The notes under the pieces are model-generated. The model made no database searches. It saw nothing but the letters and a program-made list of their open reading frames with translations, and was not told the DNA's origin. A DNA stretch of 64,000 nucleotides from Pedobacter sp. SL55 (lineage in GTDB: Bacteria; Bacteroidota; Bacteroidia; Sphingobacteriales; Sphingobacteriaceae), in contig NZ_CP113059.1 of NCBI RefSeq assembly GCF_026625705.1, positions 4,376,389 to 4,440,388 on the forward strand, in the 5' to 3' direction. A program made the position numbers and the translations under genes. Shown piece after piece: positions 1-64,000 of the stretch; within the stretch, counting starts at the first letter, position 1, and each line of letters opens with the position of its first letter.

Positions 1-141
1 TTAAGATGGAGCGAAAATAAAATCAAGTTTGTATTCATGATTTTATCTGTTGTGTTATTCGCTTGGCAGCAATTTGTAGCTATCCCGATAATCTTATTGC
101 TTTATATTGCTTTATCTTTCGTTTATTTTAGAAATAAATAA
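1..141 (+). CDS. C-terminal fragment of a membrane protein, probably CDP-diacylglycerol-serine O-phosphatidyltransferase
   Basis: Only the last 46 codons are present; the frame is open from the first base and stops at TAA. The peptide has a short charged stretch (LRWSENKIKF) followed by two hydrophobic segments separated by the WQQF turn and ends YFRNK. This resembles the C-terminal helices of the phosphatidylserine synthase PssA, a CDP-alcohol phosphatidyltransferase of the inner membrane. The catalytic motif lies outside the window, so the assignment is an inference from the tail alone; another polytopic membrane protein is possible. Confidence 0.4.
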   Translation, partial: LRWSENKIKFVFMILSVVLFAWQQFVAIPIILLLYIALSFVYFRNK

Positions 142-336
142 CGTGAATTATGGGGCTTAATCTTCGCTAACCAACCCTTAAATAAATTTGCTACGTGGTT
201 TAGGGTAACGGAAAATCGGCAGTTCTTCATGCTAAATTTAATTTAGTTCAGCATCAGTTTTAATTCTGATTAATAATCTGAGTTCGATTGTTAAAGTGTG
301 ATTGGGTGGTATTTAAACACGCTATAACGATTTGTA

Positions 337-430
337 ACCACCCCACCTTTCAGGCACCCCTCCAAAGGAGGGGAATTGCGACCTACATTCCCCTCTTTCA
401 GAGGAGTGGTCGAAGACCGGGGTGTTGTAG
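337..430. repeat. GC-rich double-hairpin intergenic repeat
   Basis: In the 448-base gap between the membrane gene and purF sits a GC-rich block unlike the AT-rich flanks. It contains a perfect hairpin CCCCTCC-AAA-GGAGGGG (357-373) and a second one CCTCT-TTC-AGAGG (392-404). The ends are roughly complementary (ACCACCCC near 337, GGGGTGTT near 420-426), so the block could fold as a whole. It looks like a dispersed repetitive extragenic element of the kind common in Bacteroidota. No second copy is seen in this window. The rest of the gap (142-336) shows no gene or clear signal. Confidence 0.55.
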
Positions 431-523
431 GGATATAAATATTAATCGAACTCACTTTAATAGGTTAAAAATCGAACTCAGGTTACCAAACAAATAACCA
501 ACAAATCGTTCTCGTAAAAGAAA

Positions 524-552
524 AAAGGAGAACCGTTGTTAAGTTCTCCTTT
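524..552 (-). terminator. intrinsic terminator of purF
   Basis: A 10-bp perfect stem AAAGGAGAAC / GTTCTCCTTT with a 9-base loop lies just past the purF stop. On the minus strand it is followed by TTTTCTTTTAC, a suitable U-rich tail. Confidence 0.8.
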
Positions 553-589
553 ATATGCAAAGCGAAGTAGGTTTTTAAACCCTGCCCCG

Positions 590-2491
590 TTAGTATGCTC
601 TTTGGTTGTTACCCTCTTTCCAGTTTACAAAGGCTTTATTTACCACTTTGTTACCACCCGGTGTTGGATAATCTCCTGAAAAATACCAATCGCCCAAGTG
701 ATTTGGACAAGCCTCATGAAGACTTTCTAAAGTTTGATAAATTACCTCAACTTCTGCCACCGTATCTGCCGGGGTAATGATCTTCGCAATCTGATCTGAA
801 ATTTCTTGAGGAGTGAAAGGCTTGTAGATATCTTTCACATGGTTAACGATTTCCTCTTTCGGCAACTCCAAAGAAGCTTTACATTTCTGGTAAACCTCTT
901 CAATGATATGCTCTTGACCTCTTTCTTTTAACAACTGAATAGCGGCATCAAAAGCTACAAACTGTCCCATTTTAGACATATCGATACCGTAGCAATCTGG
1001 ATATCTAATTTGCGGAGCAGAAGAAACAATAATGATTTTTTTAGGATGCAACCTATCAATAATCTTGATGATACTTTGCTTCAAGGTAGTACCTCTCACA
1101 ATAGAATCATCAACAGCTACCAAAGTATCTGTATGGTTTTTAATTACCCCGTAAGTAGTATCGTACACATGAGCCACCATTTCGCCCCTATCTGCATCGG
1201 CAGTAATAAAGGTACGTAACTTTACATCTTTGATAGCCAATTTCTCTACTCTTGGACGCATAGACAACAGCTCATCTAAAGCGGTATCATCTAAAACCTC
1301 CTTACGTTTAAGTAAAGTTTCCTTTTGATAATCGGTAATGTATTTATGTAGGCCATCTACCATTCCGTAGAAAGAAACCTCTGCCGTGTTCGGGATAAAC
1401 GAGAAAACAGTATTTTTAAGATCGTAGTTTACCGTTTTAAGCACCTGCGGACACAGTAGCTCGCCTAATTTTTTACGTTCTTTATAAATGTCTGCATCAC
1501 TTCCTCTTGAGAAATAAATACGCTCAAACGAACATGCTTTTTTCTCTAATGGCTCACGAAACATTTCTTCGGTAACTGTACCATCTTTTTTGATAATCAA
1601 TGCATGTCCTGGCTTAATTTCCTTTACATTCTTGATTTGCACTTTAAAGGCCGTTTGAATTGCTGGTCGCTCAGAAGCGGCAACCACCACCTCATCATCC
1701 ATATAGTAAAATGCCGGACGAATACCTGCTGGGTCTCTCATCACAAAAGCATCGCCGTTCCCAACTATGCCAGACATAGTGTAACCACCATCCCAGCTTT
1801 TTGCAGATCTTCTTAGGATATTTGCAACGTTTAAGCCTTCAGATATTTTGTGGGTAATTTCTACGTTAGTTAACCCCTCTTTTTTATATTCATCAAACAA
1901 AGTTTGATTTTCATCATCTAAAAAATGACCAATTTTTTCCAGTACAGTTACGGTATCCGCTTTTTCTTTAGGGTGCTGCCCCAGCTCGTATAATTGCTCT
2001 AACAACTCATCTACGTTAGTCATGTTAAAGTTACCGGCAATTACCAAGTTTCTGGTCATCCAGTTGTTTTGGCGTAAAAATGGGTGGCAATTTTCGATAC
2101 TGTTTTTACCATGTGTACCGTAGCGAAGGTGCCCTAACAACACCTCTCCAATAAAACTCACATTTTGTTTTAAGAACTCCGTGTCTTTCATTAGTTCTGG
2201 AGTTTCTTCTTGTATACCAACAAATTTGCTTTGCACGTAACCGAAAATATCTGCAACAGCATTTTGAGCCATTGAGCGGTAGCGACTAATGTATCGGCTA
2301 CCAGGTTTCATGTCCAATTTAATGGTGGCAATACCAGCTCCATCCTGACCGCGATTGTGCTGCTTTTCCATTAACAAATACAATTTGTTAAGGCCGTAAA
2401 GTGCAGTACCGTATTTTTCTTGGTAGTATGAGAGAGGTTTTAACAATCGGATAAAGGCTATCCCGCATTCGTGTTTGATCTGTTCGCTCAT
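590..2491 (-). CDS. purF: Amidophosphoribosyltransferase (glutamine PRPP amidotransferase)
   Basis: First committed step of de novo purine synthesis in the cytosol: PRPP + glutamine to 5-phosphoribosylamine. The nucleophile cysteine of the N-terminal glutaminase domain is Cys9 (HECGIAF); NRGQDGAG follows near residue 47. The PRTase domain carries the PRPP loop VDDSIVRGTT near residues 457-466. At 633 residues it is longer than the enterobacterial enzyme (about 505), as is usual for the long Bacteroidota form, with extra sequence in the middle and at the C-terminus. A TAAATTTG -7 element lies 17 bases upstream of the ATG. It stands alone, with a terminator behind it; purA is at the far end of the window. 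Confidence 0.95.
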   Translation of the reverse strand: MSEQIKHECGIAFIRLLKPLSYYQEKYGTALYGLNKLYLLMEKQHNRGQDGAGIATIKLDMKPGSRYISRYRSMAQNAVADIFGYVQSKFVGIQEETPELMKDTEFLKQNVSFIGEVLLGHLRYGTHGKNSIENCHPFLRQNNWMTRNLVIAGNFNMTNVDELLEQLYELGQHPKEKADTVTVLEKIGHFLDDENQTLFDEYKKEGLTNVEITHKISEGLNVANILRRSAKSWDGGYTMSGIVGNGDAFVMRDPAGIRPAFYYMDDEVVVAASERPAIQTAFKVQIKNVKEIKPGHALIIKKDGTVTEEMFREPLEKKACSFERIYFSRGSDADIYKERKKLGELLCPQVLKTVNYDLKNTVFSFIPNTAEVSFYGMVDGLHKYITDYQKETLLKRKEVLDDTALDELLSMRPRVEKLAIKDVKLRTFITADADRGEMVAHVYDTTYGVIKNHTDTLVAVDDSIVRGTTLKQSIIKIIDRLHPKKIIIVSSAPQIRYPDCYGIDMSKMGQFVAFDAAIQLLKERGQEHIIEEVYQKCKASLELPKEEIVNHVKDIYKPFTPQEISDQIAKIITPADTVAEVEVIYQTLESLHEACPNHLGDWYFSGDYPTPGGNKVVNKAFVNWKEGNNQRAY

Positions 2492-2508
2492 TGATTGTGA
2501 TTGAGCCG

Positions 2509-2516
2509 CAAATTTA
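2509..2516 (-). promoter_or_regulatory. -7 promoter element of purF
   Basis: Read on the minus strand this is TAAATTTG, matching the Bacteroidota -7 consensus TAnnTTTG, 17 bases before the purF start codon. No convincing -33 TTTG is seen. Confidence 0.45.
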
Positions 2517-2678
2517 CCGCTTTAATTAACCACAACCTAACAGAAAATGTAAGTTTTATCGTAAAATTATTATAACCTAAAGAATACCCTGCTAATTAGC
2601 TTTTTAGCAATTATAGGAATGTAATTTTAACATTTTAAAGACAAACCTAAATTATAAAAACAGACCATACCATGCCAA

Positions 2679-3506
2679 TCAGTTACTGCCCATGGGCTTT
2701 GAATTTAACTTTTTACCAAGAAATACAGATGCCTGAGCATTAAATATATCGGTATCTCCAGACGTATAAAATGTTTGCTTTGCCTCTTTTGCTAACGCTT
2801 TTTCTATATCTTGATGTCTATCCAGATAATCTGCTAAGCTACTTGCTACAATATCTCCTTGGGCAACCAAAGTAATTTCTTGAGGCAAAAACTGTTTAAT
2901 TTTAGGTAAAATTAAAGGATAATGGGTACAAGCTAGTAAAATCGTATCAATATTTGGCGATTGCTGCATAAGTTCATCAATATACTTTTTAACAAAATAA
3001 TCTGCTCCGGGATACTCATGTTCATTATTTTCTACTAAAGGCACCCACATTGGGCAACTTTGTTGATAAACTTCCACATCGGGGAAAAACTTATTGATTT
3101 CTATTAGATAAGATTCTGAGCGTATTGTTCCTCTTGTGCCTAACACACCAATAGCTTTGGTTTTGCTCATTTCTCCAACAACCTCTGCGGTGGGTCTAAT
3201 TACGCCCAAAACCCTACGGTTGGGATATTTTTTGGGTAAATCTAATTGCTGTATATTACGCAAAGCCTTTGCAGAAGCCGTATTACAGGCTAAAATAACC
3301 AATGGGCATCCCTGCTCAAAAAGCCACTCTACACACTCTAGGGTGTATCTATAAACGGTATCGAAAGAGTGGTCTCCGTATGGCGACCGAGCATTGTCTC
3401 CTAAATAGATGTAGTTATAATTGGGCAATTTTTCGGCAATGGCTTTAAAAACGGTTAAGCCCCCAAAGCCAGAATCGAATATACCTATAGCGTTATTGCC
3501 TTGCAT
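2679..3506 (-). CDS. murI: Glutamate racemase
   Basis: Converts L-glutamate to D-glutamate for peptidoglycan precursors, in the cytosol, without a cofactor. Both catalytic cysteines are present in their usual contexts: Cys74 in ACNTAS and Cys193 in ACTHYP, with the N-terminal IFDSGFGG motif (Asp11-Ser12). The length, 275 residues, is normal. It is the last gene of the leftward envelope cluster, but the terminator after the second ompH gene lies between them, so it may have its own promoter in the 122-base gap. No close paralogue such as aspartate racemase fits better. Confidence 0.94.
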   Translation of the reverse strand: MQGNNAIGIFDSGFGGLTVFKAIAEKLPNYNYIYLGDNARSPYGDHSFDTVYRYTLECVEWLFEQGCPLVILACNTASAKALRNIQQLDLPKKYPNRRVLGVIRPTAEVVGEMSKTKAIGVLGTRGTIRSESYLIEINKFFPDVEVYQQSCPMWVPLVENNEHEYPGADYFVKKYIDELMQQSPNIDTILLACTHYPLILPKIKQFLPQEITLVAQGDIVASSLADYLDRHQDIEKALAKEAKQTFYTSGDTDIFNAQASVFLGKKLNSKPMGSN

Positions 3507-3577
3507 ATCATTTTATTGAAAGGTTTTGAATGTTAATGTAAAGATTATTTAGCCCATTTTAAACATTCTTGAGCATA

Positions 3578-3613
3578 AAAAAGCGGAATTAAGCTTACCT
3601 AATTCCGCTTTTT
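3578..3613 (-). terminator. intrinsic terminator after ompH
   Basis: Perfect 14-bp inverted repeat (AAAAAGCGGAATTA and its complement) with an 8-base loop, flanked by A and T runs, directly after the stop codon of the downstream ompH gene. It separates the envelope operon from murI. Confidence 0.85.
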
Positions 3614-3628
3614 AATTTTTAAATAAGA

Positions 3629-4213
3629 TTATGGTTTTTTAGCCGGAGTTGTAGCTGGTTTAGCAGTTGCTGCAATACCTAATTTAGTTTTTACAGCAGC
3701 AGTAATATCTTCGCCACCATCAAAATAAACTAAATTGTTAAAACCTTGAGATGCAGAAATATCAAAAACGTAAGACAAACCTTTTTCTTTTGAAATTGCA
3801 TTGATAGCTGTAGCTACTTTTTGTTGCAACGGAGGAAAAACCTCAGCTTGCTTAGCTTCAACATCTGTTCTTGCTTTGTTACGAGCATCTTCAATTCTTT
3901 TTTGTAAATCTGTTAACTCTGTTTGAGCAACTTGCAATTCTTTAACAACAACATCTTTATTTGCTTCGCTTAATGTTCTTTCTTTGTCTTGAGCAGCTTT
4001 TAATTTGTTTTGATACTCAGTGATCATTTTATCAATTTCTGCTTGTTTTGTTTTTGCCAAGTTCTCTATCGTACTAGAAACAGTTTTAGCTTCCGACCAA
4101 GTAGAGAAAATCTCATCTGAATTTAAGTGACCAAATTTTTGTTGTGCACTTACAACTTGCGTAGTTAAAAGTAATCCTGCAGCTACAAATAATCCTTTAA
4201 TTAACTTTTTCAT
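3629..4213 (-). CDS. OmpH/Skp family periplasmic chaperone (downstream copy)
   Basis: A 194-residue exported protein with a signal peptide of about 23 residues (MKKLIKGLFVAAGLLL..., cleaved after VSA). It continues with KFGHLNSDEIF, the usual OmpH strand, then a long charged helical stretch (about residues 40-115) that would form the coiled-coil tentacle. The tail is an Ala/Pro/Lys-rich low-complexity stretch (TAKPATTPAKKP). Skp-type trimers hold unfolded outer-membrane proteins in the periplasm. It follows bamA and another ompH gene, as is standard in Bacteroidota, and its client is inferred to be BamA substrates. A 136-base gap separates it from its paralogue. Confidence 0.88.
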   Translation of the reverse strand: MKKLIKGLFVAAGLLLTTQVVSAQQKFGHLNSDEIFSTWSEAKTVSSTIENLAKTKQAEIDKMITEYQNKLKAAQDKERTLSEANKDVVVKELQVAQTELTDLQKRIEDARNKARTDVEAKQAEVFPPLQQKVATAINAISKEKGLSYVFDISASQGFNNLVYFDGGEDITAAVKTKLGIAATAKPATTPAKKP

Positions 4214-4349
4214 TTATAATATAATTTGTTTTTGTTGATAATCGTTTTTGTTTTTAAGGCTTCAATAAGCTTTTAAGCTCGTTTTAAGTAAATAAAACCA
4301 CCCCCGCTAAACTTGGATAGTTTCATTTTTTGTAATGTGTAATGTTTTG

Positions 4350-4880
4350 TTATTTTACCAAAGTACCTGGCTTAAAGCCTAATCTAATAATTACATCGTT
4401 ACTGATGTCATAGTTGGCGCTAGCATAAATCATCATGGTGCTTTCGCTGCTTTTATCAAATACGAAGTCAATGTATTTGTTTTTTGCAACTTCTGCAATG
4501 GTAGAAGAAACTTTTTCTTGAATAGGCTTCAATAATTTGGTGCGGGTTTGAAACAAATCTCCCTCTGGACCAAACTTTTGACGTTGTAATTCTTTGGCTT
4601 TCTTCTCTTTTTCGATGATATCATTTTCTCTACGTCTACGCATATCATCAGTTAATAATACCTGATCTGCTTGATAAGCCTTATACATGGCATCTACTTC
4701 TTTAAATACTTCGTCTACTTCTTTCTGGTACTGTTTAGATAGCCCTTCTATTTGAGTTAACGACGATTTATAGTCTGGAACGTGTTTCAAAATGTATTCT
4801 GTATCTACGTAGGCCATTTTCTGTGCCGATACTCCTAAGGCCATAAGGAGTAAAAAACTAGCTAAAAATATCTTTCTCAT
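4350..4880 (-). CDS. OmpH/Skp family periplasmic chaperone (upstream copy)
   Basis: Second Skp-like protein of the tandem pair, 176 residues from the chosen start. An in-frame ATG lies ten codons upstream, but MRKIFLASFLLLMALGVSAQ from the inner ATG is a clean signal peptide, so that start is preferred. Mature sequence KMAYVDTEYILKHVPDY is the typical OmpH opening, followed by a charged helical region with a KEKKAKELQRQK segment. It begins 48 bases after bamA, so cotranscription is likely. The role is chaperoning of outer-membrane proteins between the Sec exit and BamA, inferred from family and neighbours. Confidence 0.88.
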   Translation of the reverse strand: MRKIFLASFLLLMALGVSAQKMAYVDTEYILKHVPDYKSSLTQIEGLSKQYQKEVDEVFKEVDAMYKAYQADQVLLTDDMRRRRENDIIEKEKKAKELQRQKFGPEGDLFQTRTKLLKPIQEKVSSTIAEVAKNKYIDFVFDKSSESTMMIYASANYDISNDVIIRLGFKPGTLVK

Positions 4881-4928
4881 AATTGAACGTTTGCTTAACG
4901 CTTTAAACAAGCTTTTAATTGTGTGTGA

Positions 4929-7472
4929 TTAGTTAAAACCTCCCATTTGTTGCGCAATGCTGAAGTGGAACTGTCCTTTATTAGCATCTGGCACTCCTGG
5001 GATGTTATCAAATCCATAACCATAATCTATGCCAAGTAATCCAAATATCGGTAAAAATATTTTTGCACCAACACCAACAGACCTTCTCACGTTAAATGGA
5101 TTAAAGTCGCGGAACCTGTCCCAAGTATTACCAGCCTCGCCAAATACGGTCATAAAAGCGGTTGCTTGTTGCGAGCTAATTACTGGATATCTTAATTCCA
5201 TTACATATTTGGTAAAGATAGGGCTACCAGAACTTTGTGCAATGTTTGGATTGGCACCTACCGGAATTACCGAGTTATTTGAGTAACCACGCATTGCTAT
5301 GATCTCAGAACCTTGTAAAAAGTCGAAGCCTTGCATACCATCGCCACCTAATTTAAAGCGCTCAAATGCTGATTGACCAACGGCACTATTGTAAGAGCCT
5401 AAGAAACCAAACTGCGCTTGTCCTTTAAATACCAACTTGCCAACTACGGTTTCGAACCACTGCGATTCAAATTTCCACTTGTGATATTCTGTAAATCTGT
5501 AGCGATCTTTATCAGATGCTGTGTTATAATTTACCTTGTTAAATAAAGAATAAGGCGGGGTTGCTTGTACGGTAAACCTTAAATACGCACCACCCGTTGG
5601 GAAAATATTGTGATTTCTAGAATCTCTTGAAATTTCTTGGGTAAAGTTTAAGTTATAAGACTCTCCTGTACTGAAAAGGAAGCCCGGATAGTTATTTAAG
5701 ATGTACTGGTTTAGGTTAATAGAGTGCGTTAACGAGAACCAGTTATCTGGCCATTTTAACCTTCTACCTAAACTGAACGACACACCATTTAAACGGATGC
5801 CATAGTAATTGGCATTGCTTTTAGCTAAACCGTTAGATTGTAGTGAAGTAAATGCACTAACGCCAAAACTAACGGGCTTTTTACCACCAAACCAAGGCTC
5901 AGAAAACGAAAAACTGTAAGATTGGTAGAACTTACCATTGGTTTGCCCACGCAAGCTTAAACGTTGCCCATCTCCTTTAGGCAAGGGTCTGTACGCTTCG
6001 CCTTTAAATAAGTTTCTTAACGAGAAGTTATTAAAGGTTAAACCTAAGGTACCAATCACACGGCCACCGCCAAAACCTCCAGAAAGCTCAATCTGGTCTG
6101 ATGGTTTTTCTTCTACATTGTAAACAATATCTACAGTACCATCTGCCGGATTAGGTTTTGGTACGGGGTTAGTTTTAGACTCATCGAAGTTACCCAACTG
6201 TCCAATTTCCCGAACACTTCTGATGAGTTGTTCTTTTGAGAAAAAATCTCCTGGTTTTGTACGGATTTCTCTTAACACCACCCTATCGTTGGTAATGGTG
6301 TTTCCTAAAACACTTACTTTATTAATGGTATACTTTGGACCTTCGTAAATACGCATCTCTACGTCAACGGTGTCATTATAAATTTTAGTTTGTACTGGGT
6401 CTACATTAAAGGTAAGGTAACCATCGTTTAAGTAAATACTAGAAACATCGTCGCCATTAGCGCTACCTCTTAATTTTTTCTCTAGTTTTTCTTCACTAAA
6501 TACTTCGCCTTTTTCGATACCGAAAACTTTCTCTAAAAACTCAGTATTGTATTTAGCATTACCCACCCACGTAATTTTCCCGAAATAGTATTTCGGCCCT
6601 TCGTACATGTTAATTTTAATGCTAACGGTTTTATCATTGTATTTATAAACACTATCGCTAATAATTGCGGCATCGCGATAGCCTTTCTCGTGCAGCTTAG
6701 CTACAAAAGCCAATTTATCTTCTTCGTATTTCTCTTTGTTGAATTTACCACTACCAAAAACTTTATAAAAGGCACGTTGCTTAGTTTTTTTAAGGTATTT
6801 TCTAAGTTTAGCAGCGCTAAATTCTTTGTTACCTGTAAAATCAATCTTTTGCACTTTTACCCTTCGGCCTCTGTCTATGTTAACTTGAAGAATTACGCTG
6901 TTTTCCTGATTTGGATCGGGTTTAGAAGTGTAATTGATTTTGGTGTAGAAAAATCCTTTTTCGTATAAATATTTTGTGATGATAGACCTCGTAGTATTGT
7001 ACAAGTTATCATTAATGATAGATTTCCCAGGTCTGTCTCCTAGTTTTTCTAGGATATCGGTTTTTTGTGATTTACTGATACCAGTAAACTCAAAACCACT
7101 TAGGCGAGGAAGCTCTACTACTTCAATATCAAAATACACCGTATCTCCATTTATTTTAGAAACGTTTAGCTTGATATCATCAAATAAGCCTTGGGCCCAT
7201 AAGTTTTTAATGGCATTAGCAGTACCTTCTCCAGGCAGCATAATTGTTTCGCCTTGGGTTAACTTAGAAAGCACAACAATTACATCCTTATCAAGATATT
7301 TTGCGCCAGTTAAAGTGGTACCTCCAATAATGTATTCTTTTGGTGTGAAATAGTCTAAATTTAGTCCATTTACTTTTAAGGAAGGAGTTGCTTGTGTTGG
7401 TTGGTTACGAATTTGAGCTAATGACGGAAAACCGATCAAAAGCAGAAATACTAGTTGGTATATTCTTCTCAT
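4929..7472 (-). CDS. bamA: Outer membrane protein assembly factor BamA
   Basis: Central beta-barrel insertase of the BAM complex. The 847-residue product begins with a signal peptide (MRRIYQLVFLLLIGFPSLA), has several POTRA repeats up to about residue 460 (seen as recurring KVQKIDFTGNKEF, YYFGKITWVGN and TINKVSVLGNT strands), then a 16-strand barrel rich in alternating aromatic residues. The conserved loop-6 motif appears as MRGY near residue 720. It is flanked by uppS upstream (63-base gap) and two ompH genes downstream, the usual order in this phylum. The C-terminus ends GGFN rather than with a terminal aromatic residue, a minor deviation. Confidence 0.95.
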   Translation of the reverse strand: MRRIYQLVFLLLIGFPSLAQIRNQPTQATPSLKVNGLNLDYFTPKEYIIGGTTLTGAKYLDKDVIVVLSKLTQGETIMLPGEGTANAIKNLWAQGLFDDIKLNVSKINGDTVYFDIEVVELPRLSGFEFTGISKSQKTDILEKLGDRPGKSIINDNLYNTTRSIITKYLYEKGFFYTKINYTSKPDPNQENSVILQVNIDRGRRVKVQKIDFTGNKEFSAAKLRKYLKKTKQRAFYKVFGSGKFNKEKYEEDKLAFVAKLHEKGYRDAAIISDSVYKYNDKTVSIKINMYEGPKYYFGKITWVGNAKYNTEFLEKVFGIEKGEVFSEEKLEKKLRGSANGDDVSSIYLNDGYLTFNVDPVQTKIYNDTVDVEMRIYEGPKYTINKVSVLGNTITNDRVVLREIRTKPGDFFSKEQLIRSVREIGQLGNFDESKTNPVPKPNPADGTVDIVYNVEEKPSDQIELSGGFGGGRVIGTLGLTFNNFSLRNLFKGEAYRPLPKGDGQRLSLRGQTNGKFYQSYSFSFSEPWFGGKKPVSFGVSAFTSLQSNGLAKSNANYYGIRLNGVSFSLGRRLKWPDNWFSLTHSINLNQYILNNYPGFLFSTGESYNLNFTQEISRDSRNHNIFPTGGAYLRFTVQATPPYSLFNKVNYNTASDKDRYRFTEYHKWKFESQWFETVVGKLVFKGQAQFGFLGSYNSAVGQSAFERFKLGGDGMQGFDFLQGSEIIAMRGYSNNSVIPVGANPNIAQSSGSPIFTKYVMELRYPVISSQQATAFMTVFGEAGNTWDRFRDFNPFNVRRSVGVGAKIFLPIFGLLGIDYGYGFDNIPGVPDANKGQFHFSIAQQMGGFN

Positions 7473-7535
7473 TTACAATCTAAAAAACGTTGCTAAGTTA
7501 ATTTAAACTCATGTTAAAAAGTGTTAAAAGAAAAA

Positions 7536-8276
7536 TTAGTTCAATTGCTCACTAATTTTCCCAAAGCGACGTTCGCGTTTTTGGTAATCTACAATGGCCT
7601 CAAAAAGATGCTCTCTTCTGAAATCGGGCCATAGTGTTTCGGTAAAATATAATTCGGTATAAGCCATTTGCCACAATAGGTAATTACTGATACGATGCTC
7701 TCCGCTGGTACGTATCATTAGCTCAGGATCGGGGATATTTACGGTAGTTAGCTGATTTGCAAACAACTGCTCATCAATTTGTTCTACACTAATTTTTCCT
7801 TCTTGCACTTGGGTGGCTAATTTTCTCGCAGCTTCTACAATTTCCCACTTTGCACTATAGCTTAGCGCCAAGGTTAAGGTACATTTTACGTTGTCCTTGG
7901 TTTTGTGCATAGCATCTGCTAGGTCTTCAATACATTTTTGCGGAAGAGATTTTAAATCGCCTATGGCATTTAGCTTAATGTTATTTTTGTTAAGGGTTTC
8001 TGCTTCTTGGTTAATGGTTGAAATGAGCAATTCCATTAAAGCATTTACTTCTTCTACCGGTCTGTTCCAGTTTTCGGTAGAGAAAGCATAAACCGTTAGG
8101 TACTTTATTCCAATTTCTACGCAGCCCTCTACAATATCTTTTACAGAAAGCACGCCGCTCTCGTGGCCAAAAACCCTAAATTTCCCTTGATTTTTTGCCC
8201 AACGTCCATTACCATCCATAATAATGGCAATATGTTCTGGCAAACGCTTAATATCTATTTGATCTTTAAAATCCAT
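7536..8276 (-). CDS. uppS: Isoprenyl transferase (undecaprenyl diphosphate synthase)
   Basis: Cis-prenyltransferase that elongates farnesyl diphosphate with isopentenyl diphosphate to the C55 lipid carrier used for cell-wall and O-antigen synthesis. The catalytic motif IMDGNGRWAK places the essential Asp at residue 21; FGHESG and the C-terminal RTSGEHRISNYLLWQ motif that binds diphosphate are also present. The length of 246 residues is typical. It sits 24 bases after the DUF6089 gene and ahead of bamA, consistent with one envelope operon. Confidence 0.95.
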   Translation of the reverse strand: MDFKDQIDIKRLPEHIAIIMDGNGRWAKNQGKFRVFGHESGVLSVKDIVEGCVEIGIKYLTVYAFSTENWNRPVEEVNALMELLISTINQEAETLNKNNIKLNAIGDLKSLPQKCIEDLADAMHKTKDNVKCTLTLALSYSAKWEIVEAARKLATQVQEGKISVEQIDEQLFANQLTTVNIPDPELMIRTSGEHRISNYLLWQMAYTELYFTETLWPDFRREHLFEAIVDYQKRERRFGKISEQLN

Positions 8277-8300
8277 TTATTTTGCTGAGGCCGTCAAAAG

Positions 8301-9101
8301 TTAAAAACACTTTTGGCTCACAAAGGTATAAGTTATGCCAATACCTACAAACATATAAGTATCTCTTTTTCTAAAATCTCCTCTTTGCACATCTCTTGCC
8401 CCAATATAATTGCCATTAATTTCGCCAGAACGGTCGCTTAACATAATCTGCATAGGGCGTATATCTGGGTCGTTAGAATAAAGTGCTGGATCAATATAGT
8501 TGCCACTTACATCGTCTAAATAATCTGTATAGGCATTTCTATAGCCTATATTGCTCATTACGGTCCAATTATTTTTGAAATTATACTTGATACCGAAGCC
8601 AAAAGGCACGCTTAAAGCGGCAGTTTTATATTTTGCACCTTCGGTTTGATATAAAGGAAGTTCGTATTCACTTCCCTGGTATTTAGTTTTAGGATTAAAC
8701 AACACCACCCCGACACCAGTATATAAATAAGGAGAAAACCTTGAATAGCCACCTCCCGAAAAATAATCGAAAAAGTTAAAATCTACCAAAAGACTAAATT
8801 CGTTTAGCTTGTTAGAAAAGCTCAAATTTCTTTGCCTAAACTGCTCGCTGGTAGATTGTGCATCGTTTGCTTTAATTTTACCGTTAGTATAATTAAAAGA
8901 CAGCGCCCAGTTGGGATCAAAGTTAGCTTTAACGAAACCACCAAAGGAAAGGCCACTAATTTTTAAGGGATTGGTAGGGTTTAAATCGCCCATATAACCC
9001 GCACCGCCTGCCTGCAAACCTACCTCCCATACTTGGGCAACAGATTTACCTACAAAAATAGCGCTTAAAACAATGGCTAATAACGTCTTTTTATAAAACA
9101 T
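8301..9101 (-). CDS. DUF6089 family outer-membrane beta-barrel protein
   Basis: A 266-residue protein with a signal peptide (about residues 1-22, ending SVAQ) and a mature part of alternating hydrophobic and aromatic strands typical of a small porin-like barrel (WEVGLQAGGAGYMGDLN, SFGGFVKANF, YMFVGIGITYTFV). The family is usually found between nadK and uppS in Bacteroidota, and that position holds here: one base after nadK and 24 bases before uppS. The function is not known; a role in envelope biogenesis is only inferred from the operon. Confidence 0.8.
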   Translation of the reverse strand: MFYKKTLLAIVLSAIFVGKSVAQVWEVGLQAGGAGYMGDLNPTNPLKISGLSFGGFVKANFDPNWALSFNYTNGKIKANDAQSTSEQFRQRNLSFSNKLNEFSLLVDFNFFDYFSGGGYSRFSPYLYTGVGVVLFNPKTKYQGSEYELPLYQTEGAKYKTAALSVPFGFGIKYNFKNNWTVMSNIGYRNAYTDYLDDVSGNYIDPALYSNDPDIRPMQIMLSDRSGEINGNYIGARDVQRGDFRKRDTYMFVGIGITYTFVSQKCF

Positions 9102-9102
9102 C

Positions 9103-9984
9103 CTAATAATTACGGGTATCTATGCCCCAAAGCAATTTATTCCTTAACGTAGTTAGAAACGTTTCATTGTTAAGGCGGATAAGATTTATGTTAAATGTTG
9201 CTTTACTGATAGTTATTTTCACGCTACGATCTACAGTTTCTGTCCTCGAATCGCAGGTAAGCAAAAATTTGGTGCTACGGGCTTCAACCTCAAAAGTAAG
9301 CGTTACATCATCGGGCACTATAATTGGCCTTACATTTAAATTATGTGGCGCTACGGGTGTAATCACAAAATTTTGTGCACTTGGCAAAATAATTGGACCT
9401 CCGCAGCTCAACGAATAGGCCGTGGAACCCGTTGGTGTGGCAATAATAAGCCCATCGGCCCAATAGGAGTTTACAAATTCGCCATTCATGTAAGCATGAA
9501 TAATCATCATGGCAGAATCATCTCTTCTGTGTATGGTAATATCGTTTAAGGCAAAGTTTTCATCGCCAAATAGGCCGCTTTTAGATTCGATACTGAGCAA
9601 GCTTCGCTGATCTATAGAATAAGCCCCACTTACCAATGCTTTTATGGCATCGTTTATTTCTGCTTTATTGATACTGGCCAAAAAGCCTAAACGCCCAAAG
9701 TTGATACCTATCACCGGAACCTGCGAATCTCTTACCAAAGATAGCGTGTCTAGCAAAGTTCCATCGCCGCCCAAACTTAACAAGATATCAGTTTTGCCGA
9801 GCAAATCGTTATATCCTAAAAAAGTAGCAATATTTGGTGGCAAGGTTAATTTGTCCTTTACAAAATCAAAAAACTTTTGATAAACCGTTACTTCAATCTG
9901 GTTAGCTGCCAAAGCATCAAATACTTCTTGTACAAAAGGCAGTACATTATCATTAAAATCTCTACCGTAAAGGGCTATTTTCAT
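9103..9984 (-). CDS. nadK: NAD kinase
   Basis: Phosphorylates NAD to NADP with ATP. The 293-residue protein has the diacylglycerol-kinase-type motif LGGDGTLLDT (residues 71-80), with catalytic Asp74, the NDITIHR motif (near 147) and the PTGSTAYSLSCGGP stretch. The DUF6089 gene starts one base downstream, so the two are cotranscribed. The upstream gap to the CBS gene is 95 bases. Confidence 0.95.
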   Translation of the reverse strand: MKIALYGRDFNDNVLPFVQEVFDALAANQIEVTVYQKFFDFVKDKLTLPPNIATFLGYNDLLGKTDILLSLGGDGTLLDTLSLVRDSQVPVIGINFGRLGFLASINKAEINDAIKALVSGAYSIDQRSLLSIESKSGLFGDENFALNDITIHRRDDSAMMIIHAYMNGEFVNSYWADGLIIATPTGSTAYSLSCGGPIILPSAQNFVITPVAPHNLNVRPIIVPDDVTLTFEVEARSTKFLLTCDSRTETVDRSVKITISKATFNINLIRLNNETFLTTLRNKLLWGIDTRNY

Positions 9985-10079
9985 CCGTTTGTTTTGACTT
10001 ATTTTTTTGATGACGAAAGCATCATAATTATCTTACAGCTAAATTCTTTATGAAATCTTGATGGTTTTCGTATTAGGAA

Positions 10080-10742
10080 TTAAACGTTTAAATAGTTCAT
10101 GAACGAATTGAATCTATCCATAGAACCGTCATCATGACTGCTATTGTTAAAAACAGCTTTAACTTCATAATCGTAGCGTTCAAAAGAAGCTATAATGGCA
10201 GAAAGATCTGTTTTGTTAATTTTTAAGGTAACTTCTAACCTAGTAGAATCTGGAAAAGAATTTACATAAGAAGATAATATTTGCGCATTTTCTGCTTCTA
10301 CAACTTGCGACATGTGCGCCAACGAATTGTTTCGATTACTGATAGAAAGCACAATGATACCGCCAGGTTCGCTTACCGCATAAAGATTGGCAGTAAAATT
10401 TAATAAATGATTGATATAAACCACCCCAAGGTAATTTTTTTGCTGATCTAAAACTGGCACAACAGACAACTGAAGCTCGCTAAATAAACGGATAACTTCG
10501 TAAATGTGTGCATTCTCGAAAGCAAAAGAACTGAGCAAACTTAGCGGTAATGCACCAATGGCTGTGTCTGTATCCTTAGCCGCCATTAATTCTTCTTCGG
10601 AGACTAAACCGAGGTACTGCACTTCGTTTACAATAGGCAGGTGATATAGCTTGAACTCGTTCATACGATCCAAAGCCTTCCTAACCGTATCTGACGTACG
10701 AAGAGGTGGAATATTGTTCGTTATGAGTTCTCCTGCAATCAT
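10080..10742 (-). CDS. CBS domain-containing protein
   Basis: A 220-residue soluble protein with two CBS motifs in the first 130 residues (IPPLRTSDTVRKALDRM..., then LSVVPVLDQQKNYLGVV), which form an adenine-nucleotide-binding Bateman module. An ACT-like C-terminal segment follows (VLSISNRNNSLAHMSQVVE, LEVTLKINKTDLSAIIASFERYDY read as separate strands). The combination suggests a ligand sensor. The gene lies upstream of nadK as in many Bacteroidota; a regulatory link to nucleotide or NADP levels would be conjecture. Confidence 0.82.
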   Translation of the reverse strand: MIAGELITNNIPPLRTSDTVRKALDRMNEFKLYHLPIVNEVQYLGLVSEEELMAAKDTDTAIGALPLSLLSSFAFENAHIYEVIRLFSELQLSVVPVLDQQKNYLGVVYINHLLNFTANLYAVSEPGGIIVLSISNRNNSLAHMSQVVEAENAQILSSYVNSFPDSTRLEVTLKINKTDLSAIIASFERYDYEVKAVFNNSSHDDGSMDRFNSFMNYLNV

Positions 10743-10790
10743 TATCTATTTTTTTTATTGGCAATATCTTAAATCTTTTATGCCAATTTA

Positions 10791-11553
10791 TTATTTAAGC
10801 AAAATTCTGTCCAAAAACTTTTCTAAATAGTTATTAAATACTTCTGGCTGCTCCATCATAGGTGCATGGCCGCATTCATCTACCCAGTTTAGCTCAGAAT
10901 TTGGCAGTAATTCATAAAATTCTTTAGCTACATCTGGTGGCGTAACTTTATCTTGTTTGCCCCAAATTAACGACACCGGAATAGTTATTTTCTTTAGTTC
11001 TTTAGCCATGTTGTGCCTTATGGCAGATTTGGCCAATGCCAAAATACGAATTACCCTAGAACGATCGTTAACCGTTTTAAATACTTCGTCTACCAATTCT
11101 TTAGTGGCAGTTGCTGGGCTGTAAAACGTAAATTCTACTTTCTCTTTAATAAAATCGTAGTTCTCTCTTTTAGGGAAAGAGCCTCCAAAAGCATTTTCAT
11201 ACAGACCAGAGCTTGGTAAGTACCAATGCTTTCACAAACTCTTGATGTGCCACGGTAAATACTAAGCCAACGTGCCCGCCAAGTGAGTTTCCTATTAAAA
11301 CTACCTGGCTTAGTTTTTTAAATTTTAGAAAACGATGCAGGTATTTTGACAGGCTTTTTACTCCTAATGTTAATATAGGAAGTTCGTAAATAGGCAAAAT
11401 AGGTACCAACACACGGTATTTATGTTTAAATTTTTCTACTGTTTGTTCCCAGTTACTCAATTCTCCCATCAAACCATGAAGCAACACTAAAGGTTCGCCC
11501 TGGCCAACCTCTATAAATTTAAACCCCTCCTGTTCAACTACTTCGTAATTCAT
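10791..11553 (-). CDS. Alpha/beta hydrolase, frameshifted
   Basis: Reads as one alpha/beta-hydrolase of about 254 residues once a frame change near 11215-11222 is allowed. The N-terminal part has the oxyanion motif LLHGLMG and the nucleophile elbow GNSLGG; it runs to ...ALVLT and then into a stop after KLWSV. In the next frame the protein resumes SSGLYENAFGGSFPKREN and continues through IWGKQDKVTPP (acid loop) to DECGHAPMMEQPE, which carries the catalytic His. A glycine between T and S is expected, so two bases seem missing (or one is extra). All catalytic residues survive, which favours a sequence error over decay. Substrate unknown. Confidence 0.8.
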
Positions 11554-11871
11554 ATATGGATAATGATGTTTTATTGATTATTTGATATTTTTAAAATTGT
11601 ATCAATGAACTCGCGAGCTCGGTTTTATTGTAATATATAATAGCCTTTTTATCTTCGTTTGTATTTTCGGAAACACGGCTATTTCATAAATATGATTGTG
11701 TATATTTTTTACCTATATATTTTTTTTTCGATGGTGGTAAAGCTGCCATCATCAATTATTCCGCCCCGATTTGTTAACCATGGTGGTTTGGTATATGCCA
11801 CTAAGTTAATAGAGTAAATGTAATTAATGTGAAATAAAATTACATTTTTATCCTTTACACTCTATTTAATA
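11554..11871. other. AT-rich gap with one inverted repeat
   Basis: No gene is seen in these 318 bases. A 10-bp perfect inverted repeat (AAATGTAATT at 11816-11825, AATTACATTT at 11838-11847) lies just downstream of the yqeY stop and may be its terminator, followed on the minus strand by weakly T-rich sequence. The remainder is AT-rich with a TATATTTTTT-type stretch around 11701-11728. Confidence 0.4.
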
Positions 11872-12318
11872 CTAAGCTAACAAGCTTTTTACAATTTCTC
11901 CAATCAATTTTCCTTCGGCTTTACCTGCTAGTTCTTTGTTAGCCAAGCCCATTACTTTACCCATCTCTTTGATAGAGCTAGCGCCAGTTTTAGCAATAAT
12001 TTTAGCTATAACAGCTTCGATCTCTGATCTTTCCATTTGCTTAGGTAAAAACTGAGCAATTACATCTATTTCTTCTTGTTCTACCTGATAAAGATCTTCC
12101 CTACCCTGAGTTTTATAAATATCTGCCGACTCTTTACGTTGCTTAACCAGTTTCTGTAAAATTTTTATTTCAGCTTCTTCATTTATTTCTTCTGCATGAC
12201 CTTTTTCTGTTTTTGCCAACAAAATTGCGGCTTTAATAGCCCTAAGTCCTCGTAGTTTAACTTGGTCTTTAGCCAACATGGCTTGTTTAATTTCTTGATC
12301 TATGGTTGTTGATATCAT
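11872..12318 (-). CDS. GatB/YqeY domain-containing protein
   Basis: A 148-residue protein covering the YqeY family from end to end: an N-terminal helical part (TIDQEIKQAMLAKD...LRAIKAAILLAK) and the C-terminal GatB-tail-like domain with GKVMGLANKELAGKAEGKLIGEIVKSLL. The domain resembles the tRNA-binding tail of amidotransferase GatB, but stand-alone YqeY has no proven reaction. It is separated from the upstream SDR gene by a word-repeat spacer of 75 bases. Confidence 0.88.
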   Translation of the reverse strand: MISTTIDQEIKQAMLAKDQVKLRGLRAIKAAILLAKTEKGHAEEINEEAEIKILQKLVKQRKESADIYKTQGREDLYQVEQEEIDVIAQFLPKQMERSEIEAVIAKIIAKTGASSIKEMGKVMGLANKELAGKAEGKLIGEIVKSLLA

Positions 12319-12393
12319 AATGTGTTATGTGTTATCAGTTACGTGTTGTGGGTTATACATCCAAACTAGAAACCCATAACTTGTAACTTTAAA
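12319..12393. repeat. word-repeat spacer with inverted arms
   Basis: The spacer is built from variants of GTGTTATG / GTTACGTG. A 17-base arm (12338-12354, GTTACGTGTTGTGGGTT) matches the complement of 12371-12387 at 14 of 17 positions, so the spacer can fold as a hairpin in the transcript. It is one of several spacers of this plan in the window. Confidence 0.55.
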
Positions 12394-13151
12394 TTAATCT
12401 CTTTTTACAATAGTTCCTGTAGCTTGTGCGGTGGGCATAATTAGCATATCGCTAATGTTTACATGTGCAGGCCTACTTACCACGTACCAAATTGCATCTG
12501 CAATGTCTTGTGCCATTAAAGGCTCTAGTCCATCGTAAACTTTTTTAGCCCTATTTTCATCTCCTTTAAAACGCACAATAGAAAATTCTGTTTCTACCAT
12601 ACCCGGATTTATTGCCGTTACTTTAATGCCGTGAGGCAAAAGATCAATACGCATTCCTTTGTTTAATGCATCTACCGCATGTTTGGAGGCACAATATACA
12701 TTCCCGTTAGGATATACTTCTTTACCAGCAATAGAACCGATATTGATGATATGACCTTGCTTTCTTTCTACCATCCAGCTAGAAACGATCTTGGTAACGT
12801 AAAGCAAGCCCTTAACGTTGGTGTCAATCATTCTGTCCCAATCATCGGTATCGCCTTTATCTATTGGATCTAAACCTTGGCTCAACCCTGCATTGTTAAC
12901 CAAAACAGCTACATTTTTCCACTCTGTGGGCAAAGTTTCTAATACATAGTTGATGTTCTCCTTATCTCTAACATCAGCTTGTATTTTTTTAATTTGAACG
13001 CCGTATTTGGCAGTAAGTTCTTGAGTTTGGGTGGTTAACAGATTCTTCTTCTGGCTATTAAAATTAAATCATATCCTTGTGCGGCAAACGTAGCTGCACA
13101 AGCGGCTCCAATGCCAGAAGTAGATCCTGTAATTAATGCGATTTTGGCCAT
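12394..13151 (-). CDS. SDR family NAD(P)-dependent oxidoreductase, frameshifted
   Basis: Short-chain dehydrogenase of 252 residues after restoring one base. The N-terminal frame begins MAKIALITGSTSGIGAACA (cofactor motif TGxxxGIG, residues 8-15) and breaks after LIARRR near 13043-13052. The next frame continues NLLTTQTQELTAKYGV into the downstream part with LVNNAG, the substrate-site INIGSIAG, and the catalytic pair in YCASK. A single A missing from an AGAAAGAAT-type stretch explains the break. The substrate is not predictable; the family is close to YdfG-like 3-hydroxy acid dehydrogenases. A start further downstream would lack the Rossmann motif and is rejected. Confidence 0.85.
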
Positions 13152-13201
13152 TTTATAAATATTTCGTTTGGCACAAAGTTATGCTTTTTCTTAGAAGCCA
13201 A

Positions 13202-13957
13202 TTACTCGAAAAACAAACTGAAAGTAAAATTTCTTAAAATGGCTTTATCAATAGGTGTAGCAAACGGATGGTTTTCGTGCCTCAAGATATCGCCAAAAGA
13301 ATGGCTAACCTTTAATTCTGGAGACATTTTGAAGTATTCGAAATACAAATCGAAACCTATGGCAGCCTCATAGGAAGCAAAGTTTTTTTTGTTTTTTAGA
13401 AATTTGTATATCAACGCTTTATCCGCATCGTTCACTTTTTTCCCTGATGCCAAGTCCATAGAATATTTAGCGCCTAACAGTAAGTAAGCTCTAAAATCTT
13501 TTCTTCTTTCGGATTTAAACTTAATGCCCAAAGGTAAATCTACCATGGTTGCCGATACTTTTTGCTGCCATTTTCCATCTGTAAAATCAGAAGGAACATT
13601 AACTGAGGGCAAGGCGTATTGGTAATTTACCAACCTATCGGTAAAAACTAATGTAGGTGTACTACGCAAGTCAAAATGCTTGGTTAGTTTGTAGTTCATT
13701 ACGAAACCAATACCAAAACCAGCAGAAACGGGAGAACTTATGGCGTTTAATTTATCGGTGATTGGCCTATTGTTCTGTTCGTAATCTAAGAAAATATCTT
13801 GCCAATTAGGCGATTTAGTGAGCTTAAACTCTGATGCGATATATTGAAAGCTAAACCCCCAATTGAAATCCTGCTCATCAATACCACCGCCCCAATTTTG
13901 GGCATTGGCATTTAAAGTAAGTACAGAAAATAAGAGGACTAGTAGCTGTTTTTTCAT
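13202..13957 (-). CDS. porT: Type IX secretion protein PorT/SprT, outer-membrane beta-barrel
   Basis: A 251-residue exported protein (signal peptide MKKQLLVLLFSVLTLNANA) with alternating barrel strands and a terminal aromatic residue (FSLFFE). The sequence features DLRSTPTLVF, ATMVDLPLGIKFKSERR and SYEAAIGFDLYFEYFKMSPELK fit the PorT/SprT family, needed for type IX secretion and, in gliders, motility. Its start codon overlaps the ubiE stop by four bases (ATGA), a pairing common in Bacteroidota. The identity is supported by the other T9SS genes in the window. Confidence 0.85.
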   Translation of the reverse strand: MKKQLLVLLFSVLTLNANAQNWGGGIDEQDFNWGFSFQYIASEFKLTKSPNWQDIFLDYEQNNRPITDKLNAISSPVSAGFGIGFVMNYKLTKHFDLRSTPTLVFTDRLVNYQYALPSVNVPSDFTDGKWQQKVSATMVDLPLGIKFKSERRKDFRAYLLLGAKYSMDLASGKKVNDADKALIYKFLKNKKNFASYEAAIGFDLYFEYFKMSPELKVSHSFGDILRHENHPFATPIDKAILRNFTFSLFFE

Positions 13958-14692
13958 TTAACACCGGTATAAATGGCACTAATACCAAACGTTAGAGAAC
14001 GATGTTTGGTATTTTGGTAGCCAACTTTTTCCATCAGTGCTGTGAAGTTTTTACCATCAGGAAATGCCTGTACCGACTCTTCTAAATAGGCATAAGCTTT
14101 TTTATCTTTTGAAAACAAACCGCCAAAAAATGGCGTTGCATATTTAAAGTAGAAATGATACAACTGCTTTACAGGAAAAACCTTAGGTTTAGAAAATTCT
14201 AAAATCACTACTTTACCTCCCGGTTTAAGTACCCTAAACATGTCGGCCAAGCCTTTTTCTAAGTTTTCGTAATTACGTACACCAAAAGCTACTGTTATCG
14301 CATCGAAAGTATCGTTATCAAAGTGCAAACCCTCCGAATCGCCTAACCTAACAGAAAACACTTCGCCCAGCTTCCTTTCGGCTATCTTCTTTCTAGCTAC
14401 GTCCAACATTCCTTCAGAAATATCTACCCCAATAATTTGTTGCGGTTTTAATATTTTAATTGATTCGAATGCAAAATCGCCAGTACTTAGTAGCCACATC
14501 TAATATTTTTTGAGGTTTAGCAGACAAAAGCTCTTTAATGGCTTTCTTACGCCAAATGATATCAATTCCTAAAGATAAAAAGTGGTTAAGAAAATCGTAA
14601 GTGCCCGAGATATTGTTGAACATGCTAGCTACCTGTTCTTTTTTGCTTTCGGTGCCAGAATAAGGAGTGATTTGTGGATTCATGCTTTGCAA
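13954..14692 (-). CDS. ubiE: Demethylmenaquinone methyltransferase UbiE/MenG, frameshifted
   Basis: SAM-dependent C-methyltransferase for the last step of menaquinone synthesis; 245 residues when one extra base is removed. The N-terminal frame (PYSGTESKKEQVASMFNNIS, then FLSLGIDIIWR) runs to ILDVAT and derails at 14486-14496. The second frame continues STGDFAFESI, then GVDISEGML and VAFGVRNYENLEKGL. The break falls exactly in SAM motif I, where DVATGTGD is expected and DVAT-S-TGD results, so a substitution accompanies the insertion. Menaquinone is essential for respiration here, so a real knockout is unlikely. porT overlaps the stop by four bases. Confidence 0.88.
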
Positions 14693-14696
14693 AGAT

Positions 14697-14786
14697 AGGG
14701 TTATTTTGGTTAATCGGTTAACTGTAAAAACTGGTTAATTGTATTTGACAATCGATTAACCAATTAAACGTTTCTCACAATTAACC
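14697..14786. repeat. word-repeat spacer (GGTTAATCG / CGATTAACC family)
   Basis: The divergent gap between ubiE and engB is made of GGTTAATCGG, GTTAACTG, GGTTAATTGT and the complementary ATCGATTAACC, CAATTAA and CAATTAACC. The left half pairs imperfectly with the right half. The same vocabulary appears at 19166-19215 and 21590-21656. Confidence 0.55.
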
Positions 14787-14787
14787 T

Positions 14788-14795
14788 TATCTTTG
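14788..14795 (+). promoter_or_regulatory. -7 element of engB, four bases before ATG
   Basis: TATCTTTG matches TAnnTTTG and is followed by only four bases (CCTC) before the start codon, which would place the transcription start at or next to the A of ATG. Confidence 0.5.
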
Positions 14796-14799
14796 CCTC

Positions 14800-15447
14800 A
14801 TGATCATTAAATCTGCAACCTTTGTAGTTAGCAACACCAAAGTATCGGCTTTGCCATTACCAGACATGCCCGAGTATGCTTTTATTGGGCGTTCTAATGT
14901 AGGCAAGTCTTCGTTAATCAATATGTTAGTAAACCAACAAGGATTAGCTAAAACCTCTCAAAAGCCAGGTAAAACCCAGCTAATTAATCACTTTTTGGTT
15001 AATGAAAAATGGTACATCGTAGATTTACCGGGTTATGGCTATGCAAGGGTATCTAAAAGCAGCAGAGAGAAATGGGAAAAATTTATTCGGGCTTACATCA
15101 CTAAAAGAGAAAACCTGCAGTGTGTTTTTGTACTTATTGATAGTAGGTTGGAACCTCAAAAAATTGACTTAGAGTTTTGCTCTTGGTTGGGCGAATGCCA
15201 AATTCCTTTTGCGCTGGTTTACACTAAAGCCGATAAACAATCGGGACCAAAAACCGACCAAAATGTGGCTAAATTTAACAAGACTTTGCTAGGCTGGTTT
15301 GAAGAACTACCTCCTTTTTTTGTTACTTCAGCAGAAAAAGGTCAGGGCAGAGAAGATGTTTTACAGTTTGTACAGGAAGTGAATGAGGACTTTGTGAAAC
15401 CTGTGATTGATCCGAAATTTTACGCTGCCAGTAACCCAGACAAGTAA
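14800..15447 (+). CDS. engB: Ribosome biogenesis GTP-binding protein YihA/YsxC/EngB
   Basis: Small essential GTPase that assists large-subunit assembly. All G motifs are visible in the 215 residues: G1 GRSNVGKSS (30-38), G2 around KPGKTQ (55-60), G3 DLPGYGY (75-81), G4 TKAD (142-145) and G5 TSAEKGQG. The length is typical. The start is fixed by homology (MIIKSATFVVSN) and by the TATCTTTG element four bases upstream, which suggests a leaderless message. It is divergent from ubiE and followed 40 bases later by the prenyltransferase gene. Confidence 0.94.
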   Translation: MIIKSATFVVSNTKVSALPLPDMPEYAFIGRSNVGKSSLINMLVNQQGLAKTSQKPGKTQLINHFLVNEKWYIVDLPGYGYARVSKSSREKWEKFIRAYITKRENLQCVFVLIDSRLEPQKIDLEFCSWLGECQIPFALVYTKADKQSGPKTDQNVAKFNKTLLGWFEELPPFFVTSAEKGQGREDVLQFVQEVNEDFVKPVIDPKFYAASNPDK

Positions 15448-15487
15448 ATTTTATTAGCGCCCAGTTATTGTATTACACCCTATTTCA

Positions 15488-16345
15488 ATGAAAAAGTATT
15501 TTTCGCTCGTATTATTTGCCCACTCTATATTTGCCATGCCTTTTGCCTTTATTGGTTTTTTCTTAGGCGTAACCACTACTACCAACCCCTTCAATTGGTA
15601 TTTACTGTTGGCGGTAGTGCTTTGTATGGTGTTTGCTCGTAACGCAGCAATGGCTTTTAACAGATATTTAGATCGGGATATCGATGCGAAAAACCCTAGA
15701 ACAGTGACAAGAGATATACCTGCCGGTAAAATTTCTGCAAAGGAAGCTTTAACTTTTGTGATAGCAAACTGTGCACTTTTTATAGCAACTACTTATTTCA
15801 TTAATCCGCTTTGTTTCTATTTATCGCCCATTGCCATTTTTGTGGTGCTATTTTATAGTTACACCAAGCGCTTTACAGCCTTGTGCCATTTAGTTTTAGG
15901 ACTTGGATTAGGGCTTGCTCCTATTGGAGCGTACATTGCTGTAACTGGTCAATTTAACATCGTACCAGTATTATATTCTTTTGCTGTTTTATTTTGGGTA
16001 AGTGGCTTCGATATCATTTATGCCCTACAAGACGAAGAATTTGACCGTTCTGAGAAACTTCATTCTATCCCATCTGCTTTAGGGAGGAAGAATGCGTTGC
16101 ACCTGTCTTCATTCCTTCACATTTTATCCGCAGCCTGCGTTATTGCTCCAATCTATTTCATGGATTTTGGCTGGCCATATTATGCTGGCGTTGTATTTTT
16201 CTGTGCTATGCTAGTTTATCAACATCGTTTGGTAAAACCCAATGACATCAGTAAAGTGGATAGAGCATTTGCTACCACCAATGGTTATGCCTCAGTGGTA
16301 TTTGCTATTTGCTTTTTGGTTGATGCTTATTTGAAGAGCAGGTAG
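15488..16345 (+). CDS. UbiA-like polyprenyltransferase (menaquinone pathway, MqnP/UbiA type)
   Basis: Integral membrane prenyltransferase of 285 residues with about eight transmembrane segments. The two Asp-rich motifs that bind Mg-diphosphate are present: NRYLDRDID (58-66) with the following PRTVTRDIPAG, and QDEEFDRSEKLHSIPS (181-196). The family attaches a polyprenyl chain to an aromatic acid; in Bacteroidota without ubiquinone this is expected to serve menaquinone synthesis (MqnP of the futalosine route), an inference strengthened weakly by nearby ubiE. The substrate is not proven by sequence. Confidence 0.82.
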   Translation: MKKYFSLVLFAHSIFAMPFAFIGFFLGVTTTTNPFNWYLLLAVVLCMVFARNAAMAFNRYLDRDIDAKNPRTVTRDIPAGKISAKEALTFVIANCALFIATTYFINPLCFYLSPIAIFVVLFYSYTKRFTALCHLVLGLGLGLAPIGAYIAVTGQFNIVPVLYSFAVLFWVSGFDIIYALQDEEFDRSEKLHSIPSALGRKNALHLSSFLHILSAACVIAPIYFMDFGWPYYAGVVFFCAMLVYQHRLVKPNDISKVDRAFATTNGYASVVFAICFLVDAYLKSR

Positions 16346-16491
16346 GTATAAAGGTTTATAGTTTATAGCTGATAGCCTTAAGATTAATTCCCGCTGATTT
16401 CGCTAATTTAAGACACCGCAGATCTAAGGAGATATTTCTCTTCTATGCTGTCAATTCTTATTGATACCTGACCCCTAGTGCCTGACTACTC
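16346..16491. repeat. word-repeat spacer between convergent genes
   Basis: Contains GTTTATAGTTTATAGCTGATAGCC (given here as two GTTTATA words plus GATAGCC), CCGCTGATTTCGCTAATTTAAG near 16389 in part, and TACCTGACCCCTAGTGCCTGACT (16463-16485). A similar TACCTGATCCCTA phrase recurs at 39326-39338. No clear terminator stem is seen between the two convergent genes. Confidence 0.4.
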
Positions 16492-18456
16492 TTACACCGG
16501 CAATCTATTTAATTCAATATCATCTGGGCTTACAAAAATCAACGGCACTTTCTCCACATCTACATAACTCGAATCTAAACCAAAACTGGTTACTTCAGAT
16601 AAACTCATTTTTTTAAGCAACATGTAGTAATCCATAATTGTTTCTTCGTAAAAACTTAAATTGGTAAACCTACTCAGTGTTTTTTCTAGCAGTACAAACC
16701 TAAAATCGCCAGTAATTTTGTGTTTATTTAACGAAGTATATTGACTTGTAATGTCCACCTCTCCGTTTTTAACTAGCTCTTCTACCACTTTGCGGTAAAG
16801 CAAATTGATACGTTGTTCTATCCTAAAACCTAGTTTAAAATCAATTCTAATTAGTTTTCCAGGTATCAAAAACTCTACTTTATAATCCATTGTATAAGGC
16901 TCGTCTACTACATCTACGTGTACTAACCAGTAAACATCAGCCCTTTTTGGCTCCTTTTGTATAATAGAGTAAATGATTTTAGACTCTATTTCGGTTTTAA
17001 AATTGGCACTGGTTAAATACACCAATTGCGAAGAGAATTTAGGCACTGAAACATCATTACTTAATTCATTTATAATATCGTAGTAGTCTTCAATCTCTAC
17101 ATACTTAACAAACCTATTTTTGATTTTACGAGACGCATACCAAGTCCACATGATGCTTAACAGCACCAAGCTAATAAGCAACGTTACCCAACCACCATGA
17201 ATAAATTTGGCCATGTTACCTACCAAGAAAGCGAGTTCAATACCCATGTAAACCACTACAAAAAGCACAATTAGATACATAGGAAACTTTTTGCGAAGCA
17301 TAAAAACTGCTACCAAAATGGTGGTCATTAAAAAGGTTAGGTTAATAGCTAAGCCGTAAGCACCCTCCATATTGTCGGACTTTTGGAACACCAAAACAAT
17401 GATGATACAACCTACGCAAAGCAACCAGTTAATAGAAGGCACATATAATTGTCCTTTTTGCACACTTGGATAATTGATACGAACCTTTGGCCACAAATTC
17501 AAACGAACGGCTTCGGATATTAGGGTAAACGAACCCGAAATCATAGCCTGAGATGCGATAACTGCGGCGGTAGTAGCTAAGATAACCAAGTACAACACCA
17601 TATCTTCTGGTACCAATTTAAAAAATGGATTAGACAAAGGATCATGAGGATTATACCCTTGCGCATTCTTTAATACCCAAACACCTTGACCTAAATAATT
17701 CAAGATGAGCATAGATTTTACAAAAATCCAGCTGATGCGGATATTCCTTTTGCCACAATGGCCTAAATCGCTATACAAAGCCTCGGCCCCGGTGGTACAA
17801 AGAAAAACACCACCTAAAATAAGGAGCGCACTTGGATTGGTTATTAATAAATGCGCTGCGTAATAAGGATTTAAGGCTTTAAAAATCCACGGATCGTGCA
17901 ATACCTGTAATAGTCCCACCACCCCAAGCACAGAAAACCACAACAACATAATGGGGCCGAATAATTTACCAACCAAATTGGTACCGAACTGCTGAATGAT
18001 AAATAACAATGCGATAATAGAAATTACAATTGGTATTACTTGCACGTCGGGAAATTTCAGCTTAAGCCCCTCAATTGCAGAGGTTACGGTAATACTAGGC
18101 GTAATCATACCATCGGCCAAAAGCGCAGCACCGCCTATAACAGCGGGCACTACCAGCCACTTGGCTTTTTTGCGAACTAGAGAATAAAGCGAAAAAATCC
18201 CTCCCTCGCCTTTATTATCAGCTCGTAAGGTAATTACTACATATTTGATAGTGGTTTGTAGGGTTAAAGTCCAAATGATACAAGAAAGCGCACCTAACAC
18301 CAAATCTGGACTAATTGGCTGGCCAGAATCTACTACAGATTTAAAAATCGCTTTTAAAGTATAAAGAGGTGATGTACCGATATCACCAAACACTATCCCT
18401 AGTGTTACCAACAGCCCTCCGGCAGTAAGGGCATTTACGTTTTTATGACTTGACAC
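16492..18456 (-). CDS. kup: KUP-family potassium transporter
   Basis: Proton-coupled K+ uptake permease of 654 residues. The N-terminal signature GIVFGDIGTSPLYTLKAIF and about twelve transmembrane helices up to residue 440 are clear, followed by the cytosolic C-terminal domain (from about 450) with strands such as VYWLVHVDVVDEPY. The size agrees with the family. A -7-like TAATTTTG lies 17 bases upstream of the ATG. Transcription is convergent with the prenyltransferase gene and divergent from the sorting-domain protein. Confidence 0.93.
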   Translation of the reverse strand: MSSHKNVNALTAGGLLVTLGIVFGDIGTSPLYTLKAIFKSVVDSGQPISPDLVLGALSCIIWTLTLQTTIKYVVITLRADNKGEGGIFSLYSLVRKKAKWLVVPAVIGGAALLADGMITPSITVTSAIEGLKLKFPDVQVIPIVISIIALLFIIQQFGTNLVGKLFGPIMLLWFSVLGVVGLLQVLHDPWIFKALNPYYAAHLLITNPSALLILGGVFLCTTGAEALYSDLGHCGKRNIRISWIFVKSMLILNYLGQGVWVLKNAQGYNPHDPLSNPFFKLVPEDMVLYLVILATTAAVIASQAMISGSFTLISEAVRLNLWPKVRINYPSVQKGQLYVPSINWLLCVGCIIIVLVFQKSDNMEGAYGLAINLTFLMTTILVAVFMLRKKFPMYLIVLFVVVYMGIELAFLVGNMAKFIHGGWVTLLISLVLLSIMWTWYASRKIKNRFVKYVEIEDYYDIINELSNDVSVPKFSSQLVYLTSANFKTEIESKIIYSIIQKEPKRADVYWLVHVDVVDEPYTMDYKVEFLIPGKLIRIDFKLGFRIEQRINLLYRKVVEELVKNGEVDITSQYTSLNKHKITGDFRFVLLEKTLSRFTNLSFYEETIMDYYMLLKKMSLSEVTSFGLDSSYVDVEKVPLIFVSPDDIELNRLPV

Positions 18457-18473
18457 TTAGTAAAAATTTGACG

Positions 18474-18481
18474 CAAAATTA
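18474..18481 (-). promoter_or_regulatory. -7 element of kup
   Basis: On the minus strand the bases read TAATTTTG, a full match to TAnnTTTG, 17 bases before the kup start codon. Confidence 0.45.
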
Positions 18482-18606
18482 AATAAATAATTAGGATAAC
18501 AACTTATTTAGTAGTAAAAGCTATTTTTTTGTCGAAACATAAAATCTATTTGGCAAGCTAAAATCCTGTTAAATATTGTTAAATAATAAAACCACATCAT
18601 TTTATG

Positions 18607-18639
18607 TTTGATTTGTTTGTTTAAATATTTATATTTTTG
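18607..18639 (+). promoter_or_regulatory. promoter of the type A sorting-domain gene
   Basis: A -33 TTTG (18607-18610) and a -7 TATTTTTG (18632-18639) are spaced by 21 bases, close to the Bacteroidota arrangement. Two more TTTG copies lie between them. The start codon follows 11 bases after the -7 box. Confidence 0.5.
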
Positions 18640-18650
18640 TGCAACAATAG

Positions 18651-19163
18651 ATGAAAATAAAAAGAGTTAAAATAGCGCTCAACAAAAATGCAGCATACCT
18701 CATAGTGATGTTGTTGCTTTCTTGTTCGTCTATTTTTGCCCAAAAAGCAGATACTTCTAAATTTTCTGTAAGGCCAAAAGCCAAAGCATTTAGTAGAATT
18801 CCGATAATTAAAGGAAGTGTACAGCCTTACAAGCCTTCTTACAACATCTACTCATCTACAGCTGCGCACATTAAGCCTGACGTAAAAGAAAAAGGTGGCA
18901 AAACATTAACGGTTCTCAAAATCTATCCAAACCCAGTAGTAGAGCAACTAAACATTAACCTTCGTTTAGAAAAAGAAACCAGTCTTTCCATTAAAATAAC
19001 AGATTTGCTGGGCAATGAAGTGGTAACACTTGCCAACGAACGCATACAGCACGGAGAACATACCAAAACCTATAACGTACCGGCAAAACTTAATGCTGGC
19101 ATTTATTTTCTACGCATTGTGGCTGGTGGCGAACCTGTAATCAGAAAAATATCTGTACTTTAA
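18651..19163 (+). CDS. Secreted protein with type IX type A sorting domain
   Basis: A 170-residue exported protein. The N-terminus is a long signal peptide (charged MKIKRVKIALNK, then hydrophobic AAYLIVMLLLSCSSIFA). The C-terminal half is a typical type A sorting domain: IYPNPV (near 92), then LSIKITDLLGNEV, and GIYFLRIVAGGEPVIRKISVL in parts to the end. Only about 55 residues remain between, so the cargo is tiny and carries no recognisable enzyme domain. It would be exported by Sec and then by T9SS, in agreement with porT in the window. Confidence 0.85.
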   Translation: MKIKRVKIALNKNAAYLIVMLLLSCSSIFAQKADTSKFSVRPKAKAFSRIPIIKGSVQPYKPSYNIYSSTAAHIKPDVKEKGGKTLTVLKIYPNPVVEQLNINLRLEKETSLSIKITDLLGNEVVTLANERIQHGEHTKTYNVPAKLNAGIYFLRIVAGGEPVIRKISVL

Positions 19164-19165
19164 AA

Positions 19166-19215
19166 TTGGTTAATCGTAAAACTGTTGAACTGTTTAATCG
19201 TAGATAGCAGTTAAG
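19166..19215. repeat. word-repeat spacer (GGTTAATCG family)
   Basis: Short run of TTGGTTAATCG, CTGTTGAACTG, TTTAATCG and CAGTTAAG words, using the vocabulary of the spacers at 14697-14786 and 21590-21656. Confidence 0.4.
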
Positions 19216-19226
19216 CAAATAAACCT

Positions 19227-19234
19227 TATTTTTG
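19227..19234 (+). promoter_or_regulatory. -7 element four bases before ATG of the FAH gene
   Basis: TATTTTTG followed by CAGC and then ATG: the same TAnnTTTG-N4-ATG layout as engB, the 32.6-kb aminotransferase and smpB. Confidence 0.5.
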
Positions 19235-19238
19235 CAGC

Positions 19239-19850
19239 ATGAAAATCATTGCAATTGGCAGAAATTACGCTGCACACGCCGCAGAACTAAACAACGCTAT
19301 ACCTACTAAACCTATTATTTTTTTAAAGCCCGATACGGCTGTTCTAAAAGATAACAAACCATTTTACTTGCCAGATTTTTCTAACGATGTACATTACGAG
19401 CTAGAAGTTGTGCTTAAAATTTGCAAAGAAGGCAAACATATTGCCGAGAAATTTGCTTCTAATTATTACGAAGAAATTGGATTAGGAATTGATTTTACGG
19501 CCAGAGACATCCAAGCAGAACATAAAGAGAAAGGCTTACCTTGGGAATTAGCAAAAGCTTTCGACAACTCTGCTGTGATTAGCCATTTTTTACCGAAAAG
19601 CGACTACAAAGACATGTACGATTTACATTTTGAGTTAAAGAAAAACGGCGAAAGCAAACAAAATGGCCATACTGCCAATCTGTTATTCTCGTTTGAAAAA
19701 ATTATTTCTTTTGTATCACAGTACATTACCTTAAAAAAAGGAGATTTGATTTTTACAGGCACACCAGAAGGTGTTGGCAAAGTAAATGCTGGCGATAGAT
19801 TAGAGGCTTGGTTAGAAGATAAACAACTACTTAATTTTGAAATAAAATAA
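19239..19850 (+). CDS. Fumarylacetoacetate hydrolase family protein
   Basis: A 203-residue single-domain FAH-fold protein. The metal-binding acidic residues appear in HYELEVV (Glu54 and Glu56) and GIDFTARD (Asp85), with the late FTGTPEGVG motif. Such short members act as acylpyruvate hydrolases or oxaloacetate decarboxylases/tautomerases; the exact substrate cannot be read from the sequence. The peptidase gene begins four bases after its stop, so the two share a transcript. A -7 element lies four bases before the ATG. Confidence 0.87.
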   Translation: MKIIAIGRNYAAHAAELNNAIPTKPIIFLKPDTAVLKDNKPFYLPDFSNDVHYELEVVLKICKEGKHIAEKFASNYYEEIGLGIDFTARDIQAEHKEKGLPWELAKAFDNSAVISHFLPKSDYKDMYDLHFELKKNGESKQNGHTANLLFSFEKIISFVSQYITLKKGDLIFTGTPEGVGKVNAGDRLEAWLEDKQLLNFEIK

Positions 19851-19854
19851 AATA

Positions 19855-21582
19855 ATGCGCAATTACATTACCTACGTTTCACTCATTTTATCTGTTTTTA
19901 GCTCAAACCAACTCATAGCGCAGCAAACTTATAGCAACCATATTTACCCCCTTACAAACTTCAGTTCGCCGTTGGATATTGAACCGCCTGCTTTGGCAGG
20001 GTCTTTTGGAGAACTAAGATCAAACCATTTTCATTCTGGTATAGATTTTAGAACCAACCAACGCATTGGTTATCCCGTTTATGCACCTGCTGATGGCTTT
20101 ATTTCTAGATTAAGAGTACAGAACAGTGGTTTCGGTTTAGCATTGTACATCAACCACCCAAATGGTTATACTACAGTTTATGGTCACTTATCGAGGTTTA
20201 ACCCAAAAATTGCACAAATAGTAAAAAACATCCAATACAAAAAAACTTCTTATGAAATTGACGAGTTTCCTTCTCCAGATCTTATCCCCGTAAGAAAAGG
20301 CGAAGTAATTGCCTACACAGGCAACACTGGGAGTTCTGGCGGCCCACATTTACACTTCGAAATTCGCGATAGCAAAACCGAGGCTACCATTAACCCACAA
20401 TTATTAGGTATTAGCATTCCAGACAATATTCCTCCTGTTATACATGCCATGTATGTTTACAGGCTTAACGGCAAACCATTTAATGAATTTACGCCGAAAC
20501 AGTATTTCCAAGTAGCAGGAAGTAAAGGAAACTACAAATTAAACCAAGTGAGCACCATTAACCTCAACGGAGAAGTAGGCTTTGGAATAGTTGTAAACGA
20601 TAGGCACAACGGCGCTTCGGGAAATAATGGCGCTTATGCAATTGAGTTAGCTGTAGACGGCAATATTGTTTATACATCAGCTTTAGAGCGGTTTACTTTC
20701 GATAACAGCAAGGCCATTAACTCGCACATCGATTATCCAACGTATCTACGCACCAAGCAAAGTATCCAGAAAAGCTTTGTTGATCCCGGAAATCCTCTAA
20801 ACATCTACTTCAATTTAGTTAACAGCGGACGCGTTACTTTTAACGATGGAAAAACCCACTCAGTTAAATATACCATTAGTGATGCGAGAGGCAATAAAAG
20901 CACCTTGGCTTTTAACGTTTTGGCCGATGCAAAGGCTAACATCAACACACCAGAACTACCTTTAGGAACAAGCTTTGCCTACAACAAACAAAATGAGTTT
21001 AGCCAAGACGACGTGAAGGTAATTTTACCTAAAGGCACGCTCTATAACGATTTAAACTTTATCTATAAGAAAACAGCTAAGCCGCAACAAAACGCATTTT
21101 CAGAAATTCATCACATACACAACAATTTTACGCCGCTACATACTGGCTTTGAACTTTGGATTAAAGCAGACAGCACCATTACCAAACACCAGAGCAAAGC
21201 TTTAATCGTGAACAGCAATCGTTCTTCGCAAGGCGGATATTTTGAAAACGGCTGGGTAAAGACCAAACCTCGTACTTTCGGCAGTTTCTTTATTGCTATA
21301 GATACCATAGCACCCAATATCGTTCCTTTAAATATAGCCAACGGCAAAAACATGGCAGGTATTAGCAAAATGAGTTTTAGAATTAGCGATGGACTATCTG
21401 GAATTAAGAGTTTTAATGGCTATATTGACGGCAAATGGGTACTGATGGAATTTGATGCCAAAACAGCAAACCTGTGGCATACTTTTGACGAAAGAACGAG
21501 CACTGGCAAGCATACGTTTGAGTTACTTGTTATAGACATGAAAGAAAATACCAAAAGATACGCAATAGAGTTTTACAGATAA
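19855..21582 (+). CDS. M23 family metallopeptidase (LytM-type)
   Basis: Zinc endopeptidase acting on peptidoglycan cross-links or used as a scaffold in the envelope. After a signal peptide (about 1-23, ending LIAQ) the M23 domain occupies residues 55-175 with the zinc ligands His60 and Asp64 (HSGID), then His111 and the HLH motif at 165-167 (GGPHLHFEI), so it looks catalytically competent. The remaining 400 residues form beta-rich modules without a recognised domain; the end (MKENTKRYAIEFYR) lacks a sorting domain. It is coupled to the FAH gene four bases upstream, an unexplained partner. Confidence 0.88.
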   Translation: MRNYITYVSLILSVFSSNQLIAQQTYSNHIYPLTNFSSPLDIEPPALAGSFGELRSNHFHSGIDFRTNQRIGYPVYAPADGFISRLRVQNSGFGLALYINHPNGYTTVYGHLSRFNPKIAQIVKNIQYKKTSYEIDEFPSPDLIPVRKGEVIAYTGNTGSSGGPHLHFEIRDSKTEATINPQLLGISIPDNIPPVIHAMYVYRLNGKPFNEFTPKQYFQVAGSKGNYKLNQVSTINLNGEVGFGIVVNDRHNGASGNNGAYAIELAVDGNIVYTSALERFTFDNSKAINSHIDYPTYLRTKQSIQKSFVDPGNPLNIYFNLVNSGRVTFNDGKTHSVKYTISDARGNKSTLAFNVLADAKANINTPELPLGTSFAYNKQNEFSQDDVKVILPKGTLYNDLNFIYKKTAKPQQNAFSEIHHIHNNFTPLHTGFELWIKADSTITKHQSKALIVNSNRSSQGGYFENGWVKTKPRTFGSFFIAIDTIAPNIVPLNIANGKNMAGISKMSFRISDGLSGIKSFNGYIDGKWVLMEFDAKTANLWHTFDERTSTGKHTFELLVIDMKENTKRYAIEFYR

Positions 21583-21589
21583 TTAATGT

Positions 21590-21656
21590 TTAATCGCTTA
21601 ATCGAACAATCGGTTAATCGATACAGTTAACCAATTAACCTTTTTAAACAGTTAAA
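21590..21656. repeat. word-repeat spacer (GGTTAATCG family)
   Basis: TTTAATCGCTTAATCG, CAATCGGTTAATCG, then ACAGTTAACCAATTAACC and AACAGTTAAA. Direct and inverted words fill the whole gap before bcp. Confidence 0.5.
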
Positions 21657-21659
21657 TCA

Positions 21660-22121
21660 ATGAGTACATTACAAGAAGGTGGTAAAGCCCCCGAATTTTC
21701 AGCAAAAGACCAAAATGGGAATACCGTTACATTAAACCAGTTTAAAGGCAAAAAAGTGGTGTTGTATTTTTACCCAAAGGATGATACACCTGGCTGCACG
21801 GCCGAAGCTTGCGATTTTAGAGATAACTATCAGGGTTTGCAAGCCAAAGGCATCGAGGTTTTAGGAGTAAGCGTTGATGACGAGAAATCGCACCAGAAGT
21901 TTATTAACAAGCATAGCTTGCCTTTTACTTTGTTGGCTGATACAGACAAGCAAATTGTTGAAGCTTATGGTGTTTGGGCCGAAAAAAATATGTACGGCAA
22001 AAAGTATATGGGCACCAACCGAGCTACTTTTGTGATAGACGAAGAAGGAAATATTGCCCACATCATTAAGAAAGTAGATACTAAAAACGCTACAGCGCAG
22101 GTATTAGAGTTGCTGGGCTAA
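21660..22121 (+). CDS. bcp: Thioredoxin-dependent thiol peroxidase (Bcp/PrxQ)
   Basis: Peroxiredoxin reducing H2O2 and organic peroxides with electrons from thioredoxin. The active site FYPKDDTPGCTAEACDF shows peroxidatic Cys46 and resolving Cys51 five residues on, the atypical two-Cys PrxQ pattern. The 153-residue length and the later RATFVIDEEG motif agree. It is preceded by a word-repeat spacer and followed by a palindrome and a terminator. Confidence 0.93.
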   Translation: MSTLQEGGKAPEFSAKDQNGNTVTLNQFKGKKVVLYFYPKDDTPGCTAEACDFRDNYQGLQAKGIEVLGVSVDDEKSHQKFINKHSLPFTLLADTDKQIVEAYGVWAEKNMYGKKYMGTNRATFVIDEEGNIAHIIKKVDTKNATAQVLELLG

Positions 22122-22137
22122 TTAATTTACAGGAACA

Positions 22138-22176
22138 TATCAACTTACGAAGTTTTAAAAACTTCGTAAGTTGATA
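22138..22176. repeat. ACTTACGAAGTTT palindrome, copy 1
   Basis: Perfect 18-bp arms (core ACTTACGAAGTTT and its complement) around a 3-base centre. The 13-base core recurs in the palindrome at 55347-55379. Both copies sit between convergent genes, so each may act as a two-way terminator. Confidence 0.7.
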
Positions 22177-22189
22177 ATAAACCGTCAAA

Positions 22190-22222
22190 AAAATCCTTCA
22201 CGAGTTTATCGAGAAGGATTTT
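22190..22222. terminator. terminator hairpin between bcp and the ompA gene
   Basis: AAAATCCTTC and GAAGGATTTT form a 10-bp stem with A and T runs at both ends, so it could end transcription from either side. Confidence 0.6.
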
Positions 22223-22248
22223 ATAATTTTCATGAAGCTTATTAGTTA

Positions 22249-24194
22249 TTAATTCATCGCCATTACTGGGTTAACTTTTACAATCTTGAACTCTGTTCGT
22301 CTGTTTAACTGATGCTGCCCTGCAGTACATTTTACACCATCGCTGCATTCGTTTAACAACTCTGTTTCGCCTTTTCCAATTGCTCGTAAGCGTTCGGCCG
22401 CCACACCTTTCTTAGTTAAGTAGTTTAAAGCACTTTCTGCTCTTTTTCCGAAAGCTGCTGGTTATAAGCTGCCGTTCCTCTGGCATCGGTATGAGCTACC
22501 AATTCCATATTAACGTTTGGCATATTGCTCATAAATTCGCTCACTTTCTTTAAATCGGCAAAAGCATCCTTTCTAATATTCCACTTATTGAAATCGTAGA
22601 AAATATTATTCAACTTAACCGTAAATACATCCTTAGCACGTTCTAGTTCGAACCTAATATCATAAATAGTAGATTGATTTGCTCCTTTGGTAGAGATTTC
22701 TCCAGATTGGCTAGTGAAATACTGTAGCGGATTTCCTTTAACAAGGTAATCTGTTTCTTTTTCTAAACTAAAACTAAATTTGCCTTCACTATCAGAAAGC
22801 ACTTTAGTTTCTGCGCTTGTATTTTTATTAATGAGCAGTACCTCTAAACCACTTATAGGTTGTTTGGTATCTTTCTCTACCACTAAGCCATTTACGGCAA
22901 AAACCTGCTGGGGTTTTGGTTCGGCTTTAATTCCTGTGGTAAACCTATAAATATCATCTAAACCTACGCCACCATTTCTATTGCTGGAAAGATAGCCCGT
23001 TTTATGGTTCGCATTAAACATAATACCAAAATCATCTTTCGGAGAATTTAGTGGAGCACGTAGATTTTCTACCTCGGCAAACTTATTTTTTTCGCCCACG
23101 GCAGAGAAAATATCTAAGCCACCCATGCCAATGTGCCCTTTAGAAGCAAAATAAAACTTACCATCTGCTCTTACCGTAGGGAAAACATCATCTTGCGGCG
23201 TATTGATTTGATCGCCACAATTTTGCGGCTGTGTCCAACTACCGTTGGGCAATTTTTCACTGAAATACAAATCCATACCACCTAAGCCACCAGGCATATC
23301 AGAAGCAAAATATAAAATCTTGCCATTTGGAGACAAAGCCGGATGCTGAACAGAGAAAAGGCCTTCGGAGTTAAATGCGAGTTTATCTTTGGCAATCCAT
23401 TCTCCATCTTTTTTAACGGCCATCAACAAATATTGCTTGCCAACTTCTCCTAATTTAGATTTTTTAGCTGGCAAAACTGCTCTGGTAAAAATTAGCGTAT
23501 CTAAACTTGGGTAAACAGCCAAAGGCCCACTATGAAACCCAGTATTAATAGACCCCTTTAAAATACTTACCTGTTTAGCGGCATTAGCACTATAGATTTT
23601 TAGATAAGGATTTCCTGTCCATCCGTAAGTATCTTCGCCTTTTTTATCTTTTTGCCACCTGTCAGAAATTAGCAAAACATCGCTACCAAATTGAACTGGG
23701 CTAAAATCTGAGTTTTCGGAGTTAAAGCCTGTTTCGTTTTGTACCAAGGCGCCGATATCAGGGTTTTCGGTCCAAGTTTTAGCTACTTCGCAAATGTTGG
23801 CTTGCTTAGTGGCTTCGCTAGCTAACGCCGGATTTTTTTCGCCCCAAATCTTGTAGTTTGCCACAGCTTCCTCAAACTTTCCATTTTGTTTCAACGCATC
23901 AGCTAAAAATTTATAATTATCTGATGATGCTTCTGGATAGCCCAAGGTTTTCTTATACCAAATTTCAGCAGCCTCGGTGTTGTTAATAAATCTATAGCAA
24001 TTAGCAATTTTCTGAGCTACGTCCAAACTCGGACTTTCCCTCATTATCTTTTCGTAAATCTCTAGTGCGTACTTGTAATCGAGCTGCCTGTAAAGCTTAT
24101 CGGCTTCTTTGATGTCATCAGAAAAAAGTACCGAAGGGACAAAATAAATAACAAGAAAAACTGCTAAAACTCTAAAAAACTTTCTAAATATCAT
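22249..24194 (-). CDS. OmpA-family protein with TPR and beta-propeller (PorE-like), frameshifted
   Basis: 648 residues once one A is restored in the A run near 22447-22452. Order of parts: signal peptide, TPR-like helices (about 30-140), WD40-like/PD40 propeller repeats (FSPVQFG, HPALSPNGKILYFASD, FPTVRADGKFYFASKG; about 150-410), a carboxypeptidase-regulatory-like fold (FAVNGLVVEKDTKQPISGLEV), then an OmpA peptidoglycan-binding domain (LVAHTDARGTAAYNQQLSEKRAE...). The broken frame ends at KVL; the next frame completes the domain to NRRTEFKIVKVNPVMAMN. This domain order is that of PorE, which tethers the T9SS to peptidoglycan. It is last in the surface operon, 11 bases after porP. Confidence 0.85.
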
Positions 24195-24205
24195 ATAACT
24201 CGGCG

Positions 24206-25183
24206 TTAAAAGTAGCGCGGAGTAGTTAAAGCATTGTTTCTATAGTTTTTATTACCAAGCGTAAAGCCCAATGAAATTTCATGGCTTCCAGACGAGTAAG
24301 AATTTAGATCAGACAAACTGTAGTCGTAAGCATATCCAATCCTAAACTGTTTTGCAACAAAAACCTCAACTAAACCGACAAGCGAATTTTGTTGAAAAGT
24401 TGCATTTAAACTGTTAGTTTTTTTCCACATATCCACACCCATCCTGTAAGAGCCTCCCAACCAAAGCACATCTTTAAATAAAAAAGATGCGTTTATATCG
24501 AAATTACCCATACTTTGAGGGTCATCACGTAGCATTAGGGAGGGTTTCATTTTGATATCTTCATTAACATTTAAAATAGCACCAAATGTTAAGAACATGT
24601 GAACAGGCGGCAAGATCACAAATGCGGCACGTTCATTATTCTTATTTAGTGCCGTTGTTAAAAGGTTATTTGCAGATAAGCCGGCGTAGAAAACATCATC
24701 ACTATAATGAATACCCAACTTGGCATCTGGCGAGAGGTAATTTTGAGTACCGATAAAATTGATATCCGTTTGATCTCCTATAATTGCCTTATCGCTATTT
24801 AACGAGAACTGCACCGCCCCCACACCAACTCCAAAGCTTAACCTACCCTGTTGGCCAACTGGCAAGCGATAAGCATAATTTGCCATGATTGCCGTTTGCC
24901 CCTGTATACCAATCCTATCGTTTAATACGGTTAAGCCCAAACCAACATTCTTATTATGGAAAAATGCACCATCAGCTATTAAAGATTGTGTGGTTGGGGC
25001 GCCTTTTATGCCCACCCACTGGTTACGACTAAGCAGGTTTACATTGATATCTTCTTTGTATCCGGCATAGGCTGGGTTAACCAATAAGTTGTTAAACATG
25101 TACTGGCTATAGGTGATCTCATTTTGCGACTTGGCTAAAAGAGGAGAAACAACAATTAAAAGCTGAAGTAAAAATCTTTTCAT
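24206..25183 (-). CDS. PorP/SprF family type IX secretion membrane protein
   Basis: Outer-membrane barrel of 325 residues with a signal peptide (MKRFLLQLLIVVSPLLAKSQ). The family signature YSQYMFNNLLVNPAYAG stands right after cleavage, followed by NQWVGIKGAPTTQ and repeated barrel strands. PorP/SprF proteins work with the T9SS, and each copy is usually encoded next to the large type B substrate it serves. Here it follows the type B sorting protein by four bases, so that protein is the likely client. Confidence 0.92.
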   Translation of the reverse strand: MKRFLLQLLIVVSPLLAKSQNEITYSQYMFNNLLVNPAYAGYKEDINVNLLSRNQWVGIKGAPTTQSLIADGAFFHNKNVGLGLTVLNDRIGIQGQTAIMANYAYRLPVGQQGRLSFGVGVGAVQFSLNSDKAIIGDQTDINFIGTQNYLSPDAKLGIHYSDDVFYAGLSANNLLTTALNKNNERAAFVILPPVHMFLTFGAILNVNEDIKMKPSLMLRDDPQSMGNFDINASFLFKDVLWLGGSYRMGVDMWKKTNSLNATFQQNSLVGLVEVFVAKQFRIGYAYDYSLSDLNSYSSGSHEISLGFTLGNKNYRNNALTTPRYF

Positions 25184-25187
25184 CTCG

Positions 25188-26378
25188 CTATTTTTTAACC
25201 ATCGTTATCGACCCTTTGAAATGCTGATCTTGCCCATCTATTTTAACTCTTAAAATGTAGATATAAGTACCAGAGGCTACATTTTGTCCATCCCAATATT
25301 TTGTTGAGTTGTAACCGCTCATGCGGTAGACTAAATTGCCCGACCGATCAAATATTTTCAAGTCATTATCTGGAAAAGTATCGATATTTTTAATTTCCCA
25401 AGTGTCGTTTTTGCCATCGCCATCTGGCGAAAAAGCATTGTAAAACTCAAATGGACCAGCATTGGTTGTTTCAGCCAAAGCAAAGCCTATATCGCTACCC
25501 AAAGGTAAATCGGCATTTTTATGAAGTATGGTTTGTGCTAAATACGGTGCTAGAGCAGACTTGTCAGGACTGGTTGAAGAAAGCGCCCTATCCCATTGTG
25601 CACTCTTAACCCAAGTAACCAAATTCTGGTATTTTTCTGAAAGCGGAATTAGAAAAGCTGCATCTACTGCATTGGCACCACTTAAACGCTTAATTTTGTG
25701 ATAATATATATCATTAATTTCGGCAACCGATTTTGCTTTACTTGCCCTATTAAAGCCACCAGTATTTGGATCTTTATCAATAAACGAAACAGCGAAAGCA
25801 GCTAGGCCTGTATTTTGTGGTTTTAACTTAACAAACCTTTTTAAGCTTTTGGTACCTAAAGGATAAAGGTACTCATCATTAGTGTTCATATAACGCACAA
25901 AGGAACCATCAAGATTTTCGGTATTGATGTACCCTGCACTTCGAACCAAAGCGTTTGGATCTGGGTTTAGCAAGGTCAAAGCTTCTTCTGTGCTCGCCAT
26001 GATTTCTGCATCTTCGATATCAAGCGATAGCTTGGCATTAAAAGTGCCTTTTAAATAATAGCTTCCGTTGCCTTTAAAAATGAGATTTGGAAAAGTTGCC
26101 GTACCAGTTAAATATCCTGAACTGCTATTGAAAACTACCGTACCTGTAGAGGCGTCTTCGAAAACTCGATTATTAGAATTCCAGTCGCCTAAAACTGTCA
26201 TTTTACCATGATTTAACACCTGGCCATCTTTATGCAAGTAGTTACCAGATACATACAATATGGCGTTATGATCAAGAAATAGCTTTGCTCCGGTATTAGA
26301 GATTTGAGCAAAAACTTTAATGTTCCCAAAAAAAACTAAGGCAACAACAAAAACAAAATATGTTGGCTTTTTAACCAT
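25188..26378 (-). CDS. Surface protein with gliding-motility-associated (type B) C-terminal sorting domain
   Basis: A 396-residue exported protein. After the signal peptide (ending IKVFAQ) comes a beta-rich region of short strands (GKMTVLGDWNSNNRVFEDAS, NLIFKGNGSYYLKGTFNAKL in separate strands) resembling beta-helix or fasciclin-free filaments. The C-terminal 85 residues are the CHU_C-type sorting domain: FSPDGDGKNDTWEI, NDLKIFDRSGNLVY, then YWDGQNVASGTYIYIL. Its start overlaps the stop of the collagen-like gene by one base (TAATG), indicating translational coupling. The probable role is surface display beside the collagen-like protein. Confidence 0.88.
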   Translation of the reverse strand: MVKKPTYFVFVVALVFFGNIKVFAQISNTGAKLFLDHNAILYVSGNYLHKDGQVLNHGKMTVLGDWNSNNRVFEDASTGTVVFNSSSGYLTGTATFPNLIFKGNGSYYLKGTFNAKLSLDIEDAEIMASTEEALTLLNPDPNALVRSAGYINTENLDGSFVRYMNTNDEYLYPLGTKSLKRFVKLKPQNTGLAAFAVSFIDKDPNTGGFNRASKAKSVAEINDIYYHKIKRLSGANAVDAAFLIPLSEKYQNLVTWVKSAQWDRALSSTSPDKSALAPYLAQTILHKNADLPLGSDIGFALAETTNAGPFEFYNAFSPDGDGKNDTWEIKNIDTFPDNDLKIFDRSGNLVYRMSGYNSTKYWDGQNVASGTYIYILRVKIDGQDQHFKGSITMVKK

Positions 26379-28567
26379 TATTGTATTGCGCTAATATGAA
26401 AAGTAGCCGAAGGAAGATTAATAGCAAGGTCACTTACGTTGATAAATTTAACCTCAATTGTATTGGCCGAAACTACCCTGGCGTAAGCAATGAGTAGGCC
26501 ATCTGGCAGTTCTATACTTGACGAAATAGCCACACTGGCATTTGTACCTACTCCAGTAAGCGTAAAATTTTGCTTATAAGATGCTTTTGCGGCAATAGCA
26601 GGTAAATCTGCAATTATTGATGCTTTTGAAATCGAAGTTATATAAGAGCCGTTAAGACCAATTCTTACCCTCCCATCTGTACCCACTCTAATTCCTTCGT
26701 TCCTATTTGAAGCAATGATAAGCTCTTTAGCATCTGTAGTACCAACAAAATCATTATTTACTCCAGGATTAGTGGTACCTCCAGTAAAACCAGCGCCGTT
26801 ACCCGTACGCATCCAAGCAGCTGCCGTTCCTGATGGGCCCGCAGGCCCCACAGGCCCCTGCTCGCCCGGATCTCCTTGTAAGCCTTGAGGCCCTAAATCT
26901 CCTTTGTCGCCCTTATCGCCTTTGGCACCTTGTGGACCAGTAGCTCCAGCTGCGCCCTGAGGACCAGCCGCACCTACATCTCCTTTGTCGCCCTTATCGC
27001 CTTTGGCACCTTGTGGACCAGTAGCCCCAACTGCGCCCTGAGGACCAGCCGCACCTACATCTCCTTTGTCTCCTTTATCGCCTTTTGCTCCCTGAGGACC
27101 GGTAGCACCAACCGCTCCCTGAGGACCAGCCGCACCTACATCTCCTTTGTCGCCTTTATCGCCTTTGGCACCTTGTGGACCAGTAGCTCCAGCTGCCCCC
27201 TGAGGACCAGCTGCACCTACATCGCCTTTGTCGCCCTTATCGCCTTTGGCACCTTGTGGACCAGTAGCTCCAACTGCGCCCTGAGGACCAGCTGCACCTA
27301 CATCGCCTTTGTCGCCCTTATCGCCTTTGGCACCTTGTGGGCCGGTAGCTCCAGCTGCGCCCTGAGGACCAGCTGTACCTACATCCCCTTTGTCGCCCTT
27401 ATCGCCTTTGGCACCTTGTGGACCGGTAGCGCCAACCGCTCCCTGAGGACCAACTGCACCTACATCTCCTTTGTCGCCTTTGGCACCTTGTGGGCCGGTA
27501 GCTCCAGCTGCGCCCTGAGGGCCAGCCGCACCTACATCTCCTTTATCGCCTTTGGCACCTTGTGGACCAGTAGCTCCAACTGCACCCTGAGGACCAGTTG
27601 CACCAGTAGCGCCCACAGGCCCTGCAGGCCCTTGTACACCCTGAGGTCCAACAATCCCTGTGGTTAAATTAGCTACCAAACTCCAAGTACCACTAGCACT
27701 CCTCCTAAAAACATCTCCGGTACTGTTATTTAAGTAAAGATCTCCTTCTTTAACGCCACTAGGCTCGTTAACACTACTCGGCGGATTAAGCGTACCATTA
27801 TACCACTGTGCACCAGCCGGGCCAACAGGACCAACCACACCAGTTGTTAAGTTGGCTGTTTCTTGCCACACACCATTATTTCTGATAAAAACTTTGCCGT
27901 TATTGTTGTTTAGGTAGTAATCTCCATCTTTTGCTCCTGCGGGTTCTGAAGCAGCAACCGGAGGATTAAGATTTCCATTAGACCAAACAGCACCATTTAA
28001 CCCCGTTAAACCAGTATCTCCTTTAGGTCCTTGCGCACCAGTTGCACCATCTGTTCCTCTATCGCCCTTGTCTCCTTTTGCACCTTGCGGACCTTGAAGT
28101 CCAATAGCGCCGACATCTCCTTTATCTCCCTTGTCTCCTTTTGCGCCTTGCGGACCTTGAAGTCCAGTGGCTCCAACATCTCCTTTATCGCCCTTGTCGC
28201 CTTTGGCACCTTGTGGGCCAGCAGCCCCAACATCTCCTTTATCGCCCTTGTCACCTTTAATACCTGTAGTTGTAGATAACTCATCCCATTTATTCAAATT
28301 CCAAACGTTAAACTTATTGGAAGAAGTATTGTAGATTAGCAAGCCATTAATGGCCGAATTAGCGAAACCGTCAAGTTGTAAAGCATCGCGTTGCGAAAGG
28401 CTTAATCTAGGGATCAAAAGGCCTTTTTCGGTAGAATAAACATCTAAAATTGATTTTGGATTTGGGTTTTCGGTTCCAATACCTATTGCACCATTTTGGG
28501 CGTAAATAGCCGTGCAAAAAGAGGCTAACAAAAATGTTAAAAACGTAAAGAATTTCATAAGCGGCAA
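26378..28567 (-). CDS. Collagen-like surface protein with Gly-X-Y repeats
   Basis: 729 residues: signal peptide (about 1-23), an N-terminal head with [21 protein letters not shown], a first Gly-X-Y stretch (about 100-190), two similar beta modules of about 50 residues ([25 protein letters not shown] and [25 protein letters not shown], in part), then a long collagen block of 24- or 27-residue units built on [11 protein letters not shown] and GAAGPQGA, and a globular tail of about 150 residues. The tail has no obvious sorting domain. Collagen-like bacterial proteins trimerise and act as adhesins or filaments. First gene of the surface operon, divergent from transketolase. Confidence 0.88.
26900..27600. 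repeat. tandem 81-bp and 72-bp repeats in the collagen-like gene
   Basis: About eight in-frame units: six of 81 bases (27 residues) and two of 72 bases at the N-terminal side, the difference being one KGD triplet. For example, the phrase TTTGGCACCTTGTGG recurs at 26921 and 27002, 81 bases apart. Units differ mostly by silent changes and by AAGPQGA versus AVGPQGA, so the array grew by duplication and may vary in length. Confidence 0.85.
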
Positions 28568-28749
28568 GCGTTTGATTGGTAATTTTTGGGTAATTACATA
28601 CTCAAAATAAGAGTATTATTTTCAAGAAAGCAAACTTATTAACATTTTTTTTATCGAAAATCAAAAAAATGTGGAAAACTACATTTTCAATTTATTTCCC
28701 ATAATGATAAAAAGTGATATACAAATGGCTTACAAATGGATATTTAGCT

Positions 28750-28757
28750 TAACTTTG
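28750..28757 (+). promoter_or_regulatory. -7 element of the transketolase operon
   Basis: TAACTTTG fits TAnnTTTG, 28 bases before the start codon. Just upstream are two direct TACAAATGG repeats (28720-28739) of unknown meaning. Confidence 0.4.
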
Positions 28758-28785
28758 TTACATTACATATAATTATATTTTTTAG

Positions 28786-29631
28786 ATGAAACATACAATC
28801 AGTGAACTAGAAGATATCGCTTCGCAAGTAAGAAGAGATATCCTGCGCATGGTACATGCTGTACAATCTGGACACCCTGGCGCTTCGCTAGGCTGCGCAG
28901 ATTTTTTCACAGCACTATATTTCGAAGTAATGAACCACAACCCAGAGTTTGACATGGACGGCAAGAACGAAGATCTCTTCTTCTTATCTAACGGACATAT
29001 TTCTCCAGTTTGGTATAGTGTACTAGCAAGAGCAGGTTATTTCGAAGTTAGCGAACTGAGCACTTTTAGAAAACTAGATTCTAGGCTTCAAGGACACCCA
29101 ACCACACACGAACATTTGCCAGGCGTACGTATTGCATCAGGCTCTTTGGGGCAAGGACTATCTGTAGCTATTGGTGCTGCCCTAGCCAAAAAAATAAACG
29201 GAGATCATTCTTTAGTTTATGCTTTATTAGGCGATGGCGAGCTACAAGAAGGCCAAAACTGGGAAGCTTTCATGTTTGCCCCTCATAACAAAGTAGATAA
29301 CATCATTGCCTCGATAGATTACAATGGTCAACAAATTGATGGCCCTACCGAAAAGGTACTTTCTTTAGAAAATTTACAAGCCAAATTTGAAGCTTTTGGT
29401 TGGCATGTAATTACTTCTGATGGTAACGACATGGAAGGAATTGTAAAAGCTTTACACTATGCAAAATCGCTAACAGGAAAAGGCAAACCTATCTTAAATC
29501 TAATGAGCACACAAATGGGTTATGGTGTAGATTTTATGGTTGGCACCCACAAATGGCATGGCTCGGCACCTAATGATGCACAATTAGAAAGCGCACTAGG
29601 CCAAATTAAAGAAACAGCTGGGGATTATTAA
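28786..29631 (+). CDS. Transketolase, N-terminal (TPP-binding) subunit
   Basis: First half of a split transketolase, 281 residues. It has HPGASLGCADFF (30-41), ASGSLGQGLSVAIG (117-130) and the thiamine diphosphate/Mg motif GDGELQEGQNWEA (149-161). Transketolase moves two-carbon units between sugar phosphates in the non-oxidative pentose phosphate pathway. In many Bacteroidota and Archaea the enzyme is encoded as two genes; the partner follows 145 bases later, with a word-repeat spacer between. Confidence 0.93.
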   Translation: MKHTISELEDIASQVRRDILRMVHAVQSGHPGASLGCADFFTALYFEVMNHNPEFDMDGKNEDLFFLSNGHISPVWYSVLARAGYFEVSELSTFRKLDSRLQGHPTTHEHLPGVRIASGSLGQGLSVAIGAALAKKINGDHSLVYALLGDGELQEGQNWEAFMFAPHNKVDNIIASIDYNGQQIDGPTEKVLSLENLQAKFEAFGWHVITSDGNDMEGIVKALHYAKSLTGKGKPILNLMSTQMGYGVDFMVGTHKWHGSAPNDAQLESALGQIKETAGDY

Positions 29632-29635
29632 TTAG

Positions 29636-29776
29636 ATTCGAGAATTTAGATATGAGATTTGAGAAACTTTTAAAATCGCATATCATATATAACAACAAAG
29701 AGATTTTGAGAAAAAAGATTTAAGACTGAAATACCTGTCTCACATCTAGCATCTCATGTCTCATGTCTCACGAAAA
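29636..29776. repeat. word-repeat spacer between transketolase subunit genes
   Basis: Starts with TTAGATATGAGATTTGAGA and ends with CATCTAGCATCTCATG plus a doubled TCTCATG, partly complementary to the start. The same TAGATATGAGATTTGAGA phrase recurs after the second subunit gene at 30744. Confidence 0.5.
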
Positions 29777-30733
29777 ATGAAAAAATACACTTACACAGAT
29801 AAAAAAGATACTCGCTCTGGTTTTGGGGCAGGCTTGCATGAAGCAGGTAAAAGAAACGAAAATGTAGTTGCGCTTTGTGCAGACTTAGTAGGTTCATTAA
29901 AAATGGATGCTTTTATTAAGGATTTCCCTGAGCGTTTCTTTCAAATTGGAATTGCTGAAGCAAACATGATGGGCATTGCAGCCGGCTTAACCATTGGCGG
30001 TAAAATTCCTTTTACAGGTACTTTTGCTAACTTTTCTACAGGCAGAGTTTACGATCAAATCCGCCAGTCAATCGCTTACTCAGGCAAAAATGTAAAAATT
30101 TGTGCTTCTCACGCCGGTTTAACTTTGGGAGAAGATGGAGCAACCCACCAAATCTTAGAAGATATAGGTTTAATGAAAATGCTGCCAGGAATGGTGGTTA
30201 TTAACCCTTGCGATTACAACCAAACCAAAGCTGCTACCCTAGCCATTATGGATTACGAAGGGCCAGTTTACCTACGTTTCGGTCGCCCGGTAATTCCTGT
30301 ATTTACGCCAGAAGATCAAAAATTTGAAATTGGTAAAGCCTGGATGGTAAACGAAGGTAAAGACGTAACCATTGTTGCAACTGGCCACATGGTATGGAGA
30401 GCCATACAAGCTGGCGAGGAATTAGAGAAACTAGGTATCGATGCTGAAATTATAAATATCCACACCATTAAACCTTTGGACGAAGAAGCCATCTTAAAGT
30501 CGGTACAAAAGACTGGATGTATTGTAACTTGCGAAGAGCACAATAAATTTGGTGGTTTAGGCGAGAGTGTTGCACGTTTCTTAACCACAACTTATTTGGC
30601 TCCGCAAGAATTTGTAGCTGTTGATGATAGTTTTGGCGAAAGTGCAACGCCAGATCAATTAATGACGAAATACAAATTAGACCCAGCCGATATTGTTGCT
30701 GCTGCGCAAAAAGCGATAGCTAGGAAAAAATAG
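29777..30733 (+). CDS. Transketolase, C-terminal subunit
   Basis: Second half of the split enzyme, 318 residues from MKKYTYTDKKDTRSGFG. An ATG seven codons upstream lies inside the spacer repeat and encodes a non-conserved MSHVSRK, so it is not used. Pyrimidine-binding domain features are the catalytic-glutamate segment FFQIGIAEANMMGIAAGL and the later SHAGLTLGEDGATHQ; the C-terminal domain carries INIHTIKPLDEEAI and EEHNKFGGLGE. It pairs with the upstream subunit to form the active site. Confidence 0.93.
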   Translation: MKKYTYTDKKDTRSGFGAGLHEAGKRNENVVALCADLVGSLKMDAFIKDFPERFFQIGIAEANMMGIAAGLTIGGKIPFTGTFANFSTGRVYDQIRQSIAYSGKNVKICASHAGLTLGEDGATHQILEDIGLMKMLPGMVVINPCDYNQTKAATLAIMDYEGPVYLRFGRPVIPVFTPEDQKFEIGKAWMVNEGKDVTIVATGHMVWRAIQAGEELEKLGIDAEIINIHTIKPLDEEAILKSVQKTGCIVTCEEHNKFGGLGESVARFLTTTYLAPQEFVAVDDSFGESATPDQLMTKYKLDPADIVAAAQKAIARKK

Positions 30734-30742
30734 AATGGAGAC

Positions 30743-30808
30743 ATTAGATATGAGATTTGAGACATCGAGCCAAATCTCATATCTCAAATCTCGAATCTCT
30801 TATCTAAT
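30743..30808. repeat. inverted word-repeat spacer before the ECF sigma gene
   Basis: Bases 30743-30763 match the complement of 30788-30808 at 18 of 21 positions (phrase ATTAGATATGAGATTTGAGA), giving a hairpin with a 24-base loop. The inner part repeats the same words once more. Confidence 0.6.
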
Positions 30809-30813
30809 TATAA

Positions 30814-31365
30814 ATGAAGCAAGTTGAAGACGAAGAAATACTCTCTAAGTTTAGTGTTGAAAAAACACAAAACGAAGCCTTCAACTTGCTTTTACAAAAG
30901 TATCAGCAAAAAATTTATTGGCACATTCGTCGCTTGGTAATAGACCACGACGATGCTGATGATTTAGTACAAGAAACTTTTGTTAAGGTCTGGAAGAACT
31001 TACATAACTTCCGCAGCGATTCGCAACTGTACACCTGGATTTACAGAATTGCCACTAACGAGTCTATTACCTTTCTTAACAAAAAGAAAAACAGAAACAA
31101 CATTTCGTTAGATGAAGTAAATTCTGAACTAGCAGAAACATTGGCTTCTTCTACCCATTTTGATGGCGACAAAATTCAACGCAAATTGCAGCAAGCCATC
31201 TTAACGCTACCAGAAAAGCAGCGCATTATTTTTAATATGAAATATTTTGATGACATGAAATATGAAGAAATCTCCGAAGTTTTAGGCACTACGGTAGGCG
31301 CCCTAAAAGCGTCTTTTCATATTGCTGTCAAAAAAATAGAGGCAATTTTAATAAATCAAGATTGA
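30814..31365 (+). CDS. ECF-type RNA polymerase sigma factor
   Basis: 183-residue sigma-70-family factor. Region 2 shows DDADDLVQETFVKVWKNL and the melting helix YTWIYRIATNESITFLNKKK; region 4 shows LPEKQRIIFNMKYFDDMKYEEISEVLGTT in parts, then GALKASFHIAVKKI. It leads a three-gene unit with a membrane protein and a periplasmic protein, an arrangement found in Bacteroidota for membrane-sensed sigma factors. Target promoters are not visible here. Confidence 0.92.
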   Translation: MKQVEDEEILSKFSVEKTQNEAFNLLLQKYQQKIYWHIRRLVIDHDDADDLVQETFVKVWKNLHNFRSDSQLYTWIYRIATNESITFLNKKKNRNNISLDEVNSELAETLASSTHFDGDKIQRKLQQAILTLPEKQRIIFNMKYFDDMKYEEISEVLGTTVGALKASFHIAVKKIEAILINQD

Positions 31366-31404
31366 TATTAAACCTTTTGCAAAAAAAAACATCAATAAAT
31401 ACAA

Positions 31405-32016
31405 ATGAGTAAAATGGCCGACAATATGGAATGGGAAAACGAAGCGCCACAACTAGCAAAGCTGAAAAAATCTAATCCTTTTACAGTTCCTTCTAATTAT
31501 TTTGAGGGGCTAGAAGAAAGGATCAATCAATCTGTATTTATCAGTGCTCTACAAAAAAATGAGGACGCAGGGTTTGTTGTTCCTGCAAATTATTTCGAGA
31601 CACTAGAAAATCAGATTACATCTAGAATTTCTTTGGAGCAACTTAAAACCAAAACGCAAGGATTTTCAGTTCCGGAAGGTTACTTCGAAAAACTCCAGCA
31701 AAACATTGTTACCAAAACTACAGAAACAAAAAAAACTCTTAAACTTTGGCATCAACCACTATTTAAATACGCTGTTGCAGCATGTTTAGTAATTGCTTCT
31801 ACTGCGGGCTGGTTTGCAAATGAACATTATCAGAATAACCAATTACGCAAAACAGAATTAGCTAAAGAGCAAATGCTTTATGATATAGACGAAAGCGTAA
31901 TTATGGAATACATGCAGGAGGCTCAAAATGTTAAAACTGCAAGTTTCACTGAAAGCGAAATGGAAAACTACATTTTAGATAATTTTTCTACTAACGATTT
32001 ATCTAACAATTTATAA
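31405..32016 (+). CDS. Membrane protein with triple YFE repeat, putative anti-sigma partner
   Basis: 203 residues with no catalytic domain. Three copies of a 15-residue motif, F-x-V-P-x-x-YFE-x-L-x-x-x-I, occur at residues 26-40, 57-71 and 87-101, followed by a single transmembrane helix (about 119-137) and an acidic C-terminal part outside. It lies 39 bases after the ECF sigma gene and four bases before a periplasmic sensor-like gene, so a role as anti-sigma or tether is likely from position. It lacks the zinc-binding HxxxCxxC signature of common anti-sigma factors. Confidence 0.7.
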   Translation: MSKMADNMEWENEAPQLAKLKKSNPFTVPSNYFEGLEERINQSVFISALQKNEDAGFVVPANYFETLENQITSRISLEQLKTKTQGFSVPEGYFEKLQQNIVTKTTETKKTLKLWHQPLFKYAVAACLVIASTAGWFANEHYQNNQLRKTELAKEQMLYDIDESVIMEYMQEAQNVKTASFTESEMENYILDNFSTNDLSNNL

Positions 32017-32019
32017 AAT

Positions 32020-32472
32020 ATGAATAAGCTAATTTTTGCACTATTAATTTTCGTTCCTAGCTTGGCTATAGCCCAAGGCTCACGTGGCGGCGAAAAAATG
32101 GAAGCCAGAAAAGTTGCTTGGTTAACCACTAAACTAGATCTATCTGCAGAAGATGCCAAGATTTTTTGGCCAATTTATAACGATTACGTAAGAGAGCAAT
32201 CTATATTGAGAAAAGAACGCTTTCAAAAAATGATCAGTTTTAGAAAACTAAAAGAGATTGAAGATTTGGATGATGAAGAAATCCAGACTTTAATTTTAAA
32301 CGATTTCAATTTTAGACAACGAGATTTGAATATAGAACGTAAATACTACAATAAATTCAAATCTAGCTTGCCCATAAAAACTGTAGGAAAATTCTACAGG
32401 GCACAAGAGGCTTTTAAGAAAGAGATTTTACAACAGTATAGGGCGGCCATGCCTTCTCAGCCAGCAAATTAA
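32020..32472 (+). CDS. Periplasmic protein, ECF sigma-linked sensor (Spy-like helical)
   Basis: 150-residue exported helical protein with a 19-residue signal peptide (MNKLIFALLIFVPSLAIAQ). The mature part is rich in charged helices: WLTTKLDLSAEDAKIFWPIY and FNFRQRDLNIERKYYNKF, with the DLSAEDA-type helix similar in spirit to the LTxxQ helices of Spy/CpxP chaperones. It is the third gene of the sigma unit and ends with a strong terminator 22 bases later. Its job is inferred to be detecting envelope stress and relaying to the membrane protein. Confidence 0.7.
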   Translation: MNKLIFALLIFVPSLAIAQGSRGGEKMEARKVAWLTTKLDLSAEDAKIFWPIYNDYVREQSILRKERFQKMISFRKLKEIEDLDDEEIQTLILNDFNFRQRDLNIERKYYNKFKSSLPIKTVGKFYRAQEAFKKEILQQYRAAMPSQPAN

Positions 32473-32494
32473 ATTGCACAACGATAAGCTTTAG

Positions 32495-32524
32495 AAAAGT
32501 CTCGACCTTTGTCGGGACTTTTTT
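32495..32524 (+). terminator. terminator of the ECF sigma operon
   Basis: AAAAGTCTCGAC and GTCGGGACTTTT form a 12-bp stem (one G-U pair) with a 4-base loop and a T6 tail. Confidence 0.85.
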
Positions 32525-32563
32525 ATTTGAACTTATTTTCAAAAAACTGAGAATTAAATCAAC

Positions 32564-32571
32564 TATTTTTG
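32564..32571 (+). promoter_or_regulatory. -7 element four bases before ATG of the class III aminotransferase
   Basis: TATTTTTG, then TGCT, then ATG, as for engB, the FAH gene and smpB. Confidence 0.5.
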
Positions 32572-32575
32572 TGCT

Positions 32576-33808
32576 ATGCTTACTCAAAGACAACTCTTTT
32601 TAAAACATAACGCTCAAACTTCTACCACTCCACTATTGCTCGAATTTGTAAAAGCACAAGGAGTATATATTTACGATGCTGAAGGGAAAGCATACATCGA
32701 TTTAATTGCGGGAATTGGTGTTAGCAACGTAGGACATTGCCATCCTAACGTGGTGACGGCTGTACAAAAGCAAGCCGAAACTTACATGCACCTAATGGTT
32801 TATGGAGAGTATGTTCAAAATCCGCAAGTAAATTTTGCTACGGCATTAGCATCGGTTTTACCAAATAATCTTAATAGCACCTACTTTGTAAACTCTGGTG
32901 CCGAAGCAGTGGAAGGCGCCATGAAATTAGCGAAGCGCTATACGGGCAGAAAAGGCTTTGTGGCTTGTTTAAACTCGTACCATGGTAGCACGCAAGGTGC
33001 CGAAAGTTTAATGAAAAGCACCGATGGCGAGGGCTATTCTGCTGGTTATGGGCCGTTTTTACCAAACGTTGATTTTATCAATCACAATAACCTTACCGAT
33101 TTAGATAAAATTACCGCCGAAACTGCGGCAGTTTTTGTTGAACCAGTACAAGGAGAAGCAGGAATAAGAGTGGCTGACCAAACTTATATGGAAGCCCTGA
33201 GAGCTAAATGTACAGAAACCGGAGCTTTATTAGTTTTCGACGAGATACAATCAGGTTTTGGCAGAACTGGAAAAATGTTTGCTTTTGAGCATTACAATAT
33301 AGTTCCTGACATTTTACTGCTAGCTAAAGGCATTGGTGGTGGAATGCCCATCGGTGCTTTCATCAGCTCTCTAGAAATCATGTCGGTTTTGTCTTACAAT
33401 CCTATCTTAGGCCACATGACCACTTTTGGCGGGCATCCTGTTTGTTGCGCTGCAGGTTTGGCCACGTTGACGACTTTATTGGATGAAAAAATAGTGGATC
33501 AGGTGGAAGCAAAAGGAGAGCTTTTCAAGCAATTGTTACAAAATCCGGCTATTACAGAAATTAGAGGAAAAGGCCTAATGCTTGCCGTAGGTTTTGATAG
33601 TTTTGAAACGAACAAAGCCATTATCGACGCCTGTATTGAGGATGGAATTATTAGTGATTGGTTCTTGCATTGCAGCGATGCCATGCGTATTGCGCCGCCT
33701 TTAACCATTACAGAAGAGGAAATTAAAAAAGCTTGCAATGTGATTTTAAGGAACATTGAAGCGGTAACGGTTGAAATTAAAAGTAGAAAGTTAAAAGTAG
33801 AAAGTTAA
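32576..33808 (+). CDS. Class III PLP-dependent aminotransferase (acetylornithine/ornithine type)
   Basis: 410-residue fold-type I aminotransferase. PLP-site residues are seen in FVNSGAEAVEGAMKLA (105-120), the Asp222 segment LVFDEIQSGFGRTG, and Lys251 in LLAKGIGGGMPIGA, the Schiff-base lysine. Sequence features fit the aspartate aminotransferase family subgroup that includes ArgD and ornithine aminotransferases, but no arginine genes are adjacent, so the substrate stays open. The last residues (IKSRKLKVES) are encoded by two tandem copies of a 14-base spacer word, so the original C-terminus was probably shorter. Confidence 0.87.
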   Translation: MLTQRQLFLKHNAQTSTTPLLLEFVKAQGVYIYDAEGKAYIDLIAGIGVSNVGHCHPNVVTAVQKQAETYMHLMVYGEYVQNPQVNFATALASVLPNNLNSTYFVNSGAEAVEGAMKLAKRYTGRKGFVACLNSYHGSTQGAESLMKSTDGEGYSAGYGPFLPNVDFINHNNLTDLDKITAETAAVFVEPVQGEAGIRVADQTYMEALRAKCTETGALLVFDEIQSGFGRTGKMFAFEHYNIVPDILLLAKGIGGGMPIGAFISSLEIMSVLSYNPILGHMTTFGGHPVCCAAGLATLTTLLDEKIVDQVEAKGELFKQLLQNPAITEIRGKGLMLAVGFDSFETNKAIIDACIEDGIISDWFLHCSDAMRIAPPLTITEEEIKKACNVILRNIEAVTVEIKSRKLKVES

Positions 33809-33811
33809 AAG
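33779..33811. repeat. tandem 14-mer at the end of the aminotransferase gene
   Basis: AAAAGTAGAAAGTT occurs at 33779-33792 and 33793-33806, followed by AAAAGT. Related words (TACTTTCTACTTTTAACTTTTAAAG, as short pieces) fill 49306-49329. The repeat codes for the last residues and the stop of the upstream protein. Confidence 0.6.
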
Positions 33812-33818
33812 TATTGAT

Positions 33819-34100
33819 ATGCAAATCATTCAAGAAAACGAAGAAAGAAGAGGCTTTTTCAAAGCTATAGAAGATGGTAAAGAAGCGGGTTTAATGACTT
33901 ACACTTGGGCTGGGCCAACCAAATTTATCATAGATCACACCGAAGTGAATGAAAATTTTAAAGGTAAAGGAGTTGGGCAACAAATGTTGATGAAAGCTGT
34001 GGAATACGCCAGAACAAATCATTTAAAGATTATGCCTTTGTGTCCGTTCGCTAAATCTGTATTTGACAAGAATACTGAGATTGCAGACGTGTTGTTTTAG
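33819..34100 (+). CDS. Small GNAT-fold N-acetyltransferase (Acetyltransf_CG type)
   Basis: A 93-residue protein that covers only the acetyl-CoA-binding half of a GNAT domain: HTEVNENFKGKGVGQQMLMKA contains the pyrophosphate loop (G-K-G-V-G), followed by the CPFAKS motif with cysteine near residue 72. This short family (PF14542, human GATD-like and bacterial YjdJ) has few tested functions. It lies ten bases after the aminotransferase stop and is probably cotranscribed. Confidence 0.85.
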   Translation: MQIIQENEERRGFFKAIEDGKEAGLMTYTWAGPTKFIIDHTEVNENFKGKGVGQQMLMKAVEYARTNHLKIMPLCPFAKSVFDKNTEIADVLF

Positions 34101-34125
34101 TGCTGCCTTCAACGTAAACAATACA

Positions 34126-34227
34126 CGTCATCCCAAATTTATTTCTGGGATCTTAATGCTTGAAATCTGAACACACACTTTATAACTAGCTATACGCTTT
34201 AAGCTTCCCGCATACACGGGAATGACG
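34126..34227. repeat. CGTCATCCC...GGGAATGACG repeat element
   Basis: The 102-base element starts CGTCATCCC and ends GGGAATGACG, imperfect terminal inverted repeats. An inner perfect hairpin TTCCCG-CATACA-CGGGAA occupies 34205-34222. It fills the gap between two convergent genes and looks like a dispersed extragenic repeat. No full second copy is in the window, though 49135-49155 carries a related type of phrase. Confidence 0.55.
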
Positions 34228-34253
34228 AAATAGCGAAAGAAAGAGAAGCCTTG

Positions 34254-35174
34254 TTAACTCATCTTCTGGCGCTTAATCAAGTAAGCTTCCAAAATATGAT
34301 TGAAGCCAGCGTTGATATCCGCATCAACCATATCAATTTTATATTGCGCACATTTTAGCGTAAGATTTTTTCTGTATTCATTCATCTGCTTCAAATAAGC
34401 ATCTTTCACCTTAGCTGCGTGTGCTTTCAACACTGTTCCCGTTTCCATATCCACAAATTCGTAAGGTCTATTTTCAAAATTGAAATCAAGCTCTTTGGTT
34501 TTATCGATTACATTAAAAACGATGACTTCGTGTTTATTAAACTTTAGGTGCTGTAGCGCAGAAAAAATTTGATCCAACCTATCGGTGCTATTCGCAGTCT
34601 GCAACATATCGCTAAACACCACAACTAAAGAACGCTTATGGATTAAATCTGCAATTTGGTGCAAAGCCGAAGACAAATCCGTTTGTATATTTAACTGAGA
34701 AGTGGCTAAAACTTCTTCCAATTTAGCAAACAAAAACTTCTGATGCACACTGGTTGATTTTGCAGGTGTATTTAGTTTCAATTGATCGGTAAACAAACTC
34801 AAACCAAATGCATCTCGTTGGCGTTTCAGCAAATAAATTAAAGCCGCTGTACTTTGCACTGAAAAAGCAAGCTTGTTATATTTATCGTTAGGAAAGTACA
34901 TAGACGAGGAAACATCAATTACAAACTGACACCTCAAATTGGTTTCTTCCTCGTAACGTTTGCTAAATAGCTTATCAGTCTTGGCAAATAATTTCCAGTC
35001 GATACTTTTAACGCTATCGCCATTATTATAAAGCCTGTGCTCGGCAAATTCTACAGAAAAACCGTGGAAAGGACTTTTATGTAAGCCAGTAATAAAACCC
35101 TCTACCACTTGCTTAGCTAAAAGCTCTAAACTACTTTCAAATCTTATCTCATCTGGTTTTTGCGATGTTTGCAT
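34254..35174 (-). CDS. DUF58 domain-containing protein (von Willebrand-like)
   Basis: 306-residue cytosolic protein. DUF58 signature SIDWKLFAKTDKLFSKRYEEE (57-77, written here within limits) precedes a vWA-like domain with the MIDAS motif DVSSS (Asp87, Ser89, Ser91), so metal-dependent adhesion is possible. DUF58 proteins normally sit beside a MoxR-type AAA ATPase; none is found in the window, so this gene stands apart from its usual partner. Function is not established. Confidence 0.87.
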   Translation of the reverse strand: MQTSQKPDEIRFESSLELLAKQVVEGFITGLHKSPFHGFSVEFAEHRLYNNGDSVKSIDWKLFAKTDKLFSKRYEEETNLRCQFVIDVSSSMYFPNDKYNKLAFSVQSTAALIYLLKRQRDAFGLSLFTDQLKLNTPAKSTSVHQKFLFAKLEEVLATSQLNIQTDLSSALHQIADLIHKRSLVVVFSDMLQTANSTDRLDQIFSALQHLKFNKHEVIVFNVIDKTKELDFNFENRPYEFVDMETGTVLKAHAAKVKDAYLKQMNEYRKNLTLKCAQYKIDMVDADINAGFNHILEAYLIKRQKMS

Positions 35175-35313
35175 ACAGTAAAACTAACGAAAAGATTTAA
35201 AAACGCAATTGCCAAGCCTGTAAGATAACAGATGTAGCTCGTAGCCTAATAATTGCAATCAGTTCGATGTGATATTAACGGCTTGTGTAAGCGGCATTAA
35301 CCAAGTATTTTAC

Positions 35314-35321
35314 TATTTTTG
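35314..35321 (+). promoter_or_regulatory. -7 element of lysS
   Basis: TATTTTTG, 15 bases before the chosen ATG. The final TTG of this box could be misread as an in-frame start codon, which would add six residues. Confidence 0.5.
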
Positions 35322-35336
35322 CAAAAAATACAATTA

Positions 35337-37046
35337 ATGAGTATAGGATTATCAGAACAGGAATTATTGCGTCGCGATTCGTTAAAACAACTTCGCGAAC
35401 TGGGTATTAACCCGTATCCTGCAGAGGCGTACGAAATCAATGCTAATGCAGCAGACATTTTAGCTAACTACGAAAAAGATAAAACAGCATACAAGACCAT
35501 CAGCATTGCCGGTAGAATTATGGGTCGCAACATTATGGGAGCGGCTTCTTTCGCCGAACTTCAAGATGCTACTGGTCGTATCCAAATTTATTTGAAGCGT
35601 GATGAGCTTTGCCCTACTGATGATAAGACCCTGTACAATACCGTATTTAAGAAGTTATTAGACATTGGCGATTTTATTGGTGTTGAGGGCTATGTTTTTA
35701 CTACTCAAACTGGCGAAATTTCGGTGCATGTAAATAAATTAACAGTACTTTCTAAATCTTTACGTCCGTTGCCAATTGTAAAACGAGATGATGAAGGCAA
35801 TGTTTACGATGGTTTTACCAATCCGGAGTTGCGTTACAGAATGCGTTACGTAGATTTAACGGTAAACCCAGATTACAAACAAATCTTCATCAACCGTTCT
35901 AAGGTAATTAATACCATGCGTAATTATTTCGACAGCCAAGGCTGGATGGAAGTAGAAACGCCAATTTTACAAGCGGTGCATGGTGGTGCGGCGGCTCGTC
36001 CGTTTGCCACACACCACAACACCTTAGACATGCCTTTGTTTTTACGTATTGCGAACGAGCTTTACCTAAAAAGGTTAATTGTTGCCGGTTTTGATGGGGT
36101 GTACGAGTTCGGTAAAATGTTCCGTAACGAAGGCATGGACAGAACGCATAACCCCGAATTTACCTCAATGGAAATCTACGTAGCTTACAAAGACTACGTT
36201 TGGATGATGGGGATGGTGGAAGAGTGTTTGGAGAAAATTGCTGTGGCTATCCACGGTTCGCCTGTGGTAAAAGTTGGTGGACATGAAATTGATTTTGCTG
36301 GTCCGTACGAGAAATTAACGATGTACGAATCAATCCAAAAATATACTGGTATCGATGTCTCTGAGATGAGCGAAGAGCAATTGGCTCAAACTTGTAAAGA
36401 TTTAGGTATCGAGATTGATGACAGCATGGGTCGTGGTAAATTGGTTGATGAGCTTTTCAGTGAGAAAGTGGAAGCGAACTTAATTCAGCCTACTTACATT
36501 ACCGACTACCCTATCGAAATGACGCCTTTAGCGAAGAAACACCGTAGCAAAGATGGTTTGGTAGAGCGTTTCGAACTTTTTGTAATGGGTAAAGAAATTG
36601 GCAATGCTTATTCTGAGTTGAATGACCCAATTGACCAAAAAGAGCGTTTCGAAGAACAATTGAAATTAGCGGCCAGAGGCGATGATGAAGCTATGGCGAT
36701 GGATGATGATTTCGTTCGTGCTTTAGAGTATGGTATGCCACCAACATCTGGTTTAGGTATTGGTATTGATAGATTAGTGATGTTAATGACCGATCAATCG
36801 ACCATCCAAGAAGTATTGTTCTTCCCGCAAATGCGTCCAGAGAAAAAGAAAGTTGAGCTTTCTGCTGAAGAAGCTGAATTATACGCTTTGGTAAAAGAAG
36901 GCGAACAATACTTGTTAAGTGACGTAAAAGCACAATTAACAGACTGGAGCAACAAAAAATGGGATACCACTTTGAAAGGCTTAACTGGAAAAAACATCCT
37001 TAAAGTAAATAAAACGGATGACGGTTTGTTTTTGAGCCACAAATAG
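35337..37046 (+). CDS. lysS: Lysyl-tRNA synthetase (class II)
   Basis: Charges tRNA-Lys. The 569-residue protein starts MSIGLSEQELLRRDSLKQL and has the N-terminal OB-fold anticodon domain (about 55-160), motif 2 FRNEGMDRTHNPEFTSME (about 260-278) and motif 3 GLGIGIDRL (about 472-480). A C-terminal extension of about 70 residues after the motif 3 region (VELSAEEAELYALVKEGEQYL) is characteristic of Bacteroidota LysS. An upstream in-frame TTG belongs to the promoter -7 box and is not taken as the start. A strong terminator follows. Confidence 0.95.
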   Translation: MSIGLSEQELLRRDSLKQLRELGINPYPAEAYEINANAADILANYEKDKTAYKTISIAGRIMGRNIMGAASFAELQDATGRIQIYLKRDELCPTDDKTLYNTVFKKLLDIGDFIGVEGYVFTTQTGEISVHVNKLTVLSKSLRPLPIVKRDDEGNVYDGFTNPELRYRMRYVDLTVNPDYKQIFINRSKVINTMRNYFDSQGWMEVETPILQAVHGGAAARPFATHHNTLDMPLFLRIANELYLKRLIVAGFDGVYEFGKMFRNEGMDRTHNPEFTSMEIYVAYKDYVWMMGMVEECLEKIAVAIHGSPVVKVGGHEIDFAGPYEKLTMYESIQKYTGIDVSEMSEEQLAQTCKDLGIEIDDSMGRGKLVDELFSEKVEANLIQPTYITDYPIEMTPLAKKHRSKDGLVERFELFVMGKEIGNAYSELNDPIDQKERFEEQLKLAARGDDEAMAMDDDFVRALEYGMPPTSGLGIGIDRLVMLMTDQSTIQEVLFFPQMRPEKKKVELSAEEAELYALVKEGEQYLLSDVKAQLTDWSNKKWDTTLKGLTGKNILKVNKTDDGLFLSHK

Positions 37047-37070
37047 TTAACAAAAGCTTAATAAAAACTT

Positions 37071-37104
37071 AAAAGGCTTGTAGATTTAGATTTACAAGCC
37101 TTTT
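37071..37104 (+). terminator. terminator of lysS
   Basis: 12-bp perfect stem AAAAGGCTTGTA / TACAAGCCTTTT with a 10-base loop and T-rich end. Confidence 0.85.
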
Positions 37105-37136
37105 CTATTTTAGTGCCGTACTAAATCTAAAATAAA

Positions 37137-37349
37137 ATGAATAGTTCAAGTATCGAAATTACAGAAAACGAATACTGCATTAAATTAAGCAAAGACACTT
37201 TTGATTTATCACTTATTCGTCAGTTAATTAAACGTATTCAGGCAGAAGAACTTTTCTTCAACAAAAAGAGAATGGAAGATGATGATGATTTGTTGAGCAG
37301 AGCAGATGCTGCTTACGAAGACAACTTTGATCGCCTATGCGACAAATAA
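37137..37349 (+). CDS. Small uncharacterised acidic protein
   Basis: 70 residues, no signal peptide or membrane segment. It is acidic at the C-terminal end (MEDDDDLLSRADAAYEDNFDRLCDK in part) and has a basic amphipathic middle (LIRQLIKRIQAEELFFNKK). The gene is framed by a terminator on each side, so it is transcribed by itself; TTTAGT and ACTAAA half-sites (37109-37125) lie just before the start. I do not recognise the family; the strand-helix composition could fit an antitoxin-like or adaptor protein, without other support. Confidence 0.6.
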   Translation: MNSSSIEITENEYCIKLSKDTFDLSLIRQLIKRIQAEELFFNKKRMEDDDDLLSRADAAYEDNFDRLCDK

Positions 37350-37383
37350 AAAGAGCTAATTCCTATAGGCATTAGCTCTTTTT
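37348..37383. terminator. two-way terminator between convergent genes
   Basis: 13-bp perfect stem AAAAAGAGCTAAT / ATTAGCTCTTTTT with a 10-base loop; A run on one side and T run on the other. It overlaps the stop codon of the small plus-strand gene by two bases. Confidence 0.85.
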
Positions 37384-37389
37384 ATATTT

Positions 37390-37935
37390 CTATCTGTGGC
37401 TGTAGCGCACTTGTTGTTGCTTATCTAACATGCCCAGCTGGTCTTTCATTTGTTTAATCTGATCAGCCAATAATTTATTCTTATCGGCTTTCTTTGCCTC
37501 TGTTAAATACATTTGAGCTTCGCGTTTATTGCGTTTACCCATCGCAATTCCAGCTAAACTCAATTTAGCTAAAGCAACGTTGTGATCCATGTGCAAGCCA
37601 AAACTTAAAGCCGCTTTAAAATACTTTTCAGATTTCATTGGCGCCTTTCTTGATTCCATCAAACCCAACAAAAGGTTATAATAACCAAATTGCATTTTGT
37701 TCAATTGCTTCTCGTAGTTGGTTATCTTTCCCAAAAAAGCTTCTGCTTTGGACATATTATCCTTACGCAAATACCACTGTGCAATGAGCATATTTTCGTT
37801 GTAAAAATAGGTTACGAAAACAAATATGCTAACGAAAACAGTTGGAATACCCCAACCCCAATGACCTAAAATAAAAAGTGCAACTGCTGCACCAAGTAAA
37901 GCGAAGCCTATAATTAAGCGTACTAAATTTGACAT
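37390..37935 (-). CDS. Membrane protein with two N-terminal helices and TPR-like C-terminal part
   Basis: 181 residues: hydrophobic segments at about 5-22 (VRLIIGFALLGAAVALFILG) and 27-45 (WGIPTVFVSIFVFVTYFY) with a short hairpin between, then a soluble helical region with repeats such as SEKYFKAALSFGLHMDHNVALAKL that look like TPR helices. The tail ends in a basic YSHR. Conserved hypothetical in Bacteroidota to my knowledge; function unknown. It shares the two-way terminator with the gene opposite. Confidence 0.7.
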   Translation of the reverse strand: MSNLVRLIIGFALLGAAVALFILGHWGWGIPTVFVSIFVFVTYFYNENMLIAQWYLRKDNMSKAEAFLGKITNYEKQLNKMQFGYYNLLLGLMESRKAPMKSEKYFKAALSFGLHMDHNVALAKLSLAGIAMGKRNKREAQMYLTEAKKADKNKLLADQIKQMKDQLGMLDKQQQVRYSHR

Positions 37936-38019
37936 AGTTTTTCAATATTTCTGCAAATATCGGTTTTCTATAGCAGAAAATAGCGATTTAATTTATAATT
38001 TCAACAAAAATTAGATAAA

Positions 38020-38538
38020 ATGAAATACCTATTCACTATTATAATTGGGTTGTTTTTTATGACAACAAACGCTCAAGAAATCAATAAAAAACTAGAAGAT
38101 CAGATTAAACATAAACAAATCATGTTAAACGAGTGTTCAAGAGAGGGCTTAGTAGAGTTCCCAGAATTTAAAGCAAGTTACGATGCGAACTACGAAAACT
38201 ATAAAGTAGACTCTGCATCGCTGCCGCAACTAACCAAATTAATGAAAGACAAAAAGATTAAAGTGGTGTTAGGCACATGGTGTGGCGATAGCAAATATCA
38301 AGTACCTAATTTTTTAAAAATAACTGATGCGGTTCAGGTTAATGAAAAGAATATTTCTTTCATTGCTGTTGACGGAGCTAAAAAAGCTGAAAATGGCCTC
38401 TTAGATGGACTAGATATCCAACGTGTACCTACATTTATCATTACCGATAAAAAAGGAAAAGAAATTGGCCGCATAGTAGAAAGCCCTAAAAAAAGTATAG
38501 AACTAGATCTAATAGAAATTTTGACGGTTAAGAAATAA
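38020..38538 (+). CDS. Exported thioredoxin-fold protein with CGDS active site
   Basis: 172-residue protein with a signal peptide (about 1-18, ending TNAQ). The thioredoxin domain has VVLGTWCGDSKYQVP, with Cys88-Gly-Asp-Ser91 where CxxC would be, and the cis-proline segment RVPTFII near residue 142. Only the first cysteine is kept, so a disulfide reductase mechanism is not available; monothiol, isomerase or non-redox roles are possible. It lies 40 bases before ung and may be cotranscribed, without obvious functional link. Confidence 0.82.
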   Translation: MKYLFTIIIGLFFMTTNAQEINKKLEDQIKHKQIMLNECSREGLVEFPEFKASYDANYENYKVDSASLPQLTKLMKDKKIKVVLGTWCGDSKYQVPNFLKITDAVQVNEKNISFIAVDGAKKAENGLLDGLDIQRVPTFIITDKKGKEIGRIVESPKKSIELDLIEILTVKK

Positions 38539-38577
38539 AATAACTCAACTTTTGACTTTACACTTTTAACTAAAAAA

Positions 38578-39255
38578 ATGGCTGTAGATTTAGAACCAGG
38601 TTGGCTTAAAGTATTGGAGGGCGAGTTTGACAAGCCCTACATGAAATCACTTAAAGATTTTCTTCAGCAAGAGAAACAAGCTGGTTTTACCGTATTTCCC
38701 AAAGGTTCGGATATTTTCAATGCTTTTAAACATACGCCTTTTGAAAAAGTTAAAGTGGTAATTTTAGGTCAAGATCCTTACCACGGCGTGGGACAAGCAC
38801 ATGGCTTGTCTTTCTCTGTGCAAAAAGGTGTAGTTCCTCCGCCATCGCTTAAAAATATTTACAAAGAACTCGCGGATGAATTCTCTGATTTCAAAATACC
38901 AAATCATGGGGAGTTGACGGCTTGGGCAGACCAAGGTGTGCTGTTATTAAACGCTACGTTAACGGTTAGAGCGCATACCGCTGGCTCACATCAGAAAAAA
39001 GGTTGGGAGCAATTTACCGACAAAGTAATCACCGAACTTTCTGCTAAAAAAACTGGTTTAGTATTTATTCTCTGGGGTAATTACGCCAAACAAAAAGAAG
39101 CTTTAATTGATAAGAGCAAGCATTTCATCATCAGCTCCGCACACCCATCGCCATTCTCAGCTTACAATGGTTTCTTTGGTTCAAAGCCATTTTCTAAAAC
39201 CAACGCCATCCTTAAAAAAGAAGGAAAAGAAGAGGTTAATTGGCAAATCGATTGA
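38578..39255 (+). CDS. ung: Uracil-DNA glycosylase (family 1)
   Basis: Removes uracil from DNA in base excision repair. Motif 1 GQDPYHG holds the catalytic Asp66, and the Leu-loop motif HPSPFSAYNGFFG holds His189; the uracil-recognition LLLNATLTV segment lies at 122-130. The 225 residues agree with family 1. The start is supported by the typical MAVDLEPGWLKVLEGEF. Convergent with the Lrp gene; the gap contains spacer words rather than a terminator. Confidence 0.95.
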   Translation: MAVDLEPGWLKVLEGEFDKPYMKSLKDFLQQEKQAGFTVFPKGSDIFNAFKHTPFEKVKVVILGQDPYHGVGQAHGLSFSVQKGVVPPPSLKNIYKELADEFSDFKIPNHGELTAWADQGVLLLNATLTVRAHTAGSHQKKGWEQFTDKVITELSAKKTGLVFILWGNYAKQKEALIDKSKHFIISSAHPSPFSAYNGFFGSKPFSKTNAILKKEGKEEVNWQID

Positions 39256-39336
39256 TTTACGATTTTAGATCTACGAATTACGATTGACAAGGATTTCAAT
39301 TAAGACTAATACCTATCTACTAATACCTGATCCCTA
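39256..39336. repeat. word-repeat spacer between ung and lrp
   Basis: Built from TTTACGATTTTAG / TACGAATTACGATTG and CTAATACCTATCTACTAATACCTGA pieces. The TACCTGATCCCTA phrase also ends the spacer at 16463-16475 in variant form. Confidence 0.4.
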
Positions 39337-39807
39337 TTAATATTCCAACGGTACAATCGGTTCTTTCTTGGTAGTAGACATGATCATCATCGTTTGAAAA
39401 GTCTTCACTACAGAAATCTTACTAATTTTATCCATAATTAAACGTTCGTACGATTTGATATCGCTTACATAAACTTTCAATAAAAAATCTGCCTGACCAG
39501 TTACGTGGTGACATTCAGTTACTTCTTTGATTTGATTAACCTCATCTAAAAAGATTTGAATGGTATTGTTCTTGTGAAAATCTAGCTGAATTTGGATGAA
39601 AGTTTTGATACCTAAACCTAATTTTTCTTCATCAACCAAAGCATGGTAACTTTTAATGTAGCCAGACATTTCTAACTTACGCACACGTTCTAAAGTTGGC
39701 GCTGGCGATAAACCGATCTCTTGCGAGAGCAGCAAATTGGTAATTCTACCGTTCTCTTGCAATAATTTTAAGATTTTAAAATCGATTTTATCTAGTTCGA
39801 AGGCCAT
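39337..39807 (-). CDS. Lrp/AsnC family transcriptional regulator
   Basis: 156 residues: an N-terminal winged helix-turn-helix (DKIDFKILKLLQENGRI, LSQEIGLSPAPTLERVRKLE) and a C-terminal ligand-binding RAM/ACT domain (VTECHHVTGQADFLLKVYV). An in-frame ATG 14 codons upstream would add MAVLLYLWAIQIKS, which is not a conserved part, so MAFELDKIDF is chosen; the promoter found upstream supports this. It is divergent from mntR. Target genes are not visible; Lrp proteins commonly answer to amino acids. Confidence 0.9.
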   Translation of the reverse strand: MAFELDKIDFKILKLLQENGRITNLLLSQEIGLSPAPTLERVRKLEMSGYIKSYHALVDEEKLGLGIKTFIQIQLDFHKNNTIQIFLDEVNQIKEVTECHHVTGQADFLLKVYVSDIKSYERLIMDKISKISVVKTFQTMMIMSTTKKEPIVPLEY

Positions 39808-39826
39808 ACTTTTTATTTGAATTGCC

Positions 39827-39858
39827 CAAAGATATAACAGGACAGCCAACTCGCAAAA
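39827..39858 (-). promoter_or_regulatory. promoter of the Lrp gene
   Basis: On the minus strand: TTTTG (39854-39858), a 19-base spacer, then TATCTTTG (39827-39834), a near-ideal Bacteroidota -33/-7 promoter. The start codon lies 19 bases further on, which supports the chosen shorter start. Confidence 0.65.
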
Positions 39859-39907
39859 TTTTATTCTAAAAATAATGTAAAAATTTAGATAAAATTTTAT
39901 AGATAAA

Positions 39908-39927
39908 TATTTAGATTTGTCTAAATA
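39908..39927. promoter_or_regulatory. putative MntR operator overlapping the mntR -7 box
   Basis: Perfect palindrome TATTTAGA-TTTG-TCTAAATA. Its TAGATTTG (39912-39919) is also a TAnnTTTG -7 element, 27 bases before the mntR ATG, so a bound repressor would block the promoter. Two more TTTAGAT/TAGATAAAT half-sites lie at 39883-39908. Nearly the same 16-mer is found before the TonB receptor gene (46753-46768). Confidence 0.65.
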
Positions 39928-39946
39928 ATAGATTAGAAAAGCAAAA

Positions 39947-40600
39947 ATGCAATCTTATACCGAAGAGAACTACCTGAAAATCATTTATCATTTATCAGAA
40001 ATTAGTAACCCTGTATTAACTAATGCCATTGCCGAGCGTATTCAAACCAAAGCGGCATCGGTTACCGATATGATTAAAAAGCTGTCGGAAAAAGAACTGA
40101 TTAATTATGTGAAGTACCAAGGGGTAACATTAACGGAAAAAGGAAAGTTAACAGCTGTCAATATCGTAAGAAAACACCGACTTTGGGAAGTGTTTTTGGT
40201 AGATAAGCTCAATTTTAAATGGGATGAGGTACACGATGTAGCCGAAGAATTGGAACATATCCAATCTAATCTGTTAATTGAACGTTTAGATGAGTTCTTA
40301 GATTTCCCAAAAGTAGATCCTCATGGCGACCTAATTCCGGATAAAAACGGCAACTTCGCCGATCTTTCTTTCATCAAATTAAGTAAACTTAACGCTACCG
40401 ACAAAGGAACGATTACTGGTGTGAGCGAACACTCATCAGCCTTTCTTAAGCACTTGGAAAAACTTGGCCTAACCTTAGGCAAACGCATAGAAATTGTCGA
40501 AGTTTTAGAATTTGACGGCTCGGTAGAATTGTTGGTTGAACAACAAAAAACAAATATTAGTAGAGAAGTAGCTAAGCACATTTTAATTACCAAAAACTAA
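39947..40600 (+). CDS. mntR: DtxR/MntR family metal-dependent transcriptional regulator
   Basis: 217 residues: N-terminal winged helix (YTEENYLKIIYHLSEIS, then VTDMIKKLSEKELINYVKYQG), the dimerisation/metal-binding part (LWEVFLVDKLNFKWDEVHDVAEELEHI) and a C-terminal FeoA/SH3-like domain (GTITGVSEHSSAFLKHLEKLGL). Such proteins bind DNA when loaded with Mn2+ or Fe2+. The stop codon overlaps the ATG of mntH by one base (TAATG), which argues for Mn-responsive control of uptake and for autoregulation through the palindrome in its promoter. Confidence 0.9.
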   Translation: MQSYTEENYLKIIYHLSEISNPVLTNAIAERIQTKAASVTDMIKKLSEKELINYVKYQGVTLTEKGKLTAVNIVRKHRLWEVFLVDKLNFKWDEVHDVAEELEHIQSNLLIERLDEFLDFPKVDPHGDLIPDKNGNFADLSFIKLSKLNATDKGTITGVSEHSSAFLKHLEKLGLTLGKRIEIVEVLEFDGSVELLVEQQKTNISREVAKHILITKN

Positions 40601-42462
40601 TGGCAGAGAAGCAATCGTTAAGCGAAGTACACCAAAGTGTGGCTACCGGCCAAAAAAAGGGTTGGCGAAGAATATTGGCTTTTTTAGGCCCTGCGTATTT
40701 GGTAAGCGTTGGTTATATGGATCCTGGTAACTGGGCTACAGATATTGCTGGAGGTAGTAAATTTGGCTATCAGTTGATTTGGGTCTTGCTCATGTCTAAC
40801 CTTATCGCTCTGCTTTTACAATCGCTAAGCGCTCGTTTGGGTATTGTAAGAGGGCTAGATTTGGCACAAGCTTCGAGAAATACTTATCCTAAATGGGTTA
40901 ATTTCCCTTTATTTATATTAGCGCAAACAGCGATTATTGCTTGTGATTTAGCCGAAATCATAGGGATGGCGATTGGCTTAAACTTACTCTTCGGTTTGCC
41001 TTTAATCTGGGGCATTTCTATTACCATTTTCGATACCGTTCTCTTACTTTTCTTGCTCAACAAAGGCATGCGCAAAATGGAAGCTTTCATTGTTTCTATG
41101 GTATTTATTGTAGGGCTTTCCTTTTTGGTAGAAATGTTTATTGTTGAACCCTCGCTAAAAGAAATTGCCAAAGGTTTTGAACCTTCTATGTTGGGAGGCG
41201 AGGCACTTTACATTGCCATTGGTATTATTGGTGCAACCGTGATGCCGCATAACCTTTACCTACACTCGTCGTTGGTGCAAACGCGAAAATTTGAACGGGA
41301 CAGCAAAGGAATTAAAGAAGCCATTAAATTTAACTTTATAGACACTGCTGTTGCACTAAATTTAGCTTTTTTTGTTAACGCGGCCATTTTAATTTTAGCA
41401 GCGGCAGCGTTCTATAAAAATGGTTTTCATGAAGTGGCAGAGATACAAGATGCCCACGAATTGCTTTCTAACATTTTCGGCAGCGTAGCTCCTGCCCTAT
41501 TTGCCATTGCCTTAATTGCTGCCGGGCAAAGTTCCACTGTTACAGGCACGCTAGCCGGCCAAATTGTAATGGAAGGTCATTTAAACCTAAGGATACAACC
41601 TTGGTTACGCCGATTAATTACGCGTTTATTGGCTATCGTACCTGCATTTTTCACTATCCTTTATTTTGGAGATGATGCGTTGGGAGGCTTGCTAATTTTA
41701 AGTCAGGTGGTTTTGAGTTTACAGCTAGGCTTTGCCATAATTCCTTTAATCCACCTTAACTCGGATAAAAAGGAGATGAAAGAATTTACCATTAAACCTT
41801 GGGTTAAAGTACTGGCTTGGTTAAGTGCGGCAGTGATCGTTGCTTTAAACATCAAATTAGCTATAGAAGAAATTGGCGGCTGGATGGCAGAATCTCACAA
41901 CGCTTGGTATATGTACGCAATTGTACTTCCTATCTCTATTCTTATTTTAGTATTGCTAGTTTACATTTTCATCTATCCTTTCGTCGGTAAAAAACAGCGA
42001 ATTGGTAATGTTCCACATGGCGATGCACTAGCTATTGGCCGCGTAGAAAAAATCAATTACGAACGCATTGGCATTACGGTAGATTTCTCTGAAAATGACA
42101 GAAAAACCATCCGCCATGCACTAATACAGGGCGGAAAAGAAGCCCATTATTATTTAATTCACGTGGTAGAAACCGCAGCCGCCCGTTATCATGGCAAAAC
42201 GGCAATGGATCACGAGACACAAGCCGATATTGACAATCTTAAAAAATATCAGGAAAACCTCGCAGATTTAGGCTATCACGCTACGCCACATGTTGGTTTT
42301 GGAGGTACCGCTAAAGCTATTGCAGAGATCAGTAATACCAATAAATTGGAGCTTTTGGTAATGGGTGCCCACGGTCATAAAGGTTTAAAAGATTTGATAT
42401 TTGGTACAACGGTAGATTCGGTAAGGCACAAAGTGGATATTCCGGTGTTGATTGTGAGGTAA
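40600..42462 (+). CDS. mntH: Nramp family Mn2+/Fe2+ transporter fused to a C-terminal Usp domain
   Basis: 620 residues. The Nramp part (about 1-460) has the metal-site motifs DPGNWATDIAGG in helix 1 and MPHNLYLHSS in helix 6, with eleven or so transmembrane helices. After a linker (IFIYPFVGKKQRIGNVPHG, part) comes a universal stress protein domain of about 140 residues, with the nucleotide-loop motif GAHGHKGLKDLIFGTTVDSVRHK (within limits) and PVLIV at the end. Ordinary bacterial MntH ends near residue 410-440, so the Usp extension is extra and faces the cytosol; it may sense nucleotide or stress state. Cotranscribed with mntR. Confidence 0.92.
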   Translation: MAEKQSLSEVHQSVATGQKKGWRRILAFLGPAYLVSVGYMDPGNWATDIAGGSKFGYQLIWVLLMSNLIALLLQSLSARLGIVRGLDLAQASRNTYPKWVNFPLFILAQTAIIACDLAEIIGMAIGLNLLFGLPLIWGISITIFDTVLLLFLLNKGMRKMEAFIVSMVFIVGLSFLVEMFIVEPSLKEIAKGFEPSMLGGEALYIAIGIIGATVMPHNLYLHSSLVQTRKFERDSKGIKEAIKFNFIDTAVALNLAFFVNAAILILAAAAFYKNGFHEVAEIQDAHELLSNIFGSVAPALFAIALIAAGQSSTVTGTLAGQIVMEGHLNLRIQPWLRRLITRLLAIVPAFFTILYFGDDALGGLLILSQVVLSLQLGFAIIPLIHLNSDKKEMKEFTIKPWVKVLAWLSAAVIVALNIKLAIEEIGGWMAESHNAWYMYAIVLPISILILVLLVYIFIYPFVGKKQRIGNVPHGDALAIGRVEKINYERIGITVDFSENDRKTIRHALIQGGKEAHYYLIHVVETAAARYHGKTAMDHETQADIDNLKKYQENLADLGYHATPHVGFGGTAKAIAEISNTNKLELLVMGAHGHKGLKDLIFGTTVDSVRHKVDIPVLIVR

Positions 42463-42477
42463 GCTTAAAACCCAGCC

Positions 42478-42513
42478 AAACACGTGTAAAAAAACAAAAA
42501 TAAACACGTATAA
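42478..42513. promoter_or_regulatory. direct repeats upstream of vapB, possible operator
   Basis: AAACACGTGTAA (42478-42489) and AAACACGTATAA (42502-42513) are 24 bases apart and lie before a TATTTTTG -7 element (42518-42525). The toxin-antitoxin complex could bind here to repress its own operon. Confidence 0.45.
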
Positions 42514-42551
42514 CATTTATTTTTGTATCTTTATGCAAAAGGTATAAAATT

Positions 42552-42797
42552 ATGAATACAAAACTAACGCTGACTATAGAACAGCATACTATAGAGAAAG
42601 CTAAAGAATATGCTCGAAAGAGAAAGAGGAGCTTATCAGATTTGGTTGAAAACTACTTAAAAGCCTTAACAAGCGAAACGCCTATTGAGGATCAATTAAC
42701 GCCAACTGTTAAATCATTAAAAGGCTCATTTAAATTACCCGCAGATTTCGATTACAAAAAGGAATTAACAGATCGTCTATCTGAAAAATATTTGTAA
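42552..42797 (+). CDS. VapB-type antitoxin (DUF6364-like, ribbon-helix-helix)
   Basis: 81 residues. The N-terminus has the strand-helix-helix pattern of a ribbon-helix-helix repressor (MNTKLTLTIEQHTIEKAKEYARKRKRSLSDLVENYL, in parts), and the C-terminal part (VKSLKGSFKLPADFDYKKEL) would wrap the toxin. The gene overlaps the following PIN-domain gene by one base (TAATG), the normal antitoxin-first order. Direct repeats upstream are a candidate operator. It lies between the mntR-mntH unit and the orphan segment, as a small accessory islet. Confidence 0.85.
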   Translation: MNTKLTLTIEQHTIEKAKEYARKRKRSLSDLVENYLKALTSETPIEDQLTPTVKSLKGSFKLPADFDYKKELTDRLSEKYL

Positions 42798-43213
42798 TGG
42801 AAAAAATTTTAATCGATACAGATGTTATTCTCGATTTCTTTTTTGATAGATTACCTTTCTCTGATGATGCATCTAAAATTTTAGCACTATGCGAAAAACG
42901 AAAAATTAATGGATTTGTGACACCAGTAATGATTAGTAACATCTACTATCTCCTAAGAAAAACAGCAAAACATGAAAAAGTAATTGAAAATTTAAGAGCA
43001 CTACTAGGAATAATAGACGTAGTTGTTATAGGTAAAGAAACAATATTAGATGCCATGAATTCCAATTTTAAAGATTTTGAAGATGCGTTACAAAATTTTG
43101 CAGCAAAAAGCCATAAAGAAATTAAGGTAATCATTACCCGAAATATTAAAGATTATAAAACGAGTAAGCTCTCTATTATGTCTCCAGAAACTTATCTAAA
43201 AGCAATTCGATAA
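42797..43213 (+). CDS. PIN-domain ribonuclease toxin (VapC family)
   Basis: 138-residue PIN domain. Acidic residues expected for the Mg-dependent nuclease site are seen in LIDTDVILD (Asp7, Asp9), SNFKDFEDALQ (Glu/Asp near residue 94) and TRNIKDYKTS (Asp near 122). VapC toxins cut tRNA or rRNA and are silenced by VapB. The start is joined to the antitoxin stop. Downstream is a large inverted repeat rather than another gene of the unit. Confidence 0.87.
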   Translation: MEKILIDTDVILDFFFDRLPFSDDASKILALCEKRKINGFVTPVMISNIYYLLRKTAKHEKVIENLRALLGIIDVVVIGKETILDAMNSNFKDFEDALQNFAAKSHKEIKVIITRNIKDYKTSKLSIMSPETYLKAIR

Positions 43214-43286
43214 ACAAAATATACAGTATAAAAAAACGAGAGCTGTTATTAAGTTATTCCTAAGTGTGTAAAATCCGCTAATAGGG

Positions 43287-43370
43287 CTTCGCGATTGCAA
43301 ATTAGGAAGAGCGTAAGTTATATAACTATATAATTAAGTTTCGAACACCCCTAATTTTGTAATCGCGAAG
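43287..43370. repeat. long imperfect inverted repeat downstream of vapC
   Basis: A 20-base arm beginning CTTCGCGATTGC (43287-43306) pairs with 43350-43370 with one extra base. The 43-base loop contains GTTTCGAACACCC (43338-43350). Related sequence, including ATTGCAAATT followed by GAAGAG, occurs on the other strand near 44254-44280. Confidence 0.6.
43338..43350 (+). repeat. GTTTCGAACACCC repeat, copy A
   Basis: Thirteen bases identical to the copy at 44416-44428 and followed in both by (C/T)TAATTT and, two or three bases later, AATC. An inverted copy of the core is at 44295-44306. The two direct copies bracket the orphan gene. Confidence 0.6.
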
Positions 43371-43382
43371 AGCGATTGGATG

Positions 43383-44000
43383 CTAGCTAACTCTTAAAAA
43401 TTCAAAATTGTAGACTTCTTCATTTTCCTTAAATAAACGATCTAGCTCCCCTAGTTTAATTATCAATTTAGTTGTCACTTGTTGGTTGAAAAAATCGAAG
43501 TCTTTAATAAGAAAGCTTGCAGCATAGAGAAAATCAAATACCAATTCAGCATAAAGCACCTTTTGAGATATGAATTTCCAAAAACGTTCATTATCAATCA
43601 ACTTAATATTATCACCATCATTCTTATAATATCCATAGCAGTTCTTTCTAAATTCTTCAGATTTCAAAAGATTCAAAAAATCTCTTACTACATCCTTTAA
43701 TTTGTATAACCAAAAACGCAAAATAACCCTACGAAATTCAGTATGTATCTTCAAAGCTGTTTTTGTGTCGACCACAGCATCAGAATTGAAATAAACCCCG
43801 TATAAATCATTTTTTTTAAGATAGCTTTCATTGAAAAAAAATTTAACCTTAATTTCCTTGAATTGTTTAAGAAAATCAACAGTAATTTTCCTATTTCGAA
43901 GCATTATTTTCTCATAAATAATGTAGTCGCCGCAAAAATTTTTGTTCTTTAAAAGAAAATCGTGAATATTAGATAGCTTGTTACAAATGTTTTTGTCCAT
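43383..44000 (-). CDS. Orphan protein of unknown function
   Basis: 205 residues, AT-rich codons (many Lys, Asn, Phe, Tyr, Ile), no signal peptide and no membrane helix by eye. It is mostly helical with aromatic clusters: IHTEFRRVILRFWLYKLKDVVRDFLNLL and FWKFISQKVLYAELVFDFLYAASFL, given in part. I recognise no family. It stands between vapC and the TonB receptor gene, bracketed by direct GTTTCGAACACCC repeats, with no partner gene. The composition and bracketing suggest horizontal gain. A TAnnTTTG element is not clear; the upstream 450 bases hold no intact gene. Confidence 0.6.
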   Translation of the reverse strand: MDKNICNKLSNIHDFLLKNKNFCGDYIIYEKIMLRNRKITVDFLKQFKEIKVKFFFNESYLKKNDLYGVYFNSDAVVDTKTALKIHTEFRRVILRFWLYKLKDVVRDFLNLLKSEEFRKNCYGYYKNDGDNIKLIDNERFWKFISQKVLYAELVFDFLYAASFLIKDFDFFNQQVTTKLIIKLGELDRLFKENEEVYNFEFLRVS

Positions 44001-44071
44001 ATAAAATATTATATTCTAAGTATTTACAAAAATAAGGCTAATTATTAGACTTCAGAAATTAGTTAAATTTC

Positions 44072-44338
44072 TTAAAACTTTATGGTTTTATATGTCAAAC
44101 CACCATCGGCAGATTTGTGATCCTTAAAACTCGATCCAGCCACAGAAAAAACAGCATAGAACATCGCGTCTATATCTATTTGGATTACAATAATGATTAT
44201 TAATTTCTGAAATAAAGCATTAAATGATACCCTATCGTACTCACCTCTTCGGAATTTGCAATTCCGAGGACTTATCGGCGGAATCGCAATTACAGGTGTT
44301 CGAAACCTTAATTTATTGTAAGATTGGATGAAATAATG
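44072..44338 (-). other. Open frame crossing repeat sequence, possible gene remnant
   Basis: The minus strand is open for 88 codons, ending in TAA at 44072-44074, but the first ATG is only 30 codons before the stop (44164). That tail reads MFYAVFSVAGSSFKDHKSAD and on to TIKF, protein-like and not low-complexity. The 5' half passes through the GGTGTTCGAAAC repeat and a GGAATT-TGC-AATTCC hairpin. It may be a short gene, the eroded end of one, or a chance frame in a repeat element. This covers most of the 453-base gap before the TonB receptor gene. Confidence 0.3.
44295..44306 (-). repeat. GTTTCGAACACC repeat, inverted copy B
   Basis: On the minus strand GTTTCGAACACC followed by TGTAATTGCG, similar to the continuation of copy A. 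The hairpin GGAATT-TGC-AATTCC lies about 25 bases away. Confidence 0.5.
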
Positions 44339-44415
44339 TTACCGCTCTTCGATTTGTTATTATCCCCATTCATATTGCCAGTATAATTTCCAACCTAAGG
44401 ATTTTATATAGTTTT

Positions 44416-44428
44416 GTTTCGAACACCC
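44416..44428 (+). repeat. GTTTCGAACACCC repeat, copy C
   Basis: Identical 13-mer to copy A, followed by TTAATTTATAATC, ending just before the stop codon of the TonB receptor gene. Confidence 0.6.
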
Positions 44429-44453
44429 TTAATTTATAATCAGCAACAAAAAT

Positions 44454-46728
44454 CTACCTCAAATTATACCTCACTCCAAAGAAACCCCTAATCCCTTGGT
44501 TTGGGGCATATACATAACTAGGATCAAAAGTTAAACCGTAAGGGTTAGTCGGCGTAGCCATTGCATTTCCATTTGCATCAAATTGTACCTGCTTATCAAA
44601 TGGGTCATTTGCCCTAGCAATAATAAACGGATTATTTCTAGTTGGTTTAAAGTTCAGCAAGTTTTTTACACCGCCATATACTTCCAAGTTCTTGAACCCG
44701 CGGTAAGTGAACTGAATATTTTGCAAACTCCAAACAGGAGAATTAGGCATACGAGGATCTAAATCATTCAACAAAGGCAAACGCATTGGACCGTAAATGT
44801 TACCTGTATAATCTATCCCTAAATTTAGCGTATTAATTAAATAAGAAGCCGACCAAGTCCCCATCCATTTCTCAGTTAGTATTTGCTGGGTTTTGATCCC
44901 ATCTTCTACCAAACCGACATCCTGTAAAGTAATCCCAGCATTTAATTTTAAACCAAAATTTAAGCTGACATCCAAATTTCCTGTTAAGCCTTTGCTTACG
45001 GCATAACCAGTTAAATTATCGTATATAATTTGCGTGGTGTTAGTTTCATAATCTGCTACAATACGATTGTTAAAATGCGTGTAAAAGGCCGAAAAATCGA
45101 ACGTAAATATATTTCCATCGTTGGTGTAAAGCTTTTTCAGGTAATTCAAATTTATGTTGTAGGTTTTTTTCAGGCTTAAGTTCATTCGCAATTACCACAT
45201 CCCTAGCGCCAGTTAAGGCGGCATGGTCTTCCGTAAAAATATTTACTACTCTAAAGCCAGTCCCTGCGTTTAATCTTAAAATACTCGTTTCATCAAAATT
45301 GATTTTATAAGCAAAACGAGGCGTGAAAATATTACCGTGGTTCGAATTATAGTCATAACGTATCCCTAATAAAACCGAATGTTTTTGAGCAAACTTAATT
45401 TCATCTTGTACAAAGATCCCTGGCAGGTAAGTATTTTCGGGAGTATTACCGTTGGCTTGCGAAAACGTAGCGGGCGTGTTATCATCATAATAAGTGTAAC
45501 GAAAAGCCGTACCGAAAAGTAAATCATGATGATTAATTTTCTTATCCCAGGTAAGTTGCGAGAAGGCAATATTCTGTCTAGCGATATAAGACGTAGTTCC
45601 GTAACGACTATCCTGATGATGGCTTGTCAAAGAAAATGCAAAGAACATTTTCTCTTTGATAGGCAATTGATAATTTCCTAACAACTCGAAACGTTTGGTA
45701 TAAATACTTTCGCCATACACTTCATCTCCTCCACGATTAGCCTTTGTCCAGTTCATTTCGCCACCCCATCTATCTTCGTATAAAAACCTACCTGCTAAAG
45801 AGAACAATCGATTTTCCTTTCTACTAAAATTCCATTTTTGAAATACCGAAATTCGATCTTGCAAAGTAACATCTGTAAAATTATCATGGTTATGATCCAC
45901 TTTGTTCCCGTATTTAAAATAATTTAAACCAGTGAGTACGTTCAATTTAGGATGTATTTTTACCTTAAACCCTACATCCAAATTATGTTCCAAATAGCTT
46001 GTGGTCATCAAATCGGCACTTAAATTGGAAGCTTTACCTACATCTTTAGTAATGATATTGATTAAACCGCCAACAGCTTCGCTACCATACAGAGAAGAAG
46101 CTGGTCCTTTAACCACTTCTACCCTTTCTATTAAAGAATTTGGAATGCCCGACAATCCGTAAACAGTAGAAAGACTACTCACAATTGGCATTCCATCAAT
46201 CATTACCATGGTATATGGCCCCTCTAAACCATTGATGTGAATATCGCCTGTGTTACAGATATTACAATTTAACTGAGGTCGCACGCCGTTGATATTCTGT
46301 AGCGCATCAAAAATACTTGGGGTTGGGTTTTTCTGAAAAAACTTGGCAGTGTAAATTTCTACTGGCACTGGGCTTTCGAGCCTATTTACTTCCTTTTGTG
46401 TACCTGTAATTACCACCTCACTTAAATCTTCCTTCTGCTCTTCCAGATTAAAATTCAGGACGGTATCCGAAGAAAGTTCAATATTTATCACTTGCGGTTT
46501 ATAACCAATCGCTGTAATTCTAATTTGATAGCTACCTGCTTTTAATGCCGTAAAACCAAATTCTCCATCTGTATTGGTTTGCGTTGATCGCTGCAATTCG
46601 ATAATACGCAAGCTAGATTTAGATATGGCCGCACCGTTACTTTCGACTTTTCCTTTCAACAGCAAATCTTGCCCAAATAAAGTTATTGACAACAGCAAAA
46701 AACAAATAAGAAGTATGAATTTTTTCAT
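44454..46728 (-). CDS. TonB-dependent receptor, frameshifted
   Basis: 757 residues after removing one base from an A7 run (45164-45170). Parts: signal peptide (1-20), a carboxypeptidase-regulatory-like domain (about 22-100), the plug (about 105-225; VMIDGMPIVSSLSTVYGLSG, VVKGPASSLYGSEAVGGLINI in part) and the barrel. The plug has an unusual CNIC pair (Cys155, Cys158). The upstream frame leaves the protein after NELKPEK; the other frame resumes TYNINLNYLKKLYTN and ends GIRGFFGVRYNLR. The promoter has a palindrome nearly identical to that of mntR, so a metal or metallophore substrate is inferred. Confidence 0.87.
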
Positions 46729-46752
46729 CTATTAGCTTTACAAAAACATAAA

Positions 46753-46768
46753 TTTAGGCAAATCTAAA
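46753..46768. promoter_or_regulatory. putative MntR operator at the TonB receptor promoter
   Basis: On the minus strand TTTAGATTTGCCTAAA, one base different from TTTAGATTTGTCTAAA in front of mntR and in the same orientation to the gene. It again contains TAGATTTG, a -7 element, 30 bases before the receptor ATG. One arm base is mismatched (TTTAGA against CCTAAA). Confidence 0.6.
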
Positions 46769-46932
46769 AATATATTTATAAATAATTAAATTTTATTTTT
46801 AGCCAAACATAAAAAACATCATACGATGTTTAAACGCAATAAGCCATCCGCCCAAATGAAAAAATCTTTTGGTATCTTACCATTTCCTATATTTTTAACT
46901 AATTCTGCAATTAAACAATAGAGCAATTAACC

Positions 46933-46940
46933 TATCTTTG
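46933..46940 (+). promoter_or_regulatory. -7 element four bases before ATG of smpB
   Basis: TATCTTTG, then CAAC, then ATG; the same spacing as at engB, the FAH gene and the class III aminotransferase. Confidence 0.5.
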
Positions 46941-46944
46941 CAAC

Positions 46945-47394
46945 ATGCCTAACGATATACAGATAAAGAATAAGCGAGCCTATTTTGATTACCATATTTT
47001 AGATAAATATGTAGCTGGAATTGCTTTGCTTGGCACCGAAATTAAATCAATAAGACAAGGGAAAGCAAACATGACTGATGCTTTTTGTACTTTTATTGGA
47101 AGTAGTTTATATGTAAGAAACCTCCACATTTCAGAATACAGCCACAGCTCTTTTTACCATCATGATATCAAGAGAGATCGAGTTCTACTTTTGCAAAAAA
47201 AGGAGCTTAGAAAAATCCGGATAAAAGGAGAGGAAAAAGGATTTACTATTGTACCGCTAAGAATTTTCATCAACGAAAGAGGTTTTGCCAAAATGGAAAT
47301 TGCTTTAGCTCAAGGTAAAAAAGAGTTTGATAAACGCGATAGTATTAAAGAAAGAGATAGCAAACGGGAGTTGGATAGGGCGATGAAATTTTAA
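46945..47394 (+). CDS. smpB: SsrA-binding protein (trans-translation)
   Basis: 149-residue SmpB, which carries tmRNA to stalled ribosomes. Family features: IKNKRAYFDYHILDKYVAGI near the start, LLGTEIKSIRQGKANM, and the basic C-terminal tail KKEFDKRDSIKERDSKRELDRAMKF (in parts), which probes the empty mRNA channel. The ssrA RNA gene is not in the window. Probably leaderless, judged by the -7 box. Confidence 0.95.
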   Translation: MPNDIQIKNKRAYFDYHILDKYVAGIALLGTEIKSIRQGKANMTDAFCTFIGSSLYVRNLHISEYSHSSFYHHDIKRDRVLLLQKKELRKIRIKGEEKGFTIVPLRIFINERGFAKMEIALAQGKKEFDKRDSIKERDSKRELDRAMKF

Positions 47395-47395
47395 A

Positions 47396-47475
47396 TGAGT
47401 AATTGAGAAAATGAATTAATGATAAAATTATTAGACTATCCTATAAATATTTACTCATTTAGTCATTTTACCATT
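47396..47475. repeat. word-repeat spacer before fmt
   Basis: Starts ATGAGTAATTGAG and ends ATTTACTCATTTAGTCATTTTACC, partly complementary. The CATTTAGTCATTTT phrase also ends the spacer at 57717-57803. Confidence 0.45.
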
Positions 47476-47487
47476 CAAAATTAATTT

Positions 47488-48396
47488 ATGAAAATAGTTT
47501 TTATGGGCACCCCTGATTTTGCTGTAGCTTCTTTAGCTGCACTAAAAAATGCGGGATTTGATATTGTTGGAGTAGTTACTGCAGCGGATAAGCCTGCTGG
47601 CCGTGGGCAAAAAATAAATGAAAGTGCCGTTAAAAAATATGCTGTAGCAAACGGATTAAAGGTTTTACAACCGTTAAAACTGAAAGATCCAGCATTTATT
47701 ACCGAGTTAAAAGCCTTAAATGCAGATCTACAAGTTGTTGTTGCTTTTAGAATGTTACCAGAAATCGTTTGGAATATGCCTCCAAAAGGAACAATTAACC
47801 TACACGGTTCTTTGCTACCACAGTATAGAGGTGCGGCCCCAATTAACCACGCTATCATTAACGGCGAAAAAGAAAGTGGCGTAACTACCTTCTTTTTAAA
47901 GCAAGAAATTGATACCGGCGATGTGATTTTATCTGCCAACACACCAATTACTGAAGACGATACCGCCGGAACATTGCACGACAAATTGATGAATATTGGT
48001 GCAGACCTGATCGTTAAAACAGTAAAATCTATTGAAGAGGGCAACTATAGCGAAGTGCCGCAACCTATGAATACTGAATTAAAATCAGCACCGAAAATTT
48101 TCAAGGATTTCTGTGAAATTGACTGGAAAAAAGACAATCAAGTTGTTTACAACCATATTAGAGGTTTAAGTCCCTACCCTACAGCTTTTACTTTCTTAAA
48201 CGAGAAAACTTTGAAGGTTTTCAAAGTAGGAAAGGAAGATATAACTCCAACTATCGAAGCAGGAACATTTGAAACCGATGGCAAAACCTTTTTGAAATTT
48301 GCTACTAACAACGGCTATATTAAATTATTAGAACTGCAATTGGAAGGAAAAAAACGAATGCAAGTTGATGAATTTTTGAGGGGCGTAAGGTTATAG
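47488..48396 (+). CDS. fmt: Methionyl-tRNA formyltransferase
   Basis: Formylates initiator Met-tRNA. The 302 residues begin with MKIVFMGTPDFA; catalytic residues match the family: Asn104 and His106 in INLHGSLLP and Asp142 in QEIDTGDVI. The C-terminal OB-like domain follows (from about 205; EIDWKKDNQVVYNHIRGLSPYP, in part). It stands between smpB and a hypothetical gene, with spacer words on both sides. Confidence 0.95.
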   Translation: MKIVFMGTPDFAVASLAALKNAGFDIVGVVTAADKPAGRGQKINESAVKKYAVANGLKVLQPLKLKDPAFITELKALNADLQVVVAFRMLPEIVWNMPPKGTINLHGSLLPQYRGAAPINHAIINGEKESGVTTFFLKQEIDTGDVILSANTPITEDDTAGTLHDKLMNIGADLIVKTVKSIEEGNYSEVPQPMNTELKSAPKIFKDFCEIDWKKDNQVVYNHIRGLSPYPTAFTFLNEKTLKVFKVGKEDITPTIEAGTFETDGKTFLKFATNNGYIKLLELQLEGKKRMQVDEFLRGVRL

Positions 48397-48485
48397 TTTT
48401 ATTGGTTCAATAGTTCATTAGATATTGAATATTAGCTTATTGTTTATTGGTTTATTGGCTTATTGATCATTAATTTATTACCTAG
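48397..48485. repeat. word-repeat spacer after fmt
   Basis: Runs of TTATTGGTT, TTCATTAG, TTTATTGGTTTATTGGCTTATTG and ATCATTAATTTATTA. It is almost wholly built from TTATTG and TTCATT words. Confidence 0.4.
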
Positions 48486-49091
48486 ATGGATGAAAATCAG
48501 AAACAGAATTTAGCAGCTAAAAAACACCAAATACAACTACGTATTAGCGCTAATGAATTTATTGATAGGCATTTAATAAATTGGCTAGAGATTTATGAAA
48601 TTGTTGTAGAAAATGATGTTAATCATGAATTGGTTCAGTTGGCCAATATAACGGATGAAGAGATTAGCTTTTGGGAAAAGAGGATGGCTACTGAGCCTTT
48701 CAACAAATTCAATTTAGACCTACAAAAGCTAAACACTGATGATGAAAAGAACATTGTTAGCAAACTTTACGCAACTTTTCCATCTACCTACCCCTTAAGA
48801 TATATGCCCAGTGATACCGTCCCAGTTTTGGCTTACGAAAATGCGGGTAAAATTATAGCTGATTTTGCGCTACAACTCCAAGTTGACTTAGAAGAGGAAG
48901 TTTTTTTGTTTTATCTGTATTATACACCAGTTCTTAAACTAAAACTAAAGGATATTATTGCCTACGCCGATTCACTTTATGATTTCCCTACGGAAGATAT
49001 CTTAATTGCCTCGCCAAATTTTGATTGGCTCATTTTTCGATCTACGGAGGAAGAATGGCGGTTTTGCCGAAGACCTACCGTAATAAGTTAA
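48486..49091 (+). CDS. Uncharacterised soluble protein
   Basis: 201 residues with no signal peptide or membrane helix. It is acidic, with an N-terminal helix (KHQIQLRISANEFIDRHLIN) and the C-terminal phrase SPNFDWLIFRSTEEEWRFCRRP, which looks like the last strands of an SMI1-like or immunity-type fold, but this is only an impression. No family is recognised. It follows fmt after a word-repeat spacer; the next gene is convergent. Confidence 0.6.
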   Translation: MDENQKQNLAAKKHQIQLRISANEFIDRHLINWLEIYEIVVENDVNHELVQLANITDEEISFWEKRMATEPFNKFNLDLQKLNTDDEKNIVSKLYATFPSTYPLRYMPSDTVPVLAYENAGKIIADFALQLQVDLEEEVFLFYLYYTPVLKLKLKDIIAYADSLYDFPTEDILIASPNFDWLIFRSTEEEWRFCRRPTVIS

Positions 49092-49332
49092 TTAAACCTT
49101 ATTGTAGCAGAAATACTTTTTGGGTTAATCTTATCCTGAACGATAGTGAAGGATCTGTTTATCCAAGCAGTTTAAGTTGTGGATTCCTCGTACCTAGAAA
49201 TAAAAACAGAAAACCATAAAAAGATTGCAGCGGAAAGAAGGACTGTGGTTACCGAAAAGAGCCTAACGATACTTTTCAACTAAAAATAGGCAACATGTCT
49301 CTTTATACTTTCTACTTTTAACTTTTAAAGGC
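49092..49332. other. Gap with repeat-like phrases
   Basis: No gene is supported. Bases 49132-49157 (TATCCTGAACGATAGTGAAGGATCT in pieces) and GGATTCCTCGTACC near 49181 resemble a dispersed extragenic repeat that carries TCCTGAAC...GAAGGATC. The end (49302-49330) consists of CTTTATACTTTCTAC and TTTTAACTTTTAAAG words. Confidence 0.35.
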
Positions 49333-50171
49333 TTATAACGATTGATTTAACCAGCCACTAAACATTCTGGCCACCTCATTAAAATACCTTTTGCGACCAT
49401 AACCCATTACCCAACGCACACCACCAATAGCGTTGGTTAGAAAAACCTCTTCGGCTTCGTTTAATATCTGCGGGTTAATTTGTGCCTCAATTAGCGGCAG
49501 CTGATGCTTTTTTGCCAATTGCATTACCACATTACGCATCACACCGCCAACACAGCCCTCAGAAAGTGCGGGGGTGTAAATCTGATTTTGATAGACCACA
49601 AATAGGTTAGAACTAGTACTTTCGCACAAAAAACCATGTTGATTGAGCAGTAAAACCTCATCTAACCGATGTTGCTTTTGATAAATAGCCGCCATTACAA
49701 AAGGCAACGAATTGGTTGTTTTATAGTTAGAAAGTTTGTTAACAGGCTTCGCTATTTCATCGTAAACATCTACAATAATTCCCTTTTTGTTTAACTCGTA
49801 GCCGGCCGTTTCTAATGGTTTAACCTCTAACAAATAACCTACTTTATTGGTTTCGGGCGCATAAAGGCCTTCGCCGTCTCTGTAAATAGTTAGCCTAAAG
49901 CGGGCATTATTTTGTATTTTGTTTTTACGGGCAAGTTCGCCGGTTTTTTGCTTCAAAAGTACTCATCTAGCAGGTTATAACCATCCATTTTCAAGGCTTT
50001 CATGCTTGCCTTAATCCTGTCGGCATGTAGTTCTGGGAATTGCAGTTTACCATTGCACATCCGCATAGATTCGAACAAACCGTCTCCAAATTTGAAAGCT
50101 CGATTAGAAGCCTGTAAAACAGCCGAATCCTTCGTAAAAAACTGATCGTTGAATAAAATAAATTGCGACAT
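49333..50171 (-). CDS. Class IV aminotransferase (aminodeoxychorismate lyase/BCAT fold), frameshifted
   Basis: Fold-type IV PLP enzyme of 279 residues after adding one T in the T run at 49953-49957. The N-terminal frame (ASNRAFKFGDGLFESMRM, GKLQFPELHADRI) stops after DEYF; the other frame goes on KQKTGELARKNKIQ, NKVGYLLEVKPLE, the lysine-bearing YKTTNSLPFVMAAI and ESTSSNLFVV, then GCVGGVMRN. The order and phrasing are closest to PabC-like aminodeoxychorismate lyases (folate synthesis), but branched-chain or D-amino acid transaminases are not excluded. It touches rluD without a gap. Confidence 0.83.
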
Positions 50172-51194
50172 TTAAACGATATAGTTACGCCATTTATTTA
50201 AAACCGCTTCAAAATCTGATGGCATGGGTGCCTCAAACTCCATATATTTTTTTGTAGTTGGATGTATGAAACCCAAAGTTTGCGCATGTAAAGCTTGCCG
50301 AGGCATGAGCTCGAAACAGTTGGCTACAAACTGCTTGTATTTAGAAAACGTGGTTCCTTTCAAAATCTTATCGCCACCGTAAGTAGCATCGCTAAATAGT
50401 GGATGGCCAATATGTTTCATGTGCGCTCTAATTTGATGCGTACGTCCAGTTTCTAATTGACAGCTTACCAAGGTTACGTAGTTCAATCGTTCTAAAACCG
50501 TATAATTAGTTGCCGACCATTTGCCTTTATCCTCATCATCGTACACATCTTGAATAATTCTATTTTTTAAGCTACGGCCTATATACCCTTCTATCCTTCC
50601 GTCTTTTTCTATATCGCCCCAAGCTAAAGCCAAATATTTACGGGTAATGGTATGGTCAAAAAATTGTTTAGCAAGCTTGGTCATGGTAATTTCGTTTTTG
50701 CTGATGAGCAATAATCCCGAGGTATCTTTATCTATACGATGTACCAAACCGGGCCTCCCATCGTTTCCAGGCAGTGTAGGTAATTGCTCAAAATGAAACG
50801 CCAAGGCATTTACCAAAGTACCTGTATAATTATTGAAACCAGGGTGCACTACCATTCCAGCTGGCTTGTTTACCACCAACAAATCGTCATCTTCGTAAAC
50901 AATATCAATAGCAATATCTTCTGGATAAACCTCGGTATCTCGTGGCGGTTGGGCGTATACAATAGAAATTTCGTCGAATGGTTTTACCTTATAGCTGGCT
51001 TTAATCTGCTGTTTGTTAACCAGTACATTTCCAGCATCAATGGCATTCTGTATTCTATTTCTTGATGCATTTTCTATACGGTGCATCAAAAACTTGTCAA
51101 TACGCAATAACGATTGTCCTTTATCTACAACAATGTTAAAATGCTCGAACAAATCTTGCTCCTCTTCTTCTTGCCCTATCGCGAAATTTTCCAT
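50172..51194 (-). CDS. RluA-family 23S rRNA pseudouridine synthase (RluD-like)
   Basis: 340 residues: an N-terminal S4 RNA-binding domain (LRIDKFLMHRIENASRNRIQ, GNVLVNKQQIKASYKV) and the catalytic domain with HRIDKDTSGLLL, whose Asp near residue 152 is the nucleophile, and LETGRTHQIRAHM. An ATG seven codons upstream gives MKNYFCS, which is not conserved; the inner start MENFAIGQ is preferred. RluD modifies helix 69 of 23S rRNA. The class IV aminotransferase gene begins at the base after its stop. Confidence 0.9.
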   Translation of the reverse strand: MENFAIGQEEEEQDLFEHFNIVVDKGQSLLRIDKFLMHRIENASRNRIQNAIDAGNVLVNKQQIKASYKVKPFDEISIVYAQPPRDTEVYPEDIAIDIVYEDDDLLVVNKPAGMVVHPGFNNYTGTLVNALAFHFEQLPTLPGNDGRPGLVHRIDKDTSGLLLISKNEITMTKLAKQFFDHTITRKYLALAWGDIEKDGRIEGYIGRSLKNRIIQDVYDDEDKGKWSATNYTVLERLNYVTLVSCQLETGRTHQIRAHMKHIGHPLFSDATYGGDKILKGTTFSKYKQFVANCFELMPRQALHAQTLGFIHPTTKKYMEFEAPMPSDFEAVLNKWRNYIV

Positions 51195-51333
51195 GCTACA
51201 AAAGTAATTCTTCAAAAATGATATTCCTAAAAAACAATTTGGCTTATTTATTGTAGTTAGTTTGATAATTTAATGCAAGGCTTATGAAACAATTTTCCGA
51301 AAACTTTAAGATAGTCATCAATTTTTTTCCTTA

Positions 51334-51372
51334 TTTGATTAGAAAGATATACTTTCGCCACTGATAATCAAA
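51334..51372. promoter_or_regulatory. inverted half-sites before the DUF6588 gene
   Basis: TTTGATTA (51334-51341) and TAATCAAA (51365-51372) are complementary, 23 bases apart, around a TACTTTCG sequence one base from the -7 consensus. They could be an operator, but only one copy is present. Confidence 0.25.
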
Positions 51373-51381
51373 CAAATAAAC

Positions 51382-52420
51382 ATGAGAAAAAATTTAGAGC
51401 GCTAAAGTATACTTTTTTACTTAGCGCTTTTTTATTGCCTTTTTGCTTAAAGGCACAAGATCAAATTGGCGATGTATTTAAGGGAGCACCAGCAGATGCT
51501 TCTAAATTAACGCAAGCCTACTTATCGCCATTATTTACAGGCCTGGGCACCGCTATTAATTCGGGTTGGTTTACCTCGGCAAAAGCAAAAAAGCCGCTCC
51601 GCTTCGATTTTAGGTTTACAGGTACAGTAGCCATAGTACCCAATAGCGATAAAACCTTTGATGTAACTAAGCTTGGCCTAACAAGCATGGCACCCGCACC
51701 TGGAGCAAACCCTATTTCTCCAACATTTTCTGGAGAAGATACACAAGGTACTTTAATGCGTTTAAACGGAGCTCCCGATGCAAGTGGAGATTTTAACCTA
51801 CCAAACGGTATTGATATTGGTTACGTACCAGCGCCGCAGTTGCAACTAACTGTTGGTATTCCTAAAAATATTGATATTTCTTTAAGGTATGTACCAACCA
51901 TTGATCTAAAAGACTATGGAAAAATAGACATGATAGGTGCCGGTGCAAAAATTGAAGTTTTACCTCTATTTTTAGGGAAAACAGAAAAAATAGTACCCGT
52001 TGATGTTGCCGTAGCGCTAGGCTTCACACAGCTAAATTATAGTTTACCTTTAGAGGTAGGCACTACCCCAAATCCTAACCAACAATTAAAGGCAAAGGTA
52101 AAAGGAATGAGCGCCGATGCCATTGTTTCTAAAACTTTGGCAGTGTTTACACCTTTTTTAAGTGTAGGCTATCAAAAATCTGAAAGTGATTTACAAGCAT
52201 TAGGTACTTATGAGTTTGCGGTGCTTAGGTAAGTCCTGCAACGCCAACCGGAAGACAAACATACAATGACCCATTTGCCTTCTCCAACACAGATGTAAGT
52301 GGAATGAGGGCTTCTTTAGGCTTCCAACTACACTTGGCGTTCTTTAGACTTTACGCTTCTTATACGCAAGCTAAATATGGATATGTAAACGCAGGTATAG
52401 GCTTTGGAATGGGCAAATAA
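51382..52420 (+). CDS. DUF6588 family barrel protein with two frameshifts
   Basis: 346 residues when both breaks are repaired. Near 51387-51392 one A is missing from an A run: with it, ATG at 51382 leads to MRKKFRALKYTFLLSAFLLP, a proper signal peptide. Otherwise that ATG yields only seven residues. Near 52222-52232 the frame changes again after TYEFAV; the other frame ends VSPATPTGRQTYNDPF, then LYASYTQAKYGYVNAGIGFG. The protein has glycine- and proline-rich strands of an outer-membrane barrel, as in DUF6588. Without repair the central frame has only a TTG start. Function unknown. Confidence 0.75.
51398..51433 (+). promoter_or_regulatory. terminator-like hairpin in the signal-peptide region of the DUF6588 gene
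   Basis: AGCGCTAAAGTA (51398-51409) and TACTTAGCGCT (51418-51428) pair with one bulge, followed by a T run to 51433. It begins only 16 bases after the start codon. It may be an attenuator or a chance effect of signal-peptide codons. Confidence 0.35.
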
Positions 52421-52439
52421 AATTTTAAAAATAGATTTT

Positions 52440-52468
52440 AAAAGCTTCTCTTTGTAGAAGCTTTTTTT
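52440..52468 (+). terminator. terminator abutting the next start codon
   Basis: 10-bp stem AAAAGCTTCT / AGAAGCTTTT with a 6-base loop and T7. The final T is immediately followed by the ATG of the next gene. Confidence 0.75.
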
Positions 52469-53335
52469 ATGCAATTACCTAGTCCAATACATCAGGTTAC
52501 TTACAACAACCACACTTTTTTTATCAAGAGAGATGATTTGATCGACTCTTTTGTGTCGGGTAATAAATGGCGAAAACTAAAATACATCTTGCTTGATGCA
52601 GCGGCTAAGAACAAAAAACATTTGGTAACTTTTGGCGGCGCTTACTCTAACCACCTATTAGCCACAGCAGCAGCAGCAGCAAAGCATCAGTTAAAAGCAA
52701 CAGCGTTTGTAAGAGGCGAAGAAGTAAGTAACGAAATGCTATCTCTTTGCAAGATATTTGGCATGCGATTACACTTTGTAAGTAGAGAAAGCTACCGAAA
52801 CAAGCTACAATTGTTTGAGGCAAACTACGGAAATGATGAAGATGCTTATTTCATTAACGAAGGTGGAGCTAGTGCAGAAGCCATAATAGGATGTGCAGAA
52901 ATTATTGCCGAGCTACCCCAACCTTTCGATCATATCTTTTGTGCAGCAGGAACGGGTACCACCGCTGCAGGTTTGCTAAAAGGAATAAACCAACTTAATT
53001 TAAACACTCAGTTACACGTAATACCAGTTTTAAAGGGAGGTAATTTTATTGCAGAAGAGATTGCACGCTTTAAGCCCAATTTAACTAAGTTACATTTACA
53101 TACCGATTATCATTTTGGTGGATATGCCAAAACAACTAGAGAGTTAATCTTCTTTATTAAAGATTTTACGGCAAAAACCGGTATCCTTTTAGACCCCATT
53201 TATACAGGTAAAATGTGTTTTGCCATTAACGATTTGATAGCAAAAAATCAGATTTCAAAAGAAGCTAAAATACTAGCAATTCATACCGGAGGTTTATTTG
53301 GAATTTTGGGAAAACTCGCCGAATTCGATAAATGA
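52469..53335 (+). CDS. PLP-dependent D-cysteine desulfhydrase / ACC deaminase family protein
   Basis: 288 residues of fold-type II PLP enzyme: FIKRDDLIDSFVSGNKWRKLKY holds the Schiff-base Lys33 (GNKWRKL), with TFGGAYSNH for phosphate binding and the glycine-rich CAAGTGTTAAGLL. Proteins of this size in the ACC deaminase/D-cysteine desulfhydrase group often cleave D-cysteine; specificity is not decided here. The start codon directly follows the terminator of the previous gene, so no leader sequence exists between the T tract and ATG; read-through or a promoter within the upstream gene would be needed. Confidence 0.85.
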   Translation: MQLPSPIHQVTYNNHTFFIKRDDLIDSFVSGNKWRKLKYILLDAAAKNKKHLVTFGGAYSNHLLATAAAAAKHQLKATAFVRGEEVSNEMLSLCKIFGMRLHFVSRESYRNKLQLFEANYGNDEDAYFINEGGASAEAIIGCAEIIAELPQPFDHIFCAAGTGTTAAGLLKGINQLNLNTQLHVIPVLKGGNFIAEEIARFKPNLTKLHLHTDYHFGGYAKTTRELIFFIKDFTAKTGILLDPIYTGKMCFAINDLIAKNQISKEAKILAIHTGGLFGILGKLAEFDK

Positions 53336-53413
53336 TCTTAAAATATTTTTTCCACATTTATTCAAGGCTGTGGAAGTTTCGGTCAAAATCTAACTTTAAA
53401 CTGTTTAAACCTA

Positions 53414-53438
53414 GTTTTTGAACTCAGAGTTCAAAAAC
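53414..53438. promoter_or_regulatory. perfect 25-base palindrome upstream of the lysine aminotransferase gene
   Basis: GTTTTTGAACTC, a central A, and GAGTTCAAAAAC. It lies 61 bases before the ATG and has no T tail in the gene direction other than CCGCC, so it fits an operator better than a terminator. Confidence 0.5.
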
Positions 53439-53499
53439 CGCCTAAATTTGATTTTTTGGCACATTTTAATAAATTTGAGTTATACCAAAACTTAAATCT

Positions 53500-54831
53500 A
53501 TGTATCAATTAAGTGTAGCGCCAAACCAAGTTAAACAAACATTAAAAAAGCATATCCTTGCCGATGGGTACGACCTAACCTATGATATAGAAAAAAGTAA
53601 CGGCGCTTATATTTACGATTCGAAAAACAACCGCAGGCTGTTAGATTTCTTCACTTGTTTTGCATCCGTGCCATTAGGATACAATCATCCTAAAATGGTT
53701 AATGATAAATCCTTTACACATCATTTACTATTAGCGGCATTAGCAAATCCGTCAAATTCTGATGTGTACACGCAACAATACGCAGAATTTGTGCATACTT
53801 TTTCTCGTGTGGGTATTCCTTCTTACTTGCCGCATGCCTTTTTTGTAGCAGGCGGAGCCTTAGCCATAGAGAATGCACTAAAGGTGGCCATGGATTGGAA
53901 AGTTCAGAAAAACTTTGCTAAAGGTTACAAAGAAGAGAAAGGATTTAAAGTCATCCATTTTGAAAAAGCTTTTCATGGCCGAAGTGGCTATACGCTAAGT
54001 TTAACCAATACGCTACCCGATAAAACGAAATGGTTTGCCAAATTCGATTGGCCTAGGGTTAGTACGCCTCAACTTAAATTCCCACTTAACGATGAAAATT
54101 TAAAAATCGCCGAAGAAACCGAAGCTACGTCATTAGCTCAAATCAAACAAGCTTTTGCGGATCACAAAGATGATATTTGTGCCATCATCATAGAACCTAT
54201 CCAATCCGAAGGTGGCGACAACCATCTTAGAGAAGAGTTTTTAATCCAACTTCGCCAACTGGCGGATGAAAACGAAGCCTTTTTAATATACGATGAAGTG
54301 CAAACAGGAGTAGGCTTAACAGGTAAGTTTTGGTGCCATCAGCATTTTAGTGAAAAAGCTAGACCAGACATTGTTGCTTTTGGTAAAAAAATGCAGGTAT
54401 GCGGAATTTTGGTTGGCAACAAAGTTGACGAAATTTCTGGAAATGTTTTTAATGTGCCATCACGTATTAACTCTACTTGGGGAGGTAACTTGGTAGATAT
54501 GGTTCGTTCTACTCAAATTTTAAACATCATAGAAGAAGATAATCTTTGCGAAAATGCAGCAGTTGTTGGCGATTACTTGAAAAATCAGCTCCATGGGCTT
54601 GCAACGAAATATGATAAAATGAGTAATGTTCGTGGTAAAGGTTTGTTATGTTCTTTTGATTTCCCTGATAAGGAAATGAGGAATAAATTTGTAGAAAAAG
54701 GAATGGCAGAAAACGTGATGTTTTTAGGTTGTGGTAACCAAACCATCCGCTTTAGACCTGCACTTTGTATCGAAAAACAACATATTGATGAAGGAATTGA
54801 AGTGATGCGCAAGATTTTGTCAACAATTTAA
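53500..54831 (+). CDS. lat: L-lysine 6-transaminase
   Basis: Class III PLP enzyme of 443 residues that moves the epsilon-amino group of lysine to 2-oxoglutarate, giving aminoadipate semialdehyde (as piperideine carboxylate). Distinct family phrases are DFFTCFASVPLGYNHPK, AFHGRSGYTLSLTNT, and FGKKMQVCG with the Schiff-base lysine at 296 or 297; INSTWGGNLVDMVR follows. The whole length matches LAT. A 25-base palindrome lies upstream and a 17-bp-stem terminator downstream, so it is a single-gene unit. Role: lysine breakdown, possibly with the acyl-CoA dehydrogenase nearby. Confidence 0.9.
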   Translation: MYQLSVAPNQVKQTLKKHILADGYDLTYDIEKSNGAYIYDSKNNRRLLDFFTCFASVPLGYNHPKMVNDKSFTHHLLLAALANPSNSDVYTQQYAEFVHTFSRVGIPSYLPHAFFVAGGALAIENALKVAMDWKVQKNFAKGYKEEKGFKVIHFEKAFHGRSGYTLSLTNTLPDKTKWFAKFDWPRVSTPQLKFPLNDENLKIAEETEATSLAQIKQAFADHKDDICAIIIEPIQSEGGDNHLREEFLIQLRQLADENEAFLIYDEVQTGVGLTGKFWCHQHFSEKARPDIVAFGKKMQVCGILVGNKVDEISGNVFNVPSRINSTWGGNLVDMVRSTQILNIIEEDNLCENAAVVGDYLKNQLHGLATKYDKMSNVRGKGLLCSFDFPDKEMRNKFVEKGMAENVMFLGCGNQTIRFRPALCIEKQHIDEGIEVMRKILSTI

Positions 54832-54838
54832 CCTGCTC

Positions 54839-54887
54839 AAAACCATTAAGAAGTAAAACATATAGCCACCTACTTCTTAATGGTTTT
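54839..54887 (+). terminator. long-stem terminator of lat
   Basis: Perfect 17-bp inverted repeat starting AAAACCATTAAGAAGTA, with a 15-base loop, ending in TTTT. Confidence 0.8.
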
Positions 54888-54944
54888 ATCATTTCATGAC
54901 TTCTCTGCTACAAACCCAAAATCAATTTCTTTTAATTTCGGGAC

Positions 54945-55337
54945 ATGAAAAAAATCGGTATAGCCTTATTTGTAACTGTTCTTATTGGCTGGATGTTAAA
55001 AGATACCTTTACACAATCAGGCATTGAGGATTTAAAAGGGGGTTTTAAAGAAGTAGCAACTTACCGCAATGAGAACAACACAGGTCCAATTCAGCGAATT
55101 TACGCGGTTACAGTTGTGGATACCTCAGCTGCCCAATTAAAAGAATACGGAGATTTAATGCCCCACACTAAATATGGCAATACTAAGGTTTATTATTTTT
55201 TAGCAGGCAAAACAGCACCTAAAACATTATCTCCAGGCAATGTTAATTTTGACAGCCAATTTAACAACAACTGCTTTGCTTTATACGAAAAAAGCGCTAT
55301 GGGTAACGTAGGTTTGGTTAAATGGCCGTTTAAATAA
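54945..55337 (+). CDS. Small membrane-anchored or exported protein of unknown function
   Basis: 130 residues with one N-terminal hydrophobic segment (IGIALFVTVLIGWML), either a signal anchor or an uncleaved signal. The rest is a compact soluble domain (RIYAVTVVDTSAAQLKEYGDLMPH, NTKVYYFLAGKTAPKTLSPG) with single Cys in NNNCFALYEKS, and ends VKWPFK. I do not recognise the family. It is a single-gene unit between lat and the convergent acyl-CoA dehydrogenase, followed by the ACTTACGAAGTTT palindrome. Confidence 0.65.
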   Translation: MKKIGIALFVTVLIGWMLKDTFTQSGIEDLKGGFKEVATYRNENNTGPIQRIYAVTVVDTSAAQLKEYGDLMPHTKYGNTKVYYFLAGKTAPKTLSPGNVNFDSQFNNNCFALYEKSAMGNVGLVKWPFK

Positions 55338-55346
55338 TATATAGTT

Positions 55347-55379
55347 AGACTTACGAAGTTTTTGAAACTTCGTAAGTCT
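55347..55379. repeat. ACTTACGAAGTTT palindrome, copy 2
   Basis: Perfect 15-bp arms AGACTTACGAAGTTT with a 3-base loop, the same 13-base core as at 22138-22176, again between convergent genes. Confidence 0.7.
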
Positions 55380-55386
55380 TCGGCTT

Positions 55387-56748
55387 TTAAACAAAAGCAG
55401 AATATCCAGTAATTGCCCTACCCACAATTAGCGTATTAATTTCTTTGGTACCCTCGTAAGAATAAATAGCCTCGGCATCTGCCACAAATCGAGCTACATT
55501 ATATTCTAAAAGGATACCATTGCCACCCATTACTTCTCTGGCTTTACTTACCACATCTCTTGTACGAAGCGAACAAAATACTTTTGCCAAAGACGCATGC
55601 TCATCTTTTAGCATTCCTTGATCTTGTAACTGCGAAAGTCTGAAACATAGCGTTTGCATGGCGGTAAGATTTGACAACATCTCTACTAAGTGATTTTGAA
55701 TAAGTTGAAATGAGGCGATAGGTTTGCCAAACTGCTTTCTAGTCCTAGTATAGTCCAAAGCGTTTTCGTAAGCACCACGGGCACAACCCACGGCCTGCCA
55801 AGCCACGCCAGCTCTTGTCATCTGCAATACTTTAGCAGTGTCTTTAAATGAATTCGCATTTTGCAATCGGTCAACTTCTTGCACTTTACAATCTGTTAAC
55901 GTAATTAACCCATTCTGAACTATTCTAAGTGCCATTTTATTTTCCATCTTCTCTACCGCAAACCCGGGATTATCCTTTTTAACGATAAAGCCCTTCACTT
56001 CGCCGCTATCTTCATCTCTGGCCCAAATCACTAGAATATCTGCAAACGTGGCATTACCAATCCATTTTTTTTGGCCGTTTAAAATCCATTCGTCACCTAC
56101 TTTTTTACAGGTTGTGGTTAATCCGCCAGCAGCTGCAGAACCTACTTCGGGTTCGGTAAGTCCAAAAGCACCTATGGTTTCGAATTTTTGCATAGATGGC
56201 AACCATTTCTGTTTCTGCTCCTCTGAACCACAAATATAGATGGAACCCATGGCCAATCCACTTTGCACACCGAAAAACGTAGAAAGCGAGGTGTCTATCC
56301 TAGCCATTTCCATAGCTAAAATTCCTTCCATTAAATTTGATTTCCCCGGACAGCCGTAACCTTTGTAAGTCAAACCACAGATATTTAGCTCGGCTAATTT
56401 TGGGATAACCTCAAAAGGAAATTCTGCTCTGTTCCAATAACTGTTTACAATTGGCTTAACTTCCTTTTCTAGAAAAGCCCTAACTTTTAACTGCAAAGCT
56501 CTGTCTTCTTCGTTAAGTGCTTCTTCGCCCAATTGATAAAAATCTCCTTCAATAGGTGGTAATTCCTTTTTACGAGAACCTCCACCCATCATTTTCATCA
56601 TTCCTTGCAGTTGCTTTTCGTCGAGACTGGAAATGGTTTCTACCATTTTAGGCAGATCTACCTTTTTAGAAAGTGCATCCAGTTTCTGGAAGTCTACACT
56701 TTTAAACAATTGATAGGCGTTTTTTAAAGAGGAAAATAGATTGGCCAT
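55387..56748 (-). CDS. Acyl-CoA dehydrogenase (glutaryl-CoA dehydrogenase-like)
   Basis: 453-residue flavoenzyme oxidising an acyl-CoA at the alpha-beta position. Core features: FGLTEPEVGSAAAGG (FAD contact), WILNGQKKWIGNATFAD, YTRTRKQFGKPIASFQL, and YSYEGTKEINTLIVGRAITG, whose Glu near residue 430 would be the catalytic base. The EGT-type phrase is closest to glutaryl-CoA dehydrogenases, which would fit lysine breakdown with lat. The frame is open 63 codons further upstream with no conserved sequence; the start MANLFSSLKNAY is chosen. An extra N-terminal helical part with QGMMKMMGGGSRKK precedes the core. Confidence 0.88.
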   Translation of the reverse strand: MANLFSSLKNAYQLFKSVDFQKLDALSKKVDLPKMVETISSLDEKQLQGMMKMMGGGSRKKELPPIEGDFYQLGEEALNEEDRALQLKVRAFLEKEVKPIVNSYWNRAEFPFEVIPKLAELNICGLTYKGYGCPGKSNLMEGILAMEMARIDTSLSTFFGVQSGLAMGSIYICGSEEQKQKWLPSMQKFETIGAFGLTEPEVGSAAAGGLTTTCKKVGDEWILNGQKKWIGNATFADILVIWARDEDSGEVKGFIVKKDNPGFAVEKMENKMALRIVQNGLITLTDCKVQEVDRLQNANSFKDTAKVLQMTRAGVAWQAVGCARGAYENALDYTRTRKQFGKPIASFQLIQNHLVEMLSNLTAMQTLCFRLSQLQDQGMLKDEHASLAKVFCSLRTRDVVSKAREVMGGNGILLEYNVARFVADAEAIYSYEGTKEINTLIVGRAITGYSAFV

Positions 56749-56987
56749 AGATGGGATATGTTTAAAGTAAAAGTTAAAAGCCAAAACTAACTGACTTTGT
56801 GATTTAAACTTAAACAAAAAATGACCAAAATTGTTGGGTTTTGAAGGATTTTCTCCCGAAGGTTTTCGAAACGTATTCCCTGTTAGCGAGAGCGACAACA
56901 AAGAGCAAAGCAAATTACACGTTGCCGTCTCCGCCAACCTTTCGCACTAACTTATAAGATCTTTCCTTCTTTCGAAACATCTAATTT
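56749..56987. other. Gap upstream of the acyl-CoA dehydrogenase gene
   Basis: 239 bases with no supported gene. The minus-strand frame of the acyl-CoA dehydrogenase stays open here but codes for a non-conserved stretch with clusters of Leu/Ser. GAAGGATTTTCTCCCGAAGG near 56842 is a small inverted word pair. Confidence 0.3.
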
Positions 56988-57704
56988 TTACCTCAAATCG
57001 AACAAACTATCTACACCTAAAAGCTTTCTGGAAGTAAAACCTTCGCCATACTCGGCGCCAATATTTTTACCCATTTCCCTAGCCCGGGCAATTACCGATT
57101 GCAAAAATGCGGGAGTAGAAATATAAGTTTGAGGCTCATTTTCGCTTGGACTATCAAACTGCGTTTTGAAAGCTCTAATGGCTGCTATTTTTTGTTCCAT
57201 GTGCTCAGAAATATCAACAATGATATCTGGCTCGATATACGTATCCTGAATGTATTGCAAAGTTAATCTCGGTCGCCAAGGTTGTTGCGCTGCACCATTT
57301 AGCTCAGTTTCTACCTTTCTTAATCCAGAGAGAAAAATGGCATCGTTAGCTAAATCAGAAGCCCTACCATGATCAGGATGACGATCGTGTAAAGCATTGG
57401 TAAGGATAATTTCGGGTTGGTATTTGCGGATCATCTTTACCACTTGCAGCTGGTGCTCCTCATCATTTTTAAAGAAACCATCTCTAATACCGATATTTTC
57501 TCTGGCATGAATTCCCATAATTGCCGAAGCATTTTTAGATTCTTCTGTACGGGTTTCAATCGTACCACGTGTTCCTAACTCGCCCTGGGTAAAATCTACA
57601 ATCCCTACTTTTTTACCCTGTGCAATATGTTTGATAATCGTACCCGAGCACCCTAGTTCAGCATCGTCTGGATGAACAGCTAACACCAATAAATCTAATT
57701 TCAT
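56988..57704 (-). CDS. bshB1: Bacillithiol biosynthesis deacetylase BshB1
   Basis: Zinc-dependent N-acetylglucosaminyl-malate deacetylase in bacillithiol synthesis, 238 residues. The PIG-L/LmbE metal motif is AVHPDDAELGCSGT (His11, Asp13, Asp14), with the third ligand in DRHPDHGRASDL near residue 110. TQGELGTRGT is typical of the BshB1 group. bshA and bshC are not in the window. It stands with GPx on the same strand. Confidence 0.92.
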   Translation of the reverse strand: MKLDLLVLAVHPDDAELGCSGTIIKHIAQGKKVGIVDFTQGELGTRGTIETRTEESKNASAIMGIHARENIGIRDGFFKNDEEHQLQVVKMIRKYQPEIILTNALHDRHPDHGRASDLANDAIFLSGLRKVETELNGAAQQPWRPRLTLQYIQDTYIEPDIIVDISEHMEQKIAAIRAFKTQFDSPSENEPQTYISTPAFLQSVIARAREMGKNIGAEYGEGFTSRKLLGVDSLFDLR

Positions 57705-57716
57705 ATAATTAATTTT

Positions 57717-57793
57717 AAATGAGTAGATGATTAAATAAGTAAATACTTTTGAAAATCCAGTCGTTATTTACCCACGTAATCATTTTTTCATTT
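57717..57793. repeat. inverted word-repeat spacer between bshB1 and gpx
   Basis: A 29-base arm (57717-57745; begins AAATGAGTAGATGATTA) matches the complement of 57765-57793 at 22 positions. The inner and outer words ATGATTA, GTAAATA and CATTTAGTCATTTT occur also near 47396-47475. The right arm runs into the stop codon of gpx. Confidence 0.55.
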
Positions 57794-58298
57794 AGTCATT
57801 TTCCAATAATAACCTCTGTATTTTTTTCTTCACTTTAGATGAAGTTGGCTTGGTAAATGGAAAGAAATATTCCACTACTTCTCCTTTTTTATTGATCAGG
57901 TATTTATGAAAATTCCAACGCGGCGTAGAAGTTAGGTTGCCATTTTGCTTTTTATCTGCTAAGAATTTAAACAGCGGATGGGCTGCTTTGCCTCTTATCA
58001 TTACTTTATCAAAAATAGGAAATTGTACGCCATAGTTAACTTCGCAAAATTCGTTAATTGCTGCGCCATCTAAAGGTTCCTGTTTACCAAAATCATTGGA
58101 AGGGAAGCCCAAAACCTCAAAACCTTGTCCAGAAAATTCGTCTCTAATTTCTTGCAGTTCTTTTAGCTGCGGAGTAAAACCACAACCAGAAGCCGTGTTT
58201 ACAATCAACAATACTTTACCGTCAAAATCGGCCAAGTTTTTTTCTGTTCCATCAATAAGGCGAGCCTTAAATGGATACACTGTTGGATTTACCTTCAT
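57792..58298 (-). CDS. Glutathione peroxidase family protein (Cys type)
   Basis: 168-residue thiol peroxidase. The active-site triad appears as Cys39 (NTASGCGFTPQ), Gln in GFPSNDFGKQEP (near 81) and Trp in TPRWNFHKYLI (near 135). Bacterial members of this family usually use thioredoxin rather than glutathione, which this bacillithiol-type organism probably lacks. No signal peptide. It is ten bases behind the DUF4294 gene stop, so probably one transcript. Confidence 0.92.
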   Translation of the reverse strand: MKVNPTVYPFKARLIDGTEKNLADFDGKVLLIVNTASGCGFTPQLKELQEIRDEFSGQGFEVLGFPSNDFGKQEPLDGAAINEFCEVNYGVQFPIFDKVMIRGKAAHPLFKFLADKKQNGNLTSTPRWNFHKYLINKKGEVVEYFFPFTKPTSSKVKKKIQRLLLEND

Positions 58299-58307
58299 AT
58301 TTAAACT

Positions 58308-58925
58308 TTATTGATAGTAGCCAGAATTTCTAATGATCGATTCGATATCTCTATCTTCTTGAACACTGTAGGTATTTTTCAAGTTATGTCCTACAACTCT
58401 AGCAACCAATTGGTAAGAAAACGCCGCAAACTTGCCTTTTGTTTCCTTTACGATGTCATAAGTTGTTCTCCCTACCTCTCTATCAATTAATTTAGTTAAT
58501 ATTTGTCCTTGTGTAATGGTCAACTCCTTTATTTCGGTGTTAAACATCTTCTTAATTTCATTATCGCATTCTTTTATCAAACGCTTTTGTTCCTTTTTAT
58601 CTGCTACAACAGCCACATCCCGCTCTAGCTGCTCATATCTTCGCTTTGCAAATAAAGCATAAGGCATTACTTTAAGCACGTTGTATCTCAACCTATTATA
58701 AGCGGCTTGCTCTTGCGGCGATTTCCAAATACGCTGACCTAGAATAACAACTTCTTTAAGGCCAATCCATGGAATCATGTAACCACCATCATTTGTAGCC
58801 GCCACACGAATGGTATCATTTTTGCCTAATTTTGGCCAAATACCAGTTGATAAACTGTCTTGAGCATTTGCATCAAAAACAGCAATCATGACAATAGAAA
58901 CAGCAAAAAGACGATAAAATTTCAT
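58308..58925 (-). CDS. DUF4294 domain-containing exported protein
   Basis: 205 residues from the inner ATG; a second ATG six codons upstream (MNRHKF) is possible. The chosen start MKFYRLFAVSIVMIAVFDANA is a standard signal peptide. The DUF4294 body includes LKEVVILGQRIW, YNRLRYNVLKVMPYALFAKRRYEQLE (in parts), and MFNTEIKELTITQGQILTKLIDREVGRTTYDIVKETKG in pieces. It is a conserved Bacteroidota family of unknown function, expected in the periplasm. GPx follows closely. Confidence 0.82.
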   Translation of the reverse strand: MKFYRLFAVSIVMIAVFDANAQDSLSTGIWPKLGKNDTIRVAATNDGGYMIPWIGLKEVVILGQRIWKSPQEQAAYNRLRYNVLKVMPYALFAKRRYEQLERDVAVVADKKEQKRLIKECDNEIKKMFNTEIKELTITQGQILTKLIDREVGRTTYDIVKETKGKFAAFSYQLVARVVGHNLKNTYSVQEDRDIESIIRNSGYYQ

Positions 58926-59035
58926 AAATTTATGCCTATTCAAAGTTAGCGCAATTTTTATATATTCGTTTTAACTACAACCCAATATAACACTTTATAG
59001 TATAAAAATACTATAATTTTACCTATAAAACACAA

Positions 59036-61245
59036 ATGAAGAATACTTTGGTTATTGATCTTGAGGCAGAGAAAAAAGAAATACTAAAAAGGTACAGGGC
59101 TTTGCTACGTGCCTCTAAATCAACCCTTCAAAAAGGAGATAAGAAAGAAATACGCAAAGCTTTCGATATGGCATTAGAAAGCCATAAAGACATGCGACGC
59201 AAATCTGGGGAGCCTTATATTTACCATCCAATTGCTGTGGCGCAAATTGCCGCCGAAGAAATTGGTTTAGGTACCACTTCTATTGTTTGCGCCTTGCTGC
59301 ACGATGTAGTAGAAGATACCGATATCACTTTGGAGGATATTGAACGTGAATTCGGTAAAAAAACAGCGAAAATTATTGATGGTTTAACCAAAATTTCTGG
59401 CGTTTTTGACACCAACAGTCCTTACAGGCAGAGAATTTCAGAAAAATGTTGCTTACACTTGCTGATGATGTAAGGGTAATTTTAATTAAACTGGCGGATA
59501 GGTTGCACAATATGCGTACGATGGACTTTATGCCTCGTCACAAACAGCTAAAAATTGCATCAGAAACCATTTACTTATATGCCCCGTTAGCACATCGTCT
59601 GGGTTTGTATGCCATTAAATCCGAACTCGAAGATCTTTCAATGAAATATCTCGAACCAGATACCTACAAATACATAGCCACTCAGCTTAACGAAAAAAAA
59701 GCAGAAAGAAATGCATTTATTAAAAGCTTTGTAGAACCTATTACTGATATCTTGGCCGAGCAAGGTTTAACAGCCAATGTTTATGGCCGCCCAAAATCAA
59801 TCCATTCTATATGGAATAAAATGAAGAAAAAGAACATTCCTTTTGAGGAGGTTTACGATCTTTTTGCCATTAGAATCATCCTAGATAGCCCCTTAGAAAG
59901 AGAAAAAGCAGATTGTTGGAAAGCCTATTCTATCGTTACCGATTTGTACCGTCCAAATCCAGACCGTCTGCGTGATTGGGTTTCTTCTCCAAAAGGTAAC
60001 GGTTACGAGTCTTTACATACTACTGTGATGGGGCCAAAAGGCCAATGGGTAGAAGTTCAAATTCGTACACAACGTATGAACGAGATTGCAGAAAAGGGTT
60101 TTGCCGCACACTGGAAATACAAAGAAAGCAGCAATGATAATGGTTTAGATCAATGGATCCAAAAAGTGAGGGAAATGCTAAGTAACCCAGAATCTAACGC
60201 ATTAGATTTCTTGGACGATTTCAAAATGAACCTTTTCTCTGATGAGATTTTCATTTTTACACCAAAAGGAGCTTTGTTACAGTTGCCTTTAGGTGCAACT
60301 GCTTTAGATTTTGCCTTCGAAATCCATACAGATATTGGCGCAAAATGTATTGGCGCCAAAGTAAACCACAAATTAGTTCCGCTTTCTTATAAACTACAAA
60401 ACGGCGATCAGGTAGAAATCATCACATCTAGCAAGCAAACGCCGAAAGAGGATTGGTTAAATATCGTGATGACGGCAAAGGCCAAATCGAAAATCAAATC
60501 ATCATTAAAAGAAGAAAAACGTAAAATTGCAGAAGAAGGCAAGGAACTGTTAGAGCGCAAACTTAAATCGCTTAAAATCACTTACAATACAGACAACCTT
60601 AATAAGCTAAGCTATTTCTTCAAACTTCAATCTACGCAAGATTTATTCATAAACGTTGCTACCGGAAAAATAGAGCTTAAAGACCTGAAAGAATATCTTG
60701 CAAGTGAAAAGGAAATTGAGAACCGAGGCAACGAAAAAACAAGTGATAACGAACGCATAGATGCTCTACTTAAAAAGGTTAAAGGCCCTGAATCTGACGT
60801 CCTATTAATTGGCGAAGATTTACAGAAAATAGACTACACATTGGCAGTCTGCTGTAATCCCATACCGGGAGATGATGTTTTTGGATTTGTTACGGTAAAT
60901 GAAGGCATCAAAATACATCGTACCAATTGCCCTAATGCTGCCCAACTGATGGCCAATTATGGTTACCGTGTAGTAAAAGCGAAATGGAACAGGCAACAAG
61001 AATTGAGTTTCTTAACAGGGTTACGTATCGTCGGCATAGACGATGTTGGCTTAATCAATAACCTTACCAAGGTAATTTCAAACGATTTTAAAGTAAATAT
61101 CCGTTCCATTACCATTGATACCGAAGACGGCATTTTTGATGGTTCTATAAAGGTTTTTGTAAATGATAAGGAGCATTTAGATAATCTGATTAAAAATTTG
61201 TTAGACGTAAAAGGCATAACTGGGGTAACTAGATTTGATGCCTAA
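59036..61245 (+). CDS. spoT: Bifunctional (p)ppGpp synthetase/hydrolase (RelA/SpoT), frameshifted
   Basis: 736 residues after one repair near 59428-59437. Order: HD hydrolase domain (HHDVVED-type ALLHDVVEDT near 85-95), the break after SPYRQ, continued KMLLTLADDVRVILIKLADRLHNMR, then the synthetase domain (VYDLFAIRIILD, PKGNGYESLHTTVMG), TGS domain (FTPKGALLQLPLGATALDFA) and C-terminal ACT domain (LRIVGIDDVGLINNLTKVI). Expected sequence at the break is Q-(A)-E-N-F-R-K; a single G or a 4-base GGCA unit is missing. The only stringent-response enzyme seen, so a true loss is improbable. Confidence 0.92.
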
Positions 61246-61246
61246 T

Positions 61247-61420
61247 TAATGGTTAATTATGAATGATTAATTGTTAATGATGAAAGAGAATATCATAAAG
61301 AACAAGAGCTTTAAGTTTTCTATTCCGATTGTAAAACTCAATCAGTATCTACAAAGGCAGAAAAAGGAATTTGTTTTAAGTAAACAACTGTTATAAGTAA
61401 TCATTAATAACTAACCATTA
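61247..61420. repeat. Small element with 23-base inverted ends around a gene remnant
   Basis: Bases 61247-61269 (begin TAATGGTTAATTATG) match the complement of 61398-61420 at 21 of 23 positions. Between them lies the four-helix-bundle remnant. The arms use the words TTAATGG and ATGATTA, seen in other spacers, so chance similarity of low-complexity words must be considered. Confidence 0.5.
61280..61396 (+). pseudogene. Truncated four-helix-bundle protein (23S rRNA-IVS/S23 type), N-terminal 38 residues
   Basis: ATG to TAA encodes MKENIIKNKSFKFSIPIVKL, then NQYLQRQKKEFVLSKQLL. This equals the first helix and start of the second of the four-helix-bundle proteins (about 120 residues) that are scattered in Bacteroidota genomes; the continuation RSGTSIGAN is missing. 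The frame ends exactly where the right inverted repeat begins. It is best called a remnant, unless the short peptide is itself made. Confidence 0.6.
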
Positions 61421-61481
61421 ACATTCCATCATTTTATCAACATAAATCCTTGTAATCCTTTAATCTCTGTAATCAATTAAC

Positions 61482-61489
61482 TACCTTTG
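61482..61489 (+). promoter_or_regulatory. -7 element of the Fur-family gene
   Basis: TACCTTTG fits TAnnTTTG. Only two bases separate it from an ATG at 61492, too near for that codon to be in a message, whereas the ATG at 61507 would have a short leader with GGAG (61494-61497). Confidence 0.45.
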
Positions 61490-61506
61490 AAATGGAGTTT
61501 AAAACT

Positions 61507-61980
61507 ATGTCTGAACAGAACACAAGCGAGTTAGTTAGAAAGATATTTGAAGCTTATCTCGAAAATAAAAACTTAAGAAAAACCCCTGAGCGTTTTGCTA
61601 TTCTAGAAGAAATCTACTCAAGAGATGATCACTTTGATGTGGAAACCCTTTACATACACATGAAAAATCAAAAATACCGTGTAAGTAGAGCTACGGTTTA
61701 CAATACATTAGAGTTATTGGTTTCTTGCGATTTGGTAACTAAACACCAATTTGGCAAAAACATGGCTCAATTCGAAAAATCTTACGGTTATCATCAACAT
61801 GATCACGTAATTTGTATCGATTGTGGCAAAGTAGTAGAATTCTGCGATCCACGTATTGGTCAAATTCAAAATATGGTTGGCGAATTGCTAAAATTCGACA
61901 TCAAACATCACTCTTTAAATCTTTACGGAATATGTTTTGATTGTAGCGCAGCTGCAACCATCAAAAACAAAGCACACTAA
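61507..61980 (+). CDS. Fur family transcriptional repressor
   Basis: 157 residues from MSEQNTSELVRKIFEAYLE. The winged helix (KTPERFAILEEIYSRDDHFDVETLYIHM, in part) and dimer domain are complete, with the metal-site motif YHQHDHVICIDCGKVVEFCD and a second zinc Cys pair GICFDC. An ATG five codons upstream is rejected because it sits two bases after the -7 box. The regulated metal cannot be told from sequence; Fur, PerR and Zur share these motifs. It is followed 40 bases later by purA. Confidence 0.9.
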   Translation: MSEQNTSELVRKIFEAYLENKNLRKTPERFAILEEIYSRDDHFDVETLYIHMKNQKYRVSRATVYNTLELLVSCDLVTKHQFGKNMAQFEKSYGYHQHDHVICIDCGKVVEFCDPRIGQIQNMVGELLKFDIKHHSLNLYGICFDCSAAATIKNKAH

Positions 61981-62011
61981 TTATTTACAATAACCAATCT
62001 TATTCTCTTAA

Positions 62012-63298
<1,287 letters not shown>

Positions 63299-63317
63299 GA
63301 TAAGATAAATTTGCTAT

Positions 63318-63358
63318 AAAAAATGCTTTCGGAAAACTATTTCGAAAGCATTTTTTTT
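63318..63358 (+). terminator. terminator of purA
   Basis: 14-bp stem AAAAAATGCTTTCG / CGAAAGCATTTTTT with an 11-base loop and a T8 tail. Confidence 0.85.
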
Positions 63359-63359
63359 G

Positions 63360-64000
63360 GTAATCCCTGTTAAATAATCAGGCTAATTAAACTGAGATTA
63401 TACCTTCTAAAATTATAAAAGTGATATCCGCTTCAATAATATAGTATACCTTAAATCATTACTATTATATCTAGCTTAGCGAAAAATTCTATCAAAGCTA
63501 TCCTAACCATTCTAAAGATTTGATTTAGTCGAGAATTAGAAATCAACAACTTCATCTATTAGCAATCAATCGAAATTATAATTCTACAACAACTCTCTCA
63601 AGATAAGTTAATTTCTTTTGTTTTCCGCAACTTGTGCTTATATCTCATCAATAAGGACAATCAACCAATCATCAATAACAACATAAATATTGAAGAATTT
63701 TTTAAATATTTATTAGGGAATTATTCTTTCAAAATCTTACATCGAAGAACTCAGCTTACCCACTCGCTACCACTATTTAGCCTAACGTTAGATCTTTAGA
63801 AGAAATAACTGAACCATATAAAAATCAATTTAAGAGAGTTTTAGAAACCTGAATTTGAACCTCAAGTATCCCAGCCTTGTTTAAGAGCTGCATAATGACC
63901 GGGCTACACACATGTATCAGTGAACGAGCACGTAACTGAATTTTCGGATTTGTGCTTTGCTTTGTATGCAGATCAATGCCTAGGCGGGCAATCTTTACAG
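63360..64000. other. Gene-free end of the window with broken open stretches
   Basis: No intact gene is supported. On the plus strand several protein-like stretches appear in changing frames: 17 codons from 63475 (EKFYQSYPNHSKDLI), 78 codons from 63563 without ATG (QDKLISFVFRNLCLYLINKD, then EEFFKYLLGNYSFK), 23 codons from 63781 (RSLEEITEPYKNQFKRVLET), and from 63848 to the end (PEFEPQVSQP, two stops, then YTHVSVNEHVTEFSDLCFAL). On the minus strand 57 codons are open from the window edge to a stop at 63825. Either an eroded gene, poor sequence near a contig end, or chance. Confidence 0.3.

Follow-up and report, generated by a model that had tools for sequence, protein, structure and literature searches.

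A conserved palindromic site suggests joint MntR-type control of mntR-mntH and a TonB receptor gene in Pedobacter and other Bacteroidota

Introduction

In the soil bacterium Pedobacter sp. SL55 two almost identical 16-bp palindromes are found, one upstream of the gene pair mntR-mntH and one upstream of a gene for a TonB receptor. An earlier note on this DNA had proposed that the two sites tie both units into one metal regulon. This raises the questions of whether the link holds, which metal it may serve and how the sites are arranged with respect to the promoters. An outer-membrane route for manganese is known for few bacteria, and the pairing of such sites before importer genes and a receptor gene suggests a clue to how manganese passes the outer membrane. 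DtxR operators are palindromic with TTAGG-type half-sites.

A similar module has already been published for Stenotrophomonas (PMC13217887). According to the accessible part of this paper, MntR of Stenotrophomonas maltophilia controls mntH as well as a TonB receptor with a CQNC plug and a thioredoxin-fold partner (TBDR-pTFP module), and expression of the receptor locus and of mntH is higher when MntR is missing. MnoT of Burkholderia thailandensis is described in the accessible parts of PMC9334652 and PMC13217887 as a TonB-dependent manganese transporter that works with the secreted Mn-binding T6SS effector TseM. For Bacteroidota our literature search found no report of outer-membrane manganese import or of such a module, and the term "Bacteroid" has 0 occurrences in the main text of PMC13217887. 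The available text of PMC9723704 gives TAnnTTTG as the -7 box of the Bacteroidota sigma-A promoter and reports for Flavobacterium psychrophilum that metal deprivation induces several TonB transporters, which the authors relate to iron.

Results

Two promoter-placed sites

The window, i.e. the whole stretch of 64,000 nucleotides that was analysed, forms the end of a genome of 4.44 Mb in a single contig. Both 16-bp sequences were present exactly as previously given, in the same orientation to their own genes and with 15 of 16 bases shared (Table 1). Their arms are TTTAGA/TCTAAA (perfect, operator 1) and TTTAGA/CCTAAA (one mismatch, operator 2), and the central TTTG is non-palindromic. Operator 1 also lies 102 bp from the start of a divergent Lrp/AsnC gene, with which mntR shares this spacer.

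Table 1. Positions of the genes and of the predicted regulatory elements in the window
Feature	Position	Strand	Remark
Predicted operator 1, TTTAGATTTGTCTAAA	39910-39925	+	37 bp upstream of mntR ATG (39947)
Predicted TAnnTTTG -7 box within operator 1, TAGATTTG	39912-39919	+	ends 27 bases before mntR ATG
mntR	39947-40600	+	217 aa; PF01325, PF02742, FeoA domain
mntH, Nramp transporter	40600-42462	+	overlaps mntR stop by one base; C-terminal Usp domain fused
TonB receptor, second frame	44454-45191	-	remainder of barrel
TonB receptor, first frame	45070-46728	-	CarboxypepD-like domain, plug with CNICNTGDIHINGLEG, part of barrel
Homology frame change relative to intact relatives	45166-45179	-	frame intact in orthologs
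Predicted -7 box within operator 2, TAGATTTG	46759-46766	-	ends 30 bases before receptor ATG
Predicted operator 2, TTTAGATTTGCCTAAA	46768-46753	-	40 bp upstream of TonB-receptor ATG (46728)

A scan of the window allowing up to 3 mismatches provided 12 matches, compared to a mean of 5.67 after shuffling, and only operators 1 and 2 had 0 mismatches. The chance of TTTAGN6CTAAA within 120 bp was P ~0.0009 according to an order-1 Markov model that had been fitted to both AT-rich upstream regions. Over the 4.44-Mb genome the pattern was found in 31 copies compared to 26 for the reversed control. The dyad alone is thus barely enriched, such that its position matters: only operators 1 and 2 were intergenic and located 25-150 bp upstream of a start. 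The remaining 29 copies comprised 26 within ORFs of at least 100 aa (one of them at the extreme ORF end, 45 bp upstream of a 108-aa ORF) and 3 intergenic ones, of which one was 5 bp upstream of a ribosomal-protein start and two had no nearby start.

A larger regulon in this genome was considered and rejected. The looser pattern TTAGRN4YCTAA had 39 sites (27 for the control), 7 of which were also contained in the stricter scan. From the other 32, 5 were intergenic, 3 of these within 150 bp of a start, and inspection of the first 50 residues revealed no recognisable metal gene behind the intergenic sites of this pattern. Neither scan showed the palindrome scattered across unrelated promoters of the genome; such a scatter is what the earlier note had named as speaking against the link.

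Regulator and transporter

The genome contains a single DtxR-family gene, mntR (one PF02742 match). Its product has the N-terminal HTH and the metal-binding/dimerisation domains of the DtxR/MntR family (PF01325 59.7 bits, PF02742 105.3 bits) as well as a FeoA domain (50.1 bits). The ligands H77, E81, H96, E100, E103 and H104 (window numbering) were found in 110 of 110 distinct regulators. At residue 8 (39968-39970) the window protein has Asn rather than the Asp of a strictly defined MntR; the same Asn occurred in 103 of the 110 regulators and Asp in 7. This position corresponds to Asp8 in MntR and Met10 in DtxR, and Glu100 to a ligand of the MntR type that is replaced by Cys in DtxR. With Asn in 103 of 110 proteins, the choice of metal is not readable from the ligands. 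The scores for the NCBIfam MntR equivalogs were below the cut-offs (NF047407 150.8/350, NF003025 64/138 and NF008273 45.8/153 bits). The regulator is called MntR-like here because of its context and of Glu100.

MntH was recognised as an Nramp transporter by NF001923 (577.2 bits, cut-off 430) and by its DPGN and MPHN motifs. The MntH-Usp (universal stress protein) fusion was common to 14 of 14 mapped mntH genes in 20 larger stretches. For the family we searched 151 genomes including that of the window, 123 of which had a regulator match. At the best-scoring 30 of these 123 (L030-L059), mntR was directly followed by mntH in 30/30 loci. Over the 110 distinct regulators mntH was directly next in only 40, so the tie between regulator and mntH is not universal; the receptor was divergent in 51. 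A frequent order in the 20 larger stretches was UDG - Lrp - site - mntR - mntH - (thioredoxin-like gene) - receptor - site - smpB. In several genomes a second DtxR-family gene and the receptor were divergent and had the site between them, and at many Flavobacterium loci mntH was divergent from the receptor with the regulator after mntH.

Some neighbouring genes recur as well. Between mntH and the receptor the window contains a PIN-domain gene and, directly upstream of it, a small gene (42552-43213), perhaps a toxin-antitoxin pair; L136 has a similar PIN gene at the matching place. A thioredoxin-like protein (Thioredoxin_9, WCGDSK) is encoded at 38020-38538 beside the UDG gene, and a similar ORF adjoins UDG in several larger stretches, including L126, which has no receptor.

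Conservation of the site and its dependence on the regulator

Upstream of mntR the site TTTAGN6CTAAA was found at 30/30 loci (the window genome and 29 relatives, best-scoring 30 of 123), beginning 36-56 bp before the mntR start in every case. For the receptor, a profile search of genome contigs provided at least 589 loci with the plug patterns [IV]CNTGDIH and INGLEGPY, from which the best 80 were kept; the nearest named relatives of the window receptor among the matches listed were from Nubsella and Pedobacter. The core TTAGN6CTAA was located no more than 150 bp from the receptor start in 77, and the strict [TG]..[AC] site in 76, of these best 80 of at least 589 loci. As a control we used the 120 bp upstream of other ORFs of at least 150 aa at the same loci, where the strict site occurred in 6 of 559 regions. 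The pattern fixes TTAG and CTAA, so their invariance arises by construction and the evidence lies in frequency and place. The strict site was missing in L154, L157, L186 and L200 (the other 4 of the best 80 of at least 589); L154 carries GTTAGN6CTAAG instead, and in L186 the receptor is in two pieces and the start taken was that of the second. In the 80 stretches (best 80 of at least 589), some of which were short, a DtxR-family gene was present in 72, mntH in 29 and either of them in 74. Conservation in relatives, on which the proposal had been made to depend, was thus borne out for the site before mntR as well as before the receptor orthologs.

In the family the receptor ortholog group (E <1e-170, next match 3e-56) was found in 62 of 151 genomes, with at most 10 candidates scored per genome. 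Of the 62 upstream regions that were read, 4 were left out because their starts were unclear (G039 and G050 with a site, G144 and G007 with none). The site preceded the receptor in 42 of 53 genomes with a regulator but in 0 of 5 that had no DtxR match, corresponding to a Fisher P of 0.00095 that ignores descent, the regulator-less genomes being four of genus g16 and one of g21. The 11 misses among the 53 regulator-bearing genomes were six of genus g4, three of g21 (G119, G139 and G129), G123 and G108. The receptor upstream regions of the three g21 genomes had no site even at one mismatch, and in G108 the receptor lies behind mntH and a small gene, all on one strand. Six receptors (L265, L268-L272) for which the regulator was absent from the fetched stretch and present elsewhere in the genome had the site; the unlinked receptors L266 and L267 (g4) had none. 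L266, L267 and L281-L284 (g4) retain receptor and DtxR-family match and have no receptor site; another control may act there. Site conservation and the dependence on the regulator support the notion that the 16-bp site links mntR-mntH and the receptor gene. Judged by these sequences, there is very likely a genuine regulatory link, and one that is conserved widely in Bacteroidota.

The outer base of the predicted operator follows the regulator clade. From the 110 distinct regulators we used the 88 whose operators begin with T (76) or G (12). On a FastTree tree with these 88 tips the base changed 2 times, compared to a mean of 11.4 and a minimum of 9 after shuffling. Nearly all 76 T..A regulators carry T/S at recognition position 34, S at 38 and V at 39, compared to V, T and A at these positions in 10 of 11 G..C regulators. 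Since the differences in the recognition region also mark the clades, a base contact is supported but not proven. That the operator flavours T..A and G..C track two regulator clades helps regulon prediction.

Arrangement of the predicted operator and -7 box

A further claim had been that the -7 box lies inside the palindrome. The spacing of 27 and 30 bases was confirmed and the layout seen in the window is supported; the arrangement is not general, as in other genera TAnnTTTG is found downstream of a kept operator. Among the 76 strict receptor sites (best 80 of at least 589 loci) TAnnTTTG occurred only inside in 46, only downstream in 19, at both places in 4 and at neither in 7; among the 77 core sites of the same best 80 of at least 589, 50 had it in the core of the operator. 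In these 50 internal sites (same 80 loci of at least 589) the core TTTG breaks the palindrome, pair 6/11 being A/T in only 25. From these counts two layouts follow: a -7 box merged with the operator, which is the form in the window, and a -7 box placed behind it. Several genera with TTTAGATTAATCTAAA and a downstream TAnnTTTG had cast doubt on the internal box; both layouts were seen among the 80 loci (best of at least 589), such that the claim is kept for the window. For the 30 mntR promoters (best-scoring 30 of 123) TAnnTTTG was inside in 9, downstream in 10 and at neither place in 11, which makes the claim weaker there. Behind operator 2, the place of the downstream box reads TGTTTTTG in the window and TATTTTTG in near relatives.

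The receptor and its interrupted frame

The receptor has a plug domain (PF07715, 78.8 bits) and a barrel that is divided between two frames (PF00593, 57.9 and 37.9 bits). Its profile had 76 matches in this genome, many of them restricted to the N-terminal domain; below the two pieces of the receptor itself (1000 bits) the next match reached 112 bits. The plug carried a CxxC in 30/30 family loci, as CNIC, CNVC or CAVC, and CSVC was seen in some others. Within the receptor group the stretch CxxCNTGDIHING is almost invariant; L265 has CNVCS. The closest solved receptors by sequence were a TonB-linked receptor (9gbc) and the colicin I receptor (Cir), with siderophore receptors and BtuB further down. 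An AlphaFold2 model of the L140 ortholog had a mean pLDDT of 65.6 with values <50 for residues 107-225 (plug). In several genera the gene after the receptor encodes a Thioredoxin_2 protein that contains WCxYC and apparently has a signal peptide (7/7 examined). A thioredoxin-fold gene was present in 34 of the 80 fetched stretches (best 80 of at least 589 loci; some stretches short) and absent beside the window receptor.

The link of the receptor to a shared regulon is supported. The earlier note had overlooked that the receptor frame is interrupted in the window. Instead of a single uninterrupted frame there are two (46728-45070 and 45191-44454), and the homology switches between them at 45166-45179; the relatives are intact with ~720-780 aa. 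Before the break dN/dS was 0.038 and 0.063 for the two nearest relatives and after the break 0.027-0.05 for four relatives, in both cases with dS >1, i.e. near saturation; for other pairs it was not computable. Neither piece contains stops. Two more TonB receptors of the assembly look split by coordinates (genome 2029764/2031034 and 154166/154560). Because both sides are conserved, internal stops are absent and other receptors look split, the break is either recent or an assembly error.

Discussion

We propose that both 16-bp sites serve as operators for the repressor of MntR/DtxR type that is encoded at 39947. With ample metal, most likely Mn2+, the loaded repressor would bind TTTAG-N6-CTAAA, which in the present genome includes the predicted -7 box TAGATTTG of both promoters, and would switch off mntR-mntH and the receptor gene; both units would be expressed when the metal is scarce. 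The receptor would then import the metal or its chelate through the outer membrane at the expense of TonB energy, and MntH would carry the metal across the inner membrane. For joint repression of mntR-mntH and the receptor gene by metal-loaded MntR as a manganese-import regulon we estimate a probability of roughly 0.8. Manganese is the likely metal in view of the mntH partner, Glu100 and the few sites. Binding, metal identity, cargo and direction of control we infer from the genomic data; for the receptor cargo and for the mechanism of the thioredoxin partner we put forward hypotheses.

An iron-responsive, DtxR-like regulator, with the receptor importing an iron chelate and MntH acting as ferrous importer, appears unlikely. 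It would agree with Asn instead of Asp at ligand position 8, with the nearest solved receptors, which apart from an uncharacterised TonB-linked one are Cir and siderophore and B12 receptors, and with the ability of MntH to carry iron (accessible part of PMC10434265). The presence of Glu100 in 110/110 regulators, just two promoter-placed sites found in this genome and mntH following mntR in 30/30 family loci (best-scoring 30 of 123 genomes) argue against iron. Another possibility, which we consider doubtful, is that the link is real in relatives and the receptor has here become a new pseudogene, leaving mntR-mntH as the only working regulon. The frame break as well as TGTTTTTG at the place of the TATTTTTG box of near relatives point in this direction, whereas the dN/dS of 0.027-0.063 on both sides where computable and the stop-free pieces do not, and two further receptors that look split are expected from sequencing errors.

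That the palindrome is a mere promoter motif or a chance likeness of AT-rich upstream DNA with no common repressor behind it is very improbable. Admittedly, the core TTTG belongs to the promoter box and the dyad alone is barely enriched in the genome (31 vs 26). However, the strict site recurs at 76/80 receptor loci (best 80 of at least 589) vs 6/559 control regions, it is missing where the regulator is missing among the family genomes, and the palindrome is kept where the -7 box lies only outside (19/76, best 80 of at least 589 loci). A chance dyad in particular is ruled out by the Markov P, the receptor-locus vs control frequency and the regulator-linked absence.

The manganese-import regulon favoured here resembles DtxR/IdeR and MntR/SloR in its domains, its six metal ligands and its palindromic operators with TTAGG-type half-sites, and differs from them by Asn at the Asp8/Met10 position (103/110) and by the overlap of the operator with the Bacteroidota -7 box. 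Compared to the Bacteroidota sigma-A promoter as given in the accessible part of PMC9723704, the TAnnTTTG is the same, and a predicted repressor operator is merged with this -7 box, the phylum's own. With MnoT, as far as described in the accessible parts of PMC9334652 and PMC13217887, the proposed system would share a TonB-dependent outer-membrane manganese route; unlike it, MnoT has a T6SS effector partner, and an MntR operator goes unmentioned for MnoT in these parts.

The module of S. maltophilia (accessible part of PMC13217887) is similar in that mntR and mntH are found near a TonB receptor preceded by an MntR-type site, which is recognised here by sequence, and in that the receptor plug has a CxxC. 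In contrast to that module, the plug reads CN[IV]C and not CQNC, the operator has 16 bp instead of 25 bp, and MntH is fused to Usp. A gene for a thioredoxin-fold partner is found in several of the relatives' genera and missing next to the receptor of the window. We tentatively suggest, as a less than even bet, that Bacteroidota possess an energised outer-membrane manganese import with a CN[IV]C-plug receptor whose MntR-type operator is merged with the -7 box, joined in many genera by a secreted thioredoxin partner that would set the redox state of the plug cysteines; it might be the counterpart of the Stenotrophomonas module by common descent or by convergence. The conserved operator, the receptor ortholog group and the candidate thioredoxin partner can be tested in genetically tractable species.

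Plasmid tblastn returned only receptors with <60% identity, and 1 of 3 inspected, from Persicobacter, had a CQNC plug. This distant TonB receptor (L221:4001-6268) contains NNCQNCGFSQVRMNGLEGG, such that CxxC plugs exist beyond the present ortholog group.
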